Source: Ruegeria lacuscaerulensis (GTDB lineage Bacteria; Pseudomonadota; Alphaproteobacteria; Rhodobacterales; Rhodobacteraceae). Taken from it: a stretch of 64,000 bases of DNA. The notes beneath the pieces are model-generated. The model was given only the letters and a program-made list of their open reading frames with translations, did no database searches and was not told the DNA's origin. Shown here in pieces: positions 1 through 64,000 of the stretch. The stretch is from assembly GCF_013033355.1 (NCBI RefSeq), contig NZ_WQDY01000010.1, forward strand, positions 62,001-126,000, read 5' to 3'. The number at the start of each line of letters is the position of its first letter. Positions within the stretch are counted from its first letter, which is position 1. The position numbers and the translations under genes are program-made.

Positions 1-564
1 GGGCTGATGTCGGCGGCACGGGTCTGGTGGCTGTTCCGTCTGATGGGGCAAGAGAACGTGGCCGTGCTGGACGGTGGCTTTCCCAAATGGCAGGCCGAGG
101 GCCGCGAGATCGAAGACCTGCCCCCGGTGATCCGTGACCGCCACATGACTGTGCGCGTGCAGAACCATCTGGTGCGGGACGTGACGCAGGTCTCGGCCGC
201 CGCCAAGCTGAATGACCACGAAATCATCGACGCACGCGCGGCTGCGCGCTTTGCTGGCACTGCGCCCGAACCGCGCGAGGGGCTGCGCTCGGGCCATATC
301 CCGGGTTCGCACAACGTACCTTTTGGCGAATTATTGAACAAAAACGGCACGATGAAATCGCCCGAGGATTGCCGCGCCGTGTTCGAGGCCGCAGGCGTTG
401 ATCTGACAAAACCCGCGATCACCACTTGCGGGTCGGGCGTGACCGCCGCGATCCTTAGCCTGGCGCTGGAACGCTTGGGCAAGAAAGACCATTCGCTTTA
501 TGACGGCTCCTGGGCTGAATGGGGTGCCTTCCCGACCCTGCCCGTCGCAACCGGAGAGAACTGA
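1..564 (+). CDS. sseA: 3-mercaptopyruvate/thiosulfate sulfurtransferase, C-terminal part
   Basis: The reading frame is open from the first base of the window, so the N-terminal domain lies outside it. The visible part is the end of the first rhodanese domain followed by the complete second one, which carries the active-site loop TTCGSGVT; its cysteine accepts the sulfur in the CG(S/T)GVT signature of mercaptopyruvate sulfurtransferases. The family normally has two tandem rhodanese domains in about 280 residues, so about a third is missing. The enzyme moves sulfur from 3-mercaptopyruvate or thiosulfate to a thiol or cyanide acceptor. Its TGA stop overlaps the ATG of tyrB, implying translational coupling. 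The choice between mercaptopyruvate and thiosulfate as substrate is inferred from the loop only. Confidence 0.88.
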   Translation, partial: GLMSAARVWWLFRLMGQENVAVLDGGFPKWQAEGREIEDLPPVIRDRHMTVRVQNHLVRDVTQVSAAAKLNDHEIIDARAAARFAGTAPEPREGLRSGHIPGSHNVPFGELLNKNGTMKSPEDCRAVFEAAGVDLTKPAITTCGSGVTAAILSLALERLGKKDHSLYDGSWAEWGAFPTLPVATGEN

Positions 565-1748
565 TGTTCGAGAACCTCAAACCGCAGCCCGCCGATAAAA
601 TCCTGGCGCTGATGCAGATGTACCGCGAAGACCCGCGCGATCAAAAGATCGACTTGGGTGTGGGCGTCTACAAGAATGCCGAAGGCGTGACCCCGGTGAT
701 GCGCGCCGTCAAGGCCGCCGAAAAGCGCATTCTGGAGGAACAGGAGAGCAAGGCTTACACAGGTCTGGCAGGTGATCCGGCCTATGCCGATGCGATGATT
801 AACCTGATCCTTGGCGACGCCGTGCCGCGCGGCAATATCGCTGCCGTGGCAACGCCCGGTGGCACCGGTGCCTGTCGTCAAGCGTTCGAGATGATCCGCA
901 TGGCCAACCCTTCGGCGCGCGTCTTTGTGTCGAACCCAACATGGCCGAACCATCTGTCGATCCTGAACTATCTGGGGATGGAGACGGTTCCCTATCGGTA
1001 CTTCGACAGTGAGACCCGTGGCGTTGATTTCGACGGTATGATTGTCGATCTGAAAACCGCCAAAGCAGGCGACGTCGTGCTGCTGCATGGCTGCTGCCAC
1101 AACCCGACCGGGGCCAACCTGAACATGGTCCAATGGCAAGAGGTGGTGAACGTCATCAACGAGCTGGGCCTGGTGGCGATGGTCGACATTGCCTATCAGG
1201 GCTTTGGTGACGGGCTTGAGGAGGACGCGCAGGCAACCCGTCTGGTGGCCTCGTCGGTCAAGCGTTGCCTGATCGCGGCGTCCTGCTCGAAGAACTTCGG
1301 CGTTTATCGCGAACGGACTGGCTTGCTGATGGCGATCAGTGATGACGCAGCGCAAACGTCGCTTAACCAGTCGACGCTGGCCTTCCTGAACCGTCAGAAC
1401 TATTCCTTCCCGCCCGACCACGGCGCGCGGGTTGTGACCACGATCCTGAATGACGACGCCCTGCGTGCCGACTGGGCGGCCGAGCTGGAAGAGGTCCGCC
1501 TGTCCATGCTGGGCCTGCGTCAGCAACTGGCCGATGAGCTGCAGCGCCTGACCGGATCAGACCGCTTTGGTTTTATCGCCCAGCACCGCGGCATGTTCTC
1601 GCGTCTGGGCGCAGCACCTGAATTGGTCGAGCAACTGCGCAATGATCACGGGATCTATATGGTGGGAGACAGCCGTTTGAATATCGCTGGTCTGAACTCC
1701 AACACGGTGCCGATTCTGGCCAGGGCAATTGTCGACGTAGGCGTTTAA
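564..1748 (+). CDS. tyrB: Aromatic amino acid / aspartate aminotransferase
   Basis: 394-residue class I PLP-dependent aminotransferase that swaps amino groups between aromatic or acidic amino acids and 2-oxoglutarate. The PLP lysine is K243 in CSKNFGVYRERTG; N180-P-T and D208..Y211 (DIAYQGFGDG) form the cofactor pocket, and an arginine in SRLNIAGLN near the C-terminus should bind the substrate carboxylate. The sequence closely recalls the Paracoccus aromatic aminotransferase. I chose the ATG at 564, which overlaps the upstream stop and gives the family N-terminus MFENLKPQPADKI; an in-frame start at 519 would lie inside the sulfurtransferase gene. A strong terminator follows. Pairing with a sulfurtransferase may reflect cysteine-to-mercaptopyruvate transamination, which is inference. 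Confidence 0.93.
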   Translation: MFENLKPQPADKILALMQMYREDPRDQKIDLGVGVYKNAEGVTPVMRAVKAAEKRILEEQESKAYTGLAGDPAYADAMINLILGDAVPRGNIAAVATPGGTGACRQAFEMIRMANPSARVFVSNPTWPNHLSILNYLGMETVPYRYFDSETRGVDFDGMIVDLKTAKAGDVVLLHGCCHNPTGANLNMVQWQEVVNVINELGLVAMVDIAYQGFGDGLEEDAQATRLVASSVKRCLIAASCSKNFGVYRERTGLLMAISDDAAQTSLNQSTLAFLNRQNYSFPPDHGARVVTTILNDDALRADWAAELEEVRLSMLGLRQQLADELQRLTGSDRFGFIAQHRGMFSRLGAAPELVEQLRNDHGIYMVGDSRLNIAGLNSNTVPILARAIVDVGV

Positions 1749-1772
1749 GCCTATCTGAAACGCATATCAAAG

Positions 1773-1797
1773 CCGCGCCCTAGGGCGCGGTTTTTTT
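1773..1797 (+). terminator. Rho-independent terminator of sseA-tyrB
   Basis: A perfect palindrome, CCGCGCCCTAGGGCGCGG (1773-1790), is followed by seven T residues 25 bases after the tyrB stop. It is a textbook intrinsic terminator. Confidence 0.9.
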
Positions 1798-1814
1798 CAT
1801 GCCTGTATGATCCA

Positions 1815-1842
1815 AAGAAAAAGCCGGGCGCGAACGCCCGGC
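1815..1842 (-). terminator. Rho-independent terminator of glnK-amtB
   Basis: The stem GCCGGGCG/CGCCCGGC (1823-1830 and 1835-1842) with a CGAA loop is followed on the minus strand by a TTTTTCTTT tract. It sits 24 bases beyond the amtB stop and back-to-back with the tyrB terminator. Confidence 0.88.
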
Positions 1843-1866
1843 TTTGGTTTGGGTATCTCAGCGATA

Positions 1867-3171
1867 TTAACCCTTCGAGAATTCCGGGTAGGCTTCCATG
1901 CCCAGCTCGGCCATGTCGAGACCGTTGATCTCGTCTTCTTCACTGACACGGATGCCAAGGGTGGTCTTCAGGATGACCCACAGGATCAGCGCGCCGACAA
2001 AGGTGAACACACCGTAAGCTGCGATGCCCAGCAGCTGAGTGCCCAACGAGGCTTCACCATAGAAGATCACGGCGATGGTGCCCCAGATACCGGCGAACAG
2101 GTGAACCGGGATCGCACCGACAACGTCGTCCAGCTTGAACTTATCCAGCATCGGAACCGCGAAGACTACAATGACACCGCCCACGGCACCGATCCAAAGT
2201 GCACCGAATAGGGTCGGGGCCAGAGGTTCAGCCGTGATCGAGACCAGACCGGCCAGCGCGCCGTTGAGCACCATGGTCAGGTCAGGCTTTTTGTACAGCA
2301 GTTGCGTCAGGATCAGCGCGGCTACGGCACCGGATGCAGCGGCCATGTTGGTGTTGGCAAAGATGCGCGACACGTCGGAAACGTCACCCACGGTGCCCAT
2401 TGCCAGCTGCGAGCCGCCGTTGAAGCCGAACCAACCCAGCCACAGGATGAACGTACCCAGGGTTGCCAGCGCCAGGTTCGAACCGGGCATCGGGTGGACT
2501 TTACCGTCTTTGTACTTGCCGATACGCGGGCCCAGAACGATCACGCCTGCCAGAGCGGCCCAGCCGCCGACCGAGTGTACAACGGTCGAACCAGCGAAGT
2601 CCGAGAAGCCAGCTTCAGACAGCCAGCCGCCGCCCCACTGCCACGAACCAGAGATCGGGTACAGGATGCCGGTCAGAACAACGACGAAGATCAGGAAGGG
2701 CCACAGCTTGATACGCTCGGCTACTGCACCTGACACGATCGAGGCCGTTGCGGCAACGAAGACCAGCTGGAAGAAAAAGTCCGATCCGATCGAGGCATAA
2801 TCCAGCGCCGCATCCGCAGACGCAATGCCAACCGGATCAAGAACGGTCTGACCACCAAGGGAGAAGAAACCGTTAAAGTCGCCGGGATACATCGTGTTGA
2901 AGCCAACCAGCCAATACATGATCGCCGCAATCGAAAACAGCGCGATGTTCTTGGTCATCTGCATCGCCACGTTCTTGGAGCGCACAAGGCCACCTTCCAA
3001 CATGGCAAACCCGGCCGCCATGAAGAAGACCAGGAAACCAGCCATCAGGAACAGCAGAGTGGTGAAGATATAGCCCACGTCCTCCATCGACGAAGGCGGG
3101 TCATTAGCGAAGGCAGCCGCAGGAAAGGCGACCAGCACAGCGGCTGTGGTTAGAATTCGGTTTAGTTTCAT
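1867..3171 (-). CDS. amtB: Ammonium transporter Amt
   Basis: 434-residue inner-membrane ammonium channel. An N-terminal signal peptide (MKLNRILTTAAVLVAFPAAAFA) is followed by about 11 hydrophobic helices; family blocks include AGFAMLEGGLVRSKN, HSVGGWAALAGV and WLGWFGFNGGS. The C-terminus (GLDMAELGMEAYPEF) is the conserved cytosolic tail that couples the trimer to PII. It is the second gene of the glnK-amtB pair, 32 bases after glnK with an AAAGGAC ribosome-binding site, the arrangement in which GlnK plugs the channel when nitrogen is plentiful. Nitrogen control is expected from the family; this sequence shows it only as repeats upstream of glnK. Confidence 0.96.
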   Translation of the reverse strand: MKLNRILTTAAVLVAFPAAAFANDPPSSMEDVGYIFTTLLFLMAGFLVFFMAAGFAMLEGGLVRSKNVAMQMTKNIALFSIAAIMYWLVGFNTMYPGDFNGFFSLGGQTVLDPVGIASADAALDYASIGSDFFFQLVFVAATASIVSGAVAERIKLWPFLIFVVVLTGILYPISGSWQWGGGWLSEAGFSDFAGSTVVHSVGGWAALAGVIVLGPRIGKYKDGKVHPMPGSNLALATLGTFILWLGWFGFNGGSQLAMGTVGDVSDVSRIFANTNMAAASGAVAALILTQLLYKKPDLTMVLNGALAGLVSITAEPLAPTLFGALWIGAVGGVIVVFAVPMLDKFKLDDVVGAIPVHLFAGIWGTIAVIFYGEASLGTQLLGIAAYGVFTFVGALILWVILKTTLGIRVSEEDEINGLDMAELGMEAYPEFSKG

Positions 3172-3203
3172 TGGATATCTGTCCTTTTGCGGGTGGGGGC
3201 GCC

Positions 3204-3542
3204 TTACAGCGCCTCTTCGTTCGTTTCCCCGGTCCGCACGCGCAGGGCCTGCTCGACATCAAGGACGAAAATCTTGCCGTCGCCGATCTTGCCGGTCTTG
3301 GCGGTTTTGGTGATGGTTTCGACGATCTGGTCGGCCATCGTGGCGGGCACCACGATTTCCAGCTTGATCTTGGGTACGAAGTTCACGGCGTATTCGGCGC
3401 CGCGGTAAATCTCGGTGTGACCGGACTGCGAGCCGAAGCCCTTGATTTCGGTCACCATCATGCCGCGCACACCGGCCTCGGTCAGTGCCTCGCGCACCTC
3501 CTCCAGCTTGAACGGCTTGATTGTCGCAATGATCAGTTTCAC
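3204..3542 (-). CDS. glnK: Nitrogen regulatory protein PII (GlnK/GlnB)
   Basis: 112-residue PII signal protein, the exact family length. It begins at a GTG preceded by a good AGAGGGG ribosome-binding site (MKLIIATIKPF). The T-loop contains GHTEIYRGAEY with Tyr51, the uridylylation target, and the C-terminus keeps the GDGKIFVLDVEQ block. PII senses ATP/ADP and 2-oxoglutarate and is modified by GlnD according to glutamine. The linked amtB gene makes this copy GlnK-like. A longer in-frame extension up to 3689 shows no PII similarity and is not translated in my model. Confidence 0.96.
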   Translation of the reverse strand: MKLIIATIKPFKLEEVREALTEAGVRGMMVTEIKGFGSQSGHTEIYRGAEYAVNFVPKIKLEIVVPATMADQIVETITKTAKTGKIGDGKIFVLDVEQALRVRTGETNEEAL

Positions 3543-3660
3543 GTTGATCCCCTCTGCTTCCCGGTCTGTCCGGCTTGTTTGCACTCGCAGCAAAAAAGCC
3601 TGACTGGCCGCGTTTAGGAACGCCGAGAGCAGCCATACGCTGGGGAAATTTGCGGCGAGG

Positions 3661-3710
3661 TGCACAATTTTTGCACAGAATGAGGACAACGCCTAAAAAT
3701 TGTGCACAAT
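3661..3710. promoter_or_regulatory. Candidate regulatory repeats between glnK and the PBP gene
   Basis: Two TGCACA-containing elements lie in the 258-base divergent gap: the direct repeat TGCACAATTTTTGCACA (3661-3677) and the perfect 12-base palindrome ATTGTGCACAAT (3699-3710). They recall NtrC half-sites (TGCAC...GTGCA), but spacing is not canonical, and I find no convincing sigma-54 -24/-12 element on either strand. Nitrogen control of glnK-amtB is plausible and unproven. Confidence 0.35.
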
Positions 3711-3800
3711 AAGGAAGCGATTTACCTGAAATTCAGACCTCAACTTCATTGGTCGGGCAAGGTATGGTGGCTCAAAACGATAACCGGGCAGAGTTCGGAA

Positions 3801-5987
3801 ATGACAGATTCCAGGCGTCGCAAATCCCCTTTGGTTGCGGACAAAAGATACCCGTCCAAGGGTCGTAAACCCCGGGCGACCAAGCGCACCGCGAAACCTG
3901 CGGGCAAGAAGGCTGTCGCACGCAAGACCACCACCCGAAAGTCCACCCGTAAGAAAACACGTAACAAATCAGGTGGCAAAGGGGGCGGGATTTTCCGCCG
4001 CATGTTCCGTTGGCTCTGGCGTATGGTCTGGGGCGTGACCTGGCGCGTGGGGGCCGTGTGCGCGCTGTTGCTCGCGTTGGCGATCGGTGTTGTCTACACC
4101 TCACTGCCTGATGTTGATTCGCTGTTGGACGGACGCGCGCGGGGTTCCGTGACGATGCTGGACCGCGAGGGTAAGGTCTTTGCATGGCGCGGCGACCAAT
4201 TCGGCGGCGTGATCACAGCAGATACCGTTTCACCGCATCTGAAACACGCGGTCATCGCGACCGAGGATAAACGGTTCTACCGTCATTTCGGTGTCAGCCC
4301 CCGTGGTGTGGCAAGTGCCGTGCGTATCAACCTTAGCGAAGGACGGGGGCCGTTGTCGGGCCATGGGGGCTCGACCATCACGCAGCAGACGGCCAAGTTG
4401 CTGTGTCTGGGTGTGCCCTATGATCCGGCCGAGTGGGAGTCAGAGGCCGCATACGAGTCCGATTGCCGACAGGGTTCGCTCTGGCGCAAGGCAAAAGAGG
4501 CCGTCTATGCGATGGCGATGGAGGTGAAATACTCCAAGGACGAGATTCTGACGATCTACCTCAACCGTGCTTTCCTTGGCGCTGGCGCCCGCGGGTTCGA
4601 AGCCGCCAGCCAGCGTTATTTCGGTATTTCAGCGGCCGAGGTTTCACCGTCCGAGGCGGCGATGCTGGCGGGCTTGCTGGTCGCCCCCACCCGCTATGCG
4701 CCGACCAACAACCTGCAACGATCGCAGGACCGGGCGCGGCTTGTTGTTGGGTTGATGGAGGATCAGGGATACCTGTCCGCCGCGCAGGCCAGCGAGGCGC
4801 GCGCACGGCCGGCACAACTGTCCGAGGCCGCGGCTGCGCGCGCAGGCGGGTATTTCGCCGATTGGGTCATGGCCAGCGGACCCGAGTTCTTTACCCGAAA
4901 CACCACTGAGGATGTGGTGATCCGCACGACTCTGGATCAGCGGCTGCAGAAGTCGGCGGAAGAAGCGTTGCAATATATCTTTCAGGAAAAGGTGCGTGAA
5001 GGATCCAAGGCTCAGGCCGCGATTGTCGTGATGTCGGCGGATGGTGCGGTGCGCGCGATGGTCGGCGGGCGCAAGACCCGCGTCTCGGGTGCGTTCAATC
5101 GCGCCACACAAGCACTGCGCCAGACCGGATCATCTTTCAAACCTTTCGTTTATGCGACTGCGCTTGAGCTGGGCTATTCGCCGCTGGATACGGTGATGGA
5201 CGAACCCTACTGCATCGATATTCCCGGTTCGGGACCATGGTGTCCCAAGAACTATACCAACAAGTTCTATGGCCGGGTGACATTGGCAGACGCACTGATG
5301 AACTCGCTGAATATCCCGGCGGTGAAGGTGGCCGAGATATCGGGGCTTGATAACGTACGCACTGTTGCCAGCGGTTTTGGCATCGCAAACGACCTGGCCG
5401 AGGGGCCAGCTCTGGCGCTGGGCGCGTCCGAGAGCACGCTGATCGAGATGACCGGCGCTTATGCGGGTATCCTGAACGGCGGTTCGTCTGTCGAGCCTTA
5501 TGGCCTGACTGAACTGAAGCTATTGGGCGATGAAACGCCTGTCATGGTGACGACAACTGGTATCGGCGAACGTGTGATCAACGATAAGGCGGCCAAGCAG
5601 TTGACCTGGATGATGGAGCGTGTGGTGTCCGAAGGGACCGGCGGGCGCGCGAAACTGCCGGGTTGGCAGGTGGCAGGCAAGACAGGTACAACGCAGGCCG
5701 CTCGGGATGCGTGGTTTATCGGCTTCACGGCGGATTACGTGGCTGGTGTATGGATGGGGTATGATGACAACACGCCCCTATCCGGTGTTACCGGAGGTGG
5801 TTTGCCCGCCGAGATCTGGAAAGAGACAATGGTCCGCGTGACCGAGGGGATGACGCCCACACCACTGCCGATATTGGCACCGGACCCGCCCGTCAGGACC
5901 GCTCAGCCACAGCAACAGCGTCGTAAAAAGCAAACCGGTTTGGATCGGGCCATCAATAACCTGCTGAACAACATTTTCGGGAATTGA
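3801..5987 (+). CDS. Class A penicillin-binding protein (PBP1A family)
   Basis: 728-residue bifunctional peptidoglycan synthase. It has a very basic cytosolic tail (residues 1-70, many K/R), one membrane helix (about 82-100), a GT51 glycosyltransferase domain with ATEDKRFYRHFG (catalytic Glu155) and GGSTITQQ, and a transpeptidase domain with Ser444-S-F-Lys447, an SLN motif and KTGTT at 627. It polymerises and cross-links glycan strands in the periplasm. I chose the ATG at 3801 (MTDSRRRKSP); an in-frame ATG at 3702 would add 33 residues unlike the family, within the repeat-rich intergenic region. It is monocistronic, between the glnK promoter region and a shared terminator. Confidence 0.92.
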   Translation: MTDSRRRKSPLVADKRYPSKGRKPRATKRTAKPAGKKAVARKTTTRKSTRKKTRNKSGGKGGGIFRRMFRWLWRMVWGVTWRVGAVCALLLALAIGVVYTSLPDVDSLLDGRARGSVTMLDREGKVFAWRGDQFGGVITADTVSPHLKHAVIATEDKRFYRHFGVSPRGVASAVRINLSEGRGPLSGHGGSTITQQTAKLLCLGVPYDPAEWESEAAYESDCRQGSLWRKAKEAVYAMAMEVKYSKDEILTIYLNRAFLGAGARGFEAASQRYFGISAAEVSPSEAAMLAGLLVAPTRYAPTNNLQRSQDRARLVVGLMEDQGYLSAAQASEARARPAQLSEAAAARAGGYFADWVMASGPEFFTRNTTEDVVIRTTLDQRLQKSAEEALQYIFQEKVREGSKAQAAIVVMSADGAVRAMVGGRKTRVSGAFNRATQALRQTGSSFKPFVYATALELGYSPLDTVMDEPYCIDIPGSGPWCPKNYTNKFYGRVTLADALMNSLNIPAVKVAEISGLDNVRTVASGFGIANDLAEGPALALGASESTLIEMTGAYAGILNGGSSVEPYGLTELKLLGDETPVMVTTTGIGERVINDKAAKQLTWMMERVVSEGTGGRAKLPGWQVAGKTGTTQAARDAWFIGFTADYVAGVWMGYDDNTPLSGVTGGGLPAEIWKETMVRVTEGMTPTPLPILAPDPPVRTAQPQQQRRKKQTGLDRAINNLLNNIFGN

Positions 5988-5996
5988 CCGGCCCAA

Positions 5997-6030
5997 GAAA
6001 AAGGCGGTGCACTGGGCACCGCCTTTATTT
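5997..6030. terminator. Bidirectional terminator between the PBP gene and leuB
   Basis: The stem AAGGCGGTGC/GCACCGCCTT (6001-6010, 6016-6025) has A-rich sequence on the left and TTATTT on the right, so it can terminate both convergent transcripts. Confidence 0.85.
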
Positions 6031-6047
6031 GACTCGGGTCGAGGGGA

Positions 6048-7151
6048 TTAGACGCTTTCGTCCAGCGCCGCCAGAATCGCGTCACCCATTTCAGTGGTCG
6101 ACACAGGCTGTACGCCCTCTTCGGCCAGCAGGTCAGCGGTGCGGACACCATCGGCCAGCACTTTTTCAATTGCCGCTTCCAGGCGATCCGCCTCATCTCC
6201 TTGATCAAAGCTATAGCGCAGCGCCATAGCAAAGCTGAGGATACAGGCAATCGGGTTGGCCTTGCCCTGACCCGCGATATCGGGGGCCGAGCCGTGGACG
6301 GGTTCGTACATCGCCTTGGGACGACCGTTGGCCATGGGCGCACCCAACGAAGCGGATGGCAGCATACCCAACGAGCCGGTCAGCATCGCCGCACAATCCG
6401 ACAGGATATCGCCGAACAGGTTATCGGTGACGATCACATCAAACTGCTTGGGCGCGCGCACCAACTGCATCGCGCCGTTGTCAGCATACATGTGGGTCAG
6501 CTCGACCTCGGGGTAATCGGCGGCCACACGGTCTACGACCTCGCGCCACAGGATGCCCGATTCCATCACGTTGGCTTTTTCCATCGAGCACAGCTTTTTG
6601 TTCCGGCGCATCGCCAGTTCAAAGGCCGAGCGCGCGGCGCGTTCGATTTCGGACTCGGTGTAACGCTGGGTGTTGATGCCCACGCGTTCATTGCCTTCGT
6701 TGAAGATGCCGCGCGGTTCGCCGAAATAGACGCCCGAGGTCAGCTCGCGCACGATCATGATGTCCAGTCCGGCCACGATGTCTTTCTTCAGCGACGAGAA
6801 ATCGGCCAGCGCGTCAAAGCACTGGGCCGGGCGCAGGTTGGAAAACAGGTCCATTTCCTTTCGCAGGCGCAACAGGCCGCGTTCAGGTTTTACGCTGAAA
6901 TCAAGATCGTCGTATTTCGGGCCGCCCACGGCACCCAGCAGAACCGCGTCCACCTCTTGTGCTTTGGCCATGGTTTCATCCGAAAGAGGCTTGCCATGCG
7001 CGTCATAGGCGGCACCGCCGACCAGATCCTCGCTCACGTCAAAGTGAAGGCCGCGCTTGTCGCCGAACCATCCGATGATTCTGCGCACTTCGGCCATAAC
7101 TTCCGGGCCAATTCCGTCTCCGGGCAGGATGAGGAGCGAAGGGTTGGACAT
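6048..7151 (-). CDS. leuB: 3-isopropylmalate dehydrogenase
   Basis: 367-residue NAD-dependent beta-decarboxylating dehydrogenase of leucine synthesis; it oxidises and decarboxylates 3-isopropylmalate to 2-oxoisocaproate. Visible signatures are [11 protein letters not shown] at the N-terminus, the substrate arginines in [25 protein letters not shown] with the catalytic tyrosine, and the metal/NAD segment [12 protein letters not shown]. The ATG at 7151 is preceded by AAGGAG with ideal spacing. It lies apart from leuCD, about 3 kb downstream of leuD on the same strand, with two unrelated genes and a convergent gene between. Confidence 0.96.
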
Positions 7152-7242
7152 GAAGGATCTCCTTGCGTTTCGTCGCACAGGGCCTAGCGTCTGGACCCGA
7201 GCGGGTCAATGAGACGATCCAGCCAAATCACGAGGAAAACAC

Positions 7243-7770
7243 ATGTTAACACCGGGAAATCCTGTTCCAGGCCTGAAAATCGATACCGTCAGCCACGGAA
7301 GTTTCGATCTGGATGCCGATAAGGGTGAAAACGGCACGCTGGTGATTCAATATCGCGGGCTGCATTGCCCCATCTGCATCAAGCAGATGACCGAGGTAGA
7401 GGCCGCGCTGGACGATTTTGCCGCTCTGGGTGTCGAGGTGATCATGGTGACCACGGATACTGCTGAACGTGCTGCGGAAACTGCCGAAAAAGCCGGGGTG
7501 TCGCGTCTGCGTGTGGGTCACAGCCTGCCTTTGGCCGCCGCGCGTGAGGATTGGGGGCTGCAAATCTCAACCGCGCGCGAGGGCAGTACCGAGCCCGCGA
7601 TGTTCGCCGAACCCGGCCATTTCTACATCGGGACAGACAGGACGTTATACTACGCGTGGCAGCAGACTACGCCGTTTGGCCGCCCGGCCATTTCTGATAT
7701 CGTCGGCGGCCTGAAATTCACGTTAGGCAATGATTACCCGCCGCGTGGCACCTATACCGGCCCGCTCTGA
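7243..7770 (+). CDS. Peroxiredoxin-like (AhpC/TSA fold) protein
   Basis: 175-residue thioredoxin-fold protein of the AhpC/TSA superfamily without a signal peptide. Residues 31-50 read GTLVIQYRGLHCPIC, giving a CxxC pair (C42/C45) at the position of the peroxidatic cysteine; the following helix, a strand with VIMVTTDT and FYIGTDRTLYYAW complete the fold. Classical peroxiredoxins have PxxxT/SxxC, absent here, so a peroxidase or disulfide reductase function is uncertain. A ribosome-binding site CGAGGAAA precedes the ATG. It is transcribed away from leuB and alone. Confidence 0.8.
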   Translation: MLTPGNPVPGLKIDTVSHGSFDLDADKGENGTLVIQYRGLHCPICIKQMTEVEAALDDFAALGVEVIMVTTDTAERAAETAEKAGVSRLRVGHSLPLAAAREDWGLQISTAREGSTEPAMFAEPGHFYIGTDRTLYYAWQQTTPFGRPAISDIVGGLKFTLGNDYPPRGTYTGPL

Positions 7771-7785
7771 TTGAATTCTGTGACG

Positions 7786-7813
7786 CAGCCCGGATATCTG
7801 CTGGTCCGGGCTG
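7786..7813 (+). terminator. Inverted repeat after the peroxiredoxin-like gene
   Basis: The 9-base arms CAGCCCGGA and TCCGGGCTG are separated by 10 bases, 15 bases past the stop codon. No T-tract follows, so termination would be weak or Rho-assisted. Confidence 0.5.
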
Positions 7814-7861
7814 ACGTCCTGTGCAGGGTTTGTATTCCTGCTGATATCGCTTTTAGAGCCT

Positions 7862-8890
7862 CTATGGCTGGGTTAGGTCGACCCATACCAGACGGTGGCG
7901 ACTGGCTGCTTGCGCCTCTTTTCGCCAGCCTGTGTCTGTGTCGGGCCAATGAATGCCCGCGTCCACCACACGCAAATACGTCGAGGGCAGAACGTAGTCG
8001 ACCCGCATTTCCCCAACTGCTTTCCAACTGACCGTGGCCGTGTTGCCGGTTGGGTCCGCAGGCTCGGGGTCTTGCAGACGTTGGTCTTCCAACAGCATGC
8101 GAATGGCCTCTTTGCGCCCTTCGCCCCGGGACGGGTCCAGGTTTGCGTCTCCGGCAATGACGAAAGCCGCATGGGGTGGTGTGCCGATCCGATCGTCTAA
8201 AAGGGCACGCCACAACAGGATTTCATCTTTGTTACGCAGGCCATTGCGGTCTTCAGGCCCGTCGAACACTGGCGGCGCCGCGTGGAAGGTTAGTAGGTCC
8301 AATGGCCCAAAGGGCGTTTCGATCGGAACAACCCAATGCCCGACGGACGACAAGCGCTGAACGCGGTGCGCCGCGTCGGATGGGAAGGGGGCACCATCCT
8401 TGACTGGTAGCTGCGCATCGGGTGCATTGCGCCACAGCAATGGCGTGAAATCCTGAACGCCTTCACGCACAATGGGATAGCGGGACAGAACTACTATGCC
8501 CGCCTGACCAGTAAAACGACCCCAACCCTGAGCGTCTCCGGGACCATGTGTGCGACCGTCGCCATCCAGATCCAGATCGGTTTCCAAACCTGCGTTTGGT
8601 TGTGCGGAAAAGTGGTGCAGATAGTCCAGCCCAGCCAAACGCAGCTCGGACTTCAGAGCAGCAAGCACTTCGCCATTCAGGTCCCAGTCGACACCCTGTA
8701 GCGCAACGATATCGGGGCGGGTCCGAGTCAGAACCGCGACCACGGCCTGTACCTGCGGATCGCCGCGCCGAATATCGCGCAGCAGCAGGCCGGGGCCGTC
8801 ACGGCTGAGCTCGGTGTTGAATGAGGCTACACGGATGGTTTCTGCCTGCGCTGCAAAGGGTAGCAGCAGCAAAAGCAAGACGCGGATCAT
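7862..8890 (-). CDS. Secreted endonuclease/exonuclease/phosphatase family protein
   Basis: 342 residues with a signal peptide (MIRVLLLLLLPFAAQA) and an EEP (DNase I-like) fold: IRVASFNTEL at the N-terminus, DIVALQGVDWD where the metal-binding glutamate usually lies, HAAPPVF and FVIAGDANLD for the central HD/GDxN motifs, and a terminal HRLVWVDL. In ALQGVD the usual metal-binding Glu of ...LQE... is replaced by Gly. It probably acts on a phosphoester in the periplasm or outside; the substrate cannot be read. Its start overlaps the stop of the upstream membrane gene by 4 bases, so the two form an operon. Confidence 0.8.
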   Translation of the reverse strand: MIRVLLLLLLPFAAQAETIRVASFNTELSRDGPGLLLRDIRRGDPQVQAVVAVLTRTRPDIVALQGVDWDLNGEVLAALKSELRLAGLDYLHHFSAQPNAGLETDLDLDGDGRTHGPGDAQGWGRFTGQAGIVVLSRYPIVREGVQDFTPLLWRNAPDAQLPVKDGAPFPSDAAHRVQRLSSVGHWVVPIETPFGPLDLLTFHAAPPVFDGPEDRNGLRNKDEILLWRALLDDRIGTPPHAAFVIAGDANLDPSRGEGRKEAIRMLLEDQRLQDPEPADPTGNTATVSWKAVGEMRVDYVLPSTYLRVVDAGIHWPDTDTGWRKEAQAASRHRLVWVDLTQP

Positions 8891-9717
8891 GCGGTCTGTG
8901 TGGACTCGGTTGTTGAATATGCGCGGCGCTTTTCGACGATCAGGTTCGCAATGCGCAGGGTGGCCATACCGCGCATGATCATGCTGGCCGGCAGGAAGGC
9001 CCAGGCGCTCATGGTCCAGATCAGCGTCTGCGGGTTAGTGAGCGAGATCGGATTCGCATAGTCGGTCAGCAGTTTGATCAGCGCCGGTATCAGGAAGGGC
9101 AGCAATACTCCGATCGAGATATTCAGACGACCGTCTCGCTGCAGGCGGGTGACGACGTCTCCGCCTTTGGTGGGGTCGAACAGGGGTAGGTTGGTCCAGA
9201 CATTGAACGCGCCATTGCCTGTGGGCCACCCGCGCAGTTTAACCGCATATGCAAAGCTGCCGATCGTGGCCAGCGCAGCCACATACGCAACGCTGGCTGA
9301 AATGCGAACCAGTTCGGTCAGTGGAATGCTTGCGTCAACGGGCAGCATAAGAACTATCAGCCGAACGGGCGAATACGGGAAATCGACGACATTCGCGACA
9401 CCAACGCCTATCGTGTAGAATACCTCGGTCAGAGCGGTCGGCGCGTAGGCATTCTTGCAGATCAGTGTCAGGAACATGATCATCGATACAAGTCCGACGA
9501 ACCTCAGGCGGTTTACAGGCGGCGCATCTCGGAATTCGATAAAGCTGGGAAAGGCCGAGTTATATTCAGCAAACGTCAGGAAAAACGCGAGAATGGCGAG
9601 AAACACGACGATCTCGGTCCCATTCGTTGACGATACGGGCAGATACAACGCGGGGGTCAGCACCATAAGTGCAACCAATATCCCCCGAATTGCCGCCCCT
9701 GTTGTGCGCGCAATCAC
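8887..9717 (-). CDS. Conserved multi-pass membrane protein, unknown function
   Basis: 276 residues with about seven hydrophobic segments (roughly residues 9-30, 35-50, 72-90, 98-118, 144-165, 205-225 and 238-255). The hydrophilic stretch at 165-200 contains GWPTGNGAFNVWTNLPLFDPTKGGD. I do not recognise a named family. It is translationally coupled (ATGA overlap) to the secreted EEP-fold enzyme downstream, so the pair probably shares a job at the envelope. The start is the ATG-equivalent codon at 9717 and its upstream gap has no strong promoter. Confidence 0.7.
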   Translation of the reverse strand: MIARTTGAAIRGILVALMVLTPALYLPVSSTNGTEIVVFLAILAFFLTFAEYNSAFPSFIEFRDAPPVNRLRFVGLVSMIMFLTLICKNAYAPTALTEVFYTIGVGVANVVDFPYSPVRLIVLMLPVDASIPLTELVRISASVAYVAALATIGSFAYAVKLRGWPTGNGAFNVWTNLPLFDPTKGGDVVTRLQRDGRLNISIGVLLPFLIPALIKLLTDYANPISLTNPQTLIWTMSAWAFLPASMIMRGMATLRIANLIVEKRRAYSTTESTQTA

Positions 9718-10043
9718 TATCCGAACCCTTTCAAACTGGATAGGCCGATTCTTTGCCGACTTCTTTCCAACTTGTGCCCGCCGTTGATTATTCTGACGGA
9801 TGCCTCTTTAGCGCCAACACTGGCCCCCTGAGGCACTTCGCTCAAGCCAAGGTGCAGAAAACACGCCATTTTGGGCAAAAAGATGGCAAAACTGGTGCGG
9901 GTTTGCATCATTCGTGTCGCAAATCCGACGCGGTATTTAAGATGCCCGCTACATGTTGTGGTTGCGTTAATCTCGACCCCAAGAATGCGAAAAGGGCCGC
10001 TGACGCGACCCCAATAAGTTGAGTGCTTGCAGAATCGAAAGAA
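9718..10043. other. Intergenic region without a supported gene
   Basis: 326 bases between two minus-strand genes. Short open frames exist on both strands, but none has a good ribosome-binding site or family resemblance. The only element I can support is the leuD terminator at its right end; the promoter of the membrane/EEP operon must also lie here. Confidence 0.6.
9990..10011 (-). terminator. Terminator of leuC-hdeD-leuD
   Basis: On the minus strand GGGTCGC-GTCA-GCGGCCC forms a 7-pair stem with one G-U pair and is followed by TTTTC, 33 bases after the leuD stop. Confidence 0.7.
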
Positions 10044-10649
10044 TCAGACCCAGGGGCGGGCCTGGCCTGCGTGATCCTCGAACTTGTCGATGTGGTGATC
10101 TTTCTCCATGGTCAGGCCAATGTCGTCCAGACCGTTCAGCAAGCAATGTTTGCGGTGCGGGTCGATGTCAAACGTGATCTCGACGCCGTCCGAAGTGGTG
10201 ATCTTCTGCTCTTCCAGATGCACGGTCATGCGGGCGTTTGCACCTTTGTGCGCGTCATCCATCAGGATCGCATGGTGCTCGTCCTCGACCACGATGGGCA
10301 GGATACCGTTCTTGAAGCAGTTGTTGAAGAAGATGTCGGCAAAGCTGGTCGAGATCACGACCTTGATGCCGAAATCCTTGATCGCCCAGGGCGCGTGTTC
10401 GCGCGACGAACCGCAGCCGAAATTGTCGCCGGCCACCAGAATCTCGGTGTTGCGATAGGCGGGTTTGTTCAGAACGAAATCTTCGTTCTCGCCGCCGTGG
10501 TCGTGATAGCGCATCTCGTCAAACAGCACGACGCCAAGGCCGGACCGTTTGATCGTTTTCAGGTGCACTTTGGGGATGATCATATCGGTGTCGATATTGA
10601 TCAGCGGCATTGGGGCGGCCACCCCGTGGACTTTTTCGAACTTTTCCAT
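10044..10649 (-). CDS. leuD: 3-isopropylmalate dehydratase small subunit
   Basis: 201 residues, the usual length. It forms the swivel domain of isopropylmalate isomerase with LeuC and converts 2- to 3-isopropylmalate. Signatures are [15 protein letters not shown] at the N-terminus and [21 protein letters not shown], which contacts the substrate. It is last of a three-gene minus-strand set with hdeD inserted between leuC and leuD, and is followed by an intrinsic terminator. A GGAGTG motif precedes the start. Confidence 0.96.
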
Positions 10650-10691
10650 CTCTACACTCCTGCAGGGGAGGGCCGCGCCCGTGCCCTGCTT

Positions 10692-11261
10692 TTAAGCTTG
10701 TTTCGCTTCTGTGGTTTCGTCAGGTGATAGGGCGGCATCGGGGTTGTTCTTGACGAAGAACGCCATGAAGACCAGACCAAGCCCGTTGAACAGCATCTCG
10801 ATCCCCAGCAGAATGCCCAGCAACTGGAACAGTACCGCAGGGTCGGTGGCAGCAAAGCGCCAGATCAGGACGGCCAGAACAATCGACATCACGCCCGAGA
10901 TCAGCGTTGCCCAGAAATACTGTGTGCCACGCATCTGGAACGACAGGATAACCCGGGCGATACCGCCAGCCAGAAACAGGATCAGGCAGACGGTTGCCAA
11001 TGTCAGCGTGCCCTCAAGCGGATGCATCCAGAAGGACCATCCAAGGAACACCATCACCACACCCATGATGAGCGACAGGATCTTGTTACCGGTGCCCTCG
11101 ACCGTAAAGCCGCCGACAATCTGCAACACACCCGAAATCAGCAGTAACACACCGGTTACCACCGTTACTGCAATAGACGCCACCGCGGGCGCGCCCAGCA
11201 CAAAGATGCCAAACGCGATGGACAGAAGCCCCAACAGCAGCCATTTGATCCAGTCACTCAT
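10692..11261 (-). CDS. HdeD/DUF308 family membrane protein
   Basis: 189 residues, six predicted membrane helices arranged as paired hydrophobic repeats, with typical HdeD phrases such as LGLLSIAFGIFVLGAPAVA, GVLLLISGVLQIVGGF and MGVVMVFLGWSFW. HdeD proteins are linked to acid resistance in Escherichia coli, but family members are widespread and the activity here is unknown. It lies between leuC and leuD in the same direction with gaps of about 40 bases, so it is probably cotranscribed with the leucine genes without any obvious metabolic link. Confidence 0.82.
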   Translation of the reverse strand: MSDWIKWLLLGLLSIAFGIFVLGAPAVASIAVTVVTGVLLLISGVLQIVGGFTVEGTGNKILSLIMGVVMVFLGWSFWMHPLEGTLTLATVCLILFLAGGIARVILSFQMRGTQYFWATLISGVMSIVLAVLIWRFAATDPAVLFQLLGILLGIEMLFNGLGLVFMAFFVKNNPDAALSPDETTEAKQA

Positions 11262-11298
11262 CAGTTCAATCCCTCAAATATTCAGATATGAGGGCACC

Positions 11299-12702
11299 TT
11301 ACATCAATTCACGGACGTCTGTCAGCCGTCCTGTGAGTGCCGCAGCGGCAGCCATGGCCGGGCTTAGCAGGTGGGTGCGGCCTCCGCGGCCCTGACGGCC
11401 TTCGAAGTTGCGGTTCGAGGTCGCAGCACAGCGCTCGCCCGGTTGCAACTGGTCAGGGTTCATCGCCAGACACATGGAGCATCCCGCCAAACGCCATTCG
11501 AAACCGGCCTCTTTGAAGATATCTGCCAGCCCTTCTTCCTCGGCCTGCAGGCGCACAAGGCCCGAGCCAGGCACGACCATGGCGCGCATTCCGTCCTTGA
11601 TCTTTTTGCCCTTCAGGATTTCAGCAGCGGCGCGCAAATCTTCGATCCGGCCATTGGTGCAAGACCCGATAAAGACGGTGTCGATTTCCACATCGCTCAG
11701 CTTCTGACCGGCTTCCAGACCCATATACTCGATCGAGCGGCGGGCCGCGTCGACCTTGCCACCTTCGAAATCTTCGGGGTTCGGCACAGTTGCGGTGATC
11801 GGCAGCACGTCTTCGGGGCTGGTGCCCCAGGTGACGACGGGCGCGATGTCTTCACCGCGCAGGGTGATAACTTTGTCGAAATGCGCGCCTTCGTCGGTAT
11901 AGAGCGTTTTCCACCAGTCCATCGCGGCTTCCCATTGCGCGCCTTTCGGGGCGTGGGGGCGGCCTTTGACATATTCGAACGTGGTCTCGTCGGGGGCGAT
12001 CAGGCCCGCTCGGGCGCCGCCTTCGATCGCCATGTTACAGACGGTCATGCGGCCTTCCATCGACAGATCGCGGATCGCTTCACCGCAATATTCGATGACA
12101 TAGCCGGTGCCGCCAGCGGTACCGGTCTCACCAATCACGGCCAGAGTGATATCCTTGGCGGTCACGCCCGGCTGCAATTTGCCGGTGATTTCCACCTTCA
12201 TGTTCTTGGATTTTTTCTGGATCAGGGTCTGGGTGGCCAGAACGTGCTCAACCTCGGATGTGCCGATGCCGTGGGCCAGCGCGCCAAACGCGCCGTGGGT
12301 GGCGGTGTGGCTGTCGCCGCAGACAACGGTCATGCCGGGCAGGGTCCAGCCCTGTTCGGGGCCGACAATGTGGACGATGCCCTGACGGACGTCATGCACA
12401 GGATAGTAGTGAATGCCGAAATCCTTGGCGTTCTTGTCCAGCGCTTCGACCTGAATGCGCGATTCCGGGTTCTCGATCCCGTTCACACGGTCCGGTGTCG
12501 TCGGAACGTTGTGATCCGGCACGGCGATGGTTTTTTCCGGCGCGCGCACTTTGCGGCCCGCCATACGCAGCCCTTCAAAGGCCTGCGGGCTGGTCACTTC
12601 GTGAACCAGGTGGCGGTCAATATACAGCAGGCAGGTGCCATCATCGGCTTCGTGCGCGACATGGGCATCCCAGATCTTGTCATAGAGTGTTTTGGGGGAC
12701 AT
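11299..12702 (-). CDS. leuC: 3-isopropylmalate dehydratase large subunit
   Basis: 467 residues, standard length. It binds the [4Fe-4S] cluster through Cys348 ([11 protein letters not shown]) and Cys408/Cys411 ([11 protein letters not shown]); the aconitase-type block [14 protein letters not shown] is present near residue 127. With LeuD it isomerises 2-isopropylmalate in leucine biosynthesis. I chose the ATG at 12702, which follows a GAGAGGA ribosome-binding site and gives the usual N-terminus [14 protein letters not shown]; an in-frame extension to 12801 has no such support. Confidence 0.97.
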
Positions 12703-12745
12703 CGGTCCTCTCCCGTATGTAATGAGAAATGGCTGGCGAAATGGC

Positions 12746-12853
12746 TCAGGCCGCGGATAGCCGCGCCAGAACCGTGCGGGCAGCGCCAAAGAACCGTTCA
12801 CGCAGACGCGCGCGGTCTTCCAGGTTCTGAATTTGGGCTACAGTGAGTCTCAT
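12746..12853 (-). CDS. Possible 35-residue leader or small protein upstream of leuC
   Basis: A short frame on the leuC strand starts [19 protein letters not shown] and ends TVLARLSAA, 43 bases before leuC. It is amphipathic and helical in character, with five leucines but no leucine run of the kind seen in classical attenuator peptides. The ribosome-binding site is weak (TGGACGCC). A small CGCGG-CTAT-CCGCG hairpin overlaps its final codons. It could be a real small protein, a leucine-control leader, or chance. Confidence 0.35.
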
Positions 12854-12943
12854 GGCGTCCAGATATATCGCGGCTTGCCGTCAATCAAGGTTCAAAACTG
12901 CGTCAGGCTTGCATCATGGGGCTGTGCTGTCCAAGCTGGGGGT

Positions 12944-14272
12944 ATGAATCAAGACCTGATCCCCAGCTCGCTGTCGGACCTTTATGACAACATGGTCGCG
13001 GGCTTTTCCGTGCAATTCGAAAACCTTCTTGAACTGGTGGTCACGCCGGGCTGGCGTCAGCACCAGCTGGTGATCATTCTATTGCTATGGGCTTTGGCAT
13101 TTGGCCTTAAGCTTTTCACGCAAGGCCGGTGGGATTCTTGGGCGCGGGCGCGCACTGGGTGGCCCAAATGGCGGTTGCGCGTTTTAGTACAGCTGATGCA
13201 GCGCTTGACGCTGGTCTATTTCGTAGTGTTGTCCTGGGCACTGTATCTGGTCATGCAGCAGATCACATGGCCGTCCCGCAGCTATATCATTGGCGTCATC
13301 GCGACATTGGCGACGGCGTGGTTGGCCATAGCGCTGGTGGCGCGACTGGTGCGCAACCGGACGCTGCGGCGGATCTTCAAATGGGCCATGTGGGTCTATG
13401 CAACGCTTGTTGCCCTGAATCTGACTGATGACGTGGCCGAGTTTTTGGACGGAGTCGCGATTTCTATCGGAGATCTGCATATCTCAGTGCTGGGGATCAT
13501 CAAGGCGACGCTGTTGATCGGTGTTCTGCTGACGTTGGCGCGTGTGGGTACGCGCGCAGCTGAACGTGGTTTGAAAAACAACGATGACATTACGCCTTCC
13601 ATGCAGGTGCTATTGGCCAAGGGCATTCAGGTGGTTCTGTATGGTGCGGTTTTCTTGGCAGCCATTCGAACGCTTGGCTTTGACCTGACCGGGATTGCGC
13701 TGTTGTCCGGTGCCATCGGTGTGGGCATCGGGTTTGGGCTGCAAAAGGTGGTATCGAACCTAATCTCGGGGATTATCATCCTGATGGATCGCTCGATCAA
13801 GCCGGGCGATGTGATATCGCTTGGCGATACGTTTGGGTGGATCAACGCGCTGGGCGCGCGTTATGTCTCGGTCGTGACTCGGGATGGGCGGGAATACCTG
13901 ATCCCGAACGAAGATCTGATCACCAGTCAGGTCGTGAACTGGTCGCATTCCGACAAGTTTGTGCGGCTGGATCTTGAGTTCGGCACCAGCTACGACGACG
14001 ACCCTCACCAGGTACGGGCAACGGCCATCAAATCAGTAAAAGCGGTAGGTCGGGTTCTGAGCGGCGGTCTACATGAACCGGTCTGCCATATTACCGGTTT
14101 CGGGGACAGCAGCGTCGACTATGTCTTGCGCTTTTGGATCAGCGACCCGACCAAAGGGCTGACGAACATCCGCGGCAATGTCTATTTGGCGCTTTGGGAT
14201 GCGTTTAAAGCCGAGGGGATATCTCTGCCTTTCCCGCAGCGTGAAGTGCGACTTTTGTCCGACGCAGAGTAG
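12944..14272 (+). CDS. MscS family mechanosensitive ion channel
   Basis: 442 residues with four or five N-terminal membrane helices followed by the MscS core: a pore helix with LLSGAIGVGIGFGLQKVVSNLISGIIILMD, then the beta domain RSIKPGDVISLGDTFGWINALGARYVSVVTRDGREYLIPNE and an alpha/beta cytosolic part. It should release solutes on hypo-osmotic shock. The ATG at 12944 after AGCTGGGGG gives the N-terminus MNQDLIPSSLSDL; an earlier in-frame start at 12833 overlaps the leuC leader region and looks non-coding. It is divergent from leuC. Confidence 0.9.
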   Translation: MNQDLIPSSLSDLYDNMVAGFSVQFENLLELVVTPGWRQHQLVIILLLWALAFGLKLFTQGRWDSWARARTGWPKWRLRVLVQLMQRLTLVYFVVLSWALYLVMQQITWPSRSYIIGVIATLATAWLAIALVARLVRNRTLRRIFKWAMWVYATLVALNLTDDVAEFLDGVAISIGDLHISVLGIIKATLLIGVLLTLARVGTRAAERGLKNNDDITPSMQVLLAKGIQVVLYGAVFLAAIRTLGFDLTGIALLSGAIGVGIGFGLQKVVSNLISGIIILMDRSIKPGDVISLGDTFGWINALGARYVSVVTRDGREYLIPNEDLITSQVVNWSHSDKFVRLDLEFGTSYDDDPHQVRATAIKSVKAVGRVLSGGLHEPVCHITGFGDSSVDYVLRFWISDPTKGLTNIRGNVYLALWDAFKAEGISLPFPQREVRLLSDAE

Positions 14273-14392
14273 CAACAGATCGCATTGGAGTGACCCCACG
14301 TTGCGCGGCGGTTCATTGAAATGTTGCATTCCCCTTGTTACCTTATTAGTACCCCGGCGCCGGGATTTGATGGCGTGCAGCAAAGGAGGACT

Positions 14393-14449
14393 ATGTCCTG
14401 TCTCTACATACCCAGGCGGGTTTGCCCGCCGATGACGGGGCCAGCGTGA
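14393..14449 (+). CDS. 18-codon upstream ORF overlapping the rsfS start
   Basis: ATG at 14393 follows the strongest ribosome-binding site of the area (AAAGGAGGA, 14382-14390) and encodes MSCLYIPRRVCPPMTGPA before a TGA that overlaps the ATG of rsfS. Either it is an artefact of a one-base indel that separated the true rsfS start from its frame (the rsfS frame reads LSLHTQAGLPADDGASVMA through the same DNA), or it is a short coupled leader. Confidence 0.4.
   Translation: MSCLYIPRRVCPPMTGPA
14415..14430 (+). promoter_or_regulatory. Hairpin between ribosome-binding site and rsfS ATG
   Basis: GGCGGG-TTTG-CCCGCC is a perfect 6-pair stem with a 4-base loop, lying between the strong ribosome-binding site and the ATG at 14449. 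It could modulate translation or simply be part of an extended rsfS coding region. Confidence 0.4.
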
Positions 14450-14808
14450 TGGCCCACTCTCAGTCAATCAGCGACAAGCTGCTTGAGCGTATCCTTTCCT
14501 CACTTTCCGATGACAAGGCCGAAGACGTCGTGCAGATCAACCTGCAAGGTAAGTCTTCTGTTGCGGATCACATGGTGATTGCCTCGGGTCGGTCGACCCG
14601 TCAGGTGGCGGCCATGGCGGAAAAGCTGACGGATCGCATAAAGCAGGAATTCGGTTTCACCTCGAAGGTCGAAGGCAAGGATGCCGGCGACTGGGTGCTG
14701 ATCGATACGGGCGACGTGATCGTCCATATCTTCCGCCCCGAAGTGCGTGAATTCTACCAGCTGGAAAAGATGTGGCTGCCTGCGGGCGGCAGCGCCTCGG
14801 CCAACTGA
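14449..14808 (+). CDS. rsfS: Ribosome silencing factor RsfS
   Basis: 119 residues (RsfS/Iojap family) that bind ribosomal protein uL14 and block subunit joining when nutrients are low. Conserved blocks include ILSSLSDDKAEDVVQINLQGKS, ASGRSTRQVAAMAEKL and DWVLIDTGDVIVHIFRPEVREFYQLEKMW. The start is uncertain: the ATG at 14449 lacks a good ribosome-binding site of its own, an in-frame TTG lies at 14422, and the strong site is 60 bases upstream in another frame. It precedes rlmH, a common pairing in bacteria. Confidence 0.92.
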   Translation: MAHSQSISDKLLERILSSLSDDKAEDVVQINLQGKSSVADHMVIASGRSTRQVAAMAEKLTDRIKQEFGFTSKVEGKDAGDWVLIDTGDVIVHIFRPEVREFYQLEKMWLPAGGSASAN

Positions 14809-14852
14809 GGCGCCATCCCGGCCCCTGTTGAAGGGTCGGAGGCGAGAGAGAT

Positions 14853-15323
14853 ATGCGGATCAGCATAGTTGCGGTCGGGCGATTGCGCGCCGGACCCGAA
14901 AAGACCCTGCTTGACGATTACCTGACCCGATTTGACCGGACCGGCCGCGCGCTGGGCCTTGGTCCCGCGCGGGTGATTGAAGTTGAAGACAAAAAAAACG
15001 CAGGCATGGGGGCCGAGGCCGCGCTGCTACGCAACGCGCTGCCCAAGGGCGCGGTGATCTGTACGCTGGACGAACGCGGGCGAGTGATGTCCTCGCCGGA
15101 TTTTGCCAAAAAGCTGGGCGGCTGGCGTGATGCCGGGCGGCAGGATTTGGCGCTGATCATCGGCGGGGCGGATGGAATAGACCCTAATCTGCGGGATGAA
15201 GCGGATTTTTCCATCTCATTCGGGTCGATGGTCTGGCCCCATATGCTGGTCCGTGTGATGCTGGCCGAGCAACTCTATCGGGCTACGACCATTCTCTCGG
15301 GCGGCCCTTATCACCGGGTCTGA
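14853..15323 (+). CDS. rlmH: 23S rRNA pseudouridine(1915) N3-methyltransferase
   Basis: 156 residues of the SPOUT methyltransferase RlmH, which methylates pseudouridine 1915 in helix 69 of 23S rRNA on assembled 70S ribosomes. The AdoMet-binding knot is visible as [12 protein letters not shown] and [24 protein letters not shown], and the C-terminal GGPYHR(V) is the family terminus. The start follows GGAGGCGAGAGAG. It is 44 bases downstream of rsfS and one base upstream of the flavodoxin-like gene, so the three form an operon. Confidence 0.96.
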
Positions 15324-15324
15324 T

Positions 15325-15810
15325 ATGGCGCAGCTTTTGATCGTCTACCATTCGCGTACCGGCGGGGCCCGGCAGATGGCCGAAGCCGCAGCGCAGGCCG
15401 CGCGGGATGAGACGGATGTGGTTCTGAAAACCGCGGATCAGGCCGGACCCGAAGACTTACTGAAAGCTGACGGCTATATCTTCTGCGCGCCTGAGAATCT
15501 GGCTGCTATTTCGGGTCTAATGAAAGAGTTCTTCGATCGCAGCTACTACCCGGTTCTGGGCCGCATTGAGGGCCGACCCTATGCGCAAATGGTTTGCGCC
15601 GGGTCCGATGGCGAAAACGCCGCACGCCAAACCGCCCGCATCGCAACGGGCTGGCGGTTGAAAGAGGTGCAGCCGCCTTTGATCATCTGCACCTATGCGC
15701 AAACGCCCGAGGCGATATTGGCCGAGAAAACCATCCCCGACGCCCAGTTGGACAACTGCCGCGAATTGGGCTTGGCCATGGCCGCTGGGTTGGCGATGGG
15801 GGTCTTCTGA
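15325..15810 (+). CDS. Flavodoxin-like FMN protein
   Basis: 161 residues with a flavodoxin fold: the FMN phosphate loop YHSRTGGARQMAEA sits at residues 8-21, followed by GYIFCAPENLAAISGLMKEFFDRSYY and VCAGSDGENAARQTARIATGW, which resemble NAD(P)H:quinone oxidoreductase/flavodoxin family proteins. It probably binds FMN and carries out a cytosolic redox reaction; partner and substrate are unknown. It starts one base after the rlmH stop, indicating cotranscription. Confidence 0.8.
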   Translation: MAQLLIVYHSRTGGARQMAEAAAQAARDETDVVLKTADQAGPEDLLKADGYIFCAPENLAAISGLMKEFFDRSYYPVLGRIEGRPYAQMVCAGSDGENAARQTARIATGWRLKEVQPPLIICTYAQTPEAILAEKTIPDAQLDNCRELGLAMAAGLAMGVF

Positions 15811-15812
15811 TC

Positions 15813-16160
15813 TCAGTGCAGATCGACCACAAAGGTCTCTTTGGCCCAGCCGTCCGTGTTGGTGCGGGCTTGCACCTGAACCTGCGCCACTCCTTCGGGA
15901 ATCGCCACACCACTGAGCGATCGGGTGAAGGGTTGTTCATTCTCATGCGGGTGATGCAGTACGCGCATCCCTAGCTCTTTCCCCTCCATATCCAGCACGC
16001 GCCAGCCATCTGCGTAGTCATCCCAACCCGTTTCGGGATGGAGGACGGTGACATCGAATCGCCATGTCGCGCCGCTCTGTTTGGCAGTGACGGCCTCGAT
16101 CACGGGATCATCGGCAAGGGCGGGGGTGGCCAGAAGGGCGGTTAAAACAAGATATCGCAT
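15813..16160 (-). CDS. Small periplasmic protein of unknown function
   Basis: 115 residues with a signal peptide (MRYLVLTALLATPALA) and a mature domain predicted to be beta-rich (TWRFDVTVLHPETGWDDYADGWRVLD, ending AKETFVVDLH). The repeated beta-strand character and size suggest an immunoglobulin-like or C2-like fold, but I do not recognise a family. Its stop lies two bases from the stop of the convergent flavodoxin-like gene, and it is 35 bases downstream of the DUF599 gene on the same strand. Confidence 0.65.
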   Translation of the reverse strand: MRYLVLTALLATPALADDPVIEAVTAKQSGATWRFDVTVLHPETGWDDYADGWRVLDMEGKELGMRVLHHPHENEQPFTRSLSGVAIPEGVAQVQVQARTNTDGWAKETFVVDLH

Positions 16161-16195
16161 GATGTGAACTTAACCTCATTGATGCAGAGTGGTGA

Positions 16196-16894
16196 TCACG
16201 ATCCGGTGTTAAGCAGCACCGTGCGCGAATGCGATGCGAACTCGCGCCGATACAGCATCGCCAGTGTTGCTACGGTCCCCGCAATCAAAGCTACAGGCCC
16301 TAGAATCCACGCCACGGCCGCCAGTGCGAAATACGTCGCCCGCAGGCCGCGATTAAAGGCGCGGGCGGCGGTAACGCAAATCTCGGCTGCTTGCCCAGCA
16401 CGGGGATAAGCGGTGGGATCATCGGGGTCATTTGGGACTGCGGCCATCAGCACGGCGCAATAGCCAAACAATCTATGCGCCCAGACATATTTCAGAAAGG
16501 CATTGGCCAAAAACAACAGGATGATCAGGATCTTGACCTCCCACACCAACGCGGGTGCGGTCCCCAGGGCCAGATCCTGCGCCAGTCCTGCCAACCGTTC
16601 GGTATTGCCCAACAGGGCCAGCCCGCCCCCGATGGCGATCATCGTAGTCGAGGCGAAGAATGTGCTACCCTGTCGCATCGTGCCCACCACTTGCGCGTCA
16701 AACATACGCGGCTGGCGCGTGACCATTTCCTTCATCCAGTCCCGGCGATAGCCATCCATGATCATCCCAACCGAGGGTTTTTCAGGGGGCGGGTTTTCGA
16801 TCCGCCAGCCGATCCACAGCCACGCGCCGATCAGCAGGGCGATGCCGACAAAATCGAGTGGCGCGAAGGGCAGAGACTGATCAATCCAGGACAT
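16196..16894 (-). CDS. DUF599 family membrane protein
   Basis: 232 residues with four or so membrane helices. The N-terminal helix (LDFVGIALLIGAWLWIGW) precedes the family-typical cytosolic segment MDGYRRDWMKEMVTRQPRMFDAQVVGTMRQGSTFFASTTMIAIGGGLALLG, and the later part has NAFLKYVWAHRLFGYCAVLMAAVPN and a final helix pair. Biochemical function is unknown for the family. It is divergent from glcD, so its promoter shares the 81-base gap that carries the palindrome. Confidence 0.8.
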   Translation of the reverse strand: MSWIDQSLPFAPLDFVGIALLIGAWLWIGWRIENPPPEKPSVGMIMDGYRRDWMKEMVTRQPRMFDAQVVGTMRQGSTFFASTTMIAIGGGLALLGNTERLAGLAQDLALGTAPALVWEVKILIILLFLANAFLKYVWAHRLFGYCAVLMAAVPNDPDDPTAYPRAGQAAEICVTAARAFNRGLRATYFALAAVAWILGPVALIAGTVATLAMLYRREFASHSRTVLLNTGS

Positions 16895-16940
16895 AAGCGT
16901 GACACTAAGTTGTGACGTTAGAACTTGCCAGATCAGAAAA

Positions 16941-16961
16941 TTGGTAATATTATTTTACCAA
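16941..16961. promoter_or_regulatory. Palindromic operator candidate upstream of glcD
   Basis: TTGGTAA and TTACCAA arms are separated by seven A/T bases, centred 25 bases before the glcD start and just ahead of its ribosome-binding site. TTGGT...ACCAA is the kind of half-site used by GntR/FadR-type regulators such as GlcC, LldR and PdhR, although those usually have shorter spacers. It would be well placed for repression of glcDEF. No regulator gene is adjacent. Confidence 0.5.
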
Positions 16962-16975
16962 ACTGGAGGGCCGCC

Positions 16976-18424
16976 ATGGAAATGCCAAAGCCAAATCCCG
17001 ACATCCTGCGTCGAAAGGACGTGGTTCTGCGCCGATTGCAGCAGGTTTTGCCAGAAGATGCGGTGATCCACGACCCGGCCGAGACGCGCGCTTATGAGTG
17101 CGACGCGCTGACGGCTTATCGCTGCCCTCCGATGTTGGCGGTACTACCGTCTACGACGTCTGAGGTCTCGGACGTGCTGCGCATCTGCAATGAAGAGGGC
17201 GTGCCGGTGGTGCCGCGCGGCTCGGGCACGTCGCTCGCAGGTGGGGCGTTGCCCACGGCGGACAGCGTCATTCTTGGCATTGCCCGAATGAATGACGTTC
17301 TGGAAACCGACTATGATAACCGCTTCATCCGCGTTCAGACCGGCCGTACTAATCTGAGTGTGACCGGTGCCGTGGAAGAAGATGATTTCTTCTATGCCCC
17401 CGACCCGTCGTCGCAGCTGGCCTGTGCGATTGCGGGCAATATCGGGATGAATTCAGGTGGTGCGCATTGCCTGAAATACGGTGTGACGACGAACAACTTG
17501 CTGGGCGTCACGATGGTGATGATGGATGGCAGTGTGGTCGAAATCGGTGGCGCGCATCTGGACGCGGGCGGGCTGGACTTGCTGGGCGTGGTCTGCGGAT
17601 CCGAGGGACAGTTGGGTGTCGTGACCGAGGCGACGCTTCGCATCCTGCGCAAACCCGAAGGCGCGCGGCCCGTGCTGATGGGGTTTGATGATAACGAAGT
17701 CGCCGGGCAATGTGTTTCTGACATTATCAAATCTGGCATCCTGCCGGTGGCGATCGAGTTCATGGATACGCTGTGTATCAAGGCGTGCGAGAATTTTGCT
17801 CAGGCCGGCTACCCCGACTGCCACGCCTTGCTGATCGTCGAGGTCGAAGGCTCTGAGGCCGAAATCGACTATCAGCTGTCCAAGATCATAGAGATTGCTA
17901 AGCGTCACAACCCTGTCGAGCTGCGCGAAAGTCAGTCGGCAGAAGAAAGCGCCAAGATTTGGCTAGGGCGCAAATCGGCCTTCGGCGCGATGGGTCAGAT
18001 GAACGACTATATGTGTCTGGATGGGACCATCCCGGTCTCGGCATTGCCGCAGGTTTTGCGCCGTATCGGAGAGCTGAGCGAGGAGTATGGCCTGCCCGTG
18101 GGCAACGTGTTCCACGCGGGCGACGGCAATATGCACCCGCTGATCCTGTTCGACGCCAATAAACCCGGCGATCTTGAGAAATGCGAAGCGTTCGGGGCGG
18201 ATATCCTGAAGCTTTGCGTGGATGTCGGCGGATGTCTGACCGGCGAACATGGTGTGGGCATCGAAAAGCGGGATCTGATGTCGCATCAATACGCGCCTGC
18301 TGATCTTGAGGCGCAGATGGCTGTCAAGGATGTGTTTGATCCGAACTGGCTGTTGAACCCGGCCAAGGTGTTTCCATTGGATGTGTCTCAGCCCCGCCGC
18401 GATGCGCGGATCGCTGCAGAATAG
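16976..18424 (+). CDS. glcD: Glycolate oxidase, FAD-binding subunit GlcD
   Basis: 482-residue FAD-linked oxidase. The PCMH FAD domain shows PVVPRGSGTSLAGGALP and the pyrophosphate region with QLACAIAGNIGMNSGGAHCLKYGVTTNNLLG; the C-terminal cap ends with HAGDGNMHPLILFD and CLTGEHGVGIEKRDLM, the usual GlcD signatures. It oxidises glycolate to glyoxylate with GlcE and GlcF at the inner membrane. The ATG at 16976 follows CTGGAGGG with ideal spacing; an in-frame start at 16925 would cross the operator palindrome. Confidence 0.95.
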   Translation: MEMPKPNPDILRRKDVVLRRLQQVLPEDAVIHDPAETRAYECDALTAYRCPPMLAVLPSTTSEVSDVLRICNEEGVPVVPRGSGTSLAGGALPTADSVILGIARMNDVLETDYDNRFIRVQTGRTNLSVTGAVEEDDFFYAPDPSSQLACAIAGNIGMNSGGAHCLKYGVTTNNLLGVTMVMMDGSVVEIGGAHLDAGGLDLLGVVCGSEGQLGVVTEATLRILRKPEGARPVLMGFDDNEVAGQCVSDIIKSGILPVAIEFMDTLCIKACENFAQAGYPDCHALLIVEVEGSEAEIDYQLSKIIEIAKRHNPVELRESQSAEESAKIWLGRKSAFGAMGQMNDYMCLDGTIPVSALPQVLRRIGELSEEYGLPVGNVFHAGDGNMHPLILFDANKPGDLEKCEAFGADILKLCVDVGGCLTGEHGVGIEKRDLMSHQYAPADLEAQMAVKDVFDPNWLLNPAKVFPLDVSQPRRDARIAAE

Positions 18425-18446
18425 GCTCTAATAAAGAAGAAATGTG

Positions 18447-19547
18447 ATGAAACCCAGGACTGAGGCCGAGCTGGCCGAAACAGTAGCCGGGCTGCAGGAC
18501 CCCGTGCGAATTTCCGGTGGCGGTACCCGCGGGATCGGTGGGCCAGAGATGACCATCGAAACCGGCGGACTTAGCGGGATCACCCTGTACGAACCGGGCG
18601 CGCTGACGATTGTGGCGCAAGCCGGCACCCCCGTGGCCGAGATCGAGGCGGCGTTGGAGGCCGAAGGGCAGCAACTGGCGTTTGAGCCGATGGATCATCG
18701 CGGTCTGTTGGGTACGAATGGTGCACCGACCATTGGCGGTGTCGTGGCCGCCAATATCTCGGGCCCGCGCCGCATTCAGGCCGGGGCATGTCGCGATTTC
18801 TTGCTGGGTGTGCGCTATGTCGATGGCAAGGGCCAAGTGGTCAAGAATGGCGGGCGGGTGATGAAGAACGTCACCGGCTATGATCTGGTCAAGCTGATGG
18901 GCGGGTCGTGGGGCACATTGGGTGTGTTGACCGAAGTTTCGCTGAAAGTGCTGCCCAAGCCACAGGCGGTGGCGACGTTGGCAGTGCGAGTTGCGGATGG
19001 ATCCCGTGCGGTGGGGGCATTGTCTGCGGCCTTGAAATCCCCTTTCGAGGTCTCGGGTGCGGCCTTTGATCCGCAAGACGGTCATGCTTTGCTTAGAATT
19101 GAGGGTTTCGCTGACTCAGTGGCGTATCGCGTTGGGCAGTTAAAGTCGGTTTTGGCGGAATACGGGGATGTCGCGGAGCGCGACGGTTCGGCCGAGATTT
19201 GGCAGGCCATTCGGGACGTATCGGTGTTTCACGGGCATGAAGGAGATGTATGGCGGATCTCGGTCAAACCCTCAGATGCGCCTGGGATTGCGGCGCGGCT
19301 TGGGGCGGATCAGACTCTGTTCGATTGGGGCGGCGGGCTGATCTGGGCGCTGGTGCGCAAAGGGGACGACCTGCGGGCACGTCTTGGGGCATTTGACGGC
19401 CACGCGACCCTGGTCAGGGCAGCGGCCGAAACGGTTGAGGCCCTGGGGCGGTTCCAGCCGGAAAGTGCCGGGATTCAGGCTCTGACACAGGGCATTCGTC
19501 AGCGTTTCGACCCGCGCGGGTTGTTCAATCCGGGATTGATGGGGTAG
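18447..19547 (+). CDS. glcE: Glycolate oxidase subunit GlcE
   Basis: 366-residue FAD-binding subunit related to GlcD but shorter. The FAD segment appears as VRISGGGTRGIGG, GTNGAPTIGGVVAANISGPRR and GACRDFLLGVRYVDGKG, with MKNVTGYDLVKLMGGSWGTLGV typical of GlcE. The C-terminal IRQRFDPRGLFNPG is the conserved end of the family. It begins 22 bases after glcD; the ATG at 18447 is preferred over a GTG one codon earlier because of AAGAAGA spacing. It acts with GlcD and GlcF in the membrane complex. Confidence 0.94.
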   Translation: MKPRTEAELAETVAGLQDPVRISGGGTRGIGGPEMTIETGGLSGITLYEPGALTIVAQAGTPVAEIEAALEAEGQQLAFEPMDHRGLLGTNGAPTIGGVVAANISGPRRIQAGACRDFLLGVRYVDGKGQVVKNGGRVMKNVTGYDLVKLMGGSWGTLGVLTEVSLKVLPKPQAVATLAVRVADGSRAVGALSAALKSPFEVSGAAFDPQDGHALLRIEGFADSVAYRVGQLKSVLAEYGDVAERDGSAEIWQAIRDVSVFHGHEGDVWRISVKPSDAPGIAARLGADQTLFDWGGGLIWALVRKGDDLRARLGAFDGHATLVRAAAETVEALGRFQPESAGIQALTQGIRQRFDPRGLFNPGLMG

Positions 19548-19551
19548 GCCG

Positions 19552-20874
19552 ATGCAGACGACATTCACCGAAAAACAACTGCAAGACCCGGCGATCCAGC
19601 GCTCGAACCAGATTCTGCGCAGTTGTGTGCATTGCGGCTTTTGCACCGCCACATGCCCCACCTATCAGGTGCTGGGCGACGAGTTGGACAGCCCCCGCGG
19701 GCGCATTTACCTGATCAAGGATATGCTGGAGAACGAGCGTGTACCGGATGAAAAAACGGTTAAACATATCGACCGCTGCCTGTCCTGTCTGGCCTGCATG
19801 ACCACCTGTCCATCCGGTGTGCATTACATGCATTTGGTCGATCACGCGCGCGAATATATCGAGCAGAAGTACAAACGTCCCTTCACTGACCGCGCCTTAC
19901 GCTGGGTGCTGGCGCAGATCCTGCCTTATCCGATGCGGTTCCGCTGGGCTTTGATCGGGGCTAAACTGGGCCGTCCGTTCAAATTCCTGATGCCGGATGC
20001 GCGGTTGCGGGCGATGCTGGATATGGCGCCAAAACATATCCCTCCGGTCAGTCGCAATGATGATCCGCAAAGCTTTGCGCCCAAGGGTGCGCGCAAAAAG
20101 CGTGTGGCGCTGATGACGGGATGCGCTCAGAAGGCGCTGAACACTGATATAAACGATGCCACCATCCGCCTGCTGACCCGGCTGGGGTGTGAGGTTGTCG
20201 TAGCCGAGGGCGCGGGTTGTTGTGGGGCGCTGACGCATCACATGGGCAAGTCCGATGACAGCCACAAAGCGGCCGCTGCCAATATCCGCGCTTGGGTGGC
20301 CGAGATGGACGGGGACGGGTTGGATGCCATCGTCATCAACACTTCGGGTTGTGGGACGACCGTGAAGGATTACGGGCATATGTTCCGCAATGACGCCTTG
20401 GCCAAGGACGCGGCGCGAGTGTCGGATATCGCCATGGACATCAGCGAGGTGCTGATGCAGTTGGACCTGTCTGAAGGCGCAGAAAAGGGCATGACCGTCG
20501 CCTACCACGCGGCCTGTTCGCTGCAGCATGGTCAAAAGATCAAGACCTATCCAAAGGATCTGCTGAAACGCGCGGGTTTTTCAGTGGTTGAACCCGCCGA
20601 CAGCCATCTGTGTTGCGGCAGCGCGGGTACGTACAATCTGATGCAGCCCGAAATCTCGGGCAAGCTGAAACAACGCAAGGTTAGAACGTTGGAGGCCAAG
20701 AACCCCGACGTTATTGCCGCAGGCAATATCGGATGTATGATGCAATTAGGGTCGGCCACCGAGGTTCCGATTCTGCATACGGTCGAACTGCTTGATTGGG
20801 CGACCGGAGGTCCGCTGCCGCGGGCTATGCAGCAGGACCGCAGGCAAGACCGAGAGGTGCCGATCTTAAGGTAG
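19552..20874 (+). CDS. glcF: Glycolate oxidase iron-sulfur subunit GlcF
   Basis: 440 residues. Two ferredoxin-type [4Fe-4S] motifs lie near the N-terminus (SCVHCGFCTATCPTY and RCLSCLACMTTCPSG), followed by two CCG domains with GAGCCGALTHHMG and LCCGSAGTYNLMQP, the composition of GlcF. It should pass electrons from GlcD/GlcE flavin to the quinone pool. Only four bases separate it from glcE. The last 25 residues are charged and poorly conserved in character. No terminator is obvious after it. Confidence 0.95.
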   Translation: MQTTFTEKQLQDPAIQRSNQILRSCVHCGFCTATCPTYQVLGDELDSPRGRIYLIKDMLENERVPDEKTVKHIDRCLSCLACMTTCPSGVHYMHLVDHAREYIEQKYKRPFTDRALRWVLAQILPYPMRFRWALIGAKLGRPFKFLMPDARLRAMLDMAPKHIPPVSRNDDPQSFAPKGARKKRVALMTGCAQKALNTDINDATIRLLTRLGCEVVVAEGAGCCGALTHHMGKSDDSHKAAAANIRAWVAEMDGDGLDAIVINTSGCGTTVKDYGHMFRNDALAKDAARVSDIAMDISEVLMQLDLSEGAEKGMTVAYHAACSLQHGQKIKTYPKDLLKRAGFSVVEPADSHLCCGSAGTYNLMQPEISGKLKQRKVRTLEAKNPDVIAAGNIGCMMQLGSATEVPILHTVELLDWATGGPLPRAMQQDRRQDREVPILR

Positions 20875-20992
20875 GTATCTGATGCGGCAGTGCTAGACTG
20901 TCGCGATCGGATTCAACCCGACAAGCAAGCGCCCTAATTTCGCCCCACGTGGCGCGTAGGAGGAAACGTACCAAGCAACGTCGGAGAAGCGC

Positions 20993-21784
20993 TTGCGACA
21001 CTGGTTGAAGGTTCTGACACTGGCTTTGATGCCGATGGCTGCGATGGCGCAGGATTCCAGGTTGAAAAGCCTGGATACGACTGATGCGGGCCGCGCTTGG
21101 ATGGCGGTTGGACGCTTGGATATTGGCGGAACGGGGTTCTGTACAGGCACGTTGATCTCTCCGACGCTGGTCCTGACGGCCGCGCATTGCCTGTTTGACA
21201 AAGCCACAGGTCAGCGTGTGGATTTGTCTGATGTCGAGTTTCTGGCCGCATGGCGACTTGGGCGCGCATCTGCCTATCGCGCCGCGCGTCGAGCGGTTGT
21301 GCATCCGAAATACCAGTATGGCGAAGATGCGACCGCAGCCCGCATCGGCAGTGACATTGCGCTGATCGAGTTGTGGCAACCGATCCGAAACACAACGGTC
21401 ATTCCTTTTGAAACAGGTGATCGCCCTGCCCGAGGCGAAGAGGTTGGTGTCGTATCCTACGCGCGAGACAGGGCCGAAGCTCCGGCTCTGCAAGAGGTGT
21501 GCTCAGTCATGAGCCGCAGGTCCGACGTTCTTGTCATGTCTTGTGACGTAGAGTTCGGGTCCTCTGGTGCGCCAGTATTTTCCTTCGAGGGTGATCGCCC
21601 TCGCATTGTGTCCGTGGTCGCCGCAAAGGCAGAATTTGACGGACAGCGCGTGGCGGTCGGAACAACGGTCGAAGATTCTCTGACCATTCTGCAAAGGGAA
21701 TTGTCGGCGGGGCGTGGCTTTATCGCCAAGACCCCGCAGGGCGCCGCGCGAAATAATGTTGGCGCAAGGTTCGTCAAACCATGA
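20993..21784 (+). CDS. Secreted trypsin-like serine protease, copy 1
   Basis: 263 residues with a signal peptide (MRHWLKVLTLALMPMAAMA) and a chymotrypsin-fold (S1) domain. The catalytic triad is readable: His65 in LTAAHC, Asp121 in SDIALIEL and Ser191 in FGSSGAPV, with cysteines C50/C66 and C170/C184 placed for disulfides. The start is a TTG at 20993 behind GGAGAAG. Its stop overlaps the start of copy 2 by four bases. The specificity pocket cannot be assigned by eye; the C-terminus has the short motif NNVGARFV, echoed in copy 2. It probably acts in the periplasm or outside. Confidence 0.85.
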   Translation: MRHWLKVLTLALMPMAAMAQDSRLKSLDTTDAGRAWMAVGRLDIGGTGFCTGTLISPTLVLTAAHCLFDKATGQRVDLSDVEFLAAWRLGRASAYRAARRAVVHPKYQYGEDATAARIGSDIALIELWQPIRNTTVIPFETGDRPARGEEVGVVSYARDRAEAPALQEVCSVMSRRSDVLVMSCDVEFGSSGAPVFSFEGDRPRIVSVVAAKAEFDGQRVAVGTTVEDSLTILQRELSAGRGFIAKTPQGAARNNVGARFVKP

Positions 21785-22593
21785 TCCGTGCATTGCTGAC
21801 TGCTTTATGCCTTATCGGCCTAGCGACCGCATCTTTTGCGCAGAGCGCAAAGCGAAAGCTGACCGACCGGGATGATCTTTACGGTTGGGAGGCTGTGGGG
21901 CGTCTGGATATCGGCAACCGAGGGTTTTGCACCGGCACTCTGATCGCGCAGGATATTGTCCTGACCGCTGCCCATTGTGCGCTGGATCGGGGAACCGGGC
22001 AATTATATGCACCCGGCCAGTTAACATTTCGGGCTGGGCTGAGCGATGGTGAGGCACTGGCCGAGCGCAAAGTCGAACAGATCGCCATTCATCCCGACTA
22101 TACCAAGCACGGTGGGCTATCGGCCGAGGCTGTTCGGATTGACGTTGCGCTGATGCGGCTGGATCAGCCGATCCCGTATTCGGTGGCCAATCCTTTCGCC
22201 CTGCACAGCGGGCGCGTTTTGGGCAATGAGGTCAGCCTTGCTTCGTACGGGCGCGGCCGGTCCGAGGCGATAACGCGGGAACGCTCTTGTCGTATTCTGC
22301 AACGCCATCAGGGATTGATCACGTTCAATTGCGATATAACCTTTGGGTCGTCCGGTTCGGCCTTGCTGGCCCGGAGCGGGTCACGCTGGCAGATTCTCTC
22401 CGTCGTATCCGCGGTCGGTAGCGACGGGCGGCAAAAGGTCGGGTTCGGGATGGAATTGTCCGGAATAGTGTCGGAATTGAAGGCCGCGCTGCGTCGGGAC
22501 GCGCCGCAACCCAAAGCCGAGATCCGACGCTTGCAGGTCGGTTCGGGCAAGTCCAATTCCGGCGCGAAATTCATCAGCTCGGGCGGGGGTTGA
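21781..22593 (+). CDS. Secreted trypsin-like serine protease, copy 2
   Basis: 270 residues with signal peptide (MIRALLTALCLIGLATASFA). The S1 triad sits at exactly the same residue numbers as in copy 1: His65 (LTAAHC), Asp121 (IDVALMRL) and Ser191 (FGSSGSAL), and the blocks AVGRLDIG..GFCTGTLI are shared, so the two arose by tandem duplication. Ser191 is followed by GSAL rather than GAPV. The C-terminal SNSGAKFI repeats the tail motif of copy 1. The ATGA overlap makes the pair a coupled two-gene operon. Targets are unknown. Confidence 0.85.
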   Translation: MIRALLTALCLIGLATASFAQSAKRKLTDRDDLYGWEAVGRLDIGNRGFCTGTLIAQDIVLTAAHCALDRGTGQLYAPGQLTFRAGLSDGEALAERKVEQIAIHPDYTKHGGLSAEAVRIDVALMRLDQPIPYSVANPFALHSGRVLGNEVSLASYGRGRSEAITRERSCRILQRHQGLITFNCDITFGSSGSALLARSGSRWQILSVVSAVGSDGRQKVGFGMELSGIVSELKAALRRDAPQPKAEIRRLQVGSGKSNSGAKFISSGGG

Positions 22594-22617
22594 ACTCGGT
22601 CAAATCGTTACCCATCT
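22589..22617 (+). promoter_or_regulatory. RpoH-like heat-shock promoter of the Hsp20 gene
   Basis: GTTGAA is followed after exactly 17 bases by CCATCT, close to the alphaproteobacterial heat-shock pattern CTTGAA-N17-CCANAT. It lies about 97 bases before the start codon of a small heat-shock gene, the expected kind of target. Confidence 0.45.
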
Positions 22618-22713
22618 CAACTGTATTGGGTCGCCAATGATGGGGCCTGACACAGCAAACGCCCGTCCAAACCGGAGGGCATATCGTAGATCGCTCAGAT
22701 GAGGATACACCAC

Positions 22714-23181
22714 ATGCGTAGTTTTGATTTTGCACCGCTTCACCGCGCCACCATTGGTTTCGACCAGATCGCCGACATGATGGATCGCGTTCTGACCAAT
22801 GACGTGGCTCAGCCCAGCTATCCGCCCTACAACATCGAAAAAACCGATGCCGACACCTATCGGATTTCCGTCGCTGTCGCCGGTTTCGCCGAGGCCGATC
22901 TGTCGGTCGAAGTAAAAGAAAACGCCCTGATCGTGGCCGGCAAGAAAGCTGCCGGGGACAAGGACCGTTCCTACCTGCACCGTGGCATTGCCACCCGTGC
23001 GTTCGAGCGCCGCTTTGCGCTGGCCGACCACGTCCGCGTGACTGGTGCCAGCCATGAGAACGGGATGCTGAACATCGACCTCAAGCGCGAGGTGCCCGAA
23101 GCGCTGAAACCGCGCCGGATTCAGATTTCGTCTGGTCAGGCCATCCAAAAGGACGTGGTTGACGCCAAAGCCGTGAACTAA
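22714..23181 (+). CDS. Small heat shock protein, Hsp20/IbpA family
   Basis: 155 residues. The N-terminal RSFDFAPLHRATIGFDQIADMMDRVL matches the IbpA-type start, and the alpha-crystallin domain runs from YPPYNIEKTDADTYRISVAVAGF to GMLNIDLKREVPEALKPRRIQI, including the conserved A-x-x-x-n-GmL-like GASHENGML. It is an ATP-independent holdase that keeps aggregating proteins refoldable. I chose the ATG at 22714 with GAGGA eight bases upstream, rather than 22699. A sigma-32-like promoter precedes it and a hairpin terminator follows. Confidence 0.94.
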   Translation: MRSFDFAPLHRATIGFDQIADMMDRVLTNDVAQPSYPPYNIEKTDADTYRISVAVAGFAEADLSVEVKENALIVAGKKAAGDKDRSYLHRGIATRAFERRFALADHVRVTGASHENGMLNIDLKREVPEALKPRRIQISSGQAIQKDVVDAKAVN

Positions 23182-23232
23182 GGCCGTCCGACCACCGCGA
23201 TAGTCCTGCCTCTCGGGGTTATCGCAGACTGC

Positions 23233-23268
23233 ACGCCCCGCGTTCCTCCAGACGCGGGGCGTTGTTCC
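23233..23268 (+). terminator. Terminator after the Hsp20 gene
   Basis: ACGCCCCGCGT and ACGCGGGGCGT form an 11-pair perfect stem (23233-23243, 23252-23262) with an 8-base loop, followed by TGTTCC. The T-tract is short, but the stem is very stable. Confidence 0.7.
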
Positions 23269-23436
23269 CCAAACCAATATCTATCCTACGCAATAGTGCA
23301 GAGGTTGAATGTTCAACGAGCTACTTGAACCCAGCCATCTTGATCTGGGTCAGTCCCGTGGTGCGTAGGGATTCGTTGGGACTTACATGACCAAAAGTAA
23401 GGACAACTGAGTGCGAGTGAATGGAAGGAATCTGAA

Positions 23437-23679
23437 ATGAAGAAAGTAACTATATCTTGCCTGCTTGTGGGCACGCTTGCTTTGGCGGCGTGCGGGGCGC
23501 CAACGACGCCAACACAGGCCCAGGTCCAACACGATGCGCGTTGCGCAGCAGGTATTTTGGGCGGCGCGGCTCTTGGTGGCGTTGTCGGTAATCGCTTTGG
23601 CGGCGGATCAGGCCAAACACTGGCGACTGCGGCAGGTGCTGGACTTGGAATGTATGCAGGTCAGTCGGCTTGCAACTGA
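23437..23679 (+). CDS. Small glycine-zipper lipoprotein
   Basis: 80 residues with a lipoprotein signal peptide ending in LALAAC-G (lipobox LAAC) and a glycine-zipper stretch AGILGGAALGGVVGNRFGGGSGQTLATAAGAGLGMYAG. Such proteins insert a paired glycine-rich helix in the membrane; many are outer-membrane or periplasmic surface lipoproteins of stress regulons. Cysteines at the lipid site, in RCAAG and near the end (SACN) are notable. It follows AAGGAATCTGAA. The preceding 150 bases hold a short ACCCAG/CTGGGT hairpin (23329-23350) but no gene. Confidence 0.75.
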   Translation: MKKVTISCLLVGTLALAACGAPTTPTQAQVQHDARCAAGILGGAALGGVVGNRFGGGSGQTLATAAGAGLGMYAGQSACN

Positions 23680-23705
23680 CTAAGAGTTACATGCTGAAAA
23701 GTTTA

Positions 23706-23730
23706 GCGCCGCGCAGGTAATGCGCGGCGC
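23706..23730. terminator. Bidirectional hairpin between convergent genes
   Basis: GCGCCGCGCA and TGCGCGGCGC form a perfect 10-pair stem with a GGTAA loop between the glycine-zipper gene and the phytase-like gene, which are convergent. Confidence 0.75.
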
Positions 23731-23752
23731 CAATAGTTTCGGAAGATGTGCT

Positions 23753-25936
23753 TCAGTTCCCAGCCGTCACCGATCCGATCGACCAGAACATCGTCTCGCC
23801 CGAGGCATCGTCGACGCCGTCATTGTCGGTCATCACAAACGCCTCGCCCGAGGGTAGGATGGCAAGACCTTCGATCTTGTCCAGAACATAGCCTCCGGTC
23901 GACGTCAGATCAGGCAGCAGGTCGCGGACCTCTTCCTTGTTGACCACGGGCAGGGGGCCGCCCAGCGGGGCAGGGGTCATTTCCGACAGTGGGACGCGGT
24001 AGACCTTTTTGGTCACGGCGCGATGGTCGTGCTGGTTGTCGCGCTCGATCACATAGACATGGTCGCCGAAGGCCACGATTTCCGACAGGCCGACCCAACC
24101 GGTATCCGGGTCCGCTTTGGGGTAGTGAACCGCGCCCCATTCCTTGGTCTCAAGGTTATAGGCCACCAGTTTCACGTGGTTTTCCGGGTCGTCCTTCCAT
24201 TCACGCTGAACAGCCATCCACAGAGTGTCACCGACGCGGGTGATGCCCTCGAAGCCAAAGCGTTTCTCGACCGCCATCAACTCGGCAGGCAAGCCGATCT
24301 CGCCTTTGCGATCCTTGATCTTGCCCTTTGCTGAAACGTGGTAGATCGCGTGCGGGATCACACGGTCAGTGCGACCTTCGGATGCGACGTAGAAGCCACC
24401 CTTGCCGTCCAGCGTGATGCCCTCAAGGTCCAGCTTCTGCGCTGGGTTGCCATCCTGACGGTGGATGCGGATCACGTCCACGATGCGGGCGGGTTGCTGG
24501 CTGGGATCGATCTTGAAGATCGACGGCTGGAAGCCGTAGAAGCTGTCATTGACCGCGTAGATCATGCCGTCTTCATCCGCGACCAGACCGGACAGCGCAC
24601 CCCATCCAATCAGCTCATCGGCGCCTTCTGATGTCAGGTGCGGATAGGCGGCGGGCGCATCCTGATATTCGAAGATCGACACATGTGCACGCGGCCCACC
24701 ATCTTCGATCAGGTCTTTTTCATTGGCCGAGATCAGCAGGTTCCGCTCGGGGATTGCCACATAGCCTTCCGGACCAACGCCCGAGGGCAGCAGTTGTTTC
24801 AGAACCGGGCTCGCAGGGTCGGTGGCGTCATAGACCCCCACGACCGAGGCGCGCTCGGCTCCCACAAAGATCATCGGAGTACCGCCAAAGGTGGCTGCGG
24901 TCACGCTTTCCGGCTCGACCCCTTTGCTGTCCGAGCGTTTGTCAGGGTAGTGGCCAATCTGAATGATGGCCTTTTCGAAATCGGTGCCGTTTTCGTAAAC
25001 AACGGTCCCGTCCTTGTGGAAGATCGTCCAGCCGCGCGAGCCACCTTCGTAGTCGCCTTCGTTGGCGGTGGCGAAGTGGTTGTCGTCGATCCATTTCACC
25101 GCGTCGGGTTCACGCAGGCGGCCCGGCTGGCTTTCGGTGAAGATCAGCGCGCCGCGCTCATCGGTGGCGTCGATGCCTTCCAGATCCACGCTGCCGGCCG
25201 AGAAATGGCTGATCACGGTGCCGTCTTTGGCAACAACCGCGATGTGGTTGTTTTCCTGCAGGGTGACGACCGTTTCGCCAAGGCCGTTGATATCCACGAA
25301 CTCGGGCTCGGGATCGGTGGGCGCAACCTCGGCCAGGCCGGTTAGCGAGGCCATTTTCATGCCTGCGCAATCCAGCGCGCCATCTTTTAGCGGCACCAGC
25401 GCCAGCTCACCTGCGGGCAGCTGCGGGATGATGCCATCGTTGAGGTCTTCGTCCCGCTCATTTTCTATCGCCACAGCAACAAAGCTGGCATCGGGAGCGA
25501 TGGCGACGCTGTCTGGCTGACCGCCCAGATCACAGGCGCCGGTCTGCGCCTTTCCCGCGATATCGACCGATATAAGTTTGCCCGACGGGGCGGTATAGCT
25601 GTCCGAAGTGTTCACGCCAACAAAAGCATTTGCGCCAACGATCCCGACTGAGGTTGGCTCGCCACCAACCTCCATCGCACCCAAGGGCGCAGGGTTCGCG
25701 GGATCGGTGATGTCGACCATGCCGATCACGCCCAGCGGGCTGTCGGTGTAGACCAGCGTCATGCCATCTGCGGTCGCCGCGATGATCTCGGGCGAGGTTT
25801 CGCGGGTGGTGTCCGCGCCTTCGGCCATGTTTTTCACTACGGGGAAGGAAGCAATTCGGTTGAAATTCATCTCTGCCAAGGCCTGACCAGCAGTCAGAGC
25901 AAGGGCAGATGTCAGGCAGACAGTGCGCAACGACAT
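23753..25936 (-). CDS. Exported phytase-like esterase with beta-propeller region
   Basis: 727 residues with signal peptide (MSLRTVCLTSALALTAGQALA). Residues about 25-420 hold repeated blades of beta-propeller type (TLVYTDSPLGVIGMVDITDPANPAP, FVGVNTSDSYTAPSGKLISVD), and the C-terminal 300 residues match the esterase-like activity of phytase domain: LDLEGITLDGKGGFYVASEGR, GFEGITRVGDTLWMAVQRE, GLAILPSGEAFVMTDNDG. A periplasmic phosphoester or esterase role is likely; the substrate is unknown. The ATG at 25936 after GAGGAAA begins the signal peptide; the upstream extension to 26035 is not coding-like. Confidence 0.83.
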   Translation of the reverse strand: MSLRTVCLTSALALTAGQALAEMNFNRIASFPVVKNMAEGADTTRETSPEIIAATADGMTLVYTDSPLGVIGMVDITDPANPAPLGAMEVGGEPTSVGIVGANAFVGVNTSDSYTAPSGKLISVDIAGKAQTGACDLGGQPDSVAIAPDASFVAVAIENERDEDLNDGIIPQLPAGELALVPLKDGALDCAGMKMASLTGLAEVAPTDPEPEFVDINGLGETVVTLQENNHIAVVAKDGTVISHFSAGSVDLEGIDATDERGALIFTESQPGRLREPDAVKWIDDNHFATANEGDYEGGSRGWTIFHKDGTVVYENGTDFEKAIIQIGHYPDKRSDSKGVEPESVTAATFGGTPMIFVGAERASVVGVYDATDPASPVLKQLLPSGVGPEGYVAIPERNLLISANEKDLIEDGGPRAHVSIFEYQDAPAAYPHLTSEGADELIGWGALSGLVADEDGMIYAVNDSFYGFQPSIFKIDPSQQPARIVDVIRIHRQDGNPAQKLDLEGITLDGKGGFYVASEGRTDRVIPHAIYHVSAKGKIKDRKGEIGLPAELMAVEKRFGFEGITRVGDTLWMAVQREWKDDPENHVKLVAYNLETKEWGAVHYPKADPDTGWVGLSEIVAFGDHVYVIERDNQHDHRAVTKKVYRVPLSEMTPAPLGGPLPVVNKEEVRDLLPDLTSTGGYVLDKIEGLAILPSGEAFVMTDNDGVDDASGETMFWSIGSVTAGN

Positions 25937-26027
25937 CGGTGGGTTTCCTCTTTTCACTCGGATGCGAGGGGGATGGACCGGGATCGTTGCGGTGTTGTGA
26001 CAGTTTGGCTTCAGTTTTGTGACAAAC

Positions 26028-26053
26028 GCGGCCACTACCGGGGCAGTGGCCGC
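26028..26053 (-). terminator. Terminator of gabD
   Basis: GCGGCCACT and AGTGGCCGC (26028-26036, 26045-26053) form a perfect 9-pair stem with an 8-base loop, 7 bases after the gabD stop, followed on the minus strand by GTTTGTC. It also separates gabD from the phytase-like gene. Confidence 0.75.
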
Positions 26054-26059
26054 GAAGAG

Positions 26060-27535
26060 TTAGACCGAAAGACAGACGTATTTCATCTCAAGGTAGTCCT
26101 CCATTCCATGATGGCTGCCTTCGCGACCCAGACCGGATTGTTTGACACCGCCAAAAGGCCCAACCTCGGTCGAGATGATGCCCGTGTTCACGCCGACTAT
26201 GCCATATTCCAATGCCTCGGCCACCTTGTAGACGCGGCTTAGATCCTTGGCATAGAAGTAAGAGGCCAGACCAAAGATCGTGTCATTGGCCATGGCAATC
26301 ACGTCATCTTCGTCCTCGAATTTGAACAGCGGGGCCAGCGGGCCGAAGGTTTCATCCTGCGCGACCATCATGTCCTGCGTCACGCCAGTTACGATGGTGG
26401 GCTGGAAGAAGGTGCCACCCAGATCATGCGGCAGACCCCCAGTCAAAACGGCACCGCCCTTATCGGTGACGTCCTTAATATGCTCTTCGACCTTGGCGAC
26501 CGCCTCTGCGTTGATCAGCGGGCCCGTGGTCGTGCCTTCGGACAGGCCATCACCAATCTTCAGCGCCTCAACGGCGGCTTTCAGTTTAGCCGCGAAAGCG
26601 TCATAGACACCTGCCTGCACGTAGATACGGTTCGCGCAGACACAGGTCTGACCATTGTTGCGGAACTTGCACAGCATTGCGCCCTCGACCGCGGCATCCA
26701 GATCTGCGTCGTCAAACACGATGAACGGCGCGTTGCCGCCCAGCTCCATCGAGCATTTCATGACCTGATCGGCCGCTTGTTTCAGCAGGATACGGCCCAC
26801 TTCGGTCGAGCCGGTAAAGGTCAGTTTGCGCACGCCGGGGTTTTCGCAGAACTCCTTGCCGATCTCGCTGGCGCTGGAGGACGGCAGCACGTTGAAAACG
26901 CCCGCCGGAATGCCAGCCTGTTCGGCCAGAACGCCCATGACCAGCGCTGACAAAGGTGTTTCCTTAGCAGGGCGCGCAACAAAGGCGCATCCGGCCGCCA
27001 GTGCCGGCGCGGCTTTACGCGTAATCATCGCGTTGGGAAAGTTCCACGGCGTGATCGAGGCTGCAACGCCTATGGGTTGCTTCAGAACCATGATCCGCTT
27101 GTCGCGCTGATGGCCCGGGATCATCTCACCGTAAACCCGCTTTGCCTCTTCGCCGAAGAATTCGATGAAGGACGCACCATAACCGATTTCGCCAATCGCT
27201 TCAGCCAGCGGTTTGCCCTGTTCGGCGGTCAGAATCTTGCCCAGATCCTCGGCGTTTTCCATCATGAGGTCGAACCAGCGGCGCAGGATAACTGCGCGTT
27301 CTTTACCAGTCAGTTTGGCCCATTCCTTTTGCGCTGCCTCGGCCTGCGCAATCGCACCTGCTACCTGCGCGCGGCTTAGGTCCGCGACCTCGGCCACGAC
27401 ATCTCCGCGCGCGGGGTTCGTGACGGCAAACGTGCCGTTGTCGCCGTCCACCCAATGACCGCCAATATAGGCCTTGGTTGCTAGGAGATCGGGGTTTTTC
27501 AGGATGGATTTCAGATCGGTTGTCGTGTCCAGCAT
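26060..27535 (-). CDS. gabD: Succinate-semialdehyde dehydrogenase (NADP+)
   Basis: 491 residues of the aldehyde dehydrogenase superfamily. The NAD(P) region shows ITPWNFPNAMITRKAAPALAAGC, the catalytic glutamate is in MELGGNAPFIVFDDAD and the catalytic cysteine in FRNNGQTCVCANRIYVQ. The C-terminal GIVGVNTGIISTEVGPFGGVKQSGLGREGSHHGMEDYLEMKYVCL is typical of GabD. It oxidises succinic semialdehyde to succinate, joining GABA breakdown to the citric acid cycle. Related semialdehydes such as glutarate semialdehyde are possible. It is transcribed alone with its own terminator. Confidence 0.93.
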   Translation of the reverse strand: MLDTTTDLKSILKNPDLLATKAYIGGHWVDGDNGTFAVTNPARGDVVAEVADLSRAQVAGAIAQAEAAQKEWAKLTGKERAVILRRWFDLMMENAEDLGKILTAEQGKPLAEAIGEIGYGASFIEFFGEEAKRVYGEMIPGHQRDKRIMVLKQPIGVAASITPWNFPNAMITRKAAPALAAGCAFVARPAKETPLSALVMGVLAEQAGIPAGVFNVLPSSSASEIGKEFCENPGVRKLTFTGSTEVGRILLKQAADQVMKCSMELGGNAPFIVFDDADLDAAVEGAMLCKFRNNGQTCVCANRIYVQAGVYDAFAAKLKAAVEALKIGDGLSEGTTTGPLINAEAVAKVEEHIKDVTDKGGAVLTGGLPHDLGGTFFQPTIVTGVTQDMMVAQDETFGPLAPLFKFEDEDDVIAMANDTIFGLASYFYAKDLSRVYKVAEALEYGIVGVNTGIISTEVGPFGGVKQSGLGREGSHHGMEDYLEMKYVCLSV

Positions 27536-27720
27536 AGCTTGGCCTCCGGCAGGAATTTAGAGTTGTCGCACACAAACAGGTGGGGTCTGGAATGTCTATG
27601 TCCACAACCCGGCAGGGATCAATCCAGATTTGATCAAAAGCGGCACTCGAGCGAGAAAGATCGCGCCTATCTTTTTCGGGCCGAGTTTGCCACAGTTTGC
27701 AGGAATTTTGTCTCTCGGGG

Positions 27721-27740
27721 GATGTAAATAGATGTAACAT
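27721..27740. repeat. Tandem 10-base repeat in the promoter of the 27.8-35.8 kb cluster
   Basis: GATGTAAATA is followed directly by GATGTAACAT, one helical turn apart, 45 bases before the first gene of the cluster and within the 249-base gap to divergent gabD. It could hold a regulator or overlap the promoter; I cannot place -35/-10 boxes securely. Confidence 0.35.
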
Positions 27741-27784
27741 TCCCTATCTTATTGGGTAATTGAACAAAAAAGGGGATAGTGCAG

Positions 27785-28864
27785 ATGTCGAACCATAGAT
27801 TTGACGCGTTGATCGAAGAAACGCAGGCGAAAGTCCGCGAAAGCCAGTCGCAGATCGAAAACCTGACCTCGCGCATTGACGCCGCCCGGGCCAAGATTGG
27901 CACGGCCGAGGCCGATATCGACATCGAAAACGCTACGCTGGAAGATGTGCACGCCCATACTGAGGTGATGAACGCCAATATTGCCGAGCTGATCATGGGT
28001 CTGGATGACGTCACCAACGCGTTCTCCAAGGATTTCGACGAGATGCGCTCGAAAACCGGGTGGGAGAGTTTTGTTGGCATCTTCGCCAAGGGCAAGTCCG
28101 AATCCATGCGGCAGGAGCGGATGCGCACCGCCAATATCGACGACAAGCTGCAGGACCTGATCGCCAAATCCGACGTGATCGTGAAACTGCTGGAAGGGCA
28201 GCTGTCCGTGCTGGAGGAACAGCGCGTGAAGGTCGAGGACAACCTGACCGGCACGCTGGATGATCGTGAGGCGACAGTGGCCGAACTGGAAGCATTGCGG
28301 GCTGAAATCCAGGGCATGGACCCGACCATCATTACGCTGGAAAACAAGATCAGCGTCGAACAGGACGCCGCCGCGCGCACTCAGCTTGAAACCGAGCTGG
28401 CCGAACTGAACAAGCAATACAACGCCAAGGTTCAGGAAGAGCAGGTCAAGCTGGCTAAGTCTCAGACGCTGGAGCGTTACATTGAAAAGGGCAAGACCTG
28501 GGTCGATTCACTGCAGAACCAGGCGGCGACGCAGATGGTGCTGATCAACAAGCTGCAGACAGACACGCAGCAGCGCGTGGTGCTGTACGATGCCCTGACC
28601 AAATCGCTGAAAACCGCGCAGCAGCAGGACGTGGCCCACCGCATCAACGAGATCGGCGTGCAGACCGACCAAGAGGCGCAGACGGCCATGGCCGCCATCG
28701 GCACAGCGACCAACCAGAAAATGGCCGACATGCTTGAGGCGCACGAAGGCCACATGGTCTTTGCCCGCGACGTGCTGGAGAAAAAAGCCAAGGCGGATGA
28801 ACGCTTTGCCCGCCGGTTCGCGGCGATTGTCGAGAAGCATGATAAGAATTTGTATGGTGGATAA
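27785..28864 (+). CDS. Long coiled-coil protein, first gene of the uncharacterised cluster
   Basis: 359 residues, cytosolic, almost entirely alpha-helical with heptad character (residues 8-70, 120-215 and 290-345) and no membrane segment. The stretch NQAATQMVLINKLQTDTQQRVVLYDALTKSLKTAQQ vaguely recalls TelA/toxic-anion-resistance proteins, but I see no firm signature. Gene A of the run. The ATG at 27785 sits nine bases after AGGGG; a GTG two codons earlier has poor spacing. It may be a membrane-peripheral scaffold for the AAA+ ATPase encoded further on; that is inference from context only. Confidence 0.75.
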   Translation: MSNHRFDALIEETQAKVRESQSQIENLTSRIDAARAKIGTAEADIDIENATLEDVHAHTEVMNANIAELIMGLDDVTNAFSKDFDEMRSKTGWESFVGIFAKGKSESMRQERMRTANIDDKLQDLIAKSDVIVKLLEGQLSVLEEQRVKVEDNLTGTLDDREATVAELEALRAEIQGMDPTIITLENKISVEQDAAARTQLETELAELNKQYNAKVQEEQVKLAKSQTLERYIEKGKTWVDSLQNQAATQMVLINKLQTDTQQRVVLYDALTKSLKTAQQQDVAHRINEIGVQTDQEAQTAMAAIGTATNQKMADMLEAHEGHMVFARDVLEKKAKADERFARRFAAIVEKHDKNLYGG

Positions 28865-28884
28865 GAAAAGGCTGGTTGCGACGA

Positions 28885-29172
28885 ATGCCATTTTTCTTGG
28901 AGCAAGACAAAAGCAAGACATGGGTCGAGCGAAACGGTGAGCTTGTTTGGGGTGCAATTGGGCTCGCTTTTCTAATCTTTTTTCTGACGATGATGGTGAA
29001 TGGATTCTACTTATTGTGCGGTGCTAGTGCTCTCGGAGCTATTTGGTCTACCTATCGGTTGGAGATGTTTCGCAGGTCGCAAGCAATTAACAGCGTACCA
29101 ACCAACAACCATGGCGATGGCGGGCAGTCGCCCGGCCGGGATTTTGGTGGCTTTGGCGGTGGTGATGCATGA
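28885..29172 (+). CDS. Small membrane protein with glycine-rich tail
   Basis: 95 residues (MPFFLEQDKSKTWVERNGE...), with two adjacent hydrophobic stretches (about residues 20-55: LVWGAIGLAFLIFFLTMMVNGFYLLCGASALGAIW) and a Gly/Asp-rich C-terminus (RDFGGFGGGDA). No family recognised. It lies 20 bases after gene A; a TTG at 28876 is an alternative start with a better placed AAAAGG. Its stop overlaps the mini-ORF at 29169 (ATGA). The gene is visibly AT-richer than its neighbours. Confidence 0.6.
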   Translation: MPFFLEQDKSKTWVERNGELVWGAIGLAFLIFFLTMMVNGFYLLCGASALGAIWSTYRLEMFRRSQAINSVPTNNHGDGGQSPGRDFGGFGGGDA

Positions 29173-29273
29173 CTAACCCCACCCGAGAGCGTGTCAGCCT
29201 GACCGGCACCTTTGCCCCTTTTGGGCTAAAAGTGGTTGTTAAGAAAAGCTTTAGGAGTTTGTGCGGCGGATGA
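29169..29273 (+). pseudogene. Duplicated 5-prime remnant of the downstream 372-residue gene
   Basis: A 34-codon ORF begins MTNPTRERVSLTGTFA and is clearly a diverged copy of the start of the gene at 29547 (MTNPVQDHVGLTDTFA); about 40 of the first 48 bases are identical. After codon 16 the similarity ends. It overlaps the preceding stop (ATGA) and its own TGA overlaps the ATG of the next gene at 29270, so it may still serve as a coupling peptide. It looks like the original gene junction left behind when the small gene between was inserted. Confidence 0.65.
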
Positions 29274-29554
29274 ACGATTTTGAGAAGAAAGCTCTGAGAT
29301 TGTTCGTCCTCGTTGCAGCTTGTTCCAGCGGGGTCGCTTTCACGTTCGGAATCAGTTTCGCGAATAAAACTGCGATCTCGATCGGCTCGGTAGCTGCAGC
29401 GATGGGGGTGATTGTTGCGTTCCTAGGGGCCGCTCAACTCTGTTTAGAAAGTTTCAGAAACTACGGGTTGGGCGAAGGCATCGAATTTTTGTATGGCAAA
29501 GATCATGCCCGGCACATGTTTGGCGAAAACTACAAAAAGCCCCCAAATGACTAA
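29270..29554 (+). CDS. Small two-helix membrane protein
   Basis: 94 residues (MNDFEKKALRLFVLVAACSSG...). Two hydrophobic helices (about 10-30 and 36-60) are followed by a soluble tail LCLESFRNYGLGEGIEFLYGKDHARHMFGENYKKPPND. No family recognised. The ATG overlaps the stop of the remnant ORF upstream; a GTG three codons earlier is closer to AGGAG. It ends inside the first codons of the following gene (8-base overlap). AT-richer than the large genes around it and bounded by the duplicated MTNP start, it appears to be an inserted cassette. Confidence 0.6.
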   Translation: MNDFEKKALRLFVLVAACSSGVAFTFGISFANKTAISIGSVAAAMGVIVAFLGAAQLCLESFRNYGLGEGIEFLYGKDHARHMFGENYKKPPND

Positions 29555-30665
29555 CCCCGTCCAAGACCATGTCGGCCTGACCGACACCTTCGCCTCGCGT
29601 CGCTACTTCCGCAAATTCGAGGTGATCACCGTCCACCTCCTTCGCGTGGCCGCGACGATGGAGGCCGAGGGCGCGATCAGCAAGCAAGAGGTGCGGATCG
29701 TGTCGCGCTACCTCTCCGGGTTGCTCTATACGTTCCGGGCACTGTCCATGAAATACCTGCTGGTCGGGCGTGATACGGGGCGGTTCTTTGGCAGCCTTGC
29801 CATGGACAAGCGCGACAGCGGGTTTCCGGTGGCGGCCGAGTTGCTGACCATGGCCAACGACGCGCAGCAGGCGCAGGTGCATCTGGCCAATATGCCATCA
29901 GCCGACGATCTGAAAACCGACATGGTGCGCACCATCATTGGTGACTGCGAGATACCGACCAAGCTGCAATTCGCACTGTCGCAAAGGCTCTATTACGAGG
30001 AATTGCTGAAAGGACAGCTGTTCTGGGCCCGTAACGATCCCGAATGCCATTGGCTCGGGAATGAAGGGGATCGGCGCAAGTTTCTGATCCACTGGGCGGT
30101 TTATGACAGCCAGATCAACCTGCCAGTCATCTACATGATGAAGTTGGAAGACAGCGGGCGCACGGCCCTGCCCAAGGACCAGCGTCGCTGGCCCGAGGTA
30201 CAGGCGCATCTGATGGCGCAGTCTTTGGGCGGGCTGAAGCTGGTGACGATCGCCACGGGCTTCGATCAGGATTTTGACGACCTGCACCCCAAACACCTGC
30301 GCCGCATCCATGTGGGCCCGATGTATTCCTCGGCCTATACGGAACAATCCGGACCCCTGCGGCAAGTGCTGGAGGACGCGCAGGCCCCCGAAGGTCAGGA
30401 TTGGGCGCTGGCCTGGACCATGGAACAGTTGGAAAGCGAGGACGTAATCGAAGAACGCGCTGGGTGGTTCTCGACCGTCGAGCGAGAGGTGTTCGCCTTG
30501 GACCCGTTCGGCGGGCAGGGGGCCGAGACCGGAGCGACGCAAACGCAGCGGTCGATCATCCTGCCCCAGCGCCCGTTTCAGGTGCTGGCCGAGCGCAGCC
30601 CGCCAGGGTTTGCTGATGTGCGCAAATTCGTTGTCAGCAAGACCGGGCAGGTGTTGAGATACTAG
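29547..30665 (+). CDS. Soluble protein of unknown function
   Basis: 372 residues, no signal peptide or membrane segment. It begins MTNPVQDHVGLTDTFASRRYFRKFEVITVHLLR and is mixed alpha/beta with helical N-terminal half (VSRYLSGLLYTFRALSMKYLLVGRDTG) and a later segment FARNDP-like/ KFLIHWAVYDSQINLPVIYMMKLEDSG. I do not recognise a domain. GC and codon use match the host chromosome. It lies between the small inserted genes and the AAA+ ATPase gene, so it is a core member of the cluster. Its first 16 codons are duplicated at 29169. Confidence 0.72.
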   Translation: MTNPVQDHVGLTDTFASRRYFRKFEVITVHLLRVAATMEAEGAISKQEVRIVSRYLSGLLYTFRALSMKYLLVGRDTGRFFGSLAMDKRDSGFPVAAELLTMANDAQQAQVHLANMPSADDLKTDMVRTIIGDCEIPTKLQFALSQRLYYEELLKGQLFWARNDPECHWLGNEGDRRKFLIHWAVYDSQINLPVIYMMKLEDSGRTALPKDQRRWPEVQAHLMAQSLGGLKLVTIATGFDQDFDDLHPKHLRRIHVGPMYSSAYTEQSGPLRQVLEDAQAPEGQDWALAWTMEQLESEDVIEERAGWFSTVEREVFALDPFGGQGAETGATQTQRSIILPQRPFQVLAERSPPGFADVRKFVVSKTGQVLRY

Positions 30666-30722
30666 TTTTTTCGCATCGGGCGGAAGTATTTTTGAACAGA
30701 AGAAGCAACGGCGGTTTTTTAA

Positions 30723-32654
30723 ATGAGTTTGACGTCAGATCAGATGGAATTGCGCGAAGACGACATTCGCAAGCATTACCCGGCAGCGACCGCTTTGCTG
30801 AACGGGTTCGAACACGCGCCGCGGATTGCCAAACCGGTTGAGGCAGCGGTTGAGCGGTCTCCGGGTGTTTCGACCGGACGGCGGTTTCGATCCACGACGC
30901 CGGGGCTGGTGACGCGGCGCACCGCGCGCGCGGACGGGGTGCATCTGGTTGAGCGGATCGAGGCTTCGGACGACGGCGATACACTGGTCTCGCCACCGCA
31001 AGCCACAACACAGCAAGCCATTCGCCGGGCGATTGCGATCGCTCTGGGCGTGGCCGAGGCTTATGCGGAACAGACCCCGCTGGCCGATCTGAAACGCGCC
31101 AACCTGGCGGGGGATCTGCCCGCCGCGCGCAAAACAGAATTCTCGGAATTGCTGACGGCTGAGGCTTTGATCACGGCCCATACCTTCGGGAATGCGCTGG
31201 CCTACCTGATGTCTTCGCATCTGGGCGAGACCACCGTCGACCTCGGCGAGATCGAAGAGGTCCTGACCGACAATGGCCAGCTTGCGTTGCATGGTGCCCT
31301 GTGGGAACTGGATCAAGTGTTGGCAAAACACGCCCCCGATGATGTGCATCTGATCGCGGCCACGAGCGCCTATGCTGAACAACTGATGGACAAGGCTGCC
31401 CTGCGCGCGCAGTCGGCGGATCATTTGGCCCCGTTCCAGAACGCCGCGTGGCATATTGAGGCCGACGACCTGACGATCCGGGGGTTCGAGCCCGCCTCCA
31501 AGGCCAAATCCACCACCCTGACCATGACGTTCAAGAAGCCGAACGAGGTGGTGGGCAACCACATCGCCAAATATCAGGCCATGAAGCTGGCCAAGATGCT
31601 GATGGCTTATGACTTTGACCGCCGCCTGAATCCGTTTGCGGAACTCGGCGGGTTCATCTTTACCTTCATGGGCGACGGCAAACCGGGCACAGGCAAGACC
31701 ACCCTGATCCAAATGATGGCCGGGCTGATCAACGATTATTGCCAGAACGCGGGCTATCCGTTCCGCTATCAAAACCTGAGCACCGACAATATCGACAGCT
31801 ATCAGGGCAAATCCGGCCAGAACGCCAAGGCGTTTATCAACACGATCATCGACCCCTCGGTTATCGGCTTTGGCACCATCGATGATATCGACCAATTGGC
31901 AGGCAAACGCGGCGACCGGCAGTCCTCAGCCGGGCAATTGGAAATCACCGCTGTGCTGATGGAGAGCTTTGCGGGTGCCAACACCGTTGTACGCGGCAAC
32001 TGCACCTTTGGTATGTTCTCGAACTACCCTGAGAACGTGGACGATGCTCTGCGCCAGCGGGCGGGAGCGCGGTTTTTGGTGGACGGGCCGCAGACGCGCG
32101 AAGACTACATCGACATCTTGCATCTGCTGATGGGCCGCAACCATGACATCCCGCTGGGCGAGCACGAGGCTTATGCCGCGCAAGAAATCAAAAAGGCTGT
32201 TGCCGCCAGTTTCGAAAGCCATGCGCGCCCGCATGAGGATGCACTGATGCAGGTCTATGACCGGGTCTCCGGCGAGATCGGCCAGATGGATACGATCGCC
32301 AAGCTGGGCACTTATCTCAAGGCGATACAGCAAGCGGATGAGCGGTTCACGGGTCGCGCGATCAAGAACATCACCGACGCGGTCAAGGTCCGCGCAATGG
32401 ATTTCGAACTACCTGATGAGTGGATGGAGAACCCCGACCTGTTCCTGTTCCGCGACTACGACACCAAAAAGGCAATGATCGAGGACCTGCGCCAGCCGAT
32501 CACGGTGGACATGGTGATGCAGGAAATCAACCGCTATGCCGACAGTGAATTCCGCTATGCCGACAAGAGCGACGAGGTCGCCATCGAGAACGCCGTCCGC
32601 GAAATGGGCCGGATGGAAGAAGCCAAGCGGCGGTATCTGAAGGGGAAAACATGA
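30723..32654 (+). CDS. AAA+ ATPase with a long N-terminal domain
   Basis: 643 residues. The ATPase core has Walker A GDGKPGTGKTT (317-327), a Walker B-like FGTIDDID (383-390), a sensor-1 region GMFSNYPENVD around residue 434, and arginine-finger candidates R444/R446 in DDALRQRAGARF. The first 310 residues form an alpha-helical region without a known domain, and the C-terminal 180 residues form a helical lid. It may remodel or gate a membrane-bound partner among the small membrane proteins encoded alongside. It starts 57 bases after the previous gene without a clear ribosome-binding site and overlaps the next gene by four bases. Confidence 0.82.
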   Translation: MSLTSDQMELREDDIRKHYPAATALLNGFEHAPRIAKPVEAAVERSPGVSTGRRFRSTTPGLVTRRTARADGVHLVERIEASDDGDTLVSPPQATTQQAIRRAIAIALGVAEAYAEQTPLADLKRANLAGDLPAARKTEFSELLTAEALITAHTFGNALAYLMSSHLGETTVDLGEIEEVLTDNGQLALHGALWELDQVLAKHAPDDVHLIAATSAYAEQLMDKAALRAQSADHLAPFQNAAWHIEADDLTIRGFEPASKAKSTTLTMTFKKPNEVVGNHIAKYQAMKLAKMLMAYDFDRRLNPFAELGGFIFTFMGDGKPGTGKTTLIQMMAGLINDYCQNAGYPFRYQNLSTDNIDSYQGKSGQNAKAFINTIIDPSVIGFGTIDDIDQLAGKRGDRQSSAGQLEITAVLMESFAGANTVVRGNCTFGMFSNYPENVDDALRQRAGARFLVDGPQTREDYIDILHLLMGRNHDIPLGEHEAYAAQEIKKAVAASFESHARPHEDALMQVYDRVSGEIGQMDTIAKLGTYLKAIQQADERFTGRAIKNITDAVKVRAMDFELPDEWMENPDLFLFRDYDTKKAMIEDLRQPITVDMVMQEINRYADSEFRYADKSDEVAIENAVREMGRMEEAKRRYLKGKT

Positions 32655-32977
32655 CCGGCGGCTGGATCCTGATCTTCGGATCGCTGATCGGCGCGTGCCT
32701 GTTTTTCGGCATCACGGTCGCGCGTCGCCGCGCAGCTGCCCGGCCCGCCTTTGCAATGATGGCGCTAATTATTTTTGCGGTTACTTACGTTTGGAGCGCG
32801 TTGTTTGAAATCTGGATCAACGGTGCCTCGGTCCTGCGCCCCGCCTCATTGGTCCACGCCTTTGGTCCGGGTCAGGCCCCTTCACATTTTCTTGCGCAGG
32901 CGTTGTTCTGGTTCGTCCCCGCAATGATCTTGGCCGGCGGAGCGTATGCAGTCACGCATCGCCGGAAAAGGACGTAA
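32651..32977 (+). CDS. Small three-helix membrane protein
   Basis: 108 residues with hydrophobic segments near 5-24, 35-55 and 83-102, separated by a loop WINGASVLRPASLVHAFGPGQAPSHF that is probably on the periplasmic side. Ends in basic residues RRKRT. No family recognised. It is coupled to the ATPase gene by an ATGA overlap, making a direct functional link likely. Confidence 0.65.
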   Translation: MTGGWILIFGSLIGACLFFGITVARRRAAARPAFAMMALIIFAVTYVWSALFEIWINGASVLRPASLVHAFGPGQAPSHFLAQALFWFVPAMILAGGAYAVTHRRKRT

Positions 32978-32981
32978 TGAC

Positions 32982-33278
32982 ATGACTTTAACTCTCGCAA
33001 TCTCTGGTTTGGCGCTTGTACTGGGCCTGATCCTGCCCCTGCGTTGGGGTGTGTTCGGATTTCTGGGCGCCGTTGCGGTTCTGTATCTGACTCAGTTCGG
33101 TGTGAATGCAGGCAGCGGCTTTGAAGGCGCGTCGTGGGACGAGACCCTGATCCTGTTTGAAGGCAGTGTGGTGTCTTATATCGGCTTCAACTTGCAGATC
33201 ACCGCGCGGGCGTTTGCGCTGCCACTGTTGGTGCTGGCAATTGTGGTTGTTGGTCGTCTAAATAGAATGATGAGGTGA
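32982..33278 (+). CDS. Small membrane protein
   Basis: 98 residues with three hydrophobic helices (about 2-20, 24-42 and 72-92) and a loop NAGSGFEGASWDETLILFEG. The ATG at 32982 follows AAAAGGA; the annotated longer frame from 32946 overlaps the preceding gene. No family recognised. Its TGA overlaps the GTG start of the next small gene. Confidence 0.65.
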   Translation: MTLTLAISGLALVLGLILPLRWGVFGFLGAVAVLYLTQFGVNAGSGFEGASWDETLILFEGSVVSYIGFNLQITARAFALPLLVLAIVVVGRLNRMMR

Positions 33279-33523
33279 CGAACTTGAGAGTGATCATCGC
33301 CGCAGTCTTATTTGCAGTCATTCTGGCTGTATTTATGACCACCACTATTTGCGGTTGGGAAGGGCTGATGCCCGAAAACTTCCGGGTCATTCGTAGTTGT
33401 GGCACAACGGATTCACCAAACGAAGTTTTTCTCAGCTTCCTAGTATTTGGGTGTTTCCTCGGCGTGATCTTATCAATTTTGCTTCTTCTGGAGCGATGGG
33501 TTTTCAAAAGGTATCTTCCATGA
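33275..33523 (+). CDS. Small two-helix membrane protein with cysteine-containing loop
   Basis: 82 residues, start GTG coupled by a GTGA overlap to the preceding gene and ending in an ATGA overlap with the following one. Helices lie near 5-22 and 53-72; the loop between contains two cysteines (ICGWEG and RSCGTT) that may form a disulfide outside the cytoplasm. AT-richer than neighbours, like the small genes at 28.9 and 29.3 kb. Function unknown. Confidence 0.58.
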   Translation: MTNLRVIIAAVLFAVILAVFMTTTICGWEGLMPENFRVIRSCGTTDSPNEVFLSFLVFGCFLGVILSILLLLERWVFKRYLP

Positions 33524-34857
33524 TCCGTCTCATCGAAAAAGGCCTGATGTTTGGCAACCTCGTCCACATTTCCAGCCCGGCCTTGGTCGAGCGGTATAAC
33601 CGCGCGTTGCAGCATTTGGCGGGCAAGATCACTGATCTGACAGATTTCCATGTGGATATCTCGGGCTATTCGCCCGAAGTGGGGCAGGAATTGGACGACC
33701 CGCTCTACCTCAACCCCAACGGGGTCAACCGGCAATTCATCCTGTTGACGACCGAACAGAAACGCGCGCCGTTGCTGAACGTCAAATTCTCGACCTCGCG
33801 CGATATTCTGCGCGAGTTCATCGAGATGAACGAGGCGCAGTTGTTCGCCCTGACCGCCACGGATGCGGTGGCCGGAGAGCTGGTGAACTCGGTCTTCAAA
33901 CTCACCACGTCCGCCGATCTTCTGAACCTACGCAAGATTGAGATTGAAGCCGACACGGTGGGCGGTACTCTGCGCAGGGCTGAACAACTTGCAGGTATGG
34001 TCGAACAGTTCAAAACCCAAGAGGACGCTTGGTTCGACGATGTGCTGATCGCCAAAATGATCGAAACCGCCAAAGAAACCGGGGACGTCACCCGAAACCC
34101 CGTTCACCTGCGTCACACTGCGTTCGAACAGCGCAATTTCTGGACGGCGCATTTCGGCGGGCTCTACCTGTTCCCTGACCTGGACTATCCGGCGGCGATT
34201 TGCATGGGCGAGCGGGCTGATGATTTGCCGTTGAACCACGTGCTCGATCCGGTGCAACGGCACCAGATTGCGGCCTTCCTGAACGATAATTCTCTGGTCG
34301 AGACCATCATCGAGGCGCGCGGCGTGAACTCGGCTGCTGTGTTGCAGCAAAAGATGGATTTCCTGACCATCCATGCTGCAGCTGACGCAGGCGTTGACCT
34401 GACCGGGCTGGACCGCAGCGATATGCGCCGTCTGGCCCGCAACCACGCTGATCACCTGCCCGAGGCCTATCATGGCCTCGCCCAGTTGTTGCGCTGGGCC
34501 AGTGACGGAGGGCCGTGGCCGCGGATCACCTCGGACCACCCAGCTTATTTCTATACGCTGCGCGCCGCCGACACGCCGAACCGCGATCTGATCAACATGC
34601 TGTTGGCCGAATTGGCCCCGCTGGACCCGCGCCAAATGTTCATCTGCCACAAAGAGCTGTTCTACCGGACCTATTCCACCTGGCCGGACACCAAGAAAGC
34701 CTATGTTGCCGACTTCCTCGCGCGCGAGTATCAGGTGGACAAGGCCGGTGCCCGCGCCGCGCTGTTTGGCCATGAACCGGACATGAGCGGCACCGACCGG
34801 GTCAGCGACGCGGTCATCGCGCGGGTCGGCCCCTGGGGCGCGGTAGGGAGAAGCTGA
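33520..34857 (+). CDS. Soluble protein of unknown function
   Basis: 445 residues, no membrane segment. N-terminus MIRLIEKGLMFGNLVHISSPALVERYNRALQHL, then a beta/alpha mixture with DDPLYLNPNGVNRQFILLTTEQKRAPLLN; the second half is largely helical, with FYRTYSTWPDTKKAYVADFLAREY near the end. I believe it belongs to a Rhodobacterales-centred family of unknown function, but that is from memory and unverified. Coupled by ATGA to the small gene upstream and abutting the next. It is the second large soluble member of the cluster. Confidence 0.72.
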   Translation: MIRLIEKGLMFGNLVHISSPALVERYNRALQHLAGKITDLTDFHVDISGYSPEVGQELDDPLYLNPNGVNRQFILLTTEQKRAPLLNVKFSTSRDILREFIEMNEAQLFALTATDAVAGELVNSVFKLTTSADLLNLRKIEIEADTVGGTLRRAEQLAGMVEQFKTQEDAWFDDVLIAKMIETAKETGDVTRNPVHLRHTAFEQRNFWTAHFGGLYLFPDLDYPAAICMGERADDLPLNHVLDPVQRHQIAAFLNDNSLVETIIEARGVNSAAVLQQKMDFLTIHAAADAGVDLTGLDRSDMRRLARNHADHLPEAYHGLAQLLRWASDGGPWPRITSDHPAYFYTLRAADTPNRDLINMLLAELAPLDPRQMFICHKELFYRTYSTWPDTKKAYVADFLAREYQVDKAGARAALFGHEPDMSGTDRVSDAVIARVGPWGAVGRS

Positions 34858-35124
34858 ATGATCGTCGCAATCCGTTTTCTGATCCCCTTACTGGTCATTC
34901 TGACAGTGATTTATGTCGGGTTGTCGATCTATTCCCGTCTGATACGCCGTCGTAAACTGATCGCACATTGGGAAAAGAAAGGGCTGCACGGCGATCGTGA
35001 CGCATTTCTACAGCGGGGGATGCGGCAGTATGATAACTCGTTTCGAAAGAAACTGTTGCTGGGTGTCTATGTCATCCCGCTGGGGGGCATTGCCCTGCTG
35101 ATCTATATAACAAATTTCATGTGA
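34858..35124 (+). CDS. Small membrane protein with central basic loop
   Basis: 88 residues: an N-terminal helix (FLIPLLVILTVIYVGLSIY), a basic cytosolic loop SRLIRRRKLIAHWEKKGLHGDRDAFLQRGMRQYDNSFRKK and a C-terminal helix (LLLGVYVIPLGGIALLIYI). It starts immediately after the preceding stop and lies 11 bases before the DUF1523 gene. No function known. Confidence 0.65.
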   Translation: MIVAIRFLIPLLVILTVIYVGLSIYSRLIRRRKLIAHWEKKGLHGDRDAFLQRGMRQYDNSFRKKLLLGVYVIPLGGIALLIYITNFM

Positions 35125-35135
35125 GGGCCGAATAG

Positions 35136-35783
35136 ATGGTCTATATCAAATGGGCATTCATCATCGTCTTCTGGGGGCTTGTTGCCTCGGTTCTGGAATA
35201 CACCCTGCCGCAGCAGGATGTGGTGCGGATCGTCAAGACCGAGGTGCGGCGCGTCGATTTCGGTGAGAACTCGATCTTCTGGGCGCAGCAGGATACCGGG
35301 CAAGAGGGCGCGCAGACCGTCAATCGCGATGTGCGCTTTGTGGAAACCTTCCGCCCCAATGGCAAACCGCGTGTTTACCGCAATGAAGATACCGGCTGGG
35401 GATGGCCACCATACTTCAAACTCGATAGTTCGAACCTGCAGGCCGAACTGACCAATTTGGTCTCGACTGCGGATAACCCGCAATGGGTGGTGCTACGCCA
35501 TTACGGCTGGCGTAATCAGCTAATGTCGATCTTTCCAAATGCTGTTTCTGTTCGCCCGGTCGATAGCCCCGATGTACGGCTGATACCTTGGTTCAACATC
35601 ATTTTCCTGACCGTCTTTTTCGCGATCGTCTGGGCCATATGGGTGCGTTGGCGCAGGTTCCGCGCGGCGCGGGTCGATCCCGTGATCGAAAACGTCGAAG
35701 ACGGGTTATATGCCGCCGGGGATGCGATTGGAGAGCAAAGCAGCAGGTTCAGGAAGTGGCTGGATAGCTGGAAATCCAAGTAA
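35136..35783 (+). CDS. DUF1523 family membrane protein
   Basis: 215 residues with a membrane anchor at each end (about 5-22 and 152-170) and a periplasmic domain between: LPQQDVVRIVKTEVRRVDFGENSIFW, DVRFVETFRPNGKPRVYRNEDTGWGWPPYFKLDSSNLQAE, then SVRPVDSPDVRLIPWFNI. These match DUF1523, a family I know mainly from Rhodobacteraceae. The cytosolic tail is amphipathic and basic. It closes the eleven-gene cluster; the next genes, of the flagellum, converge on it. Confidence 0.85.
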   Translation: MVYIKWAFIIVFWGLVASVLEYTLPQQDVVRIVKTEVRRVDFGENSIFWAQQDTGQEGAQTVNRDVRFVETFRPNGKPRVYRNEDTGWGWPPYFKLDSSNLQAELTNLVSTADNPQWVVLRHYGWRNQLMSIFPNAVSVRPVDSPDVRLIPWFNIIFLTVFFAIVWAIWVRWRRFRAARVDPVIENVEDGLYAAGDAIGEQSSRFRKWLDSWKSK

Positions 35784-35836
35784 TCCCGTTCTTCTTTCGC
35801 GAAAGGCAGGATGGGGCCCATGGCCCCGCCGAACCC

Positions 35837-36931
35837 TTAACGCACCACGAATTCCGCGTGCAATGCCCCAGCGGCTTTGATCGTTTTCAGGATATCGATC
35901 ATGTCGCGGGGGGAAACGCCTAATGCGTTCAGGCCGGCAACAACCTCAGATAAGGTTGTTGCCTCGGGGATTTCAGCCAAACCAGTCCCTTCTTCTTCTT
36001 CGATCCCGGCGATCGTTCTGGGGACAACAACTGTTTCACCACGCGCAAACGGGTTGGGTTGTACTGCAATAGGGGCTTCTTCTACCGTGAGGGTCAGGTT
36101 CCCCTGCGAGACTGCAACGCGCGAAATGCGGACTTCTTGGCCCATGACAATCGTGCCAGAGCGCTGATCCACGACGACGCGCGCTTTGGTTTCCGGCTCG
36201 ACCAGAATGTTTTCGATCCGACCCAACGCATGCGCAGTCGAGATCGACTGTGTCGCGGCAATGTTCAACTCCACCGTGCCAGAATCTCGCATGATGGCAA
36301 CGGGGCGATTAAATTCCGTGTTGATTGCAGACTCAATCCGGCCAGCAGTAGTAAAATCCGGCTCTCTGAGCGCCAGCCGCATTTGTGTCAGTGACGAAAG
36401 GTCAAAATCAATCTCGCGCTCGACCCTCGCCCCAGAGGGGATGACGCCAGAGGTCGGAACCCCGCGCACGACAGACGCGGCTTCGCCCTCGACAGCGGCA
36501 CCACCTGCCAGAACGGTGCCTTGGGCGACCGCATAGATCTGACCGTCCGCTGCGTTCAAGGGCGTCATGATCAGGGTGCCTCCTAAAAGACTGTTGGAAT
36601 CCCCGATGGCTGAAACCGTCACATCAATCTGGCCTCCGACCCTGGCAAATGGTGGCAAGCTGGCGGTTACCAACACGGCGGCCACGTTCTTGGGCCGAAA
36701 ATCCTCACCGTTCACGTTCACGCCCAAACGCTCGAGGATGTTGGACATGATTTCCTCGGTGAATGGGGAATTGCGCAGCCCATCCCCTGTTCCGTTCAGG
36801 CCAACCACAAGGCCATAGCCGACAAGGTCATTTCCCCGAACACCATCAAAGTCCACGAGATCTTTCAACCGGATCGCGCCGGCCGAGGCCAGACCAGGCA
36901 GCAACATCAAAATGAAAACCAGAACTCTCAT
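35837..36931 (-). CDS. flgI: Flagellar P-ring protein
   Basis: 364 residues with a signal peptide (MRVLVFILMLLPGLASA). The conserved start of the mature part, IRLKDLVDFDGVRGNDLVGYGLVVGLNGTGDG, and the C-terminal TTLSEVVAGLNALGVSPRDMIDILKTIKAAGALHAEFVVR are diagnostic. FlgI forms the ring around the rod in the peptidoglycan layer. It is last of the fliI-motB-flgE-flgK-flgL-flgI block and overlaps flgL by four bases (ATGA). Confidence 0.97.
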   Translation of the reverse strand: MRVLVFILMLLPGLASAGAIRLKDLVDFDGVRGNDLVGYGLVVGLNGTGDGLRNSPFTEEIMSNILERLGVNVNGEDFRPKNVAAVLVTASLPPFARVGGQIDVTVSAIGDSNSLLGGTLIMTPLNAADGQIYAVAQGTVLAGGAAVEGEAASVVRGVPTSGVIPSGARVEREIDFDLSSLTQMRLALREPDFTTAGRIESAINTEFNRPVAIMRDSGTVELNIAATQSISTAHALGRIENILVEPETKARVVVDQRSGTIVMGQEVRISRVAVSQGNLTLTVEEAPIAVQPNPFARGETVVVPRTIAGIEEEEGTGLAEIPEATTLSEVVAGLNALGVSPRDMIDILKTIKAAGALHAEFVVR

Positions 36932-37935
36932 CTCAGGAAGTTCACCAGTGACAGGTTCGCGTTGCGAACGGTTACGGAATACAGGCTTTCCAATTGAAAC
37001 TGGACTGTCTGCAACTGCGCAGCGGTTTGATAAGGGTCCGCGGCAATCAGTTCGTTTCGACTGAATTCAAGGCTTGTCATTGCTGCGCTGTTGCGTGTTG
37101 CCGCCTGATCAATTCGGGCTTCTGCTGCACCGACCAGAGCGCGCAGGTTTACTGTTTCATTTTGCGTGTTGGCCAGATCGACACCCAACTGCTTGAACAG
37201 CGCGGTTCGTTGATCGCGGGGTAGGTTCAATGCGTTATCCGAAACCAGAGCAGCGACAGCGATGTCCCTGATCGCGGCCTTCAGCGCCGGGTCGGTCGCA
37301 GTTACCGGTATGTTGACGCTTTCATTCTCAGAGATTTGCATCGCAGAAAGCGTTGCCGCCGAACCCTGGTAAATAACCGCGTCAAACCCCGTGGGGTCAT
37401 TGAACCAGTCTTCCGCCGCCTGCTGAATATCTGTTGCCGTGACCAACCCGGTCAACTCGGCCTCAAGCGCTGTCAGAAGCGTGTCTGCGGTCGGCAAGGG
37501 TGAGACATCCGTTGCTGCGCCTGAAAACAGACTGCGCCCCCCGGCACGGGTGTTCAGTGCTGAAATGATCGTGTCCAGCTCATTCCTTGCCTGTACCGAA
37601 GCGTTTTCGTGGGTAACCGCTTGATTGGACGTGCCAAAAGACAAAAGTGCAGCGGTTATCTCTCCGACCGAGTCGTCAATCGTCGTCAGGCTTAGCTGCA
37701 TGGCATCGGTGAACAAGCTGGCCTCGGCAGTTGAGACTTTGAATGCCTCAAGCTGTGACAGACTGCGATCGAGATCAAGCAGATGAGAATAGTCCCCGTC
37801 CAGACGGCCACTGACGTCCTGCACTTTGCCCGTTGACATTTCGTAGGACAGAGTTTCGATCTGGGTTTTGATTTCGGTTGCGCGGCTTTTCAGAGTGAGG
37901 CCGCGCGCCAAATCACCTATAGATGTCAAAGTCAT
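36928..37935 (-). CDS. flgL: Flagellar hook-filament junction protein FlgL
   Basis: 335 residues. N-terminal TSIGDLARGLTLKSRATEIKTQIETLSYEMSTGKVQD and C-terminal QLQTVQFQLESLYSVTVRNANLSLVNFLR are the flagellin-like coiled-coil ends of FlgL. It joins hook to filament with FlgK. The ATG at 37935 has GAGG eight bases upstream; a GTG two codons earlier would overlap the flgK stop. Shorter and more divergent than enterobacterial FlgL, as usual in this group. Confidence 0.88.
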   Translation of the reverse strand: MTLTSIGDLARGLTLKSRATEIKTQIETLSYEMSTGKVQDVSGRLDGDYSHLLDLDRSLSQLEAFKVSTAEASLFTDAMQLSLTTIDDSVGEITAALLSFGTSNQAVTHENASVQARNELDTIISALNTRAGGRSLFSGAATDVSPLPTADTLLTALEAELTGLVTATDIQQAAEDWFNDPTGFDAVIYQGSAATLSAMQISENESVNIPVTATDPALKAAIRDIAVAALVSDNALNLPRDQRTALFKQLGVDLANTQNETVNLRALVGAAEARIDQAATRNSAAMTSLEFSRNELIAADPYQTAAQLQTVQFQLESLYSVTVRNANLSLVNFLR

Positions 37936-37937
37936 GA

Positions 37938-39389
37938 TCACAACCTCAGCAGTGTTTCCATCAACTCATCCACGACCGAGATAAGCCGCGCGTTCGCTGA
38001 ATAGATCTGTTCAATCTGGATCAGACGCTGAAGCTCCTGATCCGTGTCCACGCCTTGTTTTGCTTCGATCTTGGTCATCTCGAGCTGGGCGCTATTGGCG
38101 AAAGCCAGACGTTGACTGGCCGTGTGCGCATTCGCACCGGTCCTGGATAGAAGCGCCTCGGTCAGGTCGGATGCGCGCATGTCTCCGGTCCCGAAAGGGG
38201 ATCCGGCTACCGGTCGCGCTTGCGATAGAGCGGCCCCGAACGCCTGCAATTGCGTGGCGTTTCCGGGGTCTCCGGGGGTTATTGCCCCTAGGCCTGCGCG
38301 CAATTTCCAGCTTTGGCCGCCGTTGTCAGGATCGACAATGGAATTCAGGTTAATCCGCGAGGCCAGCCCGGCAGGCGCAGTCGGATCAAAACGATTGCCT
38401 TCATCAGTGAACAACCCTGGATCGGTGGCCAGCGCCGTAGGGTCCAGACCCGGTGTTTCAAACCGCTCGATCAGATCGAGCGCGACCGTGTCCAGATTAC
38501 CCTGGGCCTCAACAGCAAGCTCATCGCGGATTTCGAACTCAGCGGCAAGAGCACCCCCTTTGATCTGCGCGTTGTCACCGCTGGTGCGAACCGGGTTTCC
38601 GTTCATCTGCAGGCCCGACAACAAGCCGTTTGCCACAGTCATATGGGGCTTGGTCTCGCCAGTTGTGGTGAACGTAAACTCGGCTGCTGTACCTTCAAGC
38701 AAGATCAACCCTCCATCCGAGTAGATGGACACCTGATCATTGGCCCGAGGCACAACATTAACTGGAATAACCTCGTTGACTTGATCGATCAGAACCTGCC
38801 TTTGGTCCAGCAAGGCTCCAATCTCACCACCGGCGTATTTGACGGCGGGAATTTTGGCATTCAATGCCTCAATGTCGGTCAACGTCTGGTTCAGCCTGTC
38901 GATGAATCGACCAATTGACCGATCTGCGTCCGACCGCAGATCACGCAGCCCTTCCGAGGCAGCATTCAGACTGTTTGCGAGATCGCGACCCGTGCGGGCA
39001 ACCTGATCCAGACGCTCTGACGAGTCGGGCAGACTGGACGCGGTAATCAAAGCGCCGTCGAAATCGGCCAGACGGGCTGCAAGGGATGTGGCGTCATCCG
39101 GGGTGCCGACAAGTCCCTCCATTCTGCTGTGAAAACCTGAAACGGTCGATTGACGTGCCAGTTCGGCATCTGCGGTGCGGCGGTTGGCTGTTAGCACAGG
39201 ATCCTGGTTTCGAACCACGCCGACGGTTCTAACGCCATGGCCAGAAATCGTGTTCGTCGTCAGTTCCAAACTTCTGCGTGCATAGCCGGGCGTTAGCGCG
39301 TTGGCGATGTTTTCGGACACTACCGAGGCGCCGCGGCTGGCGGCCGTAAGACCGCCAATGGCATTGTTCAGGGCCGTCGACATGTTCAT
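37938..39389 (-). CDS. flgK: Flagellar hook-associated protein FlgK
   Basis: 483 residues. The N-terminal rod/hook signature ALNNAIGGLTAASRGASVVSENIANALTPGYARRSLEL and the C-terminal LQRLIQIEQIYSANARLISVVDELMETLLRL identify an axial hook-associated protein; its length and position before flgL fit FlgK (HAP1). It sits between hook and filament. It lies 33 bases downstream of flgE on the same strand. Confidence 0.93.
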   Translation of the reverse strand: MNMSTALNNAIGGLTAASRGASVVSENIANALTPGYARRSLELTTNTISGHGVRTVGVVRNQDPVLTANRRTADAELARQSTVSGFHSRMEGLVGTPDDATSLAARLADFDGALITASSLPDSSERLDQVARTGRDLANSLNAASEGLRDLRSDADRSIGRFIDRLNQTLTDIEALNAKIPAVKYAGGEIGALLDQRQVLIDQVNEVIPVNVVPRANDQVSIYSDGGLILLEGTAAEFTFTTTGETKPHMTVANGLLSGLQMNGNPVRTSGDNAQIKGGALAAEFEIRDELAVEAQGNLDTVALDLIERFETPGLDPTALATDPGLFTDEGNRFDPTAPAGLASRINLNSIVDPDNGGQSWKLRAGLGAITPGDPGNATQLQAFGAALSQARPVAGSPFGTGDMRASDLTEALLSRTGANAHTASQRLAFANSAQLEMTKIEAKQGVDTDQELQRLIQIEQIYSANARLISVVDELMETLLRL

Positions 39390-39422
39390 GGCACGGGTCC
39401 TTTCGCTGGGTTAGCGCCGAAA

Positions 39423-40718
39423 TCAGCGTTTGATGTTGGTGGTTTCCTGCAGCATCTCATCGACCGTCTGGATGACTTTCGCGCTTGAAGAGTAAGCCCG
39501 CTGCGTTTGGATCATCGAGGTCAGTTCGGTCGCGACATCGGTTGTGGATTCCTCGCGCGCGAAAGAAACCAGATCACCCGTCGGACCTTCGCCCGCATTC
39601 CACAAAAAGAACGTGCCGCTTTCGCGCGACGGTGCATAGGTTTGGCTGTCCAATGCCGTCAAACCGTTGGGATTTGGAACATCTGCCAACGGAATCTGGA
39701 ACATACGGCGGCTGACGCCAGTGTCATAAAACGCGTAGACATAGCCGTTCTCGTCGACCTGAACACTGGTCATCGTTCCCACAGCTGACCCATCCCGAGT
39801 GATCGAAACCGGTGCAAATGTATCCGACAACTGTGTGATCCCATCTGCGTCGCCGATCTGGCCGATATTAACCTCCATCGGGCCGCCCGCTACGTTCACC
39901 ACAACGCTGCCGGTGGCAGGGTCATAAGCACCGCCCGAAACTGCCGTGACGCTGGCAAGGGTGCCGCCTGCTGTCCGGCTGTCGGTAAAGGTCAAAGTAT
40001 ATTCCCCGATCACCGCGCCGCCCGAAGCCGAATCGCGCATGATCATGGTCCATTCATTGCTGGACCCTCTTGGGGGAACGGTGGGCACCAGTTCGATATC
40101 GATGCTTTCCGATTTGCCCAGATTGTCAAAATATTCGACGGACAGAGGTTGGCTGTCCCCAGATGCCCCTGCATCCGTTGCGGTAGCAGGCAAGTTCATC
40201 CGCAAGTTCATCCGCGTGGTTGGCGCGCCAGACAACTGATTGACACTAAGTTGAATGGGCTCCAGCGCGGCGGGCGTGTCACGTGGTACCGCCGGGATGG
40301 ACCCGTCAGGATTTGCCCGCCAGCCCAGCAGAACCAAACCGGATTCGGTGACCAGATACCCCTCTTCATTGGTGCGAAACGAACCGGTTGTGGTCAACAA
40401 CATCTCGTTCGAACCACCCGCGATCTGGGAACTGGGACGCACCGGTAGCATCCCACGCCCGCGTACTGCAAGATCGGTCGAGTTGTTCGTCGTTACCAGC
40501 GAGCCGCGCTGGTCGATCAGTCGCTGGCTGGTGGTGCGCACACCGCCCGCCGAATAGCTGCCGCCTTGGCCAGACGTGACCATGGAATGAAAATCAGTTT
40601 CAACCCGCTTGTACCCAAAGGTGGATGAGTTGGCGATGTTGTCGGAAATCGTTGCCAACCGATTTGCATTGGCCTTCAATGCAGCCACGCCAGCATTCAA
40701 TGAAGATGAAATAGTCAT
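39423..40718 (-). CDS. flgE: Flagellar hook protein FlgE
   Basis: 431 residues. N-terminus MTISSSLNAGVAALKANANRLATISDNIANSSTFGYKRVETDFHSMV, an internal FlgE D2 region rich in SVxxVSGGAYDPATG, and the C-terminus ELTSMIQTQRAYSSSAKVIQTVDEMLQETTNIKR are typical. It polymerises into the hook. The ATG at 40718 with AGAAGGG is preferred over an earlier in-frame codon at 40754. A CtrA-like box lies 55 bases upstream, so it may have its own promoter within the block. Confidence 0.95.
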   Translation of the reverse strand: MTISSSLNAGVAALKANANRLATISDNIANSSTFGYKRVETDFHSMVTSGQGGSYSAGGVRTTSQRLIDQRGSLVTTNNSTDLAVRGRGMLPVRPSSQIAGGSNEMLLTTTGSFRTNEEGYLVTESGLVLLGWRANPDGSIPAVPRDTPAALEPIQLSVNQLSGAPTTRMNLRMNLPATATDAGASGDSQPLSVEYFDNLGKSESIDIELVPTVPPRGSSNEWTMIMRDSASGGAVIGEYTLTFTDSRTAGGTLASVTAVSGGAYDPATGSVVVNVAGGPMEVNIGQIGDADGITQLSDTFAPVSITRDGSAVGTMTSVQVDENGYVYAFYDTGVSRRMFQIPLADVPNPNGLTALDSQTYAPSRESGTFFLWNAGEGPTGDLVSFAREESTTDVATELTSMIQTQRAYSSSAKVIQTVDEMLQETTNIKR

Positions 40719-40772
40719 GGGCACGCCCTTCTGTTGCGTCAATCCTTGATGCAACAGCTAACGCGCTGGGCC

Positions 40773-40788
40773 TTAACAGCGCGCTAAC
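40773..40788 (-). promoter_or_regulatory. CtrA-like box upstream of flgE
   Basis: TTAA-cagcgcg-CTAAC deviates by one base from the CtrA consensus TTAA-N7-TTAAC and lies in the 98-base gap between motB and flgE. CtrA commonly controls flagellar genes in Rhodobacterales. Confidence 0.45.
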
Positions 40789-40816
40789 AGGTAAAATGCG
40801 TCCTATCCTTTTCATA

Positions 40817-41653
40817 TCAGGAATTGCGCAGAAAGATGATCTCGATCCTGTTATTGCGCGCCGCCATCGGGTTCTCATCATGTATTTCGCGATCCGCGTG
40901 ACCGGTAATCCGATCCAGTCGAACTGGTTGAACACCTTTATCCTGAAGCATCTGACGCACTTTCTGCGCGCGAGATGTCGATACTGTCCAAACCGGATTA
41001 CTGGCCACCACGACCGGAGACGAGCCAACGTGGCCCTCAACCGCGATATTGTTGGTCACAAGGTCCGAAGAACGGGCAACCAATAGCGCCAGAGCACGCA
41101 TGATCGCAGTCGGTGTGTCGCTGCCCGATTCGAAAAGCGGTTGATCCTCTGTGTCGAACAGTTCGACCACCAACCCTTCATCGGTCACTCGCGTGACAAT
41201 GTGTTTCAGCACCTTGTCCGAGACCATGCTCTCTCCGGTTCGTCCCATAAGTCGCGCTTCAAGGGTCGAGAACTCCTCGGTGCTATGCTTGCCCCCTTCA
41301 TTGGCGACACCGATCGACCCCCGTGCCTGACGGGCGGCGGTGGGGCTGCGCTGACTGGCACCCGAGCCATCCATGACCATGGTCAATTCCGAAAACATGT
41401 TGTTGCCGCCAAAGGCTCCGTCGCCTCCGCCCGAGACTGGATTCACCGGAATCGTTGGCGAGAAATAATCCGCCAGCCCTTTGCGTTGTTGTTCCGTCGT
41501 TGCATTCAGCAGCCACATCAACATGAAGAACGCCATCATGGCCGTGACAAAGTCGGCATATGCCACTTTCCACGCGCCACCGTGGTGGCCTTCGCCACCT
41601 GACACACGTTTCTTCTTGATGATGATTGGCGCCGCATTGGATTGCGCACCCAT
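40817..41653 (-). CDS. motB: Flagellar stator protein MotB
   Basis: 278 residues. One N-terminal membrane helix with the proton-carrying aspartate (Asp34 in AYADFVTAMMAFFMLMWLL), then a plug/linker and an OmpA-type peptidoglycan-binding domain (TSRAQKVRQMLQDKGV..RITGHADREI..NPMAARNNRIEIIFLRNS). With MotA it forms the torque-generating ion channel. No motA is adjacent. The ATG at 41653, eight bases after AAAGG, is preferred to a GTG seven codons earlier. A consensus CtrA box precedes it. Confidence 0.93.
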   Translation of the reverse strand: MGAQSNAAPIIIKKKRVSGGEGHHGGAWKVAYADFVTAMMAFFMLMWLLNATTEQQRKGLADYFSPTIPVNPVSGGGDGAFGGNNMFSELTMVMDGSGASQRSPTAARQARGSIGVANEGGKHSTEEFSTLEARLMGRTGESMVSDKVLKHIVTRVTDEGLVVELFDTEDQPLFESGSDTPTAIMRALALLVARSSDLVTNNIAVEGHVGSSPVVVASNPVWTVSTSRAQKVRQMLQDKGVQPVRLDRITGHADREIHDENPMAARNNRIEIIFLRNS

Positions 41654-41701
41654 CTCCACCACCTTTTCTATCACCCGACTACAGGGGTAGCCGGGCAGGT
41701 C

Positions 41702-41717
41702 TTAAGGTGGGTTTAAC
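41702..41717 (-). promoter_or_regulatory. CtrA box upstream of motB
   Basis: TTAA-GGTGGGT-TTAAC is an exact match to the CtrA full-site consensus TTAA-N7-TTAAC, in the 83-base gap between the fliI stop and the motB start. A third TTAA follows three bases later. Confidence 0.6.
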
Positions 41718-41736
41718 ACTTAAAACTGTTCGGATT

Positions 41737-43077
41737 TCACTGTCGCGCCAGCGTGGACCCGGCCCGTCGCAGGATCAGCTGCAGGTGGTTGAAGCTGTTC
41801 TTGATTCCATCTGATTCAGATTTAGCAAAGAAAGCATCCAGTTCCTCATGCACCCGCACGGCCTGATCCAGTAGCGGGTCCGCGCCCTCGGAATAGAGCC
41901 CCGCCTTGATCATCACCTCGGATTGTTCATAGCTGCCGACCAGCTTGCGGGCCTCGGCGATCATGCGGTTTTCATCCTCGGACGCGGCACCCGGCAGGCT
42001 GCGCGAGACCGAGCGGCTGAGGTCGATGGCCGGGAATCGCCCGCGCTCTGCAATTTCGCGGCTCAGGACAATATGGCCGTCCAGCACGCCGCGCAAAATA
42101 TCGGCCACGGGTTCGTCCATGTCCGATCCGGCCACCAGAACACTGAACACGGCGGTGATATCGCCCTGATCCGCTGTGCCCGGTCCGGTGCGTTCGCATA
42201 GACCGGCGATCAGCGGTGTAACCGACGGAGGGAAACCGCGCAGGGACGGGGATTCGCCCATGGCGACGGCGATTTCGCGATGCGCCTCGGCAAAGCGGGT
42301 CACCGAATCGGCCAGGAACAGCACGTTCAGCCCTTGATCGCGCAGATATTCAGCCACCGCCATCGCCGACCAGGCGCAGCGTCGGCGGGCCAGCGCGGAC
42401 TGGTCCGAGGTCGCGGCCACCACAACCGACCGTTTCATCCCCTCGTGCCCAAGCGCGTGTTCGACGAATTCATTCACCTCGCGCCCACGTTCCCCAACCA
42501 ACGCGACGACAACGGCATCCGCCTGCATCGACTTGGCCAGCGTGGCCAGCAGCGTCGACTTACCCACGCCCGAGCCCGCAAACAGCCCAACGCGCTGTCC
42601 TTGCACCACCGGCAGCATGGTGTTGAGCATGGCCAACCCCGTCTCCATCCGCGCGCCCAGTGGTTTTCGGGCCACGGCGGGGGGCGGGGCCTGCATGATG
42701 TCGCGCTCCTGCGTACCAGAGAGCAGAGGTTTGCCATCCAGTGGTTTCCCGAACGGATCGACCACCCGCCCCAGCCAATGCATCCCCGGCGCAAACTCAG
42801 GCGTCTGCTCTAGAATCACCCGGTCGCCCAGACAAACGCCATCAGGTGCGGCGGTGGGCATCATGTGGATCAGGTCCGATTCGACATGCAGCACTTCTCC
42901 GGCCAGATCGGGGCCGTTGCGCCGCCGCAGGGTCAGGTGATTGCCGATCCGTGCTTGCCCTTCAAGTCCCTGAATTTCAACAACTCCACGCGCCACGCCG
43001 GACACACGCCCCATATGGCGCACGGCGGAAAGACGGTCGAATTCGCATTTCAGAAAGCTTGGGCCGAGATCGGACAT
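41737..43077 (-). CDS. fliI: Flagellar export ATPase FliI
   Basis: 446 residues. F1-ATPase beta-like core with Walker A AGSGVGKST (167-175), Walker B in VLFLADSVTRFAEAHREIAVAMGE, and ERGREVNEFVEHALG; the C-terminus LLDQAVRVHEELDAFFAKSE is FliI-like. It energises export of flagellar subunits with FliH and FliJ. I chose the ATG at 43077, which follows GGAGAACC and gives MSDLGPSFLK; a longer frame to 43485 runs antisense through flgB and is not real. It is divergent from flgB with 87 bases between. Confidence 0.95.
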   Translation of the reverse strand: MSDLGPSFLKCEFDRLSAVRHMGRVSGVARGVVEIQGLEGQARIGNHLTLRRRNGPDLAGEVLHVESDLIHMMPTAAPDGVCLGDRVILEQTPEFAPGMHWLGRVVDPFGKPLDGKPLLSGTQERDIMQAPPPAVARKPLGARMETGLAMLNTMLPVVQGQRVGLFAGSGVGKSTLLATLAKSMQADAVVVALVGERGREVNEFVEHALGHEGMKRSVVVAATSDQSALARRRCAWSAMAVAEYLRDQGLNVLFLADSVTRFAEAHREIAVAMGESPSLRGFPPSVTPLIAGLCERTGPGTADQGDITAVFSVLVAGSDMDEPVADILRGVLDGHIVLSREIAERGRFPAIDLSRSVSRSLPGAASEDENRMIAEARKLVGSYEQSEVMIKAGLYSEGADPLLDQAVRVHEELDAFFAKSESDGIKNSFNHLQLILRRAGSTLARQ

Positions 43078-43126
43078 CGTGGGTTCTCCAACGGGTTTCT
43101 GAAAACGGTTTCTAAAGGAATCGGGG

Positions 43127-43141
43127 TTAAGCCTTGATTGA
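43127..43141 (+). promoter_or_regulatory. CtrA-like site in the fliI-flgB divergent region
   Basis: TTAA-gccttga-TTGA matches seven of eight positions of the CtrA repeat pair and lies 24 bases upstream of flgB in the only promoter region available for the plus-strand basal-body operon. Confidence 0.35.
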
Positions 43142-43164
43142 AATTGATCGAGGGAGAAGCTCCG

Positions 43165-43551
43165 ATGTTCTATGACCTGAACGTCTTTAAGACAGCGCAC
43201 GCAATGGCAACCCATGCCGGGCAACGGCAGGCGGTAATTGCGCGCAACATGGCCAACGCGGATACGCCGGGCTACCAGCCCCGCGATCTTGAGGCCTTTC
43301 AAAAAGCATTTGAAATGACCGGGCGCGGGGCTGCGATGACCGCAACGCGCGCCGGGCATTTGAACGGCAACAACGCGTCGCAGCCCTGGGCCGAATATGA
43401 CGTCGCGCCTTCGGGTGATCCCAATGGCAATGGTGTGTCCGTCGAGGAAGAGATGTTCAAGGCGGTCGAGGTCAAGCGCCAGCATGACCGCGCGCTGACC
43501 ATCTACAAATCCTCGATGAACATCCTGCGCACTAGCCTCGGTCGGTCATAA
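43165..43551 (+). CDS. flgB: Flagellar basal-body rod protein FlgB
   Basis: 128 residues. The rod signature RQAVIARNMANADTPGYQPRDLEAFQKAF and a C-terminal KAVEVKRQHDRALTIYKSSMNILRTSLGR identify FlgB. First gene of the plus-strand operon encoding rod, ring and export parts. The ATG at 43165 follows GGGAGAAG; an earlier in-frame codon at 43138 has no such site. Confidence 0.95.
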   Translation: MFYDLNVFKTAHAMATHAGQRQAVIARNMANADTPGYQPRDLEAFQKAFEMTGRGAAMTATRAGHLNGNNASQPWAEYDVAPSGDPNGNGVSVEEEMFKAVEVKRQHDRALTIYKSSMNILRTSLGRS

Positions 43552-43563
43552 GGAGGCAACCAG

Positions 43564-43950
43564 ATGAGTGATTTTTCCCATTCCCTTGCCGCCTCGACCA
43601 GCGCCCTGCGCGCGCAATCGGCGCGTCTGCGACATGTGTCCGAGAATATTTCTAACGCCGATACGCCGGGCTATCGCCGCAAGACCGTGCCTTTTGAAAC
43701 CGTGCAGAAAGACGGGCGCGAGGTGGTGCAGGCCGGGCGGGTCAAGCTGGACCGCCGCGACGCGTCGCGCGTTTACGACCCCGGTCATCCGATGGCGGAT
43801 GAGACCGGCCATTATCGCGGCTCGAATGTCGATCTGATGATCGAGATCGCCGACGCCCGCGAGGCACAGCGCAGTTACGAAGCCAATCTCAAGATGTTCG
43901 ACCAGACACGTCAGATGTCGTCGAGCCTGATGGAACTCCTCAGAAAATAA
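43564..43950 (+). CDS. flgC: Flagellar basal-body rod protein FlgC
   Basis: 128 residues, starting SDFSHSLAASTSALRAQSARLRHVSENISNADTPGYRRKTVPFE and ending VDLMIEIADAREAQRSYEANLKMFDQTRQMSSSLMELLRK, the conserved axial termini. It forms the proximal rod with FlgB, FlgF and FliE. It is 12 bases after flgB with an AAGGAGGC ribosome-binding site. Confidence 0.96.
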   Translation: MSDFSHSLAASTSALRAQSARLRHVSENISNADTPGYRRKTVPFETVQKDGREVVQAGRVKLDRRDASRVYDPGHPMADETGHYRGSNVDLMIEIADAREAQRSYEANLKMFDQTRQMSSSLMELLRK

Positions 43951-43961
43951 AGGACACCAGA

Positions 43962-44252
43962 ATGGATATCCGAGCCCTCAATGCTGCCCAGAACTATGCT
44001 GGCGCGCGCTCTGCAACGCAGGCCGATCCCGATCACGCCGGAATGGCGCAAGGATTGCGCAGTACGTTTCAGGATTTCGCCGCGACGTTGAAACAGTCCG
44101 AGGCCATCTCGCAGACCGCGATGACCGGCCAGGCTGATCCGCACGCGCTGGTGCAGGCGCTGGCGCAGACCGAACTGGCGGTCGAGACGGCCGTGGTCGT
44201 GCGCAACAAAGTGGTCGAGGCCTATCAGGAAATCCTGCGGATGCCGGTCTGA
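43962..44252 (+). CDS. fliE: Flagellar hook-basal body complex protein FliE
   Basis: 96 residues. The C-terminal region DPHALVQALAQTELAVETAVVVRNKVVEAYQEILRMPV is the FliE signature. FliE connects the MS ring and export gate with the rod. It follows flgC by 11 bases and lies four bases before fliQ. Confidence 0.93.
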   Translation: MDIRALNAAQNYAGARSATQADPDHAGMAQGLRSTFQDFAATLKQSEAISQTAMTGQADPHALVQALAQTELAVETAVVVRNKVVEAYQEILRMPV

Positions 44253-44256
44253 CGCG

Positions 44257-44529
44257 ATGCTCAGCGAAGGTCTGTTCTATGACATCGTGCGTCAGGCGCT
44301 GTGGGTCGCGGTGATCACCTCGGTCCCGATCCTGGCGGTGGCGCTGGTCTCGGGCCTGATCGTGGGCCTGTTCCAGGCGCTGACCTCGGTGCAGGAGATG
44401 ACGCTGACCTTCGTGCCCAAGCTGATCGCCATCGTCATCGTGTTTTGGATTTCCATGGGGTTCATGACCCAGACGCTGGTGACGTTTTTCACCACAACCC
44501 TTGTCCCGCTGATCGCCGGAGGTCGCTGA
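44257..44529 (+). CDS. fliQ: Flagellar export gate protein FliQ
   Basis: 90 residues with two long membrane helices (residues 12-38 and 48-75), including GLIVGLFQALTSVQEMTLTFVPKLIAIV, typical of FliQ. It forms part of the FliPQR export gate. FliR and FlhAB are encoded about 5 kb away on the other strand; fliP is not in this window. Its TGA overlaps the flgF ATG. Confidence 0.94.
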   Translation: MLSEGLFYDIVRQALWVAVITSVPILAVALVSGLIVGLFQALTSVQEMTLTFVPKLIAIVIVFWISMGFMTQTLVTFFTTTLVPLIAGGR

Positions 44530-45239
44530 TGGATACCGCCTATACCACCTTGTCCCGCCAGTCGGGGCTGATGAACGAAATGCGGCTGGTGGCGAACAAT
44601 ATCGCCAATGCCAACACCACCGGATACCGCGCGCAAGGCTTGGTGTTTTCCGAATTCGTGCGCGACATGCCCGGCAATCCGTCCTTGTCAATGGCGCGGG
44701 CCGAGGTGCGCAACACGTCATTGCAGCAAGGGGTTCTGACTGAGACTGGGGGCGATTTTGATTTCGCCATCGAAGGCGATGGATTCTTCATGGTCGAAAC
44801 TCCGGACGGCAATCGATTGACACGGGCAGGGGCGTTCTCGCCCAGCGCCGAGGGAGATTTGGTCACGATGGATGGCCACCGTGTGCTGGATAGCAACGGC
44901 GCGCCGGTTTTTGTACCCCCCGACGCGGCCTCGATCGACGTCGGCAGTGACGGCACCCTCAGTATTGAGGGGCAATTGCTGGGACAGCTTGGTGTCTACC
45001 GGGTCGAAGATCCCAAGTCTCTGGTGCGCGAAGGCAGCACGCAGTTCCGTAGCGAAGGCGACGTAGTGCCGATCGATGAGCCGGTGATCGTTCATCGCTT
45101 TCTCGAAGGGTCCAACGTCAACGCGATCGAACAAGTGACACGGCTGGTCGAAATCCAGCGCGCCTATGAGCTGGGCCAGAGCTTTCTTGAAACCGAAGAC
45201 GAACGGGTGCGGGGCGCGCTCAAAGCGCTGATGCGCTGA
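44529..45239 (+). CDS. flgF: Flagellar basal-body rod protein FlgF
   Basis: 236 residues. N-terminal AYTTLSRQSGLMNEMRLVANNIANANTTGYRAQGLVFSEFV, a central FAIEGDGFFMVETPDGNRLTRAGAFSPSAEG and C-terminal NVNAIEQVTRLVEIQRAYELGQSFLETEDERV identify a proximal-rod FlgF. The start overlaps fliQ (TGATG); a longer frame from 44301 is in fact an out-of-frame reading of fliQ. Confidence 0.95.
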   Translation: MDTAYTTLSRQSGLMNEMRLVANNIANANTTGYRAQGLVFSEFVRDMPGNPSLSMARAEVRNTSLQQGVLTETGGDFDFAIEGDGFFMVETPDGNRLTRAGAFSPSAEGDLVTMDGHRVLDSNGAPVFVPPDAASIDVGSDGTLSIEGQLLGQLGVYRVEDPKSLVREGSTQFRSEGDVVPIDEPVIVHRFLEGSNVNAIEQVTRLVEIQRAYELGQSFLETEDERVRGALKALMR

Positions 45240-45260
45240 CATTAGAACGGAGGATCTGAC

Positions 45261-46046
45261 ATGCGAGCATTGAAAATCGCAGCGACGGGCATGACCGCGC
45301 AGCAAATGCGGGTCGAGACGATCTCGAACAACCTCGCGAACATGAACACCACAGGCTACAACGCCCGCCGGGCTGAGTTTGCTGATCTGCATTATCAGCA
45401 AATGGCGCGCGCCGGATCTGTGAACGCTAATGACGGCACAGTTCTGCCTACGGGCATTCAACTTGGCCTTGGCGTGCGGCCTGCTGCCGTCACCGTACAA
45501 TTGGCGCAGGGTGCTTTGTCCGCCACCGGTAGCGATCTTGATGTGGCTGTGGAGGGGCGCGGCTATCTAGAAGTCACGTTGCCCAATGGCCAATCGGCAT
45601 TTACCCGCGATGGCAGTTTGAAGCGATCAGCTGAGGGGCTGATCGTCACCTCGGACGGGTTCGCTGTTGCGCCCGAAATCACCATTCCAGACGATGCAAG
45701 ATCGATCTCGATTAACGCATCGGGCGAGGTCTATGCCTATTTCGACGACGCGCCAGAAGGTCAGCTGTTGGGTGAATTCACATTGGCCAGCTTTTCGAAC
45801 GCCAAAGGTCTGGAGGCGATCGGCAGCAATCTGTTCAAAGAGACCGAGGCTTCGGGCGCGCCCGTAGTCGGCACTCCGGGTGAGGACGGATTGGGCACGT
45901 TGCGGCAAGGTTACCTCGAGGACAGTTCCGTCGACGCCGTGCGTGAGGTCACCGAACTGATCGAGGCCCAGCGGGGCTATGAAATGAACGCCAAAGTCAT
46001 CTCTGCTGTTGATCAGATGATGGGCGCGACGACACAGGTGCGCTGA
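45261..46046 (+). CDS. flgG: Flagellar distal rod protein FlgG
   Basis: 261 residues, standard length. MRALKIAATGMTAQQMRVETISNNLANMNTTGYNARRAEFADLHYQQMARAG and the end REVTELIEAQRGYEMNAKVISAVDQMMGATTQVR are diagnostic of FlgG. It forms the distal rod. GGAGGATCTGAC precedes the ATG, and its stop overlaps the flgA start. Confidence 0.97.
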   Translation: MRALKIAATGMTAQQMRVETISNNLANMNTTGYNARRAEFADLHYQQMARAGSVNANDGTVLPTGIQLGLGVRPAAVTVQLAQGALSATGSDLDVAVEGRGYLEVTLPNGQSAFTRDGSLKRSAEGLIVTSDGFAVAPEITIPDDARSISINASGEVYAYFDDAPEGQLLGEFTLASFSNAKGLEAIGSNLFKETEASGAPVVGTPGEDGLGTLRQGYLEDSSVDAVREVTELIEAQRGYEMNAKVISAVDQMMGATTQVR

Positions 46047-46462
46047 TGCGGACATTTCTTTTGATCCTTGCCCTGGCGGGGCCCTCTGCGGCGCTTGCCG
46101 ATATCGTCGTACCAACCCGCACAATTCGCGCGAAAGAGATCATCGCGCCCACCGACCTTGTCACCAAGGAACAGGACGTTCCCGGAGCGGTTGCGACCCC
46201 GGATATTCTGGTGGGACAGGAAGCGAGAGTGGCGCTTTATCCCGGTCGCCCCATTCGCGCGGGTGACTTCGGCCCACCCGCACTCGTGGACCGCAATGAC
46301 CTGGTGGTTCTAGTTTTTGACCGCCAGCCTCTGTCAATCACTGCCGAAGGACGCGCGTTGGGGCGTGGGGCTGTTGGCGACCGGATCCGAGTGATGAATC
46401 TGTCGTCCCGAACCACCGTGACCGGTCTCATCCGGCTCGACGGTCAAATCGAGGTAAAATGA
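46046..46462 (+). CDS. flgA: Flagellar P-ring assembly chaperone FlgA
   Basis: 138 residues with a signal peptide (MRTFLLILALAGPSAALA) and an SAF domain (RTIRAKEIIAPTDLVTKEQDVPGA, then GRPIRAGDFGPPALVDRNDLVVLVFDRQPLSITAEGRALGRGAVGDRIRVMN). It is the short FlgA form common in alphaproteobacteria and assists FlgI assembly in the periplasm. Overlaps flgG and flgH by one to four bases. Confidence 0.92.
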   Translation: MRTFLLILALAGPSAALADIVVPTRTIRAKEIIAPTDLVTKEQDVPGAVATPDILVGQEARVALYPGRPIRAGDFGPPALVDRNDLVVLVFDRQPLSITAEGRALGRGAVGDRIRVMNLSSRTTVTGLIRLDGQIEVK

Positions 46463-47193
46463 TGTCAGGACTTGCCAAAACAGTTCTTTTGGGCGCGCTT
46501 GCTTTGTCGGCCTGTGGCCGCGTGGATCATCTGGGCAAACCGCCCAGTTTTACTCCGAACGAGGATTCTCCGGAACATGTCGCGATGCTCTGGCCGGGTT
46601 TGCCACTGCATACTCAACCGCAGCGGCCTGTTGACCAATCATCGCTTTGGACCGGGGGGCAGAAATCGCTTTTGGGGGATCAGCGCGCCATCAAAAAAGG
46701 CGATATCTTAACTGTTGTCATCGAACTTGACGAAAAAGCTGAAATTTCGAACGACACGAACCGGTCTCGGTCCGGGTCTGAAAACCTTGAGATACCGGGT
46801 CTGTTTGGCCTGCCGCAGAGGGCGCTGGAACAACTGCCTGAAGGGGCGTCTTTGGATGAAGCGGTTTCGATCGACTCGGCGTCGTCCAGTCGTGGGAAGG
46901 GCTCGGTTAAACGCAAGGAAAAGCTGACATTGCGGGTCGCCGCTACTGTTATCGATGCGCTTCCCAACGGTGTGCTGGCCATTTCCGGTTCACAAGAATT
47001 GCGAGTGAATTTCGAACTGCGAGAGCTGCTGGTCACAGGCTATGTGCGCCCGCAGGATATCTCGCGACAGAATGAAATTACCTATGACAAAATCGCCTCG
47101 GCGCGCGTGTCTTATGGTGGCCGTGGCCAGATTACCGACGTCCAGCAGCCCCGCTACGGGCAGCAGGTCCTTGATACACTTTTGCCGTTCTGA
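46459..47193 (+). CDS. flgH: Flagellar L-ring protein FlgH
   Basis: 244-residue lipoprotein: signal peptide with lipobox LSAC-G (MMSGLAKTVLLGALALSAC), then SLWTGGQKSLLGDQRAIKKGDILTVVIELDEKAEISNDTNRSR and the C-terminal RPQDISRQNEITYDKIASARVSYGGRGQITDVQQPRYGQQVLDTLLPF. It forms the outer-membrane ring. Coupled to flgA by an ATGA overlap. Confidence 0.96.
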   Translation: MMSGLAKTVLLGALALSACGRVDHLGKPPSFTPNEDSPEHVAMLWPGLPLHTQPQRPVDQSSLWTGGQKSLLGDQRAIKKGDILTVVIELDEKAEISNDTNRSRSGSENLEIPGLFGLPQRALEQLPEGASLDEAVSIDSASSSRGKGSVKRKEKLTLRVAATVIDALPNGVLAISGSQELRVNFELRELLVTGYVRPQDISRQNEITYDKIASARVSYGGRGQITDVQQPRYGQQVLDTLLPF

Positions 47194-47202
47194 GGTCGCG
47201 CT

Positions 47203-47724
47203 TTGATTAAGAAACTTCTTCCCGTTATTTTTCTGTTGGTTGGTCTCGGTGGCGGTATCGGCGCAGGCGTCGTTCTGTCACCGTCGGACGAGGTAAAGCC
47301 AAGCGACGCGAAAAAAGCAGACAAAGCCGGCAAGACCGAAGCAAAAGAAAAAAAGAAAGACGCCAAATCCAAATCGGCTGGCAAGAAAGACAAGTCAGGT
47401 GGGATGGAGTATCTGAAGCTTTCCAAACAATTCGTAATTCCGGTTGTCGAGGCCGAACGGATCTCGGGCATGGTTACGATGTCACTGAGCCTTGAAGCGG
47501 ATGGCGGGATATCCGACAGTTTTTATGCGATTGAGCCCAAGCTGAGGGATCGTTTCCTGCAGGTCTTGTTCGATCACGCCAACATGGGTGGATTTGATGG
47601 CAACTTCACCACCTCTGATAATCTTGATGTATTGCGCAAGGCTTTGCTTGAGGTGGCGCAGAAGGATCTTGGGAAAAGCGTTCAAAACGTGCTGATTACG
47701 AGCGTCAACCGACAGGACATCTGA
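47203..47724 (+). CDS. fliL: FliL-like flagellar basal-body protein
   Basis: 173 residues. An N-terminal membrane helix (LLPVIFLLVGLGGGIGAGVVL) is followed by a long lysine-rich linker (about residues 28-65) and a FliL domain: YLKLSKQFVIPVVEAERISGMVTMSLSLEAD and LRDRFLQVLFDHANMGGFDGNF. FliL supports stator function near MotB. The start is a TTG at 47203 with GAGG upstream; no ATG gives the membrane helix. It ends the plus-strand operon and lies 7 bases from the convergent next gene. Confidence 0.88.
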   Translation: MIKKLLPVIFLLVGLGGGIGAGVVLSPSDEVKPSDAKKADKAGKTEAKEKKKDAKSKSAGKKDKSGGMEYLKLSKQFVIPVVEAERISGMVTMSLSLEADGGISDSFYAIEPKLRDRFLQVLFDHANMGGFDGNFTTSDNLDVLRKALLEVAQKDLGKSVQNVLITSVNRQDI

Positions 47725-47731
47725 AACCGGG

Positions 47732-48115
47732 CTAATAGGTCTGTTTCTTGCCGAGCGCCAAACGGCGTTCGGCTTTTTGCATTTCGGACAGTCTTTCTAC
47801 GGCTTGTTGCCGCCCGAATGCCAACCGCAAGGCATCCATCGAGGCAAGCTTTTGCGCCGTGACGCGAGCAAGTTCCATGTTCAGTTGACGCCGCGCCCGG
47901 GACTCCCATCCACTCCACAAGACGTCAGTGCCGGTCACTTGGTATCCTTTGGTTTGTCCCGCGTCGACGCGCGATTTCTGGACCTGACCGTCCAGCCGTG
48001 ACAGCTGTTGCTTGATCCGCGCTTCCTCTTCGAGCACAGGTTTCAGGTTTTGGTATTCCTTCTGAAAAGCGGCCTGGGTCGCCGCGCTGATATCCGCATA
48101 TTTCTTTGATTTCAT
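47732..48115 (-). CDS. Coiled-coil protein after flhB, FliJ-like candidate
   Basis: 127 residues, all-helical and charged, with a long coiled coil (QNLKPVLEEEARIKQQLSRLDGQVQKSR ... RRQLNMELARVTAQKLASMDALRLAFGRQQAVERLSEMQKAERRL). No named family is evident. Size, composition and linkage to export genes suggest a FliJ-type export chaperone or ATPase stalk, which is otherwise missing beside fliI. It overlaps flhB by four bases (ATGA), so it belongs to the sltF-flhA-fliR-flhB block. Confidence 0.65.
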   Translation of the reverse strand: MKSKKYADISAATQAAFQKEYQNLKPVLEEEARIKQQLSRLDGQVQKSRVDAGQTKGYQVTGTDVLWSGWESRARRQLNMELARVTAQKLASMDALRLAFGRQQAVERLSEMQKAERRLALGKKQTY

Positions 48116-49200
48116 CTGATCTGTTCCTTCGCGCGTTTGCGCATCGTTTCGGCAAAGCGAATGGCAGCGGCGACCGGGCGGTAGAGTTCCTCCGGGATTT
48201 CCTGACCGATCTCGACGGTGGCGTGCAATGCCCTTGCGGTTGGCGGATCAGAATGGATGGGGACATCTGCCGTCCCGGCAGCCGACCGGATCGAGGCCGC
48301 AACCTCATCCACACCTTTGGCCACACAAACGGGGGCAGACCCTGTTTTGCGAGACCATTTCAACGCTACCGCAAAGTGGGTTGGGTTCACGATCACCACA
48401 TCTGCCCTCGGAACGTCAGCCATCATCTGGTTTGTGGCAATGTCCTGAGCTCTCTGCCGCCGTTGTTGTTTAACATGGGGATCGCCTTCGGCATCTTTGG
48501 TTTCGTCCTGGATTTCCTTGCGCGACATGCGGTTCTTCCGGATGTGCTCGGCATATTGCCAGAAATAGTCCACGGCTCCGATCACAAGGGCGATCACTAC
48601 GACGATGAAAAGGAATCGAAGCAGCAGGTTCATCATCAACAATAAGGATGATTGTACCGGTGCAGCGCTTGCCGACAGGATATCGTCCAGGTTTGCACGC
48701 AAAAACAAGGCGAGGCAGGTTCCATAAATTGTCAGTTTTACAAAGCTCTTGGCGAATTCGAACAGGCCTCCACGCCCGAACTTGTTCTTGGCGTTGGACA
48801 GCACCGAAACGCGCGACAGTTTGGGTTTGAGTTTGGTCGGTGCGAAGATCAGCGCGCGCTGGGCGATCAGGCTGAGTAGAACGGCCGCAGCAGGTAACGC
48901 AAACAGAACGGAAACTGCGGCGAGGGTGGTCTTGAGCATACCGCCGACAGGGTTGACGGAAGGGCCTTGGACTAACAGACCTGAAAGGTCGTCTGCTTGA
49001 TCAATCAGAACGACAAAGACGGTCCCAAGCTGTTGCACACCGTATTGGCCCGCGGCCAACATTGCCAAAAGAAATCCGGAATATGCGGCAACGACAGACA
49101 GGTCATTGGATTTTGCAACCTCGCCCTTTTCGCGTGCCTTCTGCAGCTTTTGCGGGGTTGGTTCAAAGGACTTTTCGCTTTCGTCGTCACCAGCGCTCAT
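48112..49200 (-). CDS. flhB: Flagellar export switch protein FlhB
   Basis: 362 residues with four membrane helices and a cytosolic domain containing the autocleavage motif NPTH (272-275, VNPTHFAVALKW). N-terminus EKSFEPTPQKLQKAREKGEVAKSNDLS is typical. It switches export from hook to filament substrates. The ATG at 49200 overlaps the fliR stop; the longer frame to 49251 intrudes on fliR. Confidence 0.95.
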   Translation of the reverse strand: MSAGDDESEKSFEPTPQKLQKAREKGEVAKSNDLSVVAAYSGFLLAMLAAGQYGVQQLGTVFVVLIDQADDLSGLLVQGPSVNPVGGMLKTTLAAVSVLFALPAAAVLLSLIAQRALIFAPTKLKPKLSRVSVLSNAKNKFGRGGLFEFAKSFVKLTIYGTCLALFLRANLDDILSASAAPVQSSLLLMMNLLLRFLFIVVVIALVIGAVDYFWQYAEHIRKNRMSRKEIQDETKDAEGDPHVKQQRRQRAQDIATNQMMADVPRADVVIVNPTHFAVALKWSRKTGSAPVCVAKGVDEVAASIRSAAGTADVPIHSDPPTARALHATVEIGQEIPEELYRPVAAAIRFAETMRKRAKEQIR

Positions 49201-49970
49201 CTGGTGGCCCCCAACGGGTTGGCAATGAATGCGAACAGGGCGTCCGACCACACAGACAGGATCAAGGGTGTTCCGGCAAAAAGAAGAAACAGGCCCGCAA
49301 ATGTGATCGCAGGCGCACCGACGAAAGCGACCATGAGTTGGGGCATGGCGCGGTTGATGACACCAAGCGCGAGGTTATAGATCAGCGAGGCAATCACAAA
49401 TGGCATTGCCAGGCTAAAGGCCAGCGCAAAACTCTGGGCGACGTTGCGAACGCCCCAGTGCGAGAGATCCGATGCCGCAGGCGCGGTGCCCAATGGAAAC
49501 AGCATGTAGCTGTGGATCAGAAACTCGGCTACACGGACATGCAGACCAAGCAATACCGCAAGGGTCAACCCGGCAAGCGTCAGCATGTATCCCATGGCCG
49601 GAACAGGATCGGCTGCGGCTCCTCCGAGAATTTGGGAAAGGGAGGCGGCCTGCGCTGCAATAGATCCCGCAGTTTGCAGGGCCAGCACGAACAGACGCAG
49701 CCCCAACCCCAGAATCATCCCGACCAGAATTTCCGTTCCGATAAGTCGGACAAGAGGCAGCAAGCCTGTTCCACCTTCAGGGGACGGCGCGGCTGGGCTG
49801 ACCACCAATGTAAAAGCAACCGCGATGGCAAGTTTTACGCGGGTTGGGATGCTTCGCTCTCCAAATGCTGGCAGCAAAGAGACCAGTGCCGATACCCTAA
49901 GAAACACGGCAAAAAGGTGCCAAAGCCCGCCCCCCAACTGGGGCAATAGCTCAGGCGGGAGGGCGATCAC
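49197..49970 (-). CDS. fliR: Flagellar export gate protein FliR
   Basis: 257 residues with about six membrane helices. Family blocks include LFAVFLRVSALVSLLPAFGERSIPTRVKLAIAVAFT and EFLIHSYMLFPLG. It begins at a GTG overlapping the flhA stop (GTGA) and ends in an ATGA overlap with flhB. It is a part of the core export gate with FliP and FliQ. Confidence 0.93.
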   Translation of the reverse strand: MIALPPELLPQLGGGLWHLFAVFLRVSALVSLLPAFGERSIPTRVKLAIAVAFTLVVSPAAPSPEGGTGLLPLVRLIGTEILVGMILGLGLRLFVLALQTAGSIAAQAASLSQILGGAAADPVPAMGYMLTLAGLTLAVLLGLHVRVAEFLIHSYMLFPLGTAPAASDLSHWGVRNVAQSFALAFSLAMPFVIASLIYNLALGVINRAMPQLMVAFVGAPAITFAGLFLLFAGTPLILSVWSDALFAFIANPLGATR

Positions 49971-52054
49971 GCGGGAACCGTTCCAACAAGGGCCGGTCGC
50001 GCTTCCAGACCGATTTCTTCAAAAGACAGGACCGGGTTAGATATGCCGCGAGCGTGCATGATCGTGCGCAATAGCCTGCGTCGCCGGGTCGAGGTCACAA
50101 CTGCGGGGAACAGCCCGTGATCGGCGGATTGCGCGACGCTGTCCACGACACCATCGGCCAGTTTGTTGAACAGGTTTGGCGGCAAAGCTACGTCCAGACC
50201 TGCATTGGGAGCGTCGATCTGGTAGGTGACGAATGTGTCCTCCCATTCTGGCGCCAGCTGAATCAGGGGAATCGATCCATCCTCGCGCTTTATTTCGGCG
50301 ACCAGTTGAAAGCCCAAGCGTTGCCGAACCAGTTCGCAGATACCTTCGGGCTGGGTGGTGGTCAGGCGCGCCTCGGCCACGCTTTCCAAAATCAGGGCCA
50401 TGTTGCGAATCGAGACCCGCTCGTCCAGCAACAACCGCAACACCGCGTGCAGCGTGTCGATGGGCACTTTATCCGGTATCAACTCATCCAGTAGTTTGCG
50501 GTTGGCCTCGGCCCGAACAGGATCACTTAGCTTGGTCATTTCAGACAGCAGGCGGCACAGGGATTTCGGCGTCAGCAGGCGCGAGAAATTCTGCTTGATG
50601 ATCTCAAGCAAATGAGTCGCCAGAATCTCGGGTGGAGAGACGATGGTGGCACCACTCATTGCAGCGGCTTCTTGATCTTTGGGCAAGATCCAGCGGGCGG
50701 GTGCACCATAAACCGGCTCGGTCACGTCATTGCCGTCGGGCAACAGGTCATGTCCGTCTTGTACCAGCGCCAAAACCAGATCGGGGTTCAGAACCCCGCG
50801 TGCCTGTTCGACGCCTTGAACCTTCACCACATAGGTCCCCATGGGCAGATCCGCCCGGTCAGTCAGGCGAATGTCCGGAAGGATCAGCCCGAAGGTTGAG
50901 GCGACATAGGTCCTCATGTTGGCGATCCGTGCATCAAGACCGGTACCGGGGTTCAGAACCATGCTGACAAGGTCGGGCGCGAATTCCAGATGCACATCGT
51001 CCAGGTCGAGAATGTCCCCAATGGCCTGTGAAACGGGTGTGTCTGTATCCGGTGTCGCAGCAATCGCCGCATCGTCAGCCGCTTTTTGCTTTTGGTAGAC
51101 GCTATATGCGGTGTACCCCAAGACCCCGGCACCGATGATGAAGGGCAGGAACGGTAACCCCGGCACCAGCGCAAACAGAACCATCAGAACTGCAACGGTA
51201 CCAAGCGCCGCCGGGTGGCGGCCAAGCTGCGAGAACAACGCGCTGTCGGTTGCGCCCTGCGTTCCGCCACGCGCCAGCAGCAGCGCGGATGCGATCGATA
51301 TGATCACGGCCGGAATCTGCGTAACCAGACCATCGCCTACGGTGAGAATCGCATAGGTTTCAAACGCCGAAGAAACCGGCATCCCATGGACGATGACCCC
51401 CATGATCAGTCCCATCACAAGGTTTAACAACGTGATCAGCAGACCCGCAACCGCGTCTCCTTTGACGAATTTCGATGCACCATCAAGTGAGCCGAAAAAG
51501 GTAGTCTCTTGCTGTTCCCGTTCGCGCCTTTCCTTGGCCTGTTGATGGTCGATGGCACCGGCGGACATGTCGCTGTCGATGGCCAGTTGCTTGCCCGGCA
51601 TCCCGTCCAGCGCAAAGCGCGCGCCGACTTCGGCCATGCGGGCGGCGCCCTTGGTGATGACCATGAAATTCACGATCAGCAGCACGCCGAATACCACGAG
51701 ACCCAAAAAGATGCTGCCGCCCATGACGAAGTTAGCAAACCCCTCAATCACGTCGCCCGCGGCGTTGGGACCGGTATGGCCCTGACCGATGATCAGCTTG
51801 GTCGAGGACACGTTCAGCGATAACCGCAACATAAGTGAGGCCAGCAGGATCGTCGGGAAGGATGAGAAATCCAGCGGCCGCTCGACAAACAGGGTTAGCG
51901 TAAAAATCAAAATGGCCAACGCGAATGAGGCCGCCAACCCAACGTCCAGCACCCAGGCTGGCATCGGCAGGATCATCATTACGATGACCGTCATCAGAGC
52001 CACTGCCAGCATAACGGTCGGGGAAAACAGGGAACGGGCGTCGATCTTGGGCAC
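49967..52054 (-). CDS. flhA: Flagellar export apparatus protein FlhA
   Basis: 695 residues, the normal length. Eight membrane helices in the first 320 residues; the conserved FHIPEP-type block appears as FVVFGVLLIVNFMVITKGAARMAEVGARFALDGMPGKQLAIDSDMSAGAID, followed by the cytosolic ring domain. FlhA drives proton-powered export. GTG start at 52054 behind TAGGAG. It lies nine bases downstream of the lytic transglycosylase gene. Confidence 0.97.
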   Translation of the reverse strand: MPKIDARSLFSPTVMLAVALMTVIVMMILPMPAWVLDVGLAASFALAILIFTLTLFVERPLDFSSFPTILLASLMLRLSLNVSSTKLIIGQGHTGPNAAGDVIEGFANFVMGGSIFLGLVVFGVLLIVNFMVITKGAARMAEVGARFALDGMPGKQLAIDSDMSAGAIDHQQAKERREREQQETTFFGSLDGASKFVKGDAVAGLLITLLNLVMGLIMGVIVHGMPVSSAFETYAILTVGDGLVTQIPAVIISIASALLLARGGTQGATDSALFSQLGRHPAALGTVAVLMVLFALVPGLPFLPFIIGAGVLGYTAYSVYQKQKAADDAAIAATPDTDTPVSQAIGDILDLDDVHLEFAPDLVSMVLNPGTGLDARIANMRTYVASTFGLILPDIRLTDRADLPMGTYVVKVQGVEQARGVLNPDLVLALVQDGHDLLPDGNDVTEPVYGAPARWILPKDQEAAAMSGATIVSPPEILATHLLEIIKQNFSRLLTPKSLCRLLSEMTKLSDPVRAEANRKLLDELIPDKVPIDTLHAVLRLLLDERVSIRNMALILESVAEARLTTTQPEGICELVRQRLGFQLVAEIKREDGSIPLIQLAPEWEDTFVTYQIDAPNAGLDVALPPNLFNKLADGVVDSVAQSADHGLFPAVVTSTRRRRLLRTIMHARGISNPVLSFEEIGLEARPALVGTVPA

Positions 52055-52063
52055 GCGAGGCTC

Positions 52064-52753
52064 CTAGTTGAAGGAAATGAAGGCAGAGGCAGATCCGGTC
52101 GCCGGCATCAGCGACCCAAGCGCGCCAGCGGGCGCTTGATCGGCCCGCAGCGGGATCAGCGGAGACGCCGATCCGGTAAACGGATCGCGTGACGCGATGG
52201 CGCGTGTTTCGTTGTAGTCCAACTCCGCCAAGACACGCTGGAACCTATCGGAATAGGTCTGTGCCAAATGGGGTGTGCGCGAGTGGTATGCCCCCGCAGC
52301 CGCGGTCCACGAGCCGAGCTCAGCATAAAGATCTTTCAGGAACCGTGCGGCGTAAGTGGCGTTTTCATCGGGGTCAAACATTGCGTCGATGGACCGGAAC
52401 GCCTTGCCATGCCAGCGGTAGTTGATCTGGAAACATCCAATGTCAAAGCTGCGTTTTCCTGCCTTGAAGATATTGAAAACATAAGACTTTGCCTCAAACT
52501 CGGATTTGAACCAAAAGTCCTTTCCTTCGACATTGATGGCCCATGGCCAAGGCGAAAGCCGTCCGTCAATGGCGCGGCCTGTTTCAACGCGTGTTATGGC
52601 GTGCAACACCTCAAGCGGGACGCCTTCGGACGTAGCCGCACGCTGGGCGGCCCGATCGCATATGTCTGCGGTGTGGGGGTTGGGCATGGCGAGCGCCTGT
52701 TGACCCACGCAAAGTGCAAGCGCCAAAAGTCCAGGTATCGTTCGATGGGGCAT
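52064..52753 (-). CDS. sltF: Periplasmic lytic transglycosylase, SltF type
   Basis: 229 residues with a signal peptide (MPHRTIPGLLALALCVGQQALA) and an SLT domain: catalytic Glu57 in HAITRVETGR, then FDIGCFQINYRWHGKAF and DPDENATYAARFLKDLYAELGSWTAAAGAYHSR. By position at the head of the flhA block and by size it resembles SltF, which opens peptidoglycan for rod assembly in Rhodobacter, where FlgJ lacks the muramidase domain. No flgJ is visible here. Its promoter region has only a weak TTTA-N7-TTAG site. Confidence 0.85.
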   Translation of the reverse strand: MPHRTIPGLLALALCVGQQALAMPNPHTADICDRAAQRAATSEGVPLEVLHAITRVETGRAIDGRLSPWPWAINVEGKDFWFKSEFEAKSYVFNIFKAGKRSFDIGCFQINYRWHGKAFRSIDAMFDPDENATYAARFLKDLYAELGSWTAAAGAYHSRTPHLAQTYSDRFQRVLAELDYNETRAIASRDPFTGSASPLIPLRADQAPAGALGSLMPATGSASAFISFN

Positions 52754-52826
52754 TCTGCCGGTCCGGGATTCTGATCAATCCGGGTCAGGTTAGCTGCGGC
52801 AGGGTTTACAGAGGGTTAGCGCCCAA

Positions 52827-53255
52827 TCATTTCCGGTCGATCCTGCGGCCAAAAACAACGCTGGTATTGGTGCGCAGAACACCGGGGATTTTAGCCAATT
52901 CGTCAACCAGAATGTCCAGGTCCTCGATTCTGGGGGCTTCGGCGGACAGAAGCAGGTCAAACTCTCCATTGATTGACAGACACCGCTTGACCTCGGGGTA
53001 AGCCTCAAGCCGTTTGATGATGCGGGTCGTCTCTTTTTGTTGGACTTCCAGCAACACCACGACCTGAACACGCGGGGTGTCTTCGTCCTTGTTGAGCACA
53101 ACGGAATACCCTGCGATGACTCCGCTTTCCTCCATCCGCCTGATCCGCTCATGCACGGTTGTGCGTGCCAACCCAAGTTTGGCTGCGATCTTGGTAGTTG
53201 ATTCCCGCGCGTTGTGCTGCAGGGCGGCGATGATACGGCGGTCCAGTTGATCCAT
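52827..53255 (-). CDS. Lrp/AsnC family transcriptional regulator
   Basis: 142 residues. An N-terminal helix-turn-helix (MDQLDRRIIAALQHNARESTTKIAAKLGLARTTVHERIRRMEESGVI) is joined to a RAM/Lrp effector domain (VQVVVLLEVQQKETTRIIKRLEAYPEVKRCLSINGEFDLLLSAEA). It probably senses an amino acid and forms octamers on DNA. The ATG at 53255 gives the standard Lrp length; an in-frame extension to 53381 overlaps the MFS gene. It lies 34 bases after the MFS gene and is likely cotranscribed with it, so that transporter is a plausible target. Confidence 0.92.
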   Translation of the reverse strand: MDQLDRRIIAALQHNARESTTKIAAKLGLARTTVHERIRRMEESGVIAGYSVVLNKDEDTPRVQVVVLLEVQQKETTRIIKRLEAYPEVKRCLSINGEFDLLLSAEAPRIEDLDILVDELAKIPGVLRTNTSVVFGRRIDRK

Positions 53256-53289
53256 AACGCCAAGGTGTAAGGCAGAGTGGGGTACAGCC

Positions 53290-54522
53290 TCAAGGCTTGG
53301 GCGCATCTTTACCTGCGGTCCCCTCGGGTGATTTTTCAGGCCACAGCACACTGACAATGACAAGACCAGCAAACGCAGCAATGGTCATCCAAGTCAGCGT
53401 CACTGCCGTGCATTTCGTTGTCATCAGCCAACCGGCCAATGGATAAAGCATCAGCCAGCATAGATGTGACAGTGTAAACTGCGCGGCAAAAACGGCCGGG
53501 CGGTCTTCTGGTTTCGCGGATCGGGACAGTAAGCGCCCGGACGGTGTAAGGGTGGACGAATACCCAAACCCAACGCAGGCCCAGATCAAGGCGAGTGTAG
53601 GGAGTGTCATCGGGAAATTGGCAAACAGATAAGCAGCCATGGCCATGAAAATTGTGCCTGTGGTGGCCCCGAACAGCATAACCGAGCGGTCCCGAAACCT
53701 GTTCAGCAAAGATGGCAGAGTGATGGCTGCCAGCATTGATCCCCCTCCGAATCCGGCCAAAGCCAGTGCGACTGCGCTTTCCGGTAACCCCATATCGGTG
53801 CGCACGATGACGACTGTGTTCACGATGACCATCGCGCTGAGGGCAGCAGCGGTCCACGTCAGGGCCAGCAGCGCCCGCAGACGCGGAGTGTTCAGGTAGA
53901 TACGAATGCCACGGGTTGTGCGGTCGTAGATCCCGCGGGGCCGTGTCGGCATGGGCGAAGGCAAGGCAACCGAAACGACCAGCAGAGCAGAAGCGACAAA
54001 GCCCAAGGCGGTGCCCCAGAACAGGTTGTCGAAGTTGACGATAGTCAGCAAAGCTGCAGCCAAGGATGGGCTCAGGACACTTTCCATATCATAGGCCAGC
54101 CGGGACAGCGAAAGGGCCTTGGTATAATCCTGTTCGTCGGTCAACACGTCGGGGATGGTGGCCTGAAAGGCCGGAGTGAAACCAGCAGACGCCGATTGCA
54201 GGATGAAGATCAGCACATAGACCTGCCAGACTTCGGTTACGAAGGGCAGGAACACCGCGACGGCTGCGCGCACGATATCCAGCACAACAAGCATTTTGCG
54301 CCGATCGACGCGCTCGGCAAACGCCGCAGCCAGTGGTGCTACGGTGACATAGGCTACCATTTTGATTGTCAAAACAGTTCCAAGCACCAATGCTGCAGCG
54401 TCTTGTGCGAGGTCATAGGCCAGCAAACCCAAGGCAATTGTTGCCAACCCGGTTCCGGTCAAGGCCGCGACCTGCGCGGCCAGCAAGTGGCGGTAGGTTC
54501 GGTTGCGCAGCACGCTCAGCAT
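53290..54522 (-). CDS. Major facilitator superfamily transporter
   Basis: 410 residues with about 12 membrane helices. The loop AERVDRRKMLVVLDIVRAAVAVFLPF carries the DRRK variant of the MFS motif A, and the family feature of TMR/exporter-type MFS (LRNRTYRHLLAAQVAALTGTGL) is present. Substrate unknown; this subgroup includes drug and small-molecule exporters. The ATG at 54522 follows CGAGG; the extension to 54618 is not needed. It sits upstream of an Lrp-type regulator and is divergent from the RNase D gene. Confidence 0.87.
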   Translation of the reverse strand: MLSVLRNRTYRHLLAAQVAALTGTGLATIALGLLAYDLAQDAAALVLGTVLTIKMVAYVTVAPLAAAFAERVDRRKMLVVLDIVRAAVAVFLPFVTEVWQVYVLIFILQSASAGFTPAFQATIPDVLTDEQDYTKALSLSRLAYDMESVLSPSLAAALLTIVNFDNLFWGTALGFVASALLVVSVALPSPMPTRPRGIYDRTTRGIRIYLNTPRLRALLALTWTAAALSAMVIVNTVVIVRTDMGLPESAVALALAGFGGGSMLAAITLPSLLNRFRDRSVMLFGATTGTIFMAMAAYLFANFPMTLPTLALIWACVGFGYSSTLTPSGRLLSRSAKPEDRPAVFAAQFTLSHLCWLMLYPLAGWLMTTKCTAVTLTWMTIAAFAGLVIVSVLWPEKSPEGTAGKDAPKP

Positions 54523-54701
54523 TTGCGATACCTCGGGGTTTCCTAAGCGCGATATCAACGACATGGCGGTGGCCGCCATTTTCCAGCACTGGAACGCGAG
54601 GTCAAGAAACCCGCGCATATAGGCCGCGTTCCACGGATGGCGTTGAGTTTACGGATCAAACCGCCTATCTCGGAGGCGAAATCGCACAAAGGACAAGCTC
54701 G

Positions 54702-55316
54702 TTGGCCAACCATCTCTATAAAAACGACCTGCCGGACGGGTTGGACCTTGGCCCTGTCGTGGCCATCGACTGCGAAACCATGGGTCTGAACCCGCATCGG
54801 GATCGCCTGTGCGTGATCCAGATGTCGGGTGGCGACGGAAACAGCCACATCGTGCAAGTGGAAAAGGGTCAGACCAAAGCCCCGAACCTGTGTGCGATGC
54901 TTGAAAATCCCAATGTGTTGAAACTGTTCCACTTTGGCCGTTTTGACATCGCCGCGATGTTCCATGCTTTTGGTGCCCTGGCCGCGCCTGTCTATTGCAC
55001 CAAGATCGCCAGTCGTCTGGTGCGCACCTATACCGACCGTCACGGATTGAAAAACCTGTGTCAGGAGCTGATCGGCGTCGACATCTCGAAACAGCAACAA
55101 ATGAGCGATTGGGGCGCCGAAACCCTGACCGACGCACAGTTGGAATATGCTGCCTCGGACGTTTTGTACCTGCACCGCCTGCGCGAGGCGCTGGACGGGC
55201 GGCTGGCCCGCGAAGGCCGAACGGAAATGGCTCAGGCCTGTTTTGACTTCTTGCCGATGCGTGCGAAACTTGACCTCGCCGGTTGGCCCGAAACGGATAT
55301 TTTTGCGCACTCATGA
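54702..55316 (+). CDS. rnd: RNase D-like 3-prime-5-prime exonuclease
   Basis: 204 residues with a DEDDy exonuclease domain: VAIDCETMGLNP (Asp23/Glu25), LFHFGRFDIAAM (Asp) and LEYAASDVLYLHRLREAL (Asp and Tyr). It has only the exonuclease domain, without the HRDC domains of full-length RNase D, as in many alphaproteobacterial homologues. It processes RNA 3-prime ends. The start is a TTG at 54702 behind AAAGGA with ideal spacing (MANHLYKNDL); the longer frame to 54366 is unlikely. It overlaps kdsD by four bases. Confidence 0.88.
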   Translation: MANHLYKNDLPDGLDLGPVVAIDCETMGLNPHRDRLCVIQMSGGDGNSHIVQVEKGQTKAPNLCAMLENPNVLKLFHFGRFDIAAMFHAFGALAAPVYCTKIASRLVRTYTDRHGLKNLCQELIGVDISKQQQMSDWGAETLTDAQLEYAASDVLYLHRLREALDGRLAREGRTEMAQACFDFLPMRAKLDLAGWPETDIFAHS

Positions 55317-56281
55317 CCGATACCGAAGCTTTCCTGAGAACCGCCCGACAAGTCGTCACCGACGAGGCCCGCGCGCTTGACGTGCTGGCCGATAGCCTGA
55401 ACGAAGATTTCGCCGAGGCCGTGCAGCTGATCCTGCAGGCGACGGGCCGTATCATCATCAGTGGCATCGGCAAATCCGGGCATATCGGCCATAAGATAGC
55501 GGCGACATTGGCGAGCACCGGAACACCCGCTTATTTTGTTCACCCGGCCGAGGCGAGTCATGGCGATCTGGGAATGGTGTCCAAAGGGGACGTTGTTCTT
55601 GCGATCTCGAATTCGGGCGAAGCGCCGGAACTGGCAAACTTGCTGGCGTTTACCCGCCGGTTTGGGATTCCGCTGATCGGCTTGTCCAGCAAGCCTGAAA
55701 GCACGCTGATGAAACAGGCGGATGTGCACTTGCTGATCCCGTCGATGGGCGAGGCATGTGGGTTTGGGATGGTGCCGTCGATCTCGACCACGCTGACGCT
55801 GGCAATGGGGGATGCGCTTGCGATTGCGCTGATGAAGTACCGCGATTTTAAGCCTGAAAACTTTCGAGACTTCCACCCCGGTGGTAAACTCGGGGCGCAG
55901 TTGAGCAAGGTGCGCGACCTGATGCACACGGACACGCCGGTTGTTTCCTCAGGAACGTCGATGAGCGAAGCGCTATTGGTCATGAGTCAAAAAGGCTTCG
56001 GGGTGGTTGGCGTAACCGATCACGACGGGCGGCTATTGGGCATCGTGACAGATGGTGACTTGCGACGAAATATGGATGGGCTTCTAGGGTACACAGTCGA
56101 TCAGGTTATGACCACCGACCCGCGCACTATTGGGCCAGATGAACTGGCCGAAGGTGCAGTTGCGTTGATGACTATGCAAACACCCAAGATTACATGCCTT
56201 TTCGTAGTTGACCCAGAGTCCGATGGACAGGCAGAAGGGATATTGCATATCCACGACTGCCTGCGCGTTGGATTGGGTTAA
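55313..56281 (+). CDS. kdsD: Arabinose-5-phosphate isomerase
   Basis: 322 residues: an SIS domain (ISGIGKSGHIGHKIAATLASTGTPAYFVHPAEASHGDLGM, SNSGEAPELANLL) followed by two CBS domains (from about residue 205, including GVTDHDGRLLGIVTDGDLRRNMDGLLG). It converts ribulose 5-phosphate to arabinose 5-phosphate for KDO synthesis in LPS. Coupled by ATGA to the RNase D gene and leading the kdsD-lptC-lptA-lptB operon, which joins KDO supply to LPS transport. Confidence 0.95.
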   Translation: MTDTEAFLRTARQVVTDEARALDVLADSLNEDFAEAVQLILQATGRIIISGIGKSGHIGHKIAATLASTGTPAYFVHPAEASHGDLGMVSKGDVVLAISNSGEAPELANLLAFTRRFGIPLIGLSSKPESTLMKQADVHLLIPSMGEACGFGMVPSISTTLTLAMGDALAIALMKYRDFKPENFRDFHPGGKLGAQLSKVRDLMHTDTPVVSSGTSMSEALLVMSQKGFGVVGVTDHDGRLLGIVTDGDLRRNMDGLLGYTVDQVMTTDPRTIGPDELAEGAVALMTMQTPKITCLFVVDPESDGQAEGILHIHDCLRVGLG

Positions 56282-56293
56282 GAGGGCACGACC

Positions 56294-56893
56294 GTGGACA
56301 GCCATTCACGCATGGTGCAATTCCTCAAGGTGCTGCTGCCGTTGGTGGCCATCGTGATGCTTTCCACCGTGTTCCTTCTGTCCCGCAGTATCGAAACCGA
56401 CGTCAAAGTTCCCTTCACTCAACGCGACATAGAAGAACGTCTGGCGGATCAGATCGTGACTCGGCCCAATTATCGCGGAACCACGCGCAAGGGCGAAGAA
56501 GTTCAGATTGAAGCAATCCAGGCCACACAAGGTACCGAGAACTCGGTCCCTACAGCATCCGAGTTCAGTGGGCGACTGGGGCTGTCTAACGGGGGGATTA
56601 TCACTCTGGATTCGAACTCGGGCATGATCCGTCCTGACAAGAACACTGCGACCTTCATCGGGGATGTGGTGATCACGACCACTGACGGAATCGAAGTGAC
56701 CACGAATATGCTGAACACCGCGCTGGACGAAATACGCGGCGACACTCCGGGTCAGGTCAATGGGACCGGGGTTATCGGAAATTTTTCAGCAGGTCGCATG
56801 ACCTTTGGGACCGAAAAAAAGGACGGCCCGGTCCATATTATTTTTACAGACGGCGTGAAACTGATATACGAGCCGAAAAGAGCAGAAAGATAG
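56294..56893 (+). CDS. lptC: LPS export protein LptC
   Basis: 199 residues with an N-terminal membrane helix (FLKVLLPLVAIVMLSTVFLLS) and an OstA-like periplasmic domain. It couples LptB2FG to the periplasmic LPS bridge. The start is a GTG at 56294 with AGAGGG. It lies three bases before lptA and 12 after kdsD. Confidence 0.86.
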   Translation: MDSHSRMVQFLKVLLPLVAIVMLSTVFLLSRSIETDVKVPFTQRDIEERLADQIVTRPNYRGTTRKGEEVQIEAIQATQGTENSVPTASEFSGRLGLSNGGIITLDSNSGMIRPDKNTATFIGDVVITTTDGIEVTTNMLNTALDEIRGDTPGQVNGTGVIGNFSAGRMTFGTEKKDGPVHIIFTDGVKLIYEPKRAER

Positions 56894-56896
56894 CCT

Positions 56897-57388
56897 GTGT
56901 TCGATTTTCGAATTGCCCTTGTCGGAATTGCCTTGTTGAGCAGCACTTTTTCAGTGTCCGCTCAGGAAACACAAGTGGCGTTTGGCGCAAAAAAAGCTGA
57001 CCCCAGCCTGCCAGTCGAAGTCACGTCTGAGTCGTTGAACGTGAATCAGGAAGATGGCTCGGCCGAGTTCATTGGCAATGTAATTGTCATTCAGGGTGAA
57101 ATGCGCCTGACGGCCGAGCGCGTACTTGTCATCTACAATGCGGATCGGTCTGGCATCGAGCGTATGGAAGCGACCGAGGATGTGGTTCTGGTCAGCCCGC
57201 CAGATGCAGCTGAAGGGGATTGGGCCGAATATACCATCGATTCGGGTGTGATCGTCATGCGCGGCAACGTTCTGCTGACGCAGGGGCCAAGTACGATCAG
57301 CGGCGATCAGATGAACGCCAACCTGACGACAGGGACGGCGACCATGACGGGCAACGTTAAAACCATTCTGCAGCAGGGTGCCAACTGA
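56897..57388 (+). CDS. lptA: LPS transport periplasmic protein LptA
   Basis: 163 residues with signal peptide (MFDFRIALVGIALLSSTFSVSA) and an OstA beta-jellyroll: LPVEVTSESLNVNQEDGSAEFIGNVIVIQGEMRLTAERVLVIYN. It carries LPS across the periplasm. GTG start at 56897; its stop overlaps the lptB ATG by one base. Confidence 0.92.
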   Translation: MFDFRIALVGIALLSSTFSVSAQETQVAFGAKKADPSLPVEVTSESLNVNQEDGSAEFIGNVIVIQGEMRLTAERVLVIYNADRSGIERMEATEDVVLVSPPDAAEGDWAEYTIDSGVIVMRGNVLLTQGPSTISGDQMNANLTTGTATMTGNVKTILQQGAN

Positions 57389-58146
57389 TGGCTGGACCGA
57401 ACCTGAAACTGGCTCAGGGCAGTTCGGGGCTCAGGATCGAAAAGCTGCGGAAGTCTTATCGGAAAAAGACCGTCATCCGAGATGTGTCAATGACGTTGGA
57501 CCGATCCGAAGTGGTCGCGTTGCTGGGGCCGAACGGGTCCGGCAAGACCACCACTTTCTATTCTGTTGCAGGGTTGGTTTTTCCCGAAGCTGGTCGCGTA
57601 ACCATCGATGGGCAGGTGGTGACGACCCTTCCAATGTATCGCCGGGCGCGGCTTGGGATCGGATATTTGCCGCAAGAGATGTCGATTTTTCGCGGGATGA
57701 GCGTTGAAGACAATATCTCGGCTGTTCTGGATATCACGGTGGGGCACGCCCATCGCCGCAAAGAACGTCTGGAAGAGCTGCTGTCCGATTTCTCGATCGA
57801 GCATCTGCGCCGTGCGCCCGCGCTGGCCTTGTCGGGTGGTGAGCGCCGCCGGGTCGAGATTGCGCGTTGTCTGGCTGCCGATCCAAAGTACCTGTTGCTC
57901 GACGAACCTTTTGCCGGGGTCGACCCGATCAGCGTGGGTGACATCCGTCATCTGGTCGCTGATCTGAAAAAACGCGGGATCGGGGTTTTGATCACGGATC
58001 ACAACGTGCGTGAAACGCTCGAGATCGTGGACCGCGCCTATATTTTGCATGACGGTCAGGTACTTATGTCCGGAACACCGGACGAAGTCGTTGAAAACGA
58101 AAACGTGCGGCGCGTCTACTTGGGCGAAAACTTCCGTATTTCATAG
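57388..58146 (+). CDS. lptB: LPS export ATPase LptB
   Basis: 252 residues: ABC ATPase with Walker A LLGPNGSGKTTT (46-56), signature LSGGERRRVEIARCLA and Walker B YLLLDEPFAGVDP, then the LptB-typical HNVRETLEIVDRAYILHDGQVLMSGTPDEVVEN. It powers extraction of LPS from the inner membrane with LptFG and LptC. Last gene of the LPS block; rpoN, which often follows lptB, is absent, and a 252-base gap leads to hpf. Confidence 0.96.
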   Translation: MAGPNLKLAQGSSGLRIEKLRKSYRKKTVIRDVSMTLDRSEVVALLGPNGSGKTTTFYSVAGLVFPEAGRVTIDGQVVTTLPMYRRARLGIGYLPQEMSIFRGMSVEDNISAVLDITVGHAHRRKERLEELLSDFSIEHLRRAPALALSGGERRRVEIARCLAADPKYLLLDEPFAGVDPISVGDIRHLVADLKKRGIGVLITDHNVRETLEIVDRAYILHDGQVLMSGTPDEVVENENVRRVYLGENFRIS

Positions 58147-58398
58147 GTTTGCGCGGTATTGCGCCGAATGCATGGCGGAAATCTCGTATATACACGCCTG
58201 TTTTGATTGACTCTTCCGCCGTCTCTTGCCTCAATTGGGTCATGGCATTTTTTCGGTTCCAGTCTGGATCACGATGCCCCTTCTTGGAAGGGATCAAGTT
58301 CCGGCTACCGCGGAACATGCCGATACCCCCCACCCGATAAAAAGAAGCGCGCTGTGTTACGCAGCGTCAGAATGGGTGTGAATTGTGAAGGAGATCAC

Positions 58399-58962
58399 AT
58401 GCGTTACCAAATCAGCGGAAAACAGATCGACATCGGTGAAGCACTTCAGACCCATGTGCAGACCGAACTTGGCGAGGTTGTGGGCAAATACGCCCAGCGA
58501 CCGACCGACGCCAATGTCGTCTTTTCCCGTTCTGCGCATGAATATGTGTGCGAGACCACCGTACATCTTTCCACCGGCCTGACGGCGCAGGCCAAAGCCC
58601 ATGCTACCGAGATTTACGCGGCATTCGAGGGGTGCTGTGACAAGATGGAAACACAATTGCGCCGTTATAAACGCCGCCTAAAGGATCACCACAAGGATCG
58701 GGTCGAGCCGGTTGAACTCTTCGGAGCTTCCTCTTATATCCTCGCCTCTGACGAATCTGAGTCGGCAGATGAGCCAGAATCTCTGCAGCCGATGATCGTG
58801 GCTGAGATGGAAACCAAGATCCCATCGCTGAGTGTTGGTGAAGCCGTTATGCAGATGGAATTGGCTGGTGCCCCGGTGCTGGTGTTCCGGAATGAGAACA
58901 AGGATGGATTGAATGTCGTGTATCGTCGGGAAGACGGTAACATCGGCTGGATCGATCCATAA
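58399..58962 (+). CDS. hpf: Ribosome hibernation promoting factor, long form
   Basis: 187 residues. N-terminal HPF/RaiA domain (MRYQISGKQIDIGEALQTHVQTELGEVVGKYA ... AFEGCCDKMETQLRRYKRRLKDHHKDRV) and a C-terminal dimerisation domain (SLSVGEAVMQMELAGAPVLVFRNENKDGLNVVYRREDGNIGWIDP), so it is the long form that can dimerise 70S ribosomes into 100S in stationary phase. Strong AAGGAG before the ATG at 58399; the longer frame from 58207 is not coding. Confidence 0.95.
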   Translation: MRYQISGKQIDIGEALQTHVQTELGEVVGKYAQRPTDANVVFSRSAHEYVCETTVHLSTGLTAQAKAHATEIYAAFEGCCDKMETQLRRYKRRLKDHHKDRVEPVELFGASSYILASDESESADEPESLQPMIVAEMETKIPSLSVGEAVMQMELAGAPVLVFRNENKDGLNVVYRREDGNIGWIDP

Positions 58963-58983
58963 CAGGCAAGATTAGAAAGGCGT

Positions 58984-59003
58984 GCCCCTGCATTGGCAGG
59001 GGC
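58984..59003 (+). terminator. Hairpin between hpf and ptsN
   Basis: GCCCCTGC-ATTG-GCAGGGGC is a perfect 8-pair stem with a 4-base loop, 21 bases after hpf and 20 before ptsN. Without a T-tract it may attenuate or mark RNA processing rather than terminate. Confidence 0.5.
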
Positions 59004-59022
59004 TTGCCATTGGAGCAAAATC

Positions 59023-59487
59023 ATGGAGCTTTCGAGCATTCTGAAGCCCGAAGCAGTACGTGTATTGTCAGCCGCTTCCAGCAAGAAGCGGCTGTTTCAG
59101 GAAATTGGCGATGTTGCTGCGGCAACCTTGGGCCTGGACGAGCAAACTGTCGTTGATGGTCTGCTCGAACGTGAAAGCCTTGGGCCCACGGGTGTGGGCC
59201 ATGGCGTTGCGCTTCCCCATGCGCGTCTGACTGAAATCGAACAGGTCGCTGGCGCGTTTGTCATGCTGGAAAAGCCCATCGATTTTGGCTCGGTTGATCG
59301 TCAGCCAGTCGATATCGCCTTCGCGCTTTTCGCACCGGAAGAAGCGGGTGTAGACCATCTGAAAGCGCTCGCGCTAGTGTCTCGTACCCTGCGTGACACA
59401 GCGGTTTGCGCCAAGCTGCGTGCCAACCCTGACCCGGTCAAGCTCTATGCGATCCTGACCGAGGCGCAATCGATGCAAGCGGCCTGA
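59023..59487 (+). CDS. ptsN: PTS IIA-like nitrogen regulatory protein PtsN
   Basis: 154 residues (EIIA-Ntr). The phosphorylated histidine is His66 in GVGHGVALPHARL. Its N-terminus MELSSILKPEAVRVLSAASSKKRLFQEI is typical. It takes phosphate from the PtsP-NPr relay and regulates potassium transport and stress responses. The ATG at 59023 is preferred to 58993. The hpf-ptsN order is conserved in proteobacteria. A bidirectional terminator follows. Confidence 0.95.
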   Translation: MELSSILKPEAVRVLSAASSKKRLFQEIGDVAAATLGLDEQTVVDGLLERESLGPTGVGHGVALPHARLTEIEQVAGAFVMLEKPIDFGSVDRQPVDIAFALFAPEEAGVDHLKALALVSRTLRDTAVCAKLRANPDPVKLYAILTEAQSMQAA

Positions 59488-59510
59488 TCCTGCGCTTGAA
59501 GCGTACTAAC

Positions 59511-59540
59511 GAAAAAGCCCCCGATAATCGGGGGCTTTGT
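59511..59540. terminator. Bidirectional terminator after ptsN
   Basis: AAAGCCCCCGAT and ATCGGGGGCTTT (59514-59525, 59527-59538) flank a single A, with an A-run before and T-rich sequence after. It can serve both ptsN and the convergent CAP-domain gene. Confidence 0.88.
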
Positions 59541-59561
59541 ATTTCGAGGCTACGGCGGTGG

Positions 59562-60077
59562 TCAGCCGCCGGTGCCCATTTCCAACGTCCACCAGATTTT
59601 TCCACCCGATTCTTGATGCCAAGCAAATCCCATCTGCGTGGCTTTAGGATCCAGTATCACTGATCTTGGACCGGGTTCCTGCATCCAGGCAGCCAATGTC
59701 TCGGTTTCGGTTTCGAAGGTTTCCGAAATAGCTTCGCCCAGGAATGTGCCGAAATACCCAACGCGCGCGGCCCGATCTATTGGGGATGATCCATCGGACC
59801 CAAAATGCCATGGCCGGTTCTGGCGTGCCATATCCTTGGAATGTGTGGCAGCCGCAGCATTGAGCTGTGAATTCAGTTGCACAGGCTGCAGACCCGAAGC
59901 TTGCCGCAGTGCGTTAACCGAATCAAGCATGCGGAACTGTAGCTTTTCGGGATTGCCGCGAATCTTGTAAACAGTGGGCAGCGGACGGCCATCCGCACCA
60001 ATCGTCGTGGTTGAGCTTGGGGTACAAGCCGCCACAGCAGCAAAACATAAGAACAGAAGTGTAATAATACGCGTCAT
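59562..60077 (-). CDS. CAP/SCP-domain lipoprotein
   Basis: 171 residues: lipoprotein signal peptide with lipobox VAAC (MTRIITLLFLCFAAVAAC), then a cysteine-rich-secretory-protein/antigen 5/PR-1 type domain with DSVNALRQASGLQPVQLNSQLNAAAATHSKDMARQNRPWHFG, IGEAISETF and the end QMGFAWHQESGGKIWWTLEMG. CAP proteins are found in bacterial envelopes; activity is unclear. Transcribed alone, with a terminator shared with ptsN. Confidence 0.82.
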   Translation of the reverse strand: MTRIITLLFLCFAAVAACTPSSTTTIGADGRPLPTVYKIRGNPEKLQFRMLDSVNALRQASGLQPVQLNSQLNAAAATHSKDMARQNRPWHFGSDGSSPIDRAARVGYFGTFLGEAISETFETETETLAAWMQEPGPRSVILDPKATQMGFAWHQESGGKIWWTLEMGTGG

Positions 60078-60245
60078 GGTCGACCTGATTTTTGTGTCAT
60101 CTTACGCAATAGCGCGACCAACGGGCTTGGGCAAACCTGCAATGGCTGATTCCCGCGTGATTTTGCCGGTTTGATTTGCGATTGACGTATTCAGGCAATA
60201 AAATGCGTCAAATTCCTTTTCTGGTTTAGCAAAGGACCGTCACAA

Positions 60246-60842
60246 ATGGTCAAGAAACTCATTCCTTCCTCGCGCCGCGGATTTCTGGTCGGTGCGTCCG
60301 CCATTCTGTCTAGTCCGGCGATTGCTCAGTACATTCCGGGCGATCCTCTGCGTCCGGCACCCGAACCCGAACCGCAGGTGCGGCGAAACATTTCGGGTTT
60401 CCGTGCTTTGGACTGGCAGCCCTATTTTGACAACACGCGCAATGGCGCAATCCTGGTCGATACCGTTTCACGGGCACTGCATTATTGGTCAGACGACCAA
60501 AGCGTGTATAAACTCTACCCATCATCGGTTCCGCTGACCGAAGAACTCACGCGTCGCGGTCGCACAAGCGTCATTCGCAAGGTCGAAGGGCCCAGCTGGG
60601 CGCCGACACCTTCGATGAAGAAGCGAAACCCCGAATGGCCGGACTATATCCCGCCGGGTCCAGATAACCCGTTGGGAACGCACGCTTTGTATCTAAGCTG
60701 GAAGTACTACCGAATCCACGGAACCCACGATACGCGCAAAATAGGGCGTCGGTCTTCGAACGGATGCATCGGTCTTTTCAACGAAGATATCGCCGAGCTG
60801 TTTTCGATGGCGAAGGTTGGCACTCAAGTGTTGCTAATTTGA
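60246..60842 (+). CDS. L,D-transpeptidase (YkuD family)
   Basis: 198 residues with a Tat-type signal (SSRRGFLVGASAILSSPAIA) and a YkuD domain carrying the motif HG...SSNGCIGL: His158 in YRIHGTHD and catalytic Cys174. It would form 3-3 peptidoglycan cross-links or attach proteins in the periplasm. AAAGGA precedes the ATG. Export of a small cysteine enzyme by Tat is noteworthy and is inferred from the twin arginine. Confidence 0.9.
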   Translation: MVKKLIPSSRRGFLVGASAILSSPAIAQYIPGDPLRPAPEPEPQVRRNISGFRALDWQPYFDNTRNGAILVDTVSRALHYWSDDQSVYKLYPSSVPLTEELTRRGRTSVIRKVEGPSWAPTPSMKKRNPEWPDYIPPGPDNPLGTHALYLSWKYYRIHGTHDTRKIGRRSSNGCIGLFNEDIAELFSMAKVGTQVLLI

Positions 60843-60940
60843 CGACAAAACCGCGCATGAAGTCGCTTGCGAAGCAACTTCCATTTGCATTCCAGTTGGA
60901 TAGCTGGTTAGAAAAAAACACGAGGTAAGTCTTGGGTGTG

Positions 60941-60961
60941 CGGTTTCGCTATCTGAAACCG
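60941..60961 (+). promoter_or_regulatory. Hairpin in the leader of the 60-residue peptide gene
   Basis: CGGTTTC and GAAACCG arms with a 7-base loop end 20 bases before the start codon, just upstream of the TGGAGGTTAAT ribosome-binding site. It may stabilise the message or act as an operator. Confidence 0.4.
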
Positions 60962-60981
60962 TGCTTATTCTGGAGGTTAAT

Positions 60982-61164
60982 ATGAAGAAACTCGTTCTCG
61001 CCGCTGCACTGACTGCTGCTGCTTCGACCGCTTATGCTGGCAACCTGGAAGAGCCGGTTGTTGAAGCACCTGTTGTTGTCGAAGAAACTCAGGGTTCGTC
61101 GCAGGGCATCATCCTGCCGCTGATCCTGCTGGTTGTTGTTGCAGCAGCTGTTGCAGCAAGCTAA
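60982..61164 (+). CDS. 60-residue exported peptide with C-terminal membrane helix
   Basis: Signal peptide MKKLVLAAALTAAASTAYA, an acidic mature part (NLEEPVVEAPVVVEETQGSSQG) and a very hydrophobic C-terminus (IILPLILLVVVAAAVAAS). The strong ribosome-binding site TGGAGGTTAAT, a leader hairpin, optimal codons and a strong terminator suggest high expression. No family recognised. It may be an inner-membrane anchored periplasmic peptide. Confidence 0.7.
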   Translation: MKKLVLAAALTAAASTAYAGNLEEPVVEAPVVVEETQGSSQGIILPLILLVVVAAAVAAS

Positions 61165-61184
61165 TTCGATACGAATTATCCAAG

Positions 61185-61217
61185 AAAAAGGCGGTGGAGA
61201 AATCCATCGCCTTTTTT
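61185..61217. terminator. Terminator after the 60-residue peptide gene
   Basis: AAAAAGGCGGTGGA pairs with TCCATCGCCTTTTT (one G-U pair) around a GAAA loop, with T-runs on both strands. It can also end hemH, 31 bases away on the minus strand. Confidence 0.9.
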
Positions 61218-61247
61218 GTGTCTGTTCGCCGGCCCTGACAGAGCTGG

Positions 61248-62297
61248 TCAGTCCAGCCAGCCTTTCAAATTGTCCTCGATTACTTTGCCCAAAGCAGCAA
61301 TGTGCGAATCGTCGTCGTTGAGGCAGGGAATATAGGTAAAGCTCTCGCCGCCGGCTTCTTCAAAGCTTTCCTTGATCTCTTCGTTGATTTCTTCCAGCGT
61401 CTCGATGCAATCGGCTGAAAACGCAGGCGCGATCACCGCGATATTCTTTTTCCCCTGACGCGCCAGTTCTGCCACGTGATCGACCGTGTAAGGCTTCAGC
61501 CATTCCTCGGGGCCGAATCGCGACTGGAAGGTTGAGACAAGCTGATCATCCGCCCAACCCAGCCGTTCTTTCAGAAGGCGAGAGGTTTTTGCACATTGGC
61601 AGTGATAGGGATCGCCCTGCTGCAGATAGCGGTCCGGCATTCCGTGATAGGAGCAGACCAGAATGTCGGGCTTGGTCTCCATCGCGGCGTAGGCCTGTTC
61701 CACCGACCCGGCCAAAGCGTCGATATAGGCAGGTTCGTCGAAATAAGCCGGAACCGTTCGGCTGGAGGGTTGCCAAGCCTCCTCCATCAGGGCGCGGAAG
61801 AATTGGTCATTGGCAGTAGCCGTCGTTGCACCTGCATATTGCGGGTAGAGCGGGAAGAACAGGATGCGATCACAACCCGCGGCCACCATCTCGCGCACTT
61901 TGGATTTGGTTGAGGGGTTGCCGTAGCGCATACAGAAATCGACCATCACCTGATCGCCATAGCGCGCCTGCATCGCATCGCGCATCTTGGCGGTTTGGTC
62001 CTTTGTGATCGTCATCAGCGGGCTTTCGCCCTTGTCGTGGTTCCAGATCGACTTGTACGCCTCGCCCGAGCTGAAGGGCCGTTTGGTCAAAATGATCCCC
62101 TGCAGGATCGGCTGCCATTTCCATTTCGGATAGTCGATGACGCGCTGATCCGACAAGAACTCGTTCAGGTAACGGCGCATGGGCCAATAGGTATAGTCGT
62201 CCGGCGTGCCCAGATTGGCCAGCAGAATGCCGACGCGGCCCATTTTCACCTTCGGGTGGTCGGCAGGGGCATGGGCGGGGCGAGTGGCGTCAAACAT
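61248..62297 (-). CDS. hemH: Ferrochelatase
   Basis: 349 residues. Core blocks are VGILLANLGTPDDYTYWPMRRYLNEFLSDQRVID, SYHGMPDRYLQQGDPYHCQC (metal-binding histidine), STFQSRFGPEEWLKPYT and IAPAFSADCIETLEEI. It inserts Fe2+ into protoporphyrin IX at the membrane. The ATG at 62297 with AGGAAG is preferred to the extension at 62357. It lies 56 bases after the methyltransferase gene on the same strand. Confidence 0.95.
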   Translation of the reverse strand: MFDATRPAHAPADHPKVKMGRVGILLANLGTPDDYTYWPMRRYLNEFLSDQRVIDYPKWKWQPILQGIILTKRPFSSGEAYKSIWNHDKGESPLMTITKDQTAKMRDAMQARYGDQVMVDFCMRYGNPSTKSKVREMVAAGCDRILFFPLYPQYAGATTATANDQFFRALMEEAWQPSSRTVPAYFDEPAYIDALAGSVEQAYAAMETKPDILVCSYHGMPDRYLQQGDPYHCQCAKTSRLLKERLGWADDQLVSTFQSRFGPEEWLKPYTVDHVAELARQGKKNIAVIAPAFSADCIETLEEINEEIKESFEEAGGESFTYIPCLNDDDSHIAALGKVIEDNLKGWLD

Positions 62298-62353
62298 GAG
62301 GGGCTTCCTGAATTTCTTTGTACCGGGCTGAGATAAACGGATTTGTCCAGTCG

Positions 62354-63184
62354 TCAATCGGTCAGTTTGCCCTCTTTTGTGCCCAGCGCTTCAGCAAGGC
62401 GGGTTTGGGCCGATCCAGGGCGCAGGGGCTTTTGCTGACTGTCATCAGGGGACCAGCCGGTCAGGCAGATCAGTTCATAGGTGGTGTTCAGCCGCCCTTC
62501 GGGCGTTGCAAAGTGATCGGCGTATATCTGCTGGGCGCGGTCAAAGATCTGCCGCCGAGTGGGGCGTTTGATGCGATCGGTTAGGCTGTTGGTTTCACCC
62601 ATGGCGCGCAAGTCCTGCATTAGGTGCCGCAGGTCGCGGTATTCCGCCGCCAGTCGCGTCGTATCTGCCACCGGCAAGGCCAGCCCGGCCCGTTGCAGCA
62701 AGCCGCCCAGATCACGCAGTTCGCCCATCGGTGCGATGCGTGGGCTGAGCCCGCCAGAGATTTCGATCTCGGCCTGACCCAATGCTGCGCGCAGTTCGTG
62801 CAGGGTTTCTCCGCCCAGACAGACCACCAGCAACAGCCCGTCAGGCTGCAGGGCCCGGTGGCATTGAATGAGTTGGCCGACAGGGTCGTTGGCCCAGTGC
62901 AGCGCCAACGCGTGGATCACCAGATCATGCGCGCCGGGGGTCAGGTTCAGCACCTCATCATCCGCCACGATCTGCGCTTTTGGCATCACATCTCGCCAGA
63001 CATGGGCGAAGGGCGTCACCACAGCCGGAGCCGTAAAGGTTTTGTTAACCATGCTGAGTCGATCCTGAACCTCGTCCACGGCGGCGCGGTGCAAGAACAG
63101 CGCCTCGTCCCGCGCGCGGGCGCGATGCAGGGTCAGGGCCTTGCGGTCGAACAGAGAGGGTGCGTTGGAAGCAGGCAGTTTCAT
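62354..63184 (-). CDS. SAM-dependent methyltransferase, NDUFAF5/BioC-like
   Basis: 276 residues. It begins with LFDRKALTLHRARARDEALFLHRAAVDEVQDRLSMV, the typical N-terminus of alphaproteobacterial homologues of mitochondrial NDUFAF5, then HDLVIHALALHWANDPVGQLIQCHRALQPDGLLLVVCLGGETLHELR. The GxGxG loop of class I methyltransferases is poorly conserved, as in this group. Possible target is complex I or another protein; unproven. Divergent from comF. Confidence 0.82.
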   Translation of the reverse strand: MKLPASNAPSLFDRKALTLHRARARDEALFLHRAAVDEVQDRLSMVNKTFTAPAVVTPFAHVWRDVMPKAQIVADDEVLNLTPGAHDLVIHALALHWANDPVGQLIQCHRALQPDGLLLVVCLGGETLHELRAALGQAEIEISGGLSPRIAPMGELRDLGGLLQRAGLALPVADTTRLAAEYRDLRHLMQDLRAMGETNSLTDRIKRPTRRQIFDRAQQIYADHFATPEGRLNTTYELICLTGWSPDDSQQKPLRPGSAQTRLAEALGTKEGKLTD

Positions 63185-63230
63185 AGGGCGCAAGTATCGC
63201 ATCTGGCCGCGGATTCAAACCGCCCTTCAG

Positions 63231-63929
63231 ATGATCTATCCACCCCGCTGCATGGGGTGTGGAGAGCTGACCGAGTCCGATTTCGGCCTCTGCGGCCCCT
63301 GTTGGCGCGACACGCCCTTTATCGGAGGGGTGGTCTGCGAAAGCTGCGGAATGCCTCTGCCTGGTGAGGCAGATGGCCACCGTATTGAATGCGACGACTG
63401 TATGAAAACGCCCCGACCATGGCGGGACGGACGCTCGGCGCTGTTGTATGATGGTAAGGCACGGGGGCTGATCCTTGCGTTGAAACATGGCGACAGGCCG
63501 GAATTGGCACGTCCGTCGGCGCGGTGGATGGCGCAGGCGGGTCGAGATTTGTTCCGCGACGATATGTTGCTGGCCCCGGTGCCACTGCATTGGTCCCGAT
63601 TGTTGAAACGGCGCTATAACCAGTCGGCCCTGCTGGCGCAGCATCTGGGGCGGCACACGGGGGTTGAGGTCTGCCCCGACCTGCTGATCCGACGCATTAA
63701 AACCCCGGTTCTGGATGGAAAAACCGCCGCGCAGCGGGCCAAGACGCTGGAAAACGCCATTGCGCCGCATCCCAAACGCTTAAACCGGATGCACGGGCGG
63801 GATGTGCTGTTGGTGGATGACGTGATGACCTCGGGCGCGACGCTGGCGGCTTGTGCGCGAGTCTGTCTTGCGTCGGGCGCAAATCATATTTTCGTGTTGA
63901 CCCTAGCGCGCGTTGCCAAGGATACCTAA
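63231..63929 (+). CDS. comF: ComF family phosphoribosyltransferase-like protein
   Basis: 232 residues: an N-terminal zinc-finger region with CMGCG, CGPC, CESCG and CDDC pairs, and a C-terminal phosphoribosyltransferase-like domain with VLLVDDVMTSGAT (PRPP-binding motif). ComF proteins take part in DNA uptake processing in competent bacteria, although homologues exist in non-competent species. The start is uncertain: the ATG at 63231 lacks a strong ribosome-binding site, and the open frame extends to 63141, overlapping the divergent methyltransferase gene. Confidence 0.85.
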   Translation: MIYPPRCMGCGELTESDFGLCGPCWRDTPFIGGVVCESCGMPLPGEADGHRIECDDCMKTPRPWRDGRSALLYDGKARGLILALKHGDRPELARPSARWMAQAGRDLFRDDMLLAPVPLHWSRLLKRRYNQSALLAQHLGRHTGVEVCPDLLIRRIKTPVLDGKTAAQRAKTLENAIAPHPKRLNRMHGRDVLLVDDVMTSGATLAACARVCLASGANHIFVLTLARVAKDT

Positions 63930-63966
63930 TTCGCGCAGGATTACGCGAAACCCGAAGGGACGACTT

Positions 63967-64000
63967 ATGAAACCGGTTGAGATTTACACATCGCCTCTGT
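63967..64000 (+). CDS. grxC: Glutaredoxin 3, N-terminal end
   Basis: The window ends after MKPVEIYTSPL, the typical start of a small glutaredoxin (the CxxC would come next). GAAGGG precedes the ATG. comF-grxC adjacency is common in Rhodobacteraceae. Only 11 codons are visible. Confidence 0.7.
   Translation, partial: MKPVEIYTSPL

Follow-up and report, generated by a model that had tools for sequence, protein, structure and literature searches.

ESCRT-III/Vps4 and PspA-type pairs are membrane systems in which an AAA ATPase is combined with a long helical protein, and in polymorphic toxin loci, orphan cassettes stack together with displaced fragments of core genes. The core proteins of BREX include PglZ, BrxL, and BrxC. 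Nuclease effectors embedded among the core genes of BREX loci have been described (PMC12839542). The locus presented in this study, which lies in a 64,000-nucleotide stretch of Ruegeria lacuscaerulensis DNA (the window), resembles BREX in being a conserved operon with diverse defense genes amid constant core genes; however, its core is made up of AAA+, coiled-coil, and DUF6638 proteins, and its cargo is mostly small membrane protein. No BREX model was matched at E ≤ 1 by any of the ten window proteins scanned (g01 to g09 and g11). The likeness to ESCRT-III/Vps4 and PspA is one of idea only, i.e., an AAA ATPase adjoining a long helical protein, whereas the coiled coil has no sequence match to them and its structure model is of low confidence. 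As in polymorphic toxin loci, displaced core-gene fragments mark inserted cargo, but the cargo lies between, not inside, the core genes, and no delivery system was found. Four genes of the locus recur with their order unchanged in records from Vibrio and Sinorhizobium, where they are annotated as an "ATP-binding protein," a "DUF6638 family protein," and two hypothetical proteins, with no function given; unlike the window locus, the two Vibrio copies viewed are free of cargo. A literature search that covered few subscription papers and preprints returned no mention of DUF6638 and no description of the operon, and the libraries searched gave no clear match to an already described system, in line with the initial annotation of the cluster as uncharacterized.

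Gene organization of the locus

The locus comprises 11 ORFs, all on the + strand between positions 27785 and 35783 and all judged to be real (Table 1), flanked by gabD (26060-27535, - strand) and flgI (35837-36931, - strand); the initial annotation of eleven genes running in one direction between gabD and the flagellar block is thus confirmed. Two of the encoded proteins are large and soluble, one is long and helical, one is an AAA ATPase, and one is a DUF1523 protein; the remaining six are small, with transmembrane (TM) windows called from hydropathy only. This inventory agrees with the one first given, except that only one of the two large soluble proteins, g04, is without a recognizable domain, as g09 is a DUF6638 protein. 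With the chosen starts, which include ATG 29547 for g04, neighboring genes overlap at g03/g04, g05/g06, g07/g08, and g08/g09 (4 of 10 junctions), g09/g10 abuts, and the other five are gaps of 4, 11, 20, 57, and 97 bases, so that "mostly overlapping" was too strong a description; a start of g07 at its first ATG (32946) would produce a fifth overlapping junction. The cluster is nevertheless a tightly packed and probably cotranscribed unit, with the AAA+ core beside inner-membrane proteins, as had been proposed.

Table 1. Features of the locus in the window
Feature	Position	Strand	Remarks
Palindromic operator-like site ATGTAA-N7-TNACAT	27722..27740	+	44 bases before the coiled-coil start codon
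g01, core, helical coiled-coil protein, 359 aa	27785..28864	+	Most conserved core protein
g02, cargo slot S1, small membrane protein, 95 aa	28885..29172	+	Cargo family of 3 (128 loci)
Displaced copy of g04 bases 1 to 48	29169..29216	+	83% over 48 bases, E 1.9e-10
g03, cargo slot S1, small membrane protein, 94 aa	29270..29554	+	Singleton, no relative among cargo ORFs
g04, core, soluble protein, 372 aa	29547..30665	+	No known domain
g05, core, AAA+ ATPase (predicted), 643 aa	30723..32654	+	PF00004, Walker A GKPGTGKT
g06, cargo slot S3, 3-TM protein, 108 aa	32651..32977	+	Family of 4
g07, cargo slot S3, 3-TM protein, 98 aa	32982..33278	+	Family of 14, all in S3
g08, probable cargo slot S3, 2-TM protein, 82 aa, GTG start	33275..33523	+	31% match in L073 only
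g09, core, DUF6638 protein, 445 aa	33520..34857	+	PF20343
g10, 2-TM protein, 88 aa, paired with DUF1523	34858..35124	+	Profile match also before DUF1523 in stretches without the AAA gene
g11, DUF1523 protein, outer domain between two TM windows (residues 1 and 146)	35136..35783	+	PF07509

The least certain of the eleven genes are g03, a singleton, and g08, which the second ORF caller missed and for which there is a single match. SLATT-like scores of g03 were far under the cut-off (E 0.04 and 0.022). In the families of g02, g06, and g07, differences are least frequent at codon position 2 and most frequent at position 3, with rates at positions 1, 2, and 3 of.105/.092/.254,.303/.198/.463, and.321/.200/.537, respectively.

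Conservation and distribution of the core genes

The comparison set consisted of 128 loci, the window included, 117 of which are complete. Six genes, i.e., those of the coiled-coil protein, g04, AAA+, DUF6638, g10, and DUF1523, keep one order as a block in 117/117 complete loci, which exceeds chance, whereas relatives either lack g02, g03, g06, g07, and g08 or have unrelated genes in their place, so that these five are not fixed subunits. The locus therefore has two parts, six conserved genes and five cargo genes, and the initial proposal of a single complex built from all the gene products does not hold.

In Vibrio and rhizobia, the constant part consists of the four genes for the coiled-coil protein, g04, AAA+, and DUF6638, found in the same order in 18/18 distant loci. 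Among 198 genomes of the family, 83 have the AAA gene, and all 83 have a DUF6638 match. DUF1523, on the other hand, is present in 169 of the 198 and is thus separable from the AAA+ module; of 20 selected genome stretches lacking the AAA gene, 15 also had a g10 profile match just before DUF1523. In the rhizobial copies, DUF2333 occupies the position held here by g10-DUF1523. Deletion remnants were observed at L084 and L228, and a genome of another class (L312) carries a Rhodobacteraceae-like copy (AAA, 72%).

Individual core proteins

The mean column identity of the coiled-coil protein is 82% in 22 Rhodobacteraceae sequences, versus 78% for the AAA protein, and g01 is 41% and 43% identical to the Vibrio and Sinorhizobium copies, respectively. 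Its matches to PDB sequences begin at E 0.19 and include neither ESCRT-III nor PspA, and in PADLOC-DB 2.0.0 it gave only LmuB, NsnC, and JetC scores of 0.0011 or worse. TelA (PF05816) is absent among the matches listed for the 22 members (the best 25 of 34 families, E ≤ 1). Alignment to TelA with hhalign gave a probability of 0.1 to 0.5%, where the TelA-versus-TelA control itself reached only 30.6%; homology to TelA thus finds no support in these weak profile tests. The structure model of the coiled coil (pLDDT 62, pTM 0.40) is of low confidence and unusable. For g04, which is 29% identical to the Vibrio copy and 31% to the Sinorhizobium copy, no match at E ≤ 1 was found in Pfam, NCBIfam, or PADLOC, and PDB sequences matched only at E 0.37 or worse.

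The g05 protein matches PF00004 at residues 319 to 452 (8.1e-12; 46.2 bits, cut-off 21.2). A GxPGTGKT Walker A motif is present in 16/16 diverse copies. Glu is the usual residue at the second acidic Walker B position of AAA ATPases; the corresponding stretch in g05 is TIDDID, in which Asp takes the place of this Glu, and the Asp-Asp pair is conserved in 16/16 diverse copies. From its sequence, g05 is an AAA+ protein of the classical kind and a predicted ATPase. Its PADLOC-DB 2.0.0 scores are confined to TRIP13-, IetA-, and mad8-type ATPases, the CBASS TRIP13 score being weak (5.9e-06).

The g09 protein matches DUF6638 over positions 1 to 439 of 439 (6.1e-222; 737.6 bits, cut-off 27), and g11 matches DUF1523 (1.2e-72; 243.4 bits, cut-off 23). 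The AF2 model of g09 (pLDDT 82, pTM 0.78) had no Foldseek match at E ≤ 0.001, the best being E 2.7 in PDB and 0.93 in BFVD, and the best VIA Z-score was 4.5 over 59 residues; all of these are at background level. In PADLOC, g04, g09, and g11 had no match. Comparison of the six conserved proteins with one another by hhalign, a tool that is weak by the TelA control, gave probabilities of at most 3.1% and no support for their being related.

Two hypervariable cargo slots

Cargo is found in two hypervariable slots, S1 between the coiled-coil gene and g04 and S3 between the AAA and DUF6638 genes; a gap of more than 200 bp is present in 74/117 loci at S1 and 103/117 at S3, compared with 13/117 at S2 and 0/117 at the two downstream junctions. 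A codon model trained on the core alone called 157 ORFs and missed AT-rich cargo, whereas a two-model caller returned 262 ORFs in 142 clusters, 104 of which are singletons. The operon strand holds 260 of the 262; this caller docks minus-strand ORFs 3 points, and without the codon model and the penalty, the longest ORF (at least 150 aa) was still on the operon strand in 59 slots versus 5. Median junctions are +3 and -1 after the core gene and -4 before the next gene. All multi-member families (38/38) are confined to one slot, and among pairs of loci with 93 to 96% identical AAA, only 32/257 have an S3 cargo family in common.

Most cargo genes encode small orphan membrane proteins, and most have no family match; a TM window is present in 75/91 S1 and 121/159 S3 cargo proteins. 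The G+C content is.54 in the slots versus.59 in the core. A slot may hold up to four cargo genes. No cargo was called in 10/120 loci, and the Vibrio operons L293 and L295, among others, are also cargo free, several distant operons being compact. Four loci (L076, L085, L158, and L172) leave no room for cargo, which indicates that the core has a job of its own.

Defense-like proteins among 129 cargo representatives include Mrr type IV (2.4e-31), DUF2971/PDC-S31 (1.2e-23), and AbiJ_NTD4 (1.8e-09), together with HNH, DrmA-like, and weakly HEPN-like proteins. These matches show the presence, rather than any enrichment, of known defense genes in the slots, and an antiviral reading of the cargo rests on a minority of it. 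Hint, thioredoxin-like, and lipoprotein-like proteins, clearly not of a defense kind, were also present, and the toxin-type names among the Pfam-matched families are one ParE and antitoxins.

Displaced core-gene ends

Displaced g04 starts were observed in S1 of the window, L092, and L097, and displaced AAA tails in S3 of L086, L100, and L101. The ATG of the copy in the window overlaps the g02 stop codon, and the copy is read as a scar of cargo stacking. The six displaced ends and the slot fidelity of the families suggest that cargo is exchanged by recombination at the ends of the core genes; however, selection could also cause the fidelity, and the 38/38 count is a raw one. Further matches at L049 (19 bases) and at L071 and L080 (31 to 47 bases) were taken as chance. 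At L182, an AAA-tail match is seen at the protein level and is absent from the displaced-end search. Other routes may bring in part of the cargo, since an IS element lies in S3 of Sinorhizobium meliloti pSymB and a DUF559 gene is often found in rhizobial S3.

Interpretation of the locus

On balance, we lean toward reading the locus as a conserved four-gene AAA+ machine placed before the more widespread g10-DUF1523 pair, in an operon with exchangeable, partly defensive cargo. Homologous recombination within the conserved core genes on either side of a slot would bring cargo in, and cotranscription and translational coupling behind one regulated promoter would keep it there. The cargo would include accessory defense genes, so that the small orphan membrane proteins may in many cases be antiviral, of the exclusion or abortive type. 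More tentatively, an AAA+ hexamer, partnered by g04 and DUF6638, could act on and remodel the coiled-coil protein, which would be its substrate or adaptor, at the inner membrane next to g10-DUF1523 or, in rhizobia, DUF2333; the AAA+ and coiled-coil proteins are linked by neighborhood only, because the coiled-coil model is unusable. In a bolder version, which seems unlikely to us, alphaproteobacteria and Vibrio share a new antiviral machine of the AAA+ type whose operon captures, through recombination at its own core-gene ends, and expresses a fast-changing set of effectors, most of them small antiviral membrane proteins of new families.

We also doubt that immunity is the job of the core itself, with the cargo supplying interchangeable effectors, as happens in modular defense systems that keep the sensor or ATPase constant and vary the effector. 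An AAA+ protein with variable membrane and nuclease-like partners, its patchy presence (83/198 genomes), the deletion remnants, the operator-like site, the copy in another class, and the weak TRIP13 score are consistent with this; the loci without called cargo or room for it, the compact operons of Vibrio and several other distant bacteria, the slots with up to four cargo genes, and the lack of a PADLOC family for core proteins beyond generic AAA and coiled-coil matches argue against it. If the slots were instead neutral sites that tolerate operon-sparing insertions, cargo would be mostly drifting orphans with no common role, as the many singletons, the lower G+C content, and the mixed content with toxin-antitoxin pieces and DUF559 would suggest. 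The strand bias, the median -4 spacing to the next gene, the constraint evident from codon-position rates in three window families, and the predominance of membrane proteins make this rather improbable.

The roles initially suggested, i.e., envelope stress, membrane remodeling of the PspA/ESCRT-III type with an AAA ATPase, or TelA-like toxic-anion tolerance, draw on the classical AAA+ protein, its long helical partner, and the adjoining DUF1523. They are not supported by the coiled coil, which has no PspA, ESCRT-III, or TelA match (the TelA tests being weak and the fold model too poor) and no PDB match at E < 0.1, and they leave the cargo variability unexplained; we regard them as quite improbable. 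Small, diverse membrane proteins stacked with displaced core ends recall orphan immunity cassettes, which would make the locus one of interbacterial competition with diversifying immunity genes, but the operon has no toxin-delivery gene and its Pfam-matched cargo few toxin-type names, so this is very unlikely. One inner-membrane complex of eleven subunits would account for the tight spacing in the window and can hardly be maintained, with 5 of the 11 genes absent or replaced in relatives.

Under the preferred reading of a core with exchangeable cargo, eleven unfamiliar genes become a testable plan. The four-gene core is carried in alphaproteobacteria and Vibrio without functional annotation, and the small size and position of the members of the 142 cargo clusters make phage screening easy. 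Since the exchanged genes are small, many encode membrane proteins, and a few resemble known virus-defense genes, the slots may be worth searching for new bacterial defenses; if the cargo is antiviral, the AAA/DUF6638 junction would be a landmark to such genes in roseobacter genomes (83/198 genomes of the family).

Operator-like site upstream of the operon

The palindrome is exact in 28/28 Ruegeria-type loci. Outside this type, it is exact in 47/94 loci and has one mismatch in 10 more; mononucleotide shuffles gave at most one mismatch in 0.36% and 0%. The other 37/94, with two or more mismatches, and two distant loci are without a good match, which counts against the preferred reading with its one regulated promoter. 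The exact pattern occurs at only three distinct sites in the Ruegeria genome of the window. Regulation by CenR was rejected, as its published motif, TGA-N8-TGA (PMC9275681), differs from the palindrome. At L236 and L246, a LysR gene has the palindrome before its own start, which is a lead only.

Gene content of the locus

The locus is an uncharacterized four-gene AAA+ core (coiled coil, g04, AAA, and DUF6638) in an operon that bears fast-changing, tightly spaced cargo. The eleven-gene cluster of the initial annotation, which was tentatively read there as one inner-membrane complex, is real as an observation, but the unit was wrongly drawn, since it combines this core with cargo: g02 and g03 in the gap between the coiled coil and g04 (slot S1) and g06 to g08 in that between AAA and DUF6638 (S3); slot S2 separates g04 from AAA. 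Four of the ten junctions among the eleven ORFs overlap. Pfam matches were obtained for g05 (AAA), g09 (DUF6638), and g11 (DUF1523), and the other eight ORFs had no Pfam match above the cut-off. NCBIfam and PADLOC searches of the ORFs other than g10 contributed nothing beyond nonspecific matches to coiled-coil and AAA families and low scores for g03.

Features of the locus and of related sequences (window positions unless prefixed; G000, genome of the window; C, contig; L, compared locus)
Feature	Position	Strand	Context
Eleven ORFs	27785-35783	+	between gabD and flgI
Displaced g04 start	29169-29216		overlaps g02 stop
Two further palindrome copies	G000:C23:305867-305943 (L235:4868-4944)		between small membrane-protein gene and neighbouring gene
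Palindrome at LysR-type gene	L236:1501-1519; L246:1501-1519		directly before start codon
DUF559-like endonuclease-domain gene and IS4-like element ISRm16	L294:11106-12851		slot S3, S. meliloti pSymB
Solitary AAA gene	L124:7001-8935		MAG contig
TelA gene	G000:C32:167718-168710		elsewhere in genome of the window

The AAA domain of g05 is of the classical kind, and its Walker B motif is TIDDID or a close form in all 16 diverse copies; the usual residue at the position of the second Asp is Glu. A true TelA gene (PF05816, 2.5e-108) is also present in the genome. The predicted structure of DUF6638 is good (pLDDT 82, pTM 0.78), and fold searches with this model found no known fold; that of the coiled coil is poor. 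A tentative reading is that the conserved helical protein is what the ATPase acts upon, close to the inner membrane. PMC9339283 lists a 112-aa protein of mycobacteriophage Waterfoul, labelled DUF1523, among growth inhibitors (+++).

Conservation of the core

The comparison set consisted of the window, 59 loci (leaving out the deleted locus L084), and 80 of the 428 relatives found; removal of 12 loci identical to another gave 128 loci, window included. Among named genomes, the nearest relatives of the genome of the window are Ruegeria. The coiled coil, g04, AAA, DUF6638, g10, and DUF1523 are all present in 117 of these, in identical order in every case. Six of the 11 incomplete loci are cut at contig ends (L123, L143, L148, L153, L161, and L182). 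L125 and L135 keep the left half (coiled coil, g04, and AAA), and DUF6638, g10, and DUF1523 were not found within 7 kb; in L124, where AAA is 82% identical, the 7 kb to its left and to its right contain none of the other core genes; g10 is not detectable in L152; and L165 has a broken coiled coil. Among the 117 complete loci, gaps exceed 200 bp in 74 (S1), 13 (S2), and 103 (S3), and in none at the DUF6638/g10 and g10/DUF1523 junctions.

Ten of the 120 loci having three measurable slots contain no called cargo, and all gaps are below 90 bp in L076, L085 (where DUF6638 is a split match), L158, and L172. Searching AAA by tblastn identified 10 plasmid records and no phage record, with identities of 52-53% in Sinorhizobium, Shinella, and Rhizobium and 38-39% in Vibrio. 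The two Vibrio records viewed carry the coiled coil, g04, AAA, and DUF6638 alone in a compact arrangement; in S. meliloti pSymB, S3 of the four-gene core is occupied by a DUF559-type gene and an IS, and DUF2333 follows the core. Four-gene order is maintained in all 18 distant loci (twelve from AAA-positive genomes, four records, and two more), two of these records having been included in the query set. BLASTP confirmed the distant partner proteins, at 41 and 43% for the coiled coil, 29 and 31% for g04, and 27 and 31% for DUF6638.

Effectors embedded among core genes are described for BREX in PMC12839542, and on this precedent the arrangement is not wholly new; the four-gene core itself may be new.

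Distribution and loss

Among 198 genomes of the family, AAA was found in 83, DUF6638 in 90 (including all 83 with AAA), and DUF1523 in 169. Four of the seven genomes with DUF6638 and no AAA are 71-77% complete, in two (L291 and L292) the gene lies at the end of its contig, and in the seventh, G188, the match covers no more than the final 59 positions of the profile. Of 20 selected stretches around DUF1523 that lack AAA, 15 contain g10 and 7 contain gabD (at least 74% identity), with 5 of the 7 oriented as in the window. On this distribution, the AAA+ module appears to be gained and lost ahead of a g10-DUF1523 pair that is older. Two loci are deletion remnants: L084 (coiled coil 1-41 and DUF6638 412-442) and L228 (DUF6638 388-444 and coiled coil 341-358, the latter at only E 0.005). 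At wider range, and counting the genome of the window, AAA was detected in 7 of the 337 class-level genomes and in 26 of the 398 phylum-level ones. One genome from another class of the phylum (G598) has a compact copy of all six genes, g10 and DUF1523 among them (L312; AAA 72% identical), which was likely acquired by horizontal transfer.

Cargo content and turnover

Calling with two codon models gave 262 cargo ORFs (91 in S1, 12 in S2, and 159 in S3), which form 142 clusters including 104 singletons; 260 lie on the operon strand. Hydropathy windows indicate a transmembrane segment in 75/91, 7/12, and 121/159 ORFs of S1, S2, and S3, respectively. The median distance from the core stop to the first cargo start is +3 in S1 and -1 in S3; between the final cargo ORF and the core start that follows, it is -4 in both.

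Cargo turnover is fast. For pairs with both slots occupied, which are not mutually independent, a common family was found in 13/230 (S1) and 32/257 (S3) at 93-96% AAA identity and in 11/77 and 14/101 at 96-98%. The 28 Ruegeria-type loci, with S1 occupied in 25 and S3 in 28, have 18 distinct S1 and 23 distinct S3 family sets, empty set counted. In the window, g02, g06, and g07 belong to families of 3, 4, and 14, g03 is a singleton, and g08 has one weak match. By eye, the S2 cargo of L058, L069, L099, L105, L107, L128, and L131 resembles lipoproteins or secreted proteins of small size that have an N-terminal stretch in common.

Each of the 38 clusters with more than one member is restricted to a single slot. 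The first 48-56 bases of g04 are repeated within S1 in the window, L092, and L097 (86 slots above 90 bp searched), and 104-150 bases from near the AAA gene 3' end are repeated within S3 in L086, L100, and L101 (118 slots). Because of these displaced ends and the slot fidelity, the sequences suggest that cargo moves by recombination within core-gene ends. In the window, g02 would originally have been the gene coupled to g04, and the insertion behind it of another cassette, consisting of g03 and a new g04 start, would have followed.

Representatives of 129 clusters were scanned, the remaining 13 of 142 being below 58 aa. Pfam matches at E<=0.01 were obtained for at most 24 of them (24 families, one member each); at E<=0.001, PHROGs and NCBIfam gave 15 and 5 families. 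A defence flavour, by family match, is real for part of the cargo: an Mrr type IV enzyme, AbiJ_NTD4, an HNH nuclease, DUF2971 (PDC-S31), and a DrmA-like ATPase, with weak matches to HEPN-like proteins. Further matches are DUF559, ParE, Phd, and RHH proteins, and Hint and thioredoxin-like proteins are clearly non-defence. The DUF559-like gene on pSymB (L294) lies in S3 together with ISRm16.

An operator-like palindrome

The palindrome ATGTAA-N7-TNACAT lies approximately 60 bases upstream of the coiled-coil start. It is exact in all 28 Ruegeria-type loci; in 94 other loci it is exact in 47, with one mismatch in 10 and two or more in 37, and it is missing at two distant loci. Shuffled upstream sequences reached one mismatch in 0.36% and 0%. 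The exact pattern occurs at the operon and at two more sites in the genome of the window, the latter upstream of a gene that we take to be DUF2852 and bounded on the other side by one that we take to be glnE. A similar pair, approximately 58 bases apart, is found in many Ruegeria genomes. Matches were present in 27/27 genus genomes searched, and a reversed control pattern gave 4 matches overall. The same palindrome also precedes a LysR-type gene (recognized by eye) in L236 and L246, which is a possible candidate for an autoregulated regulator.
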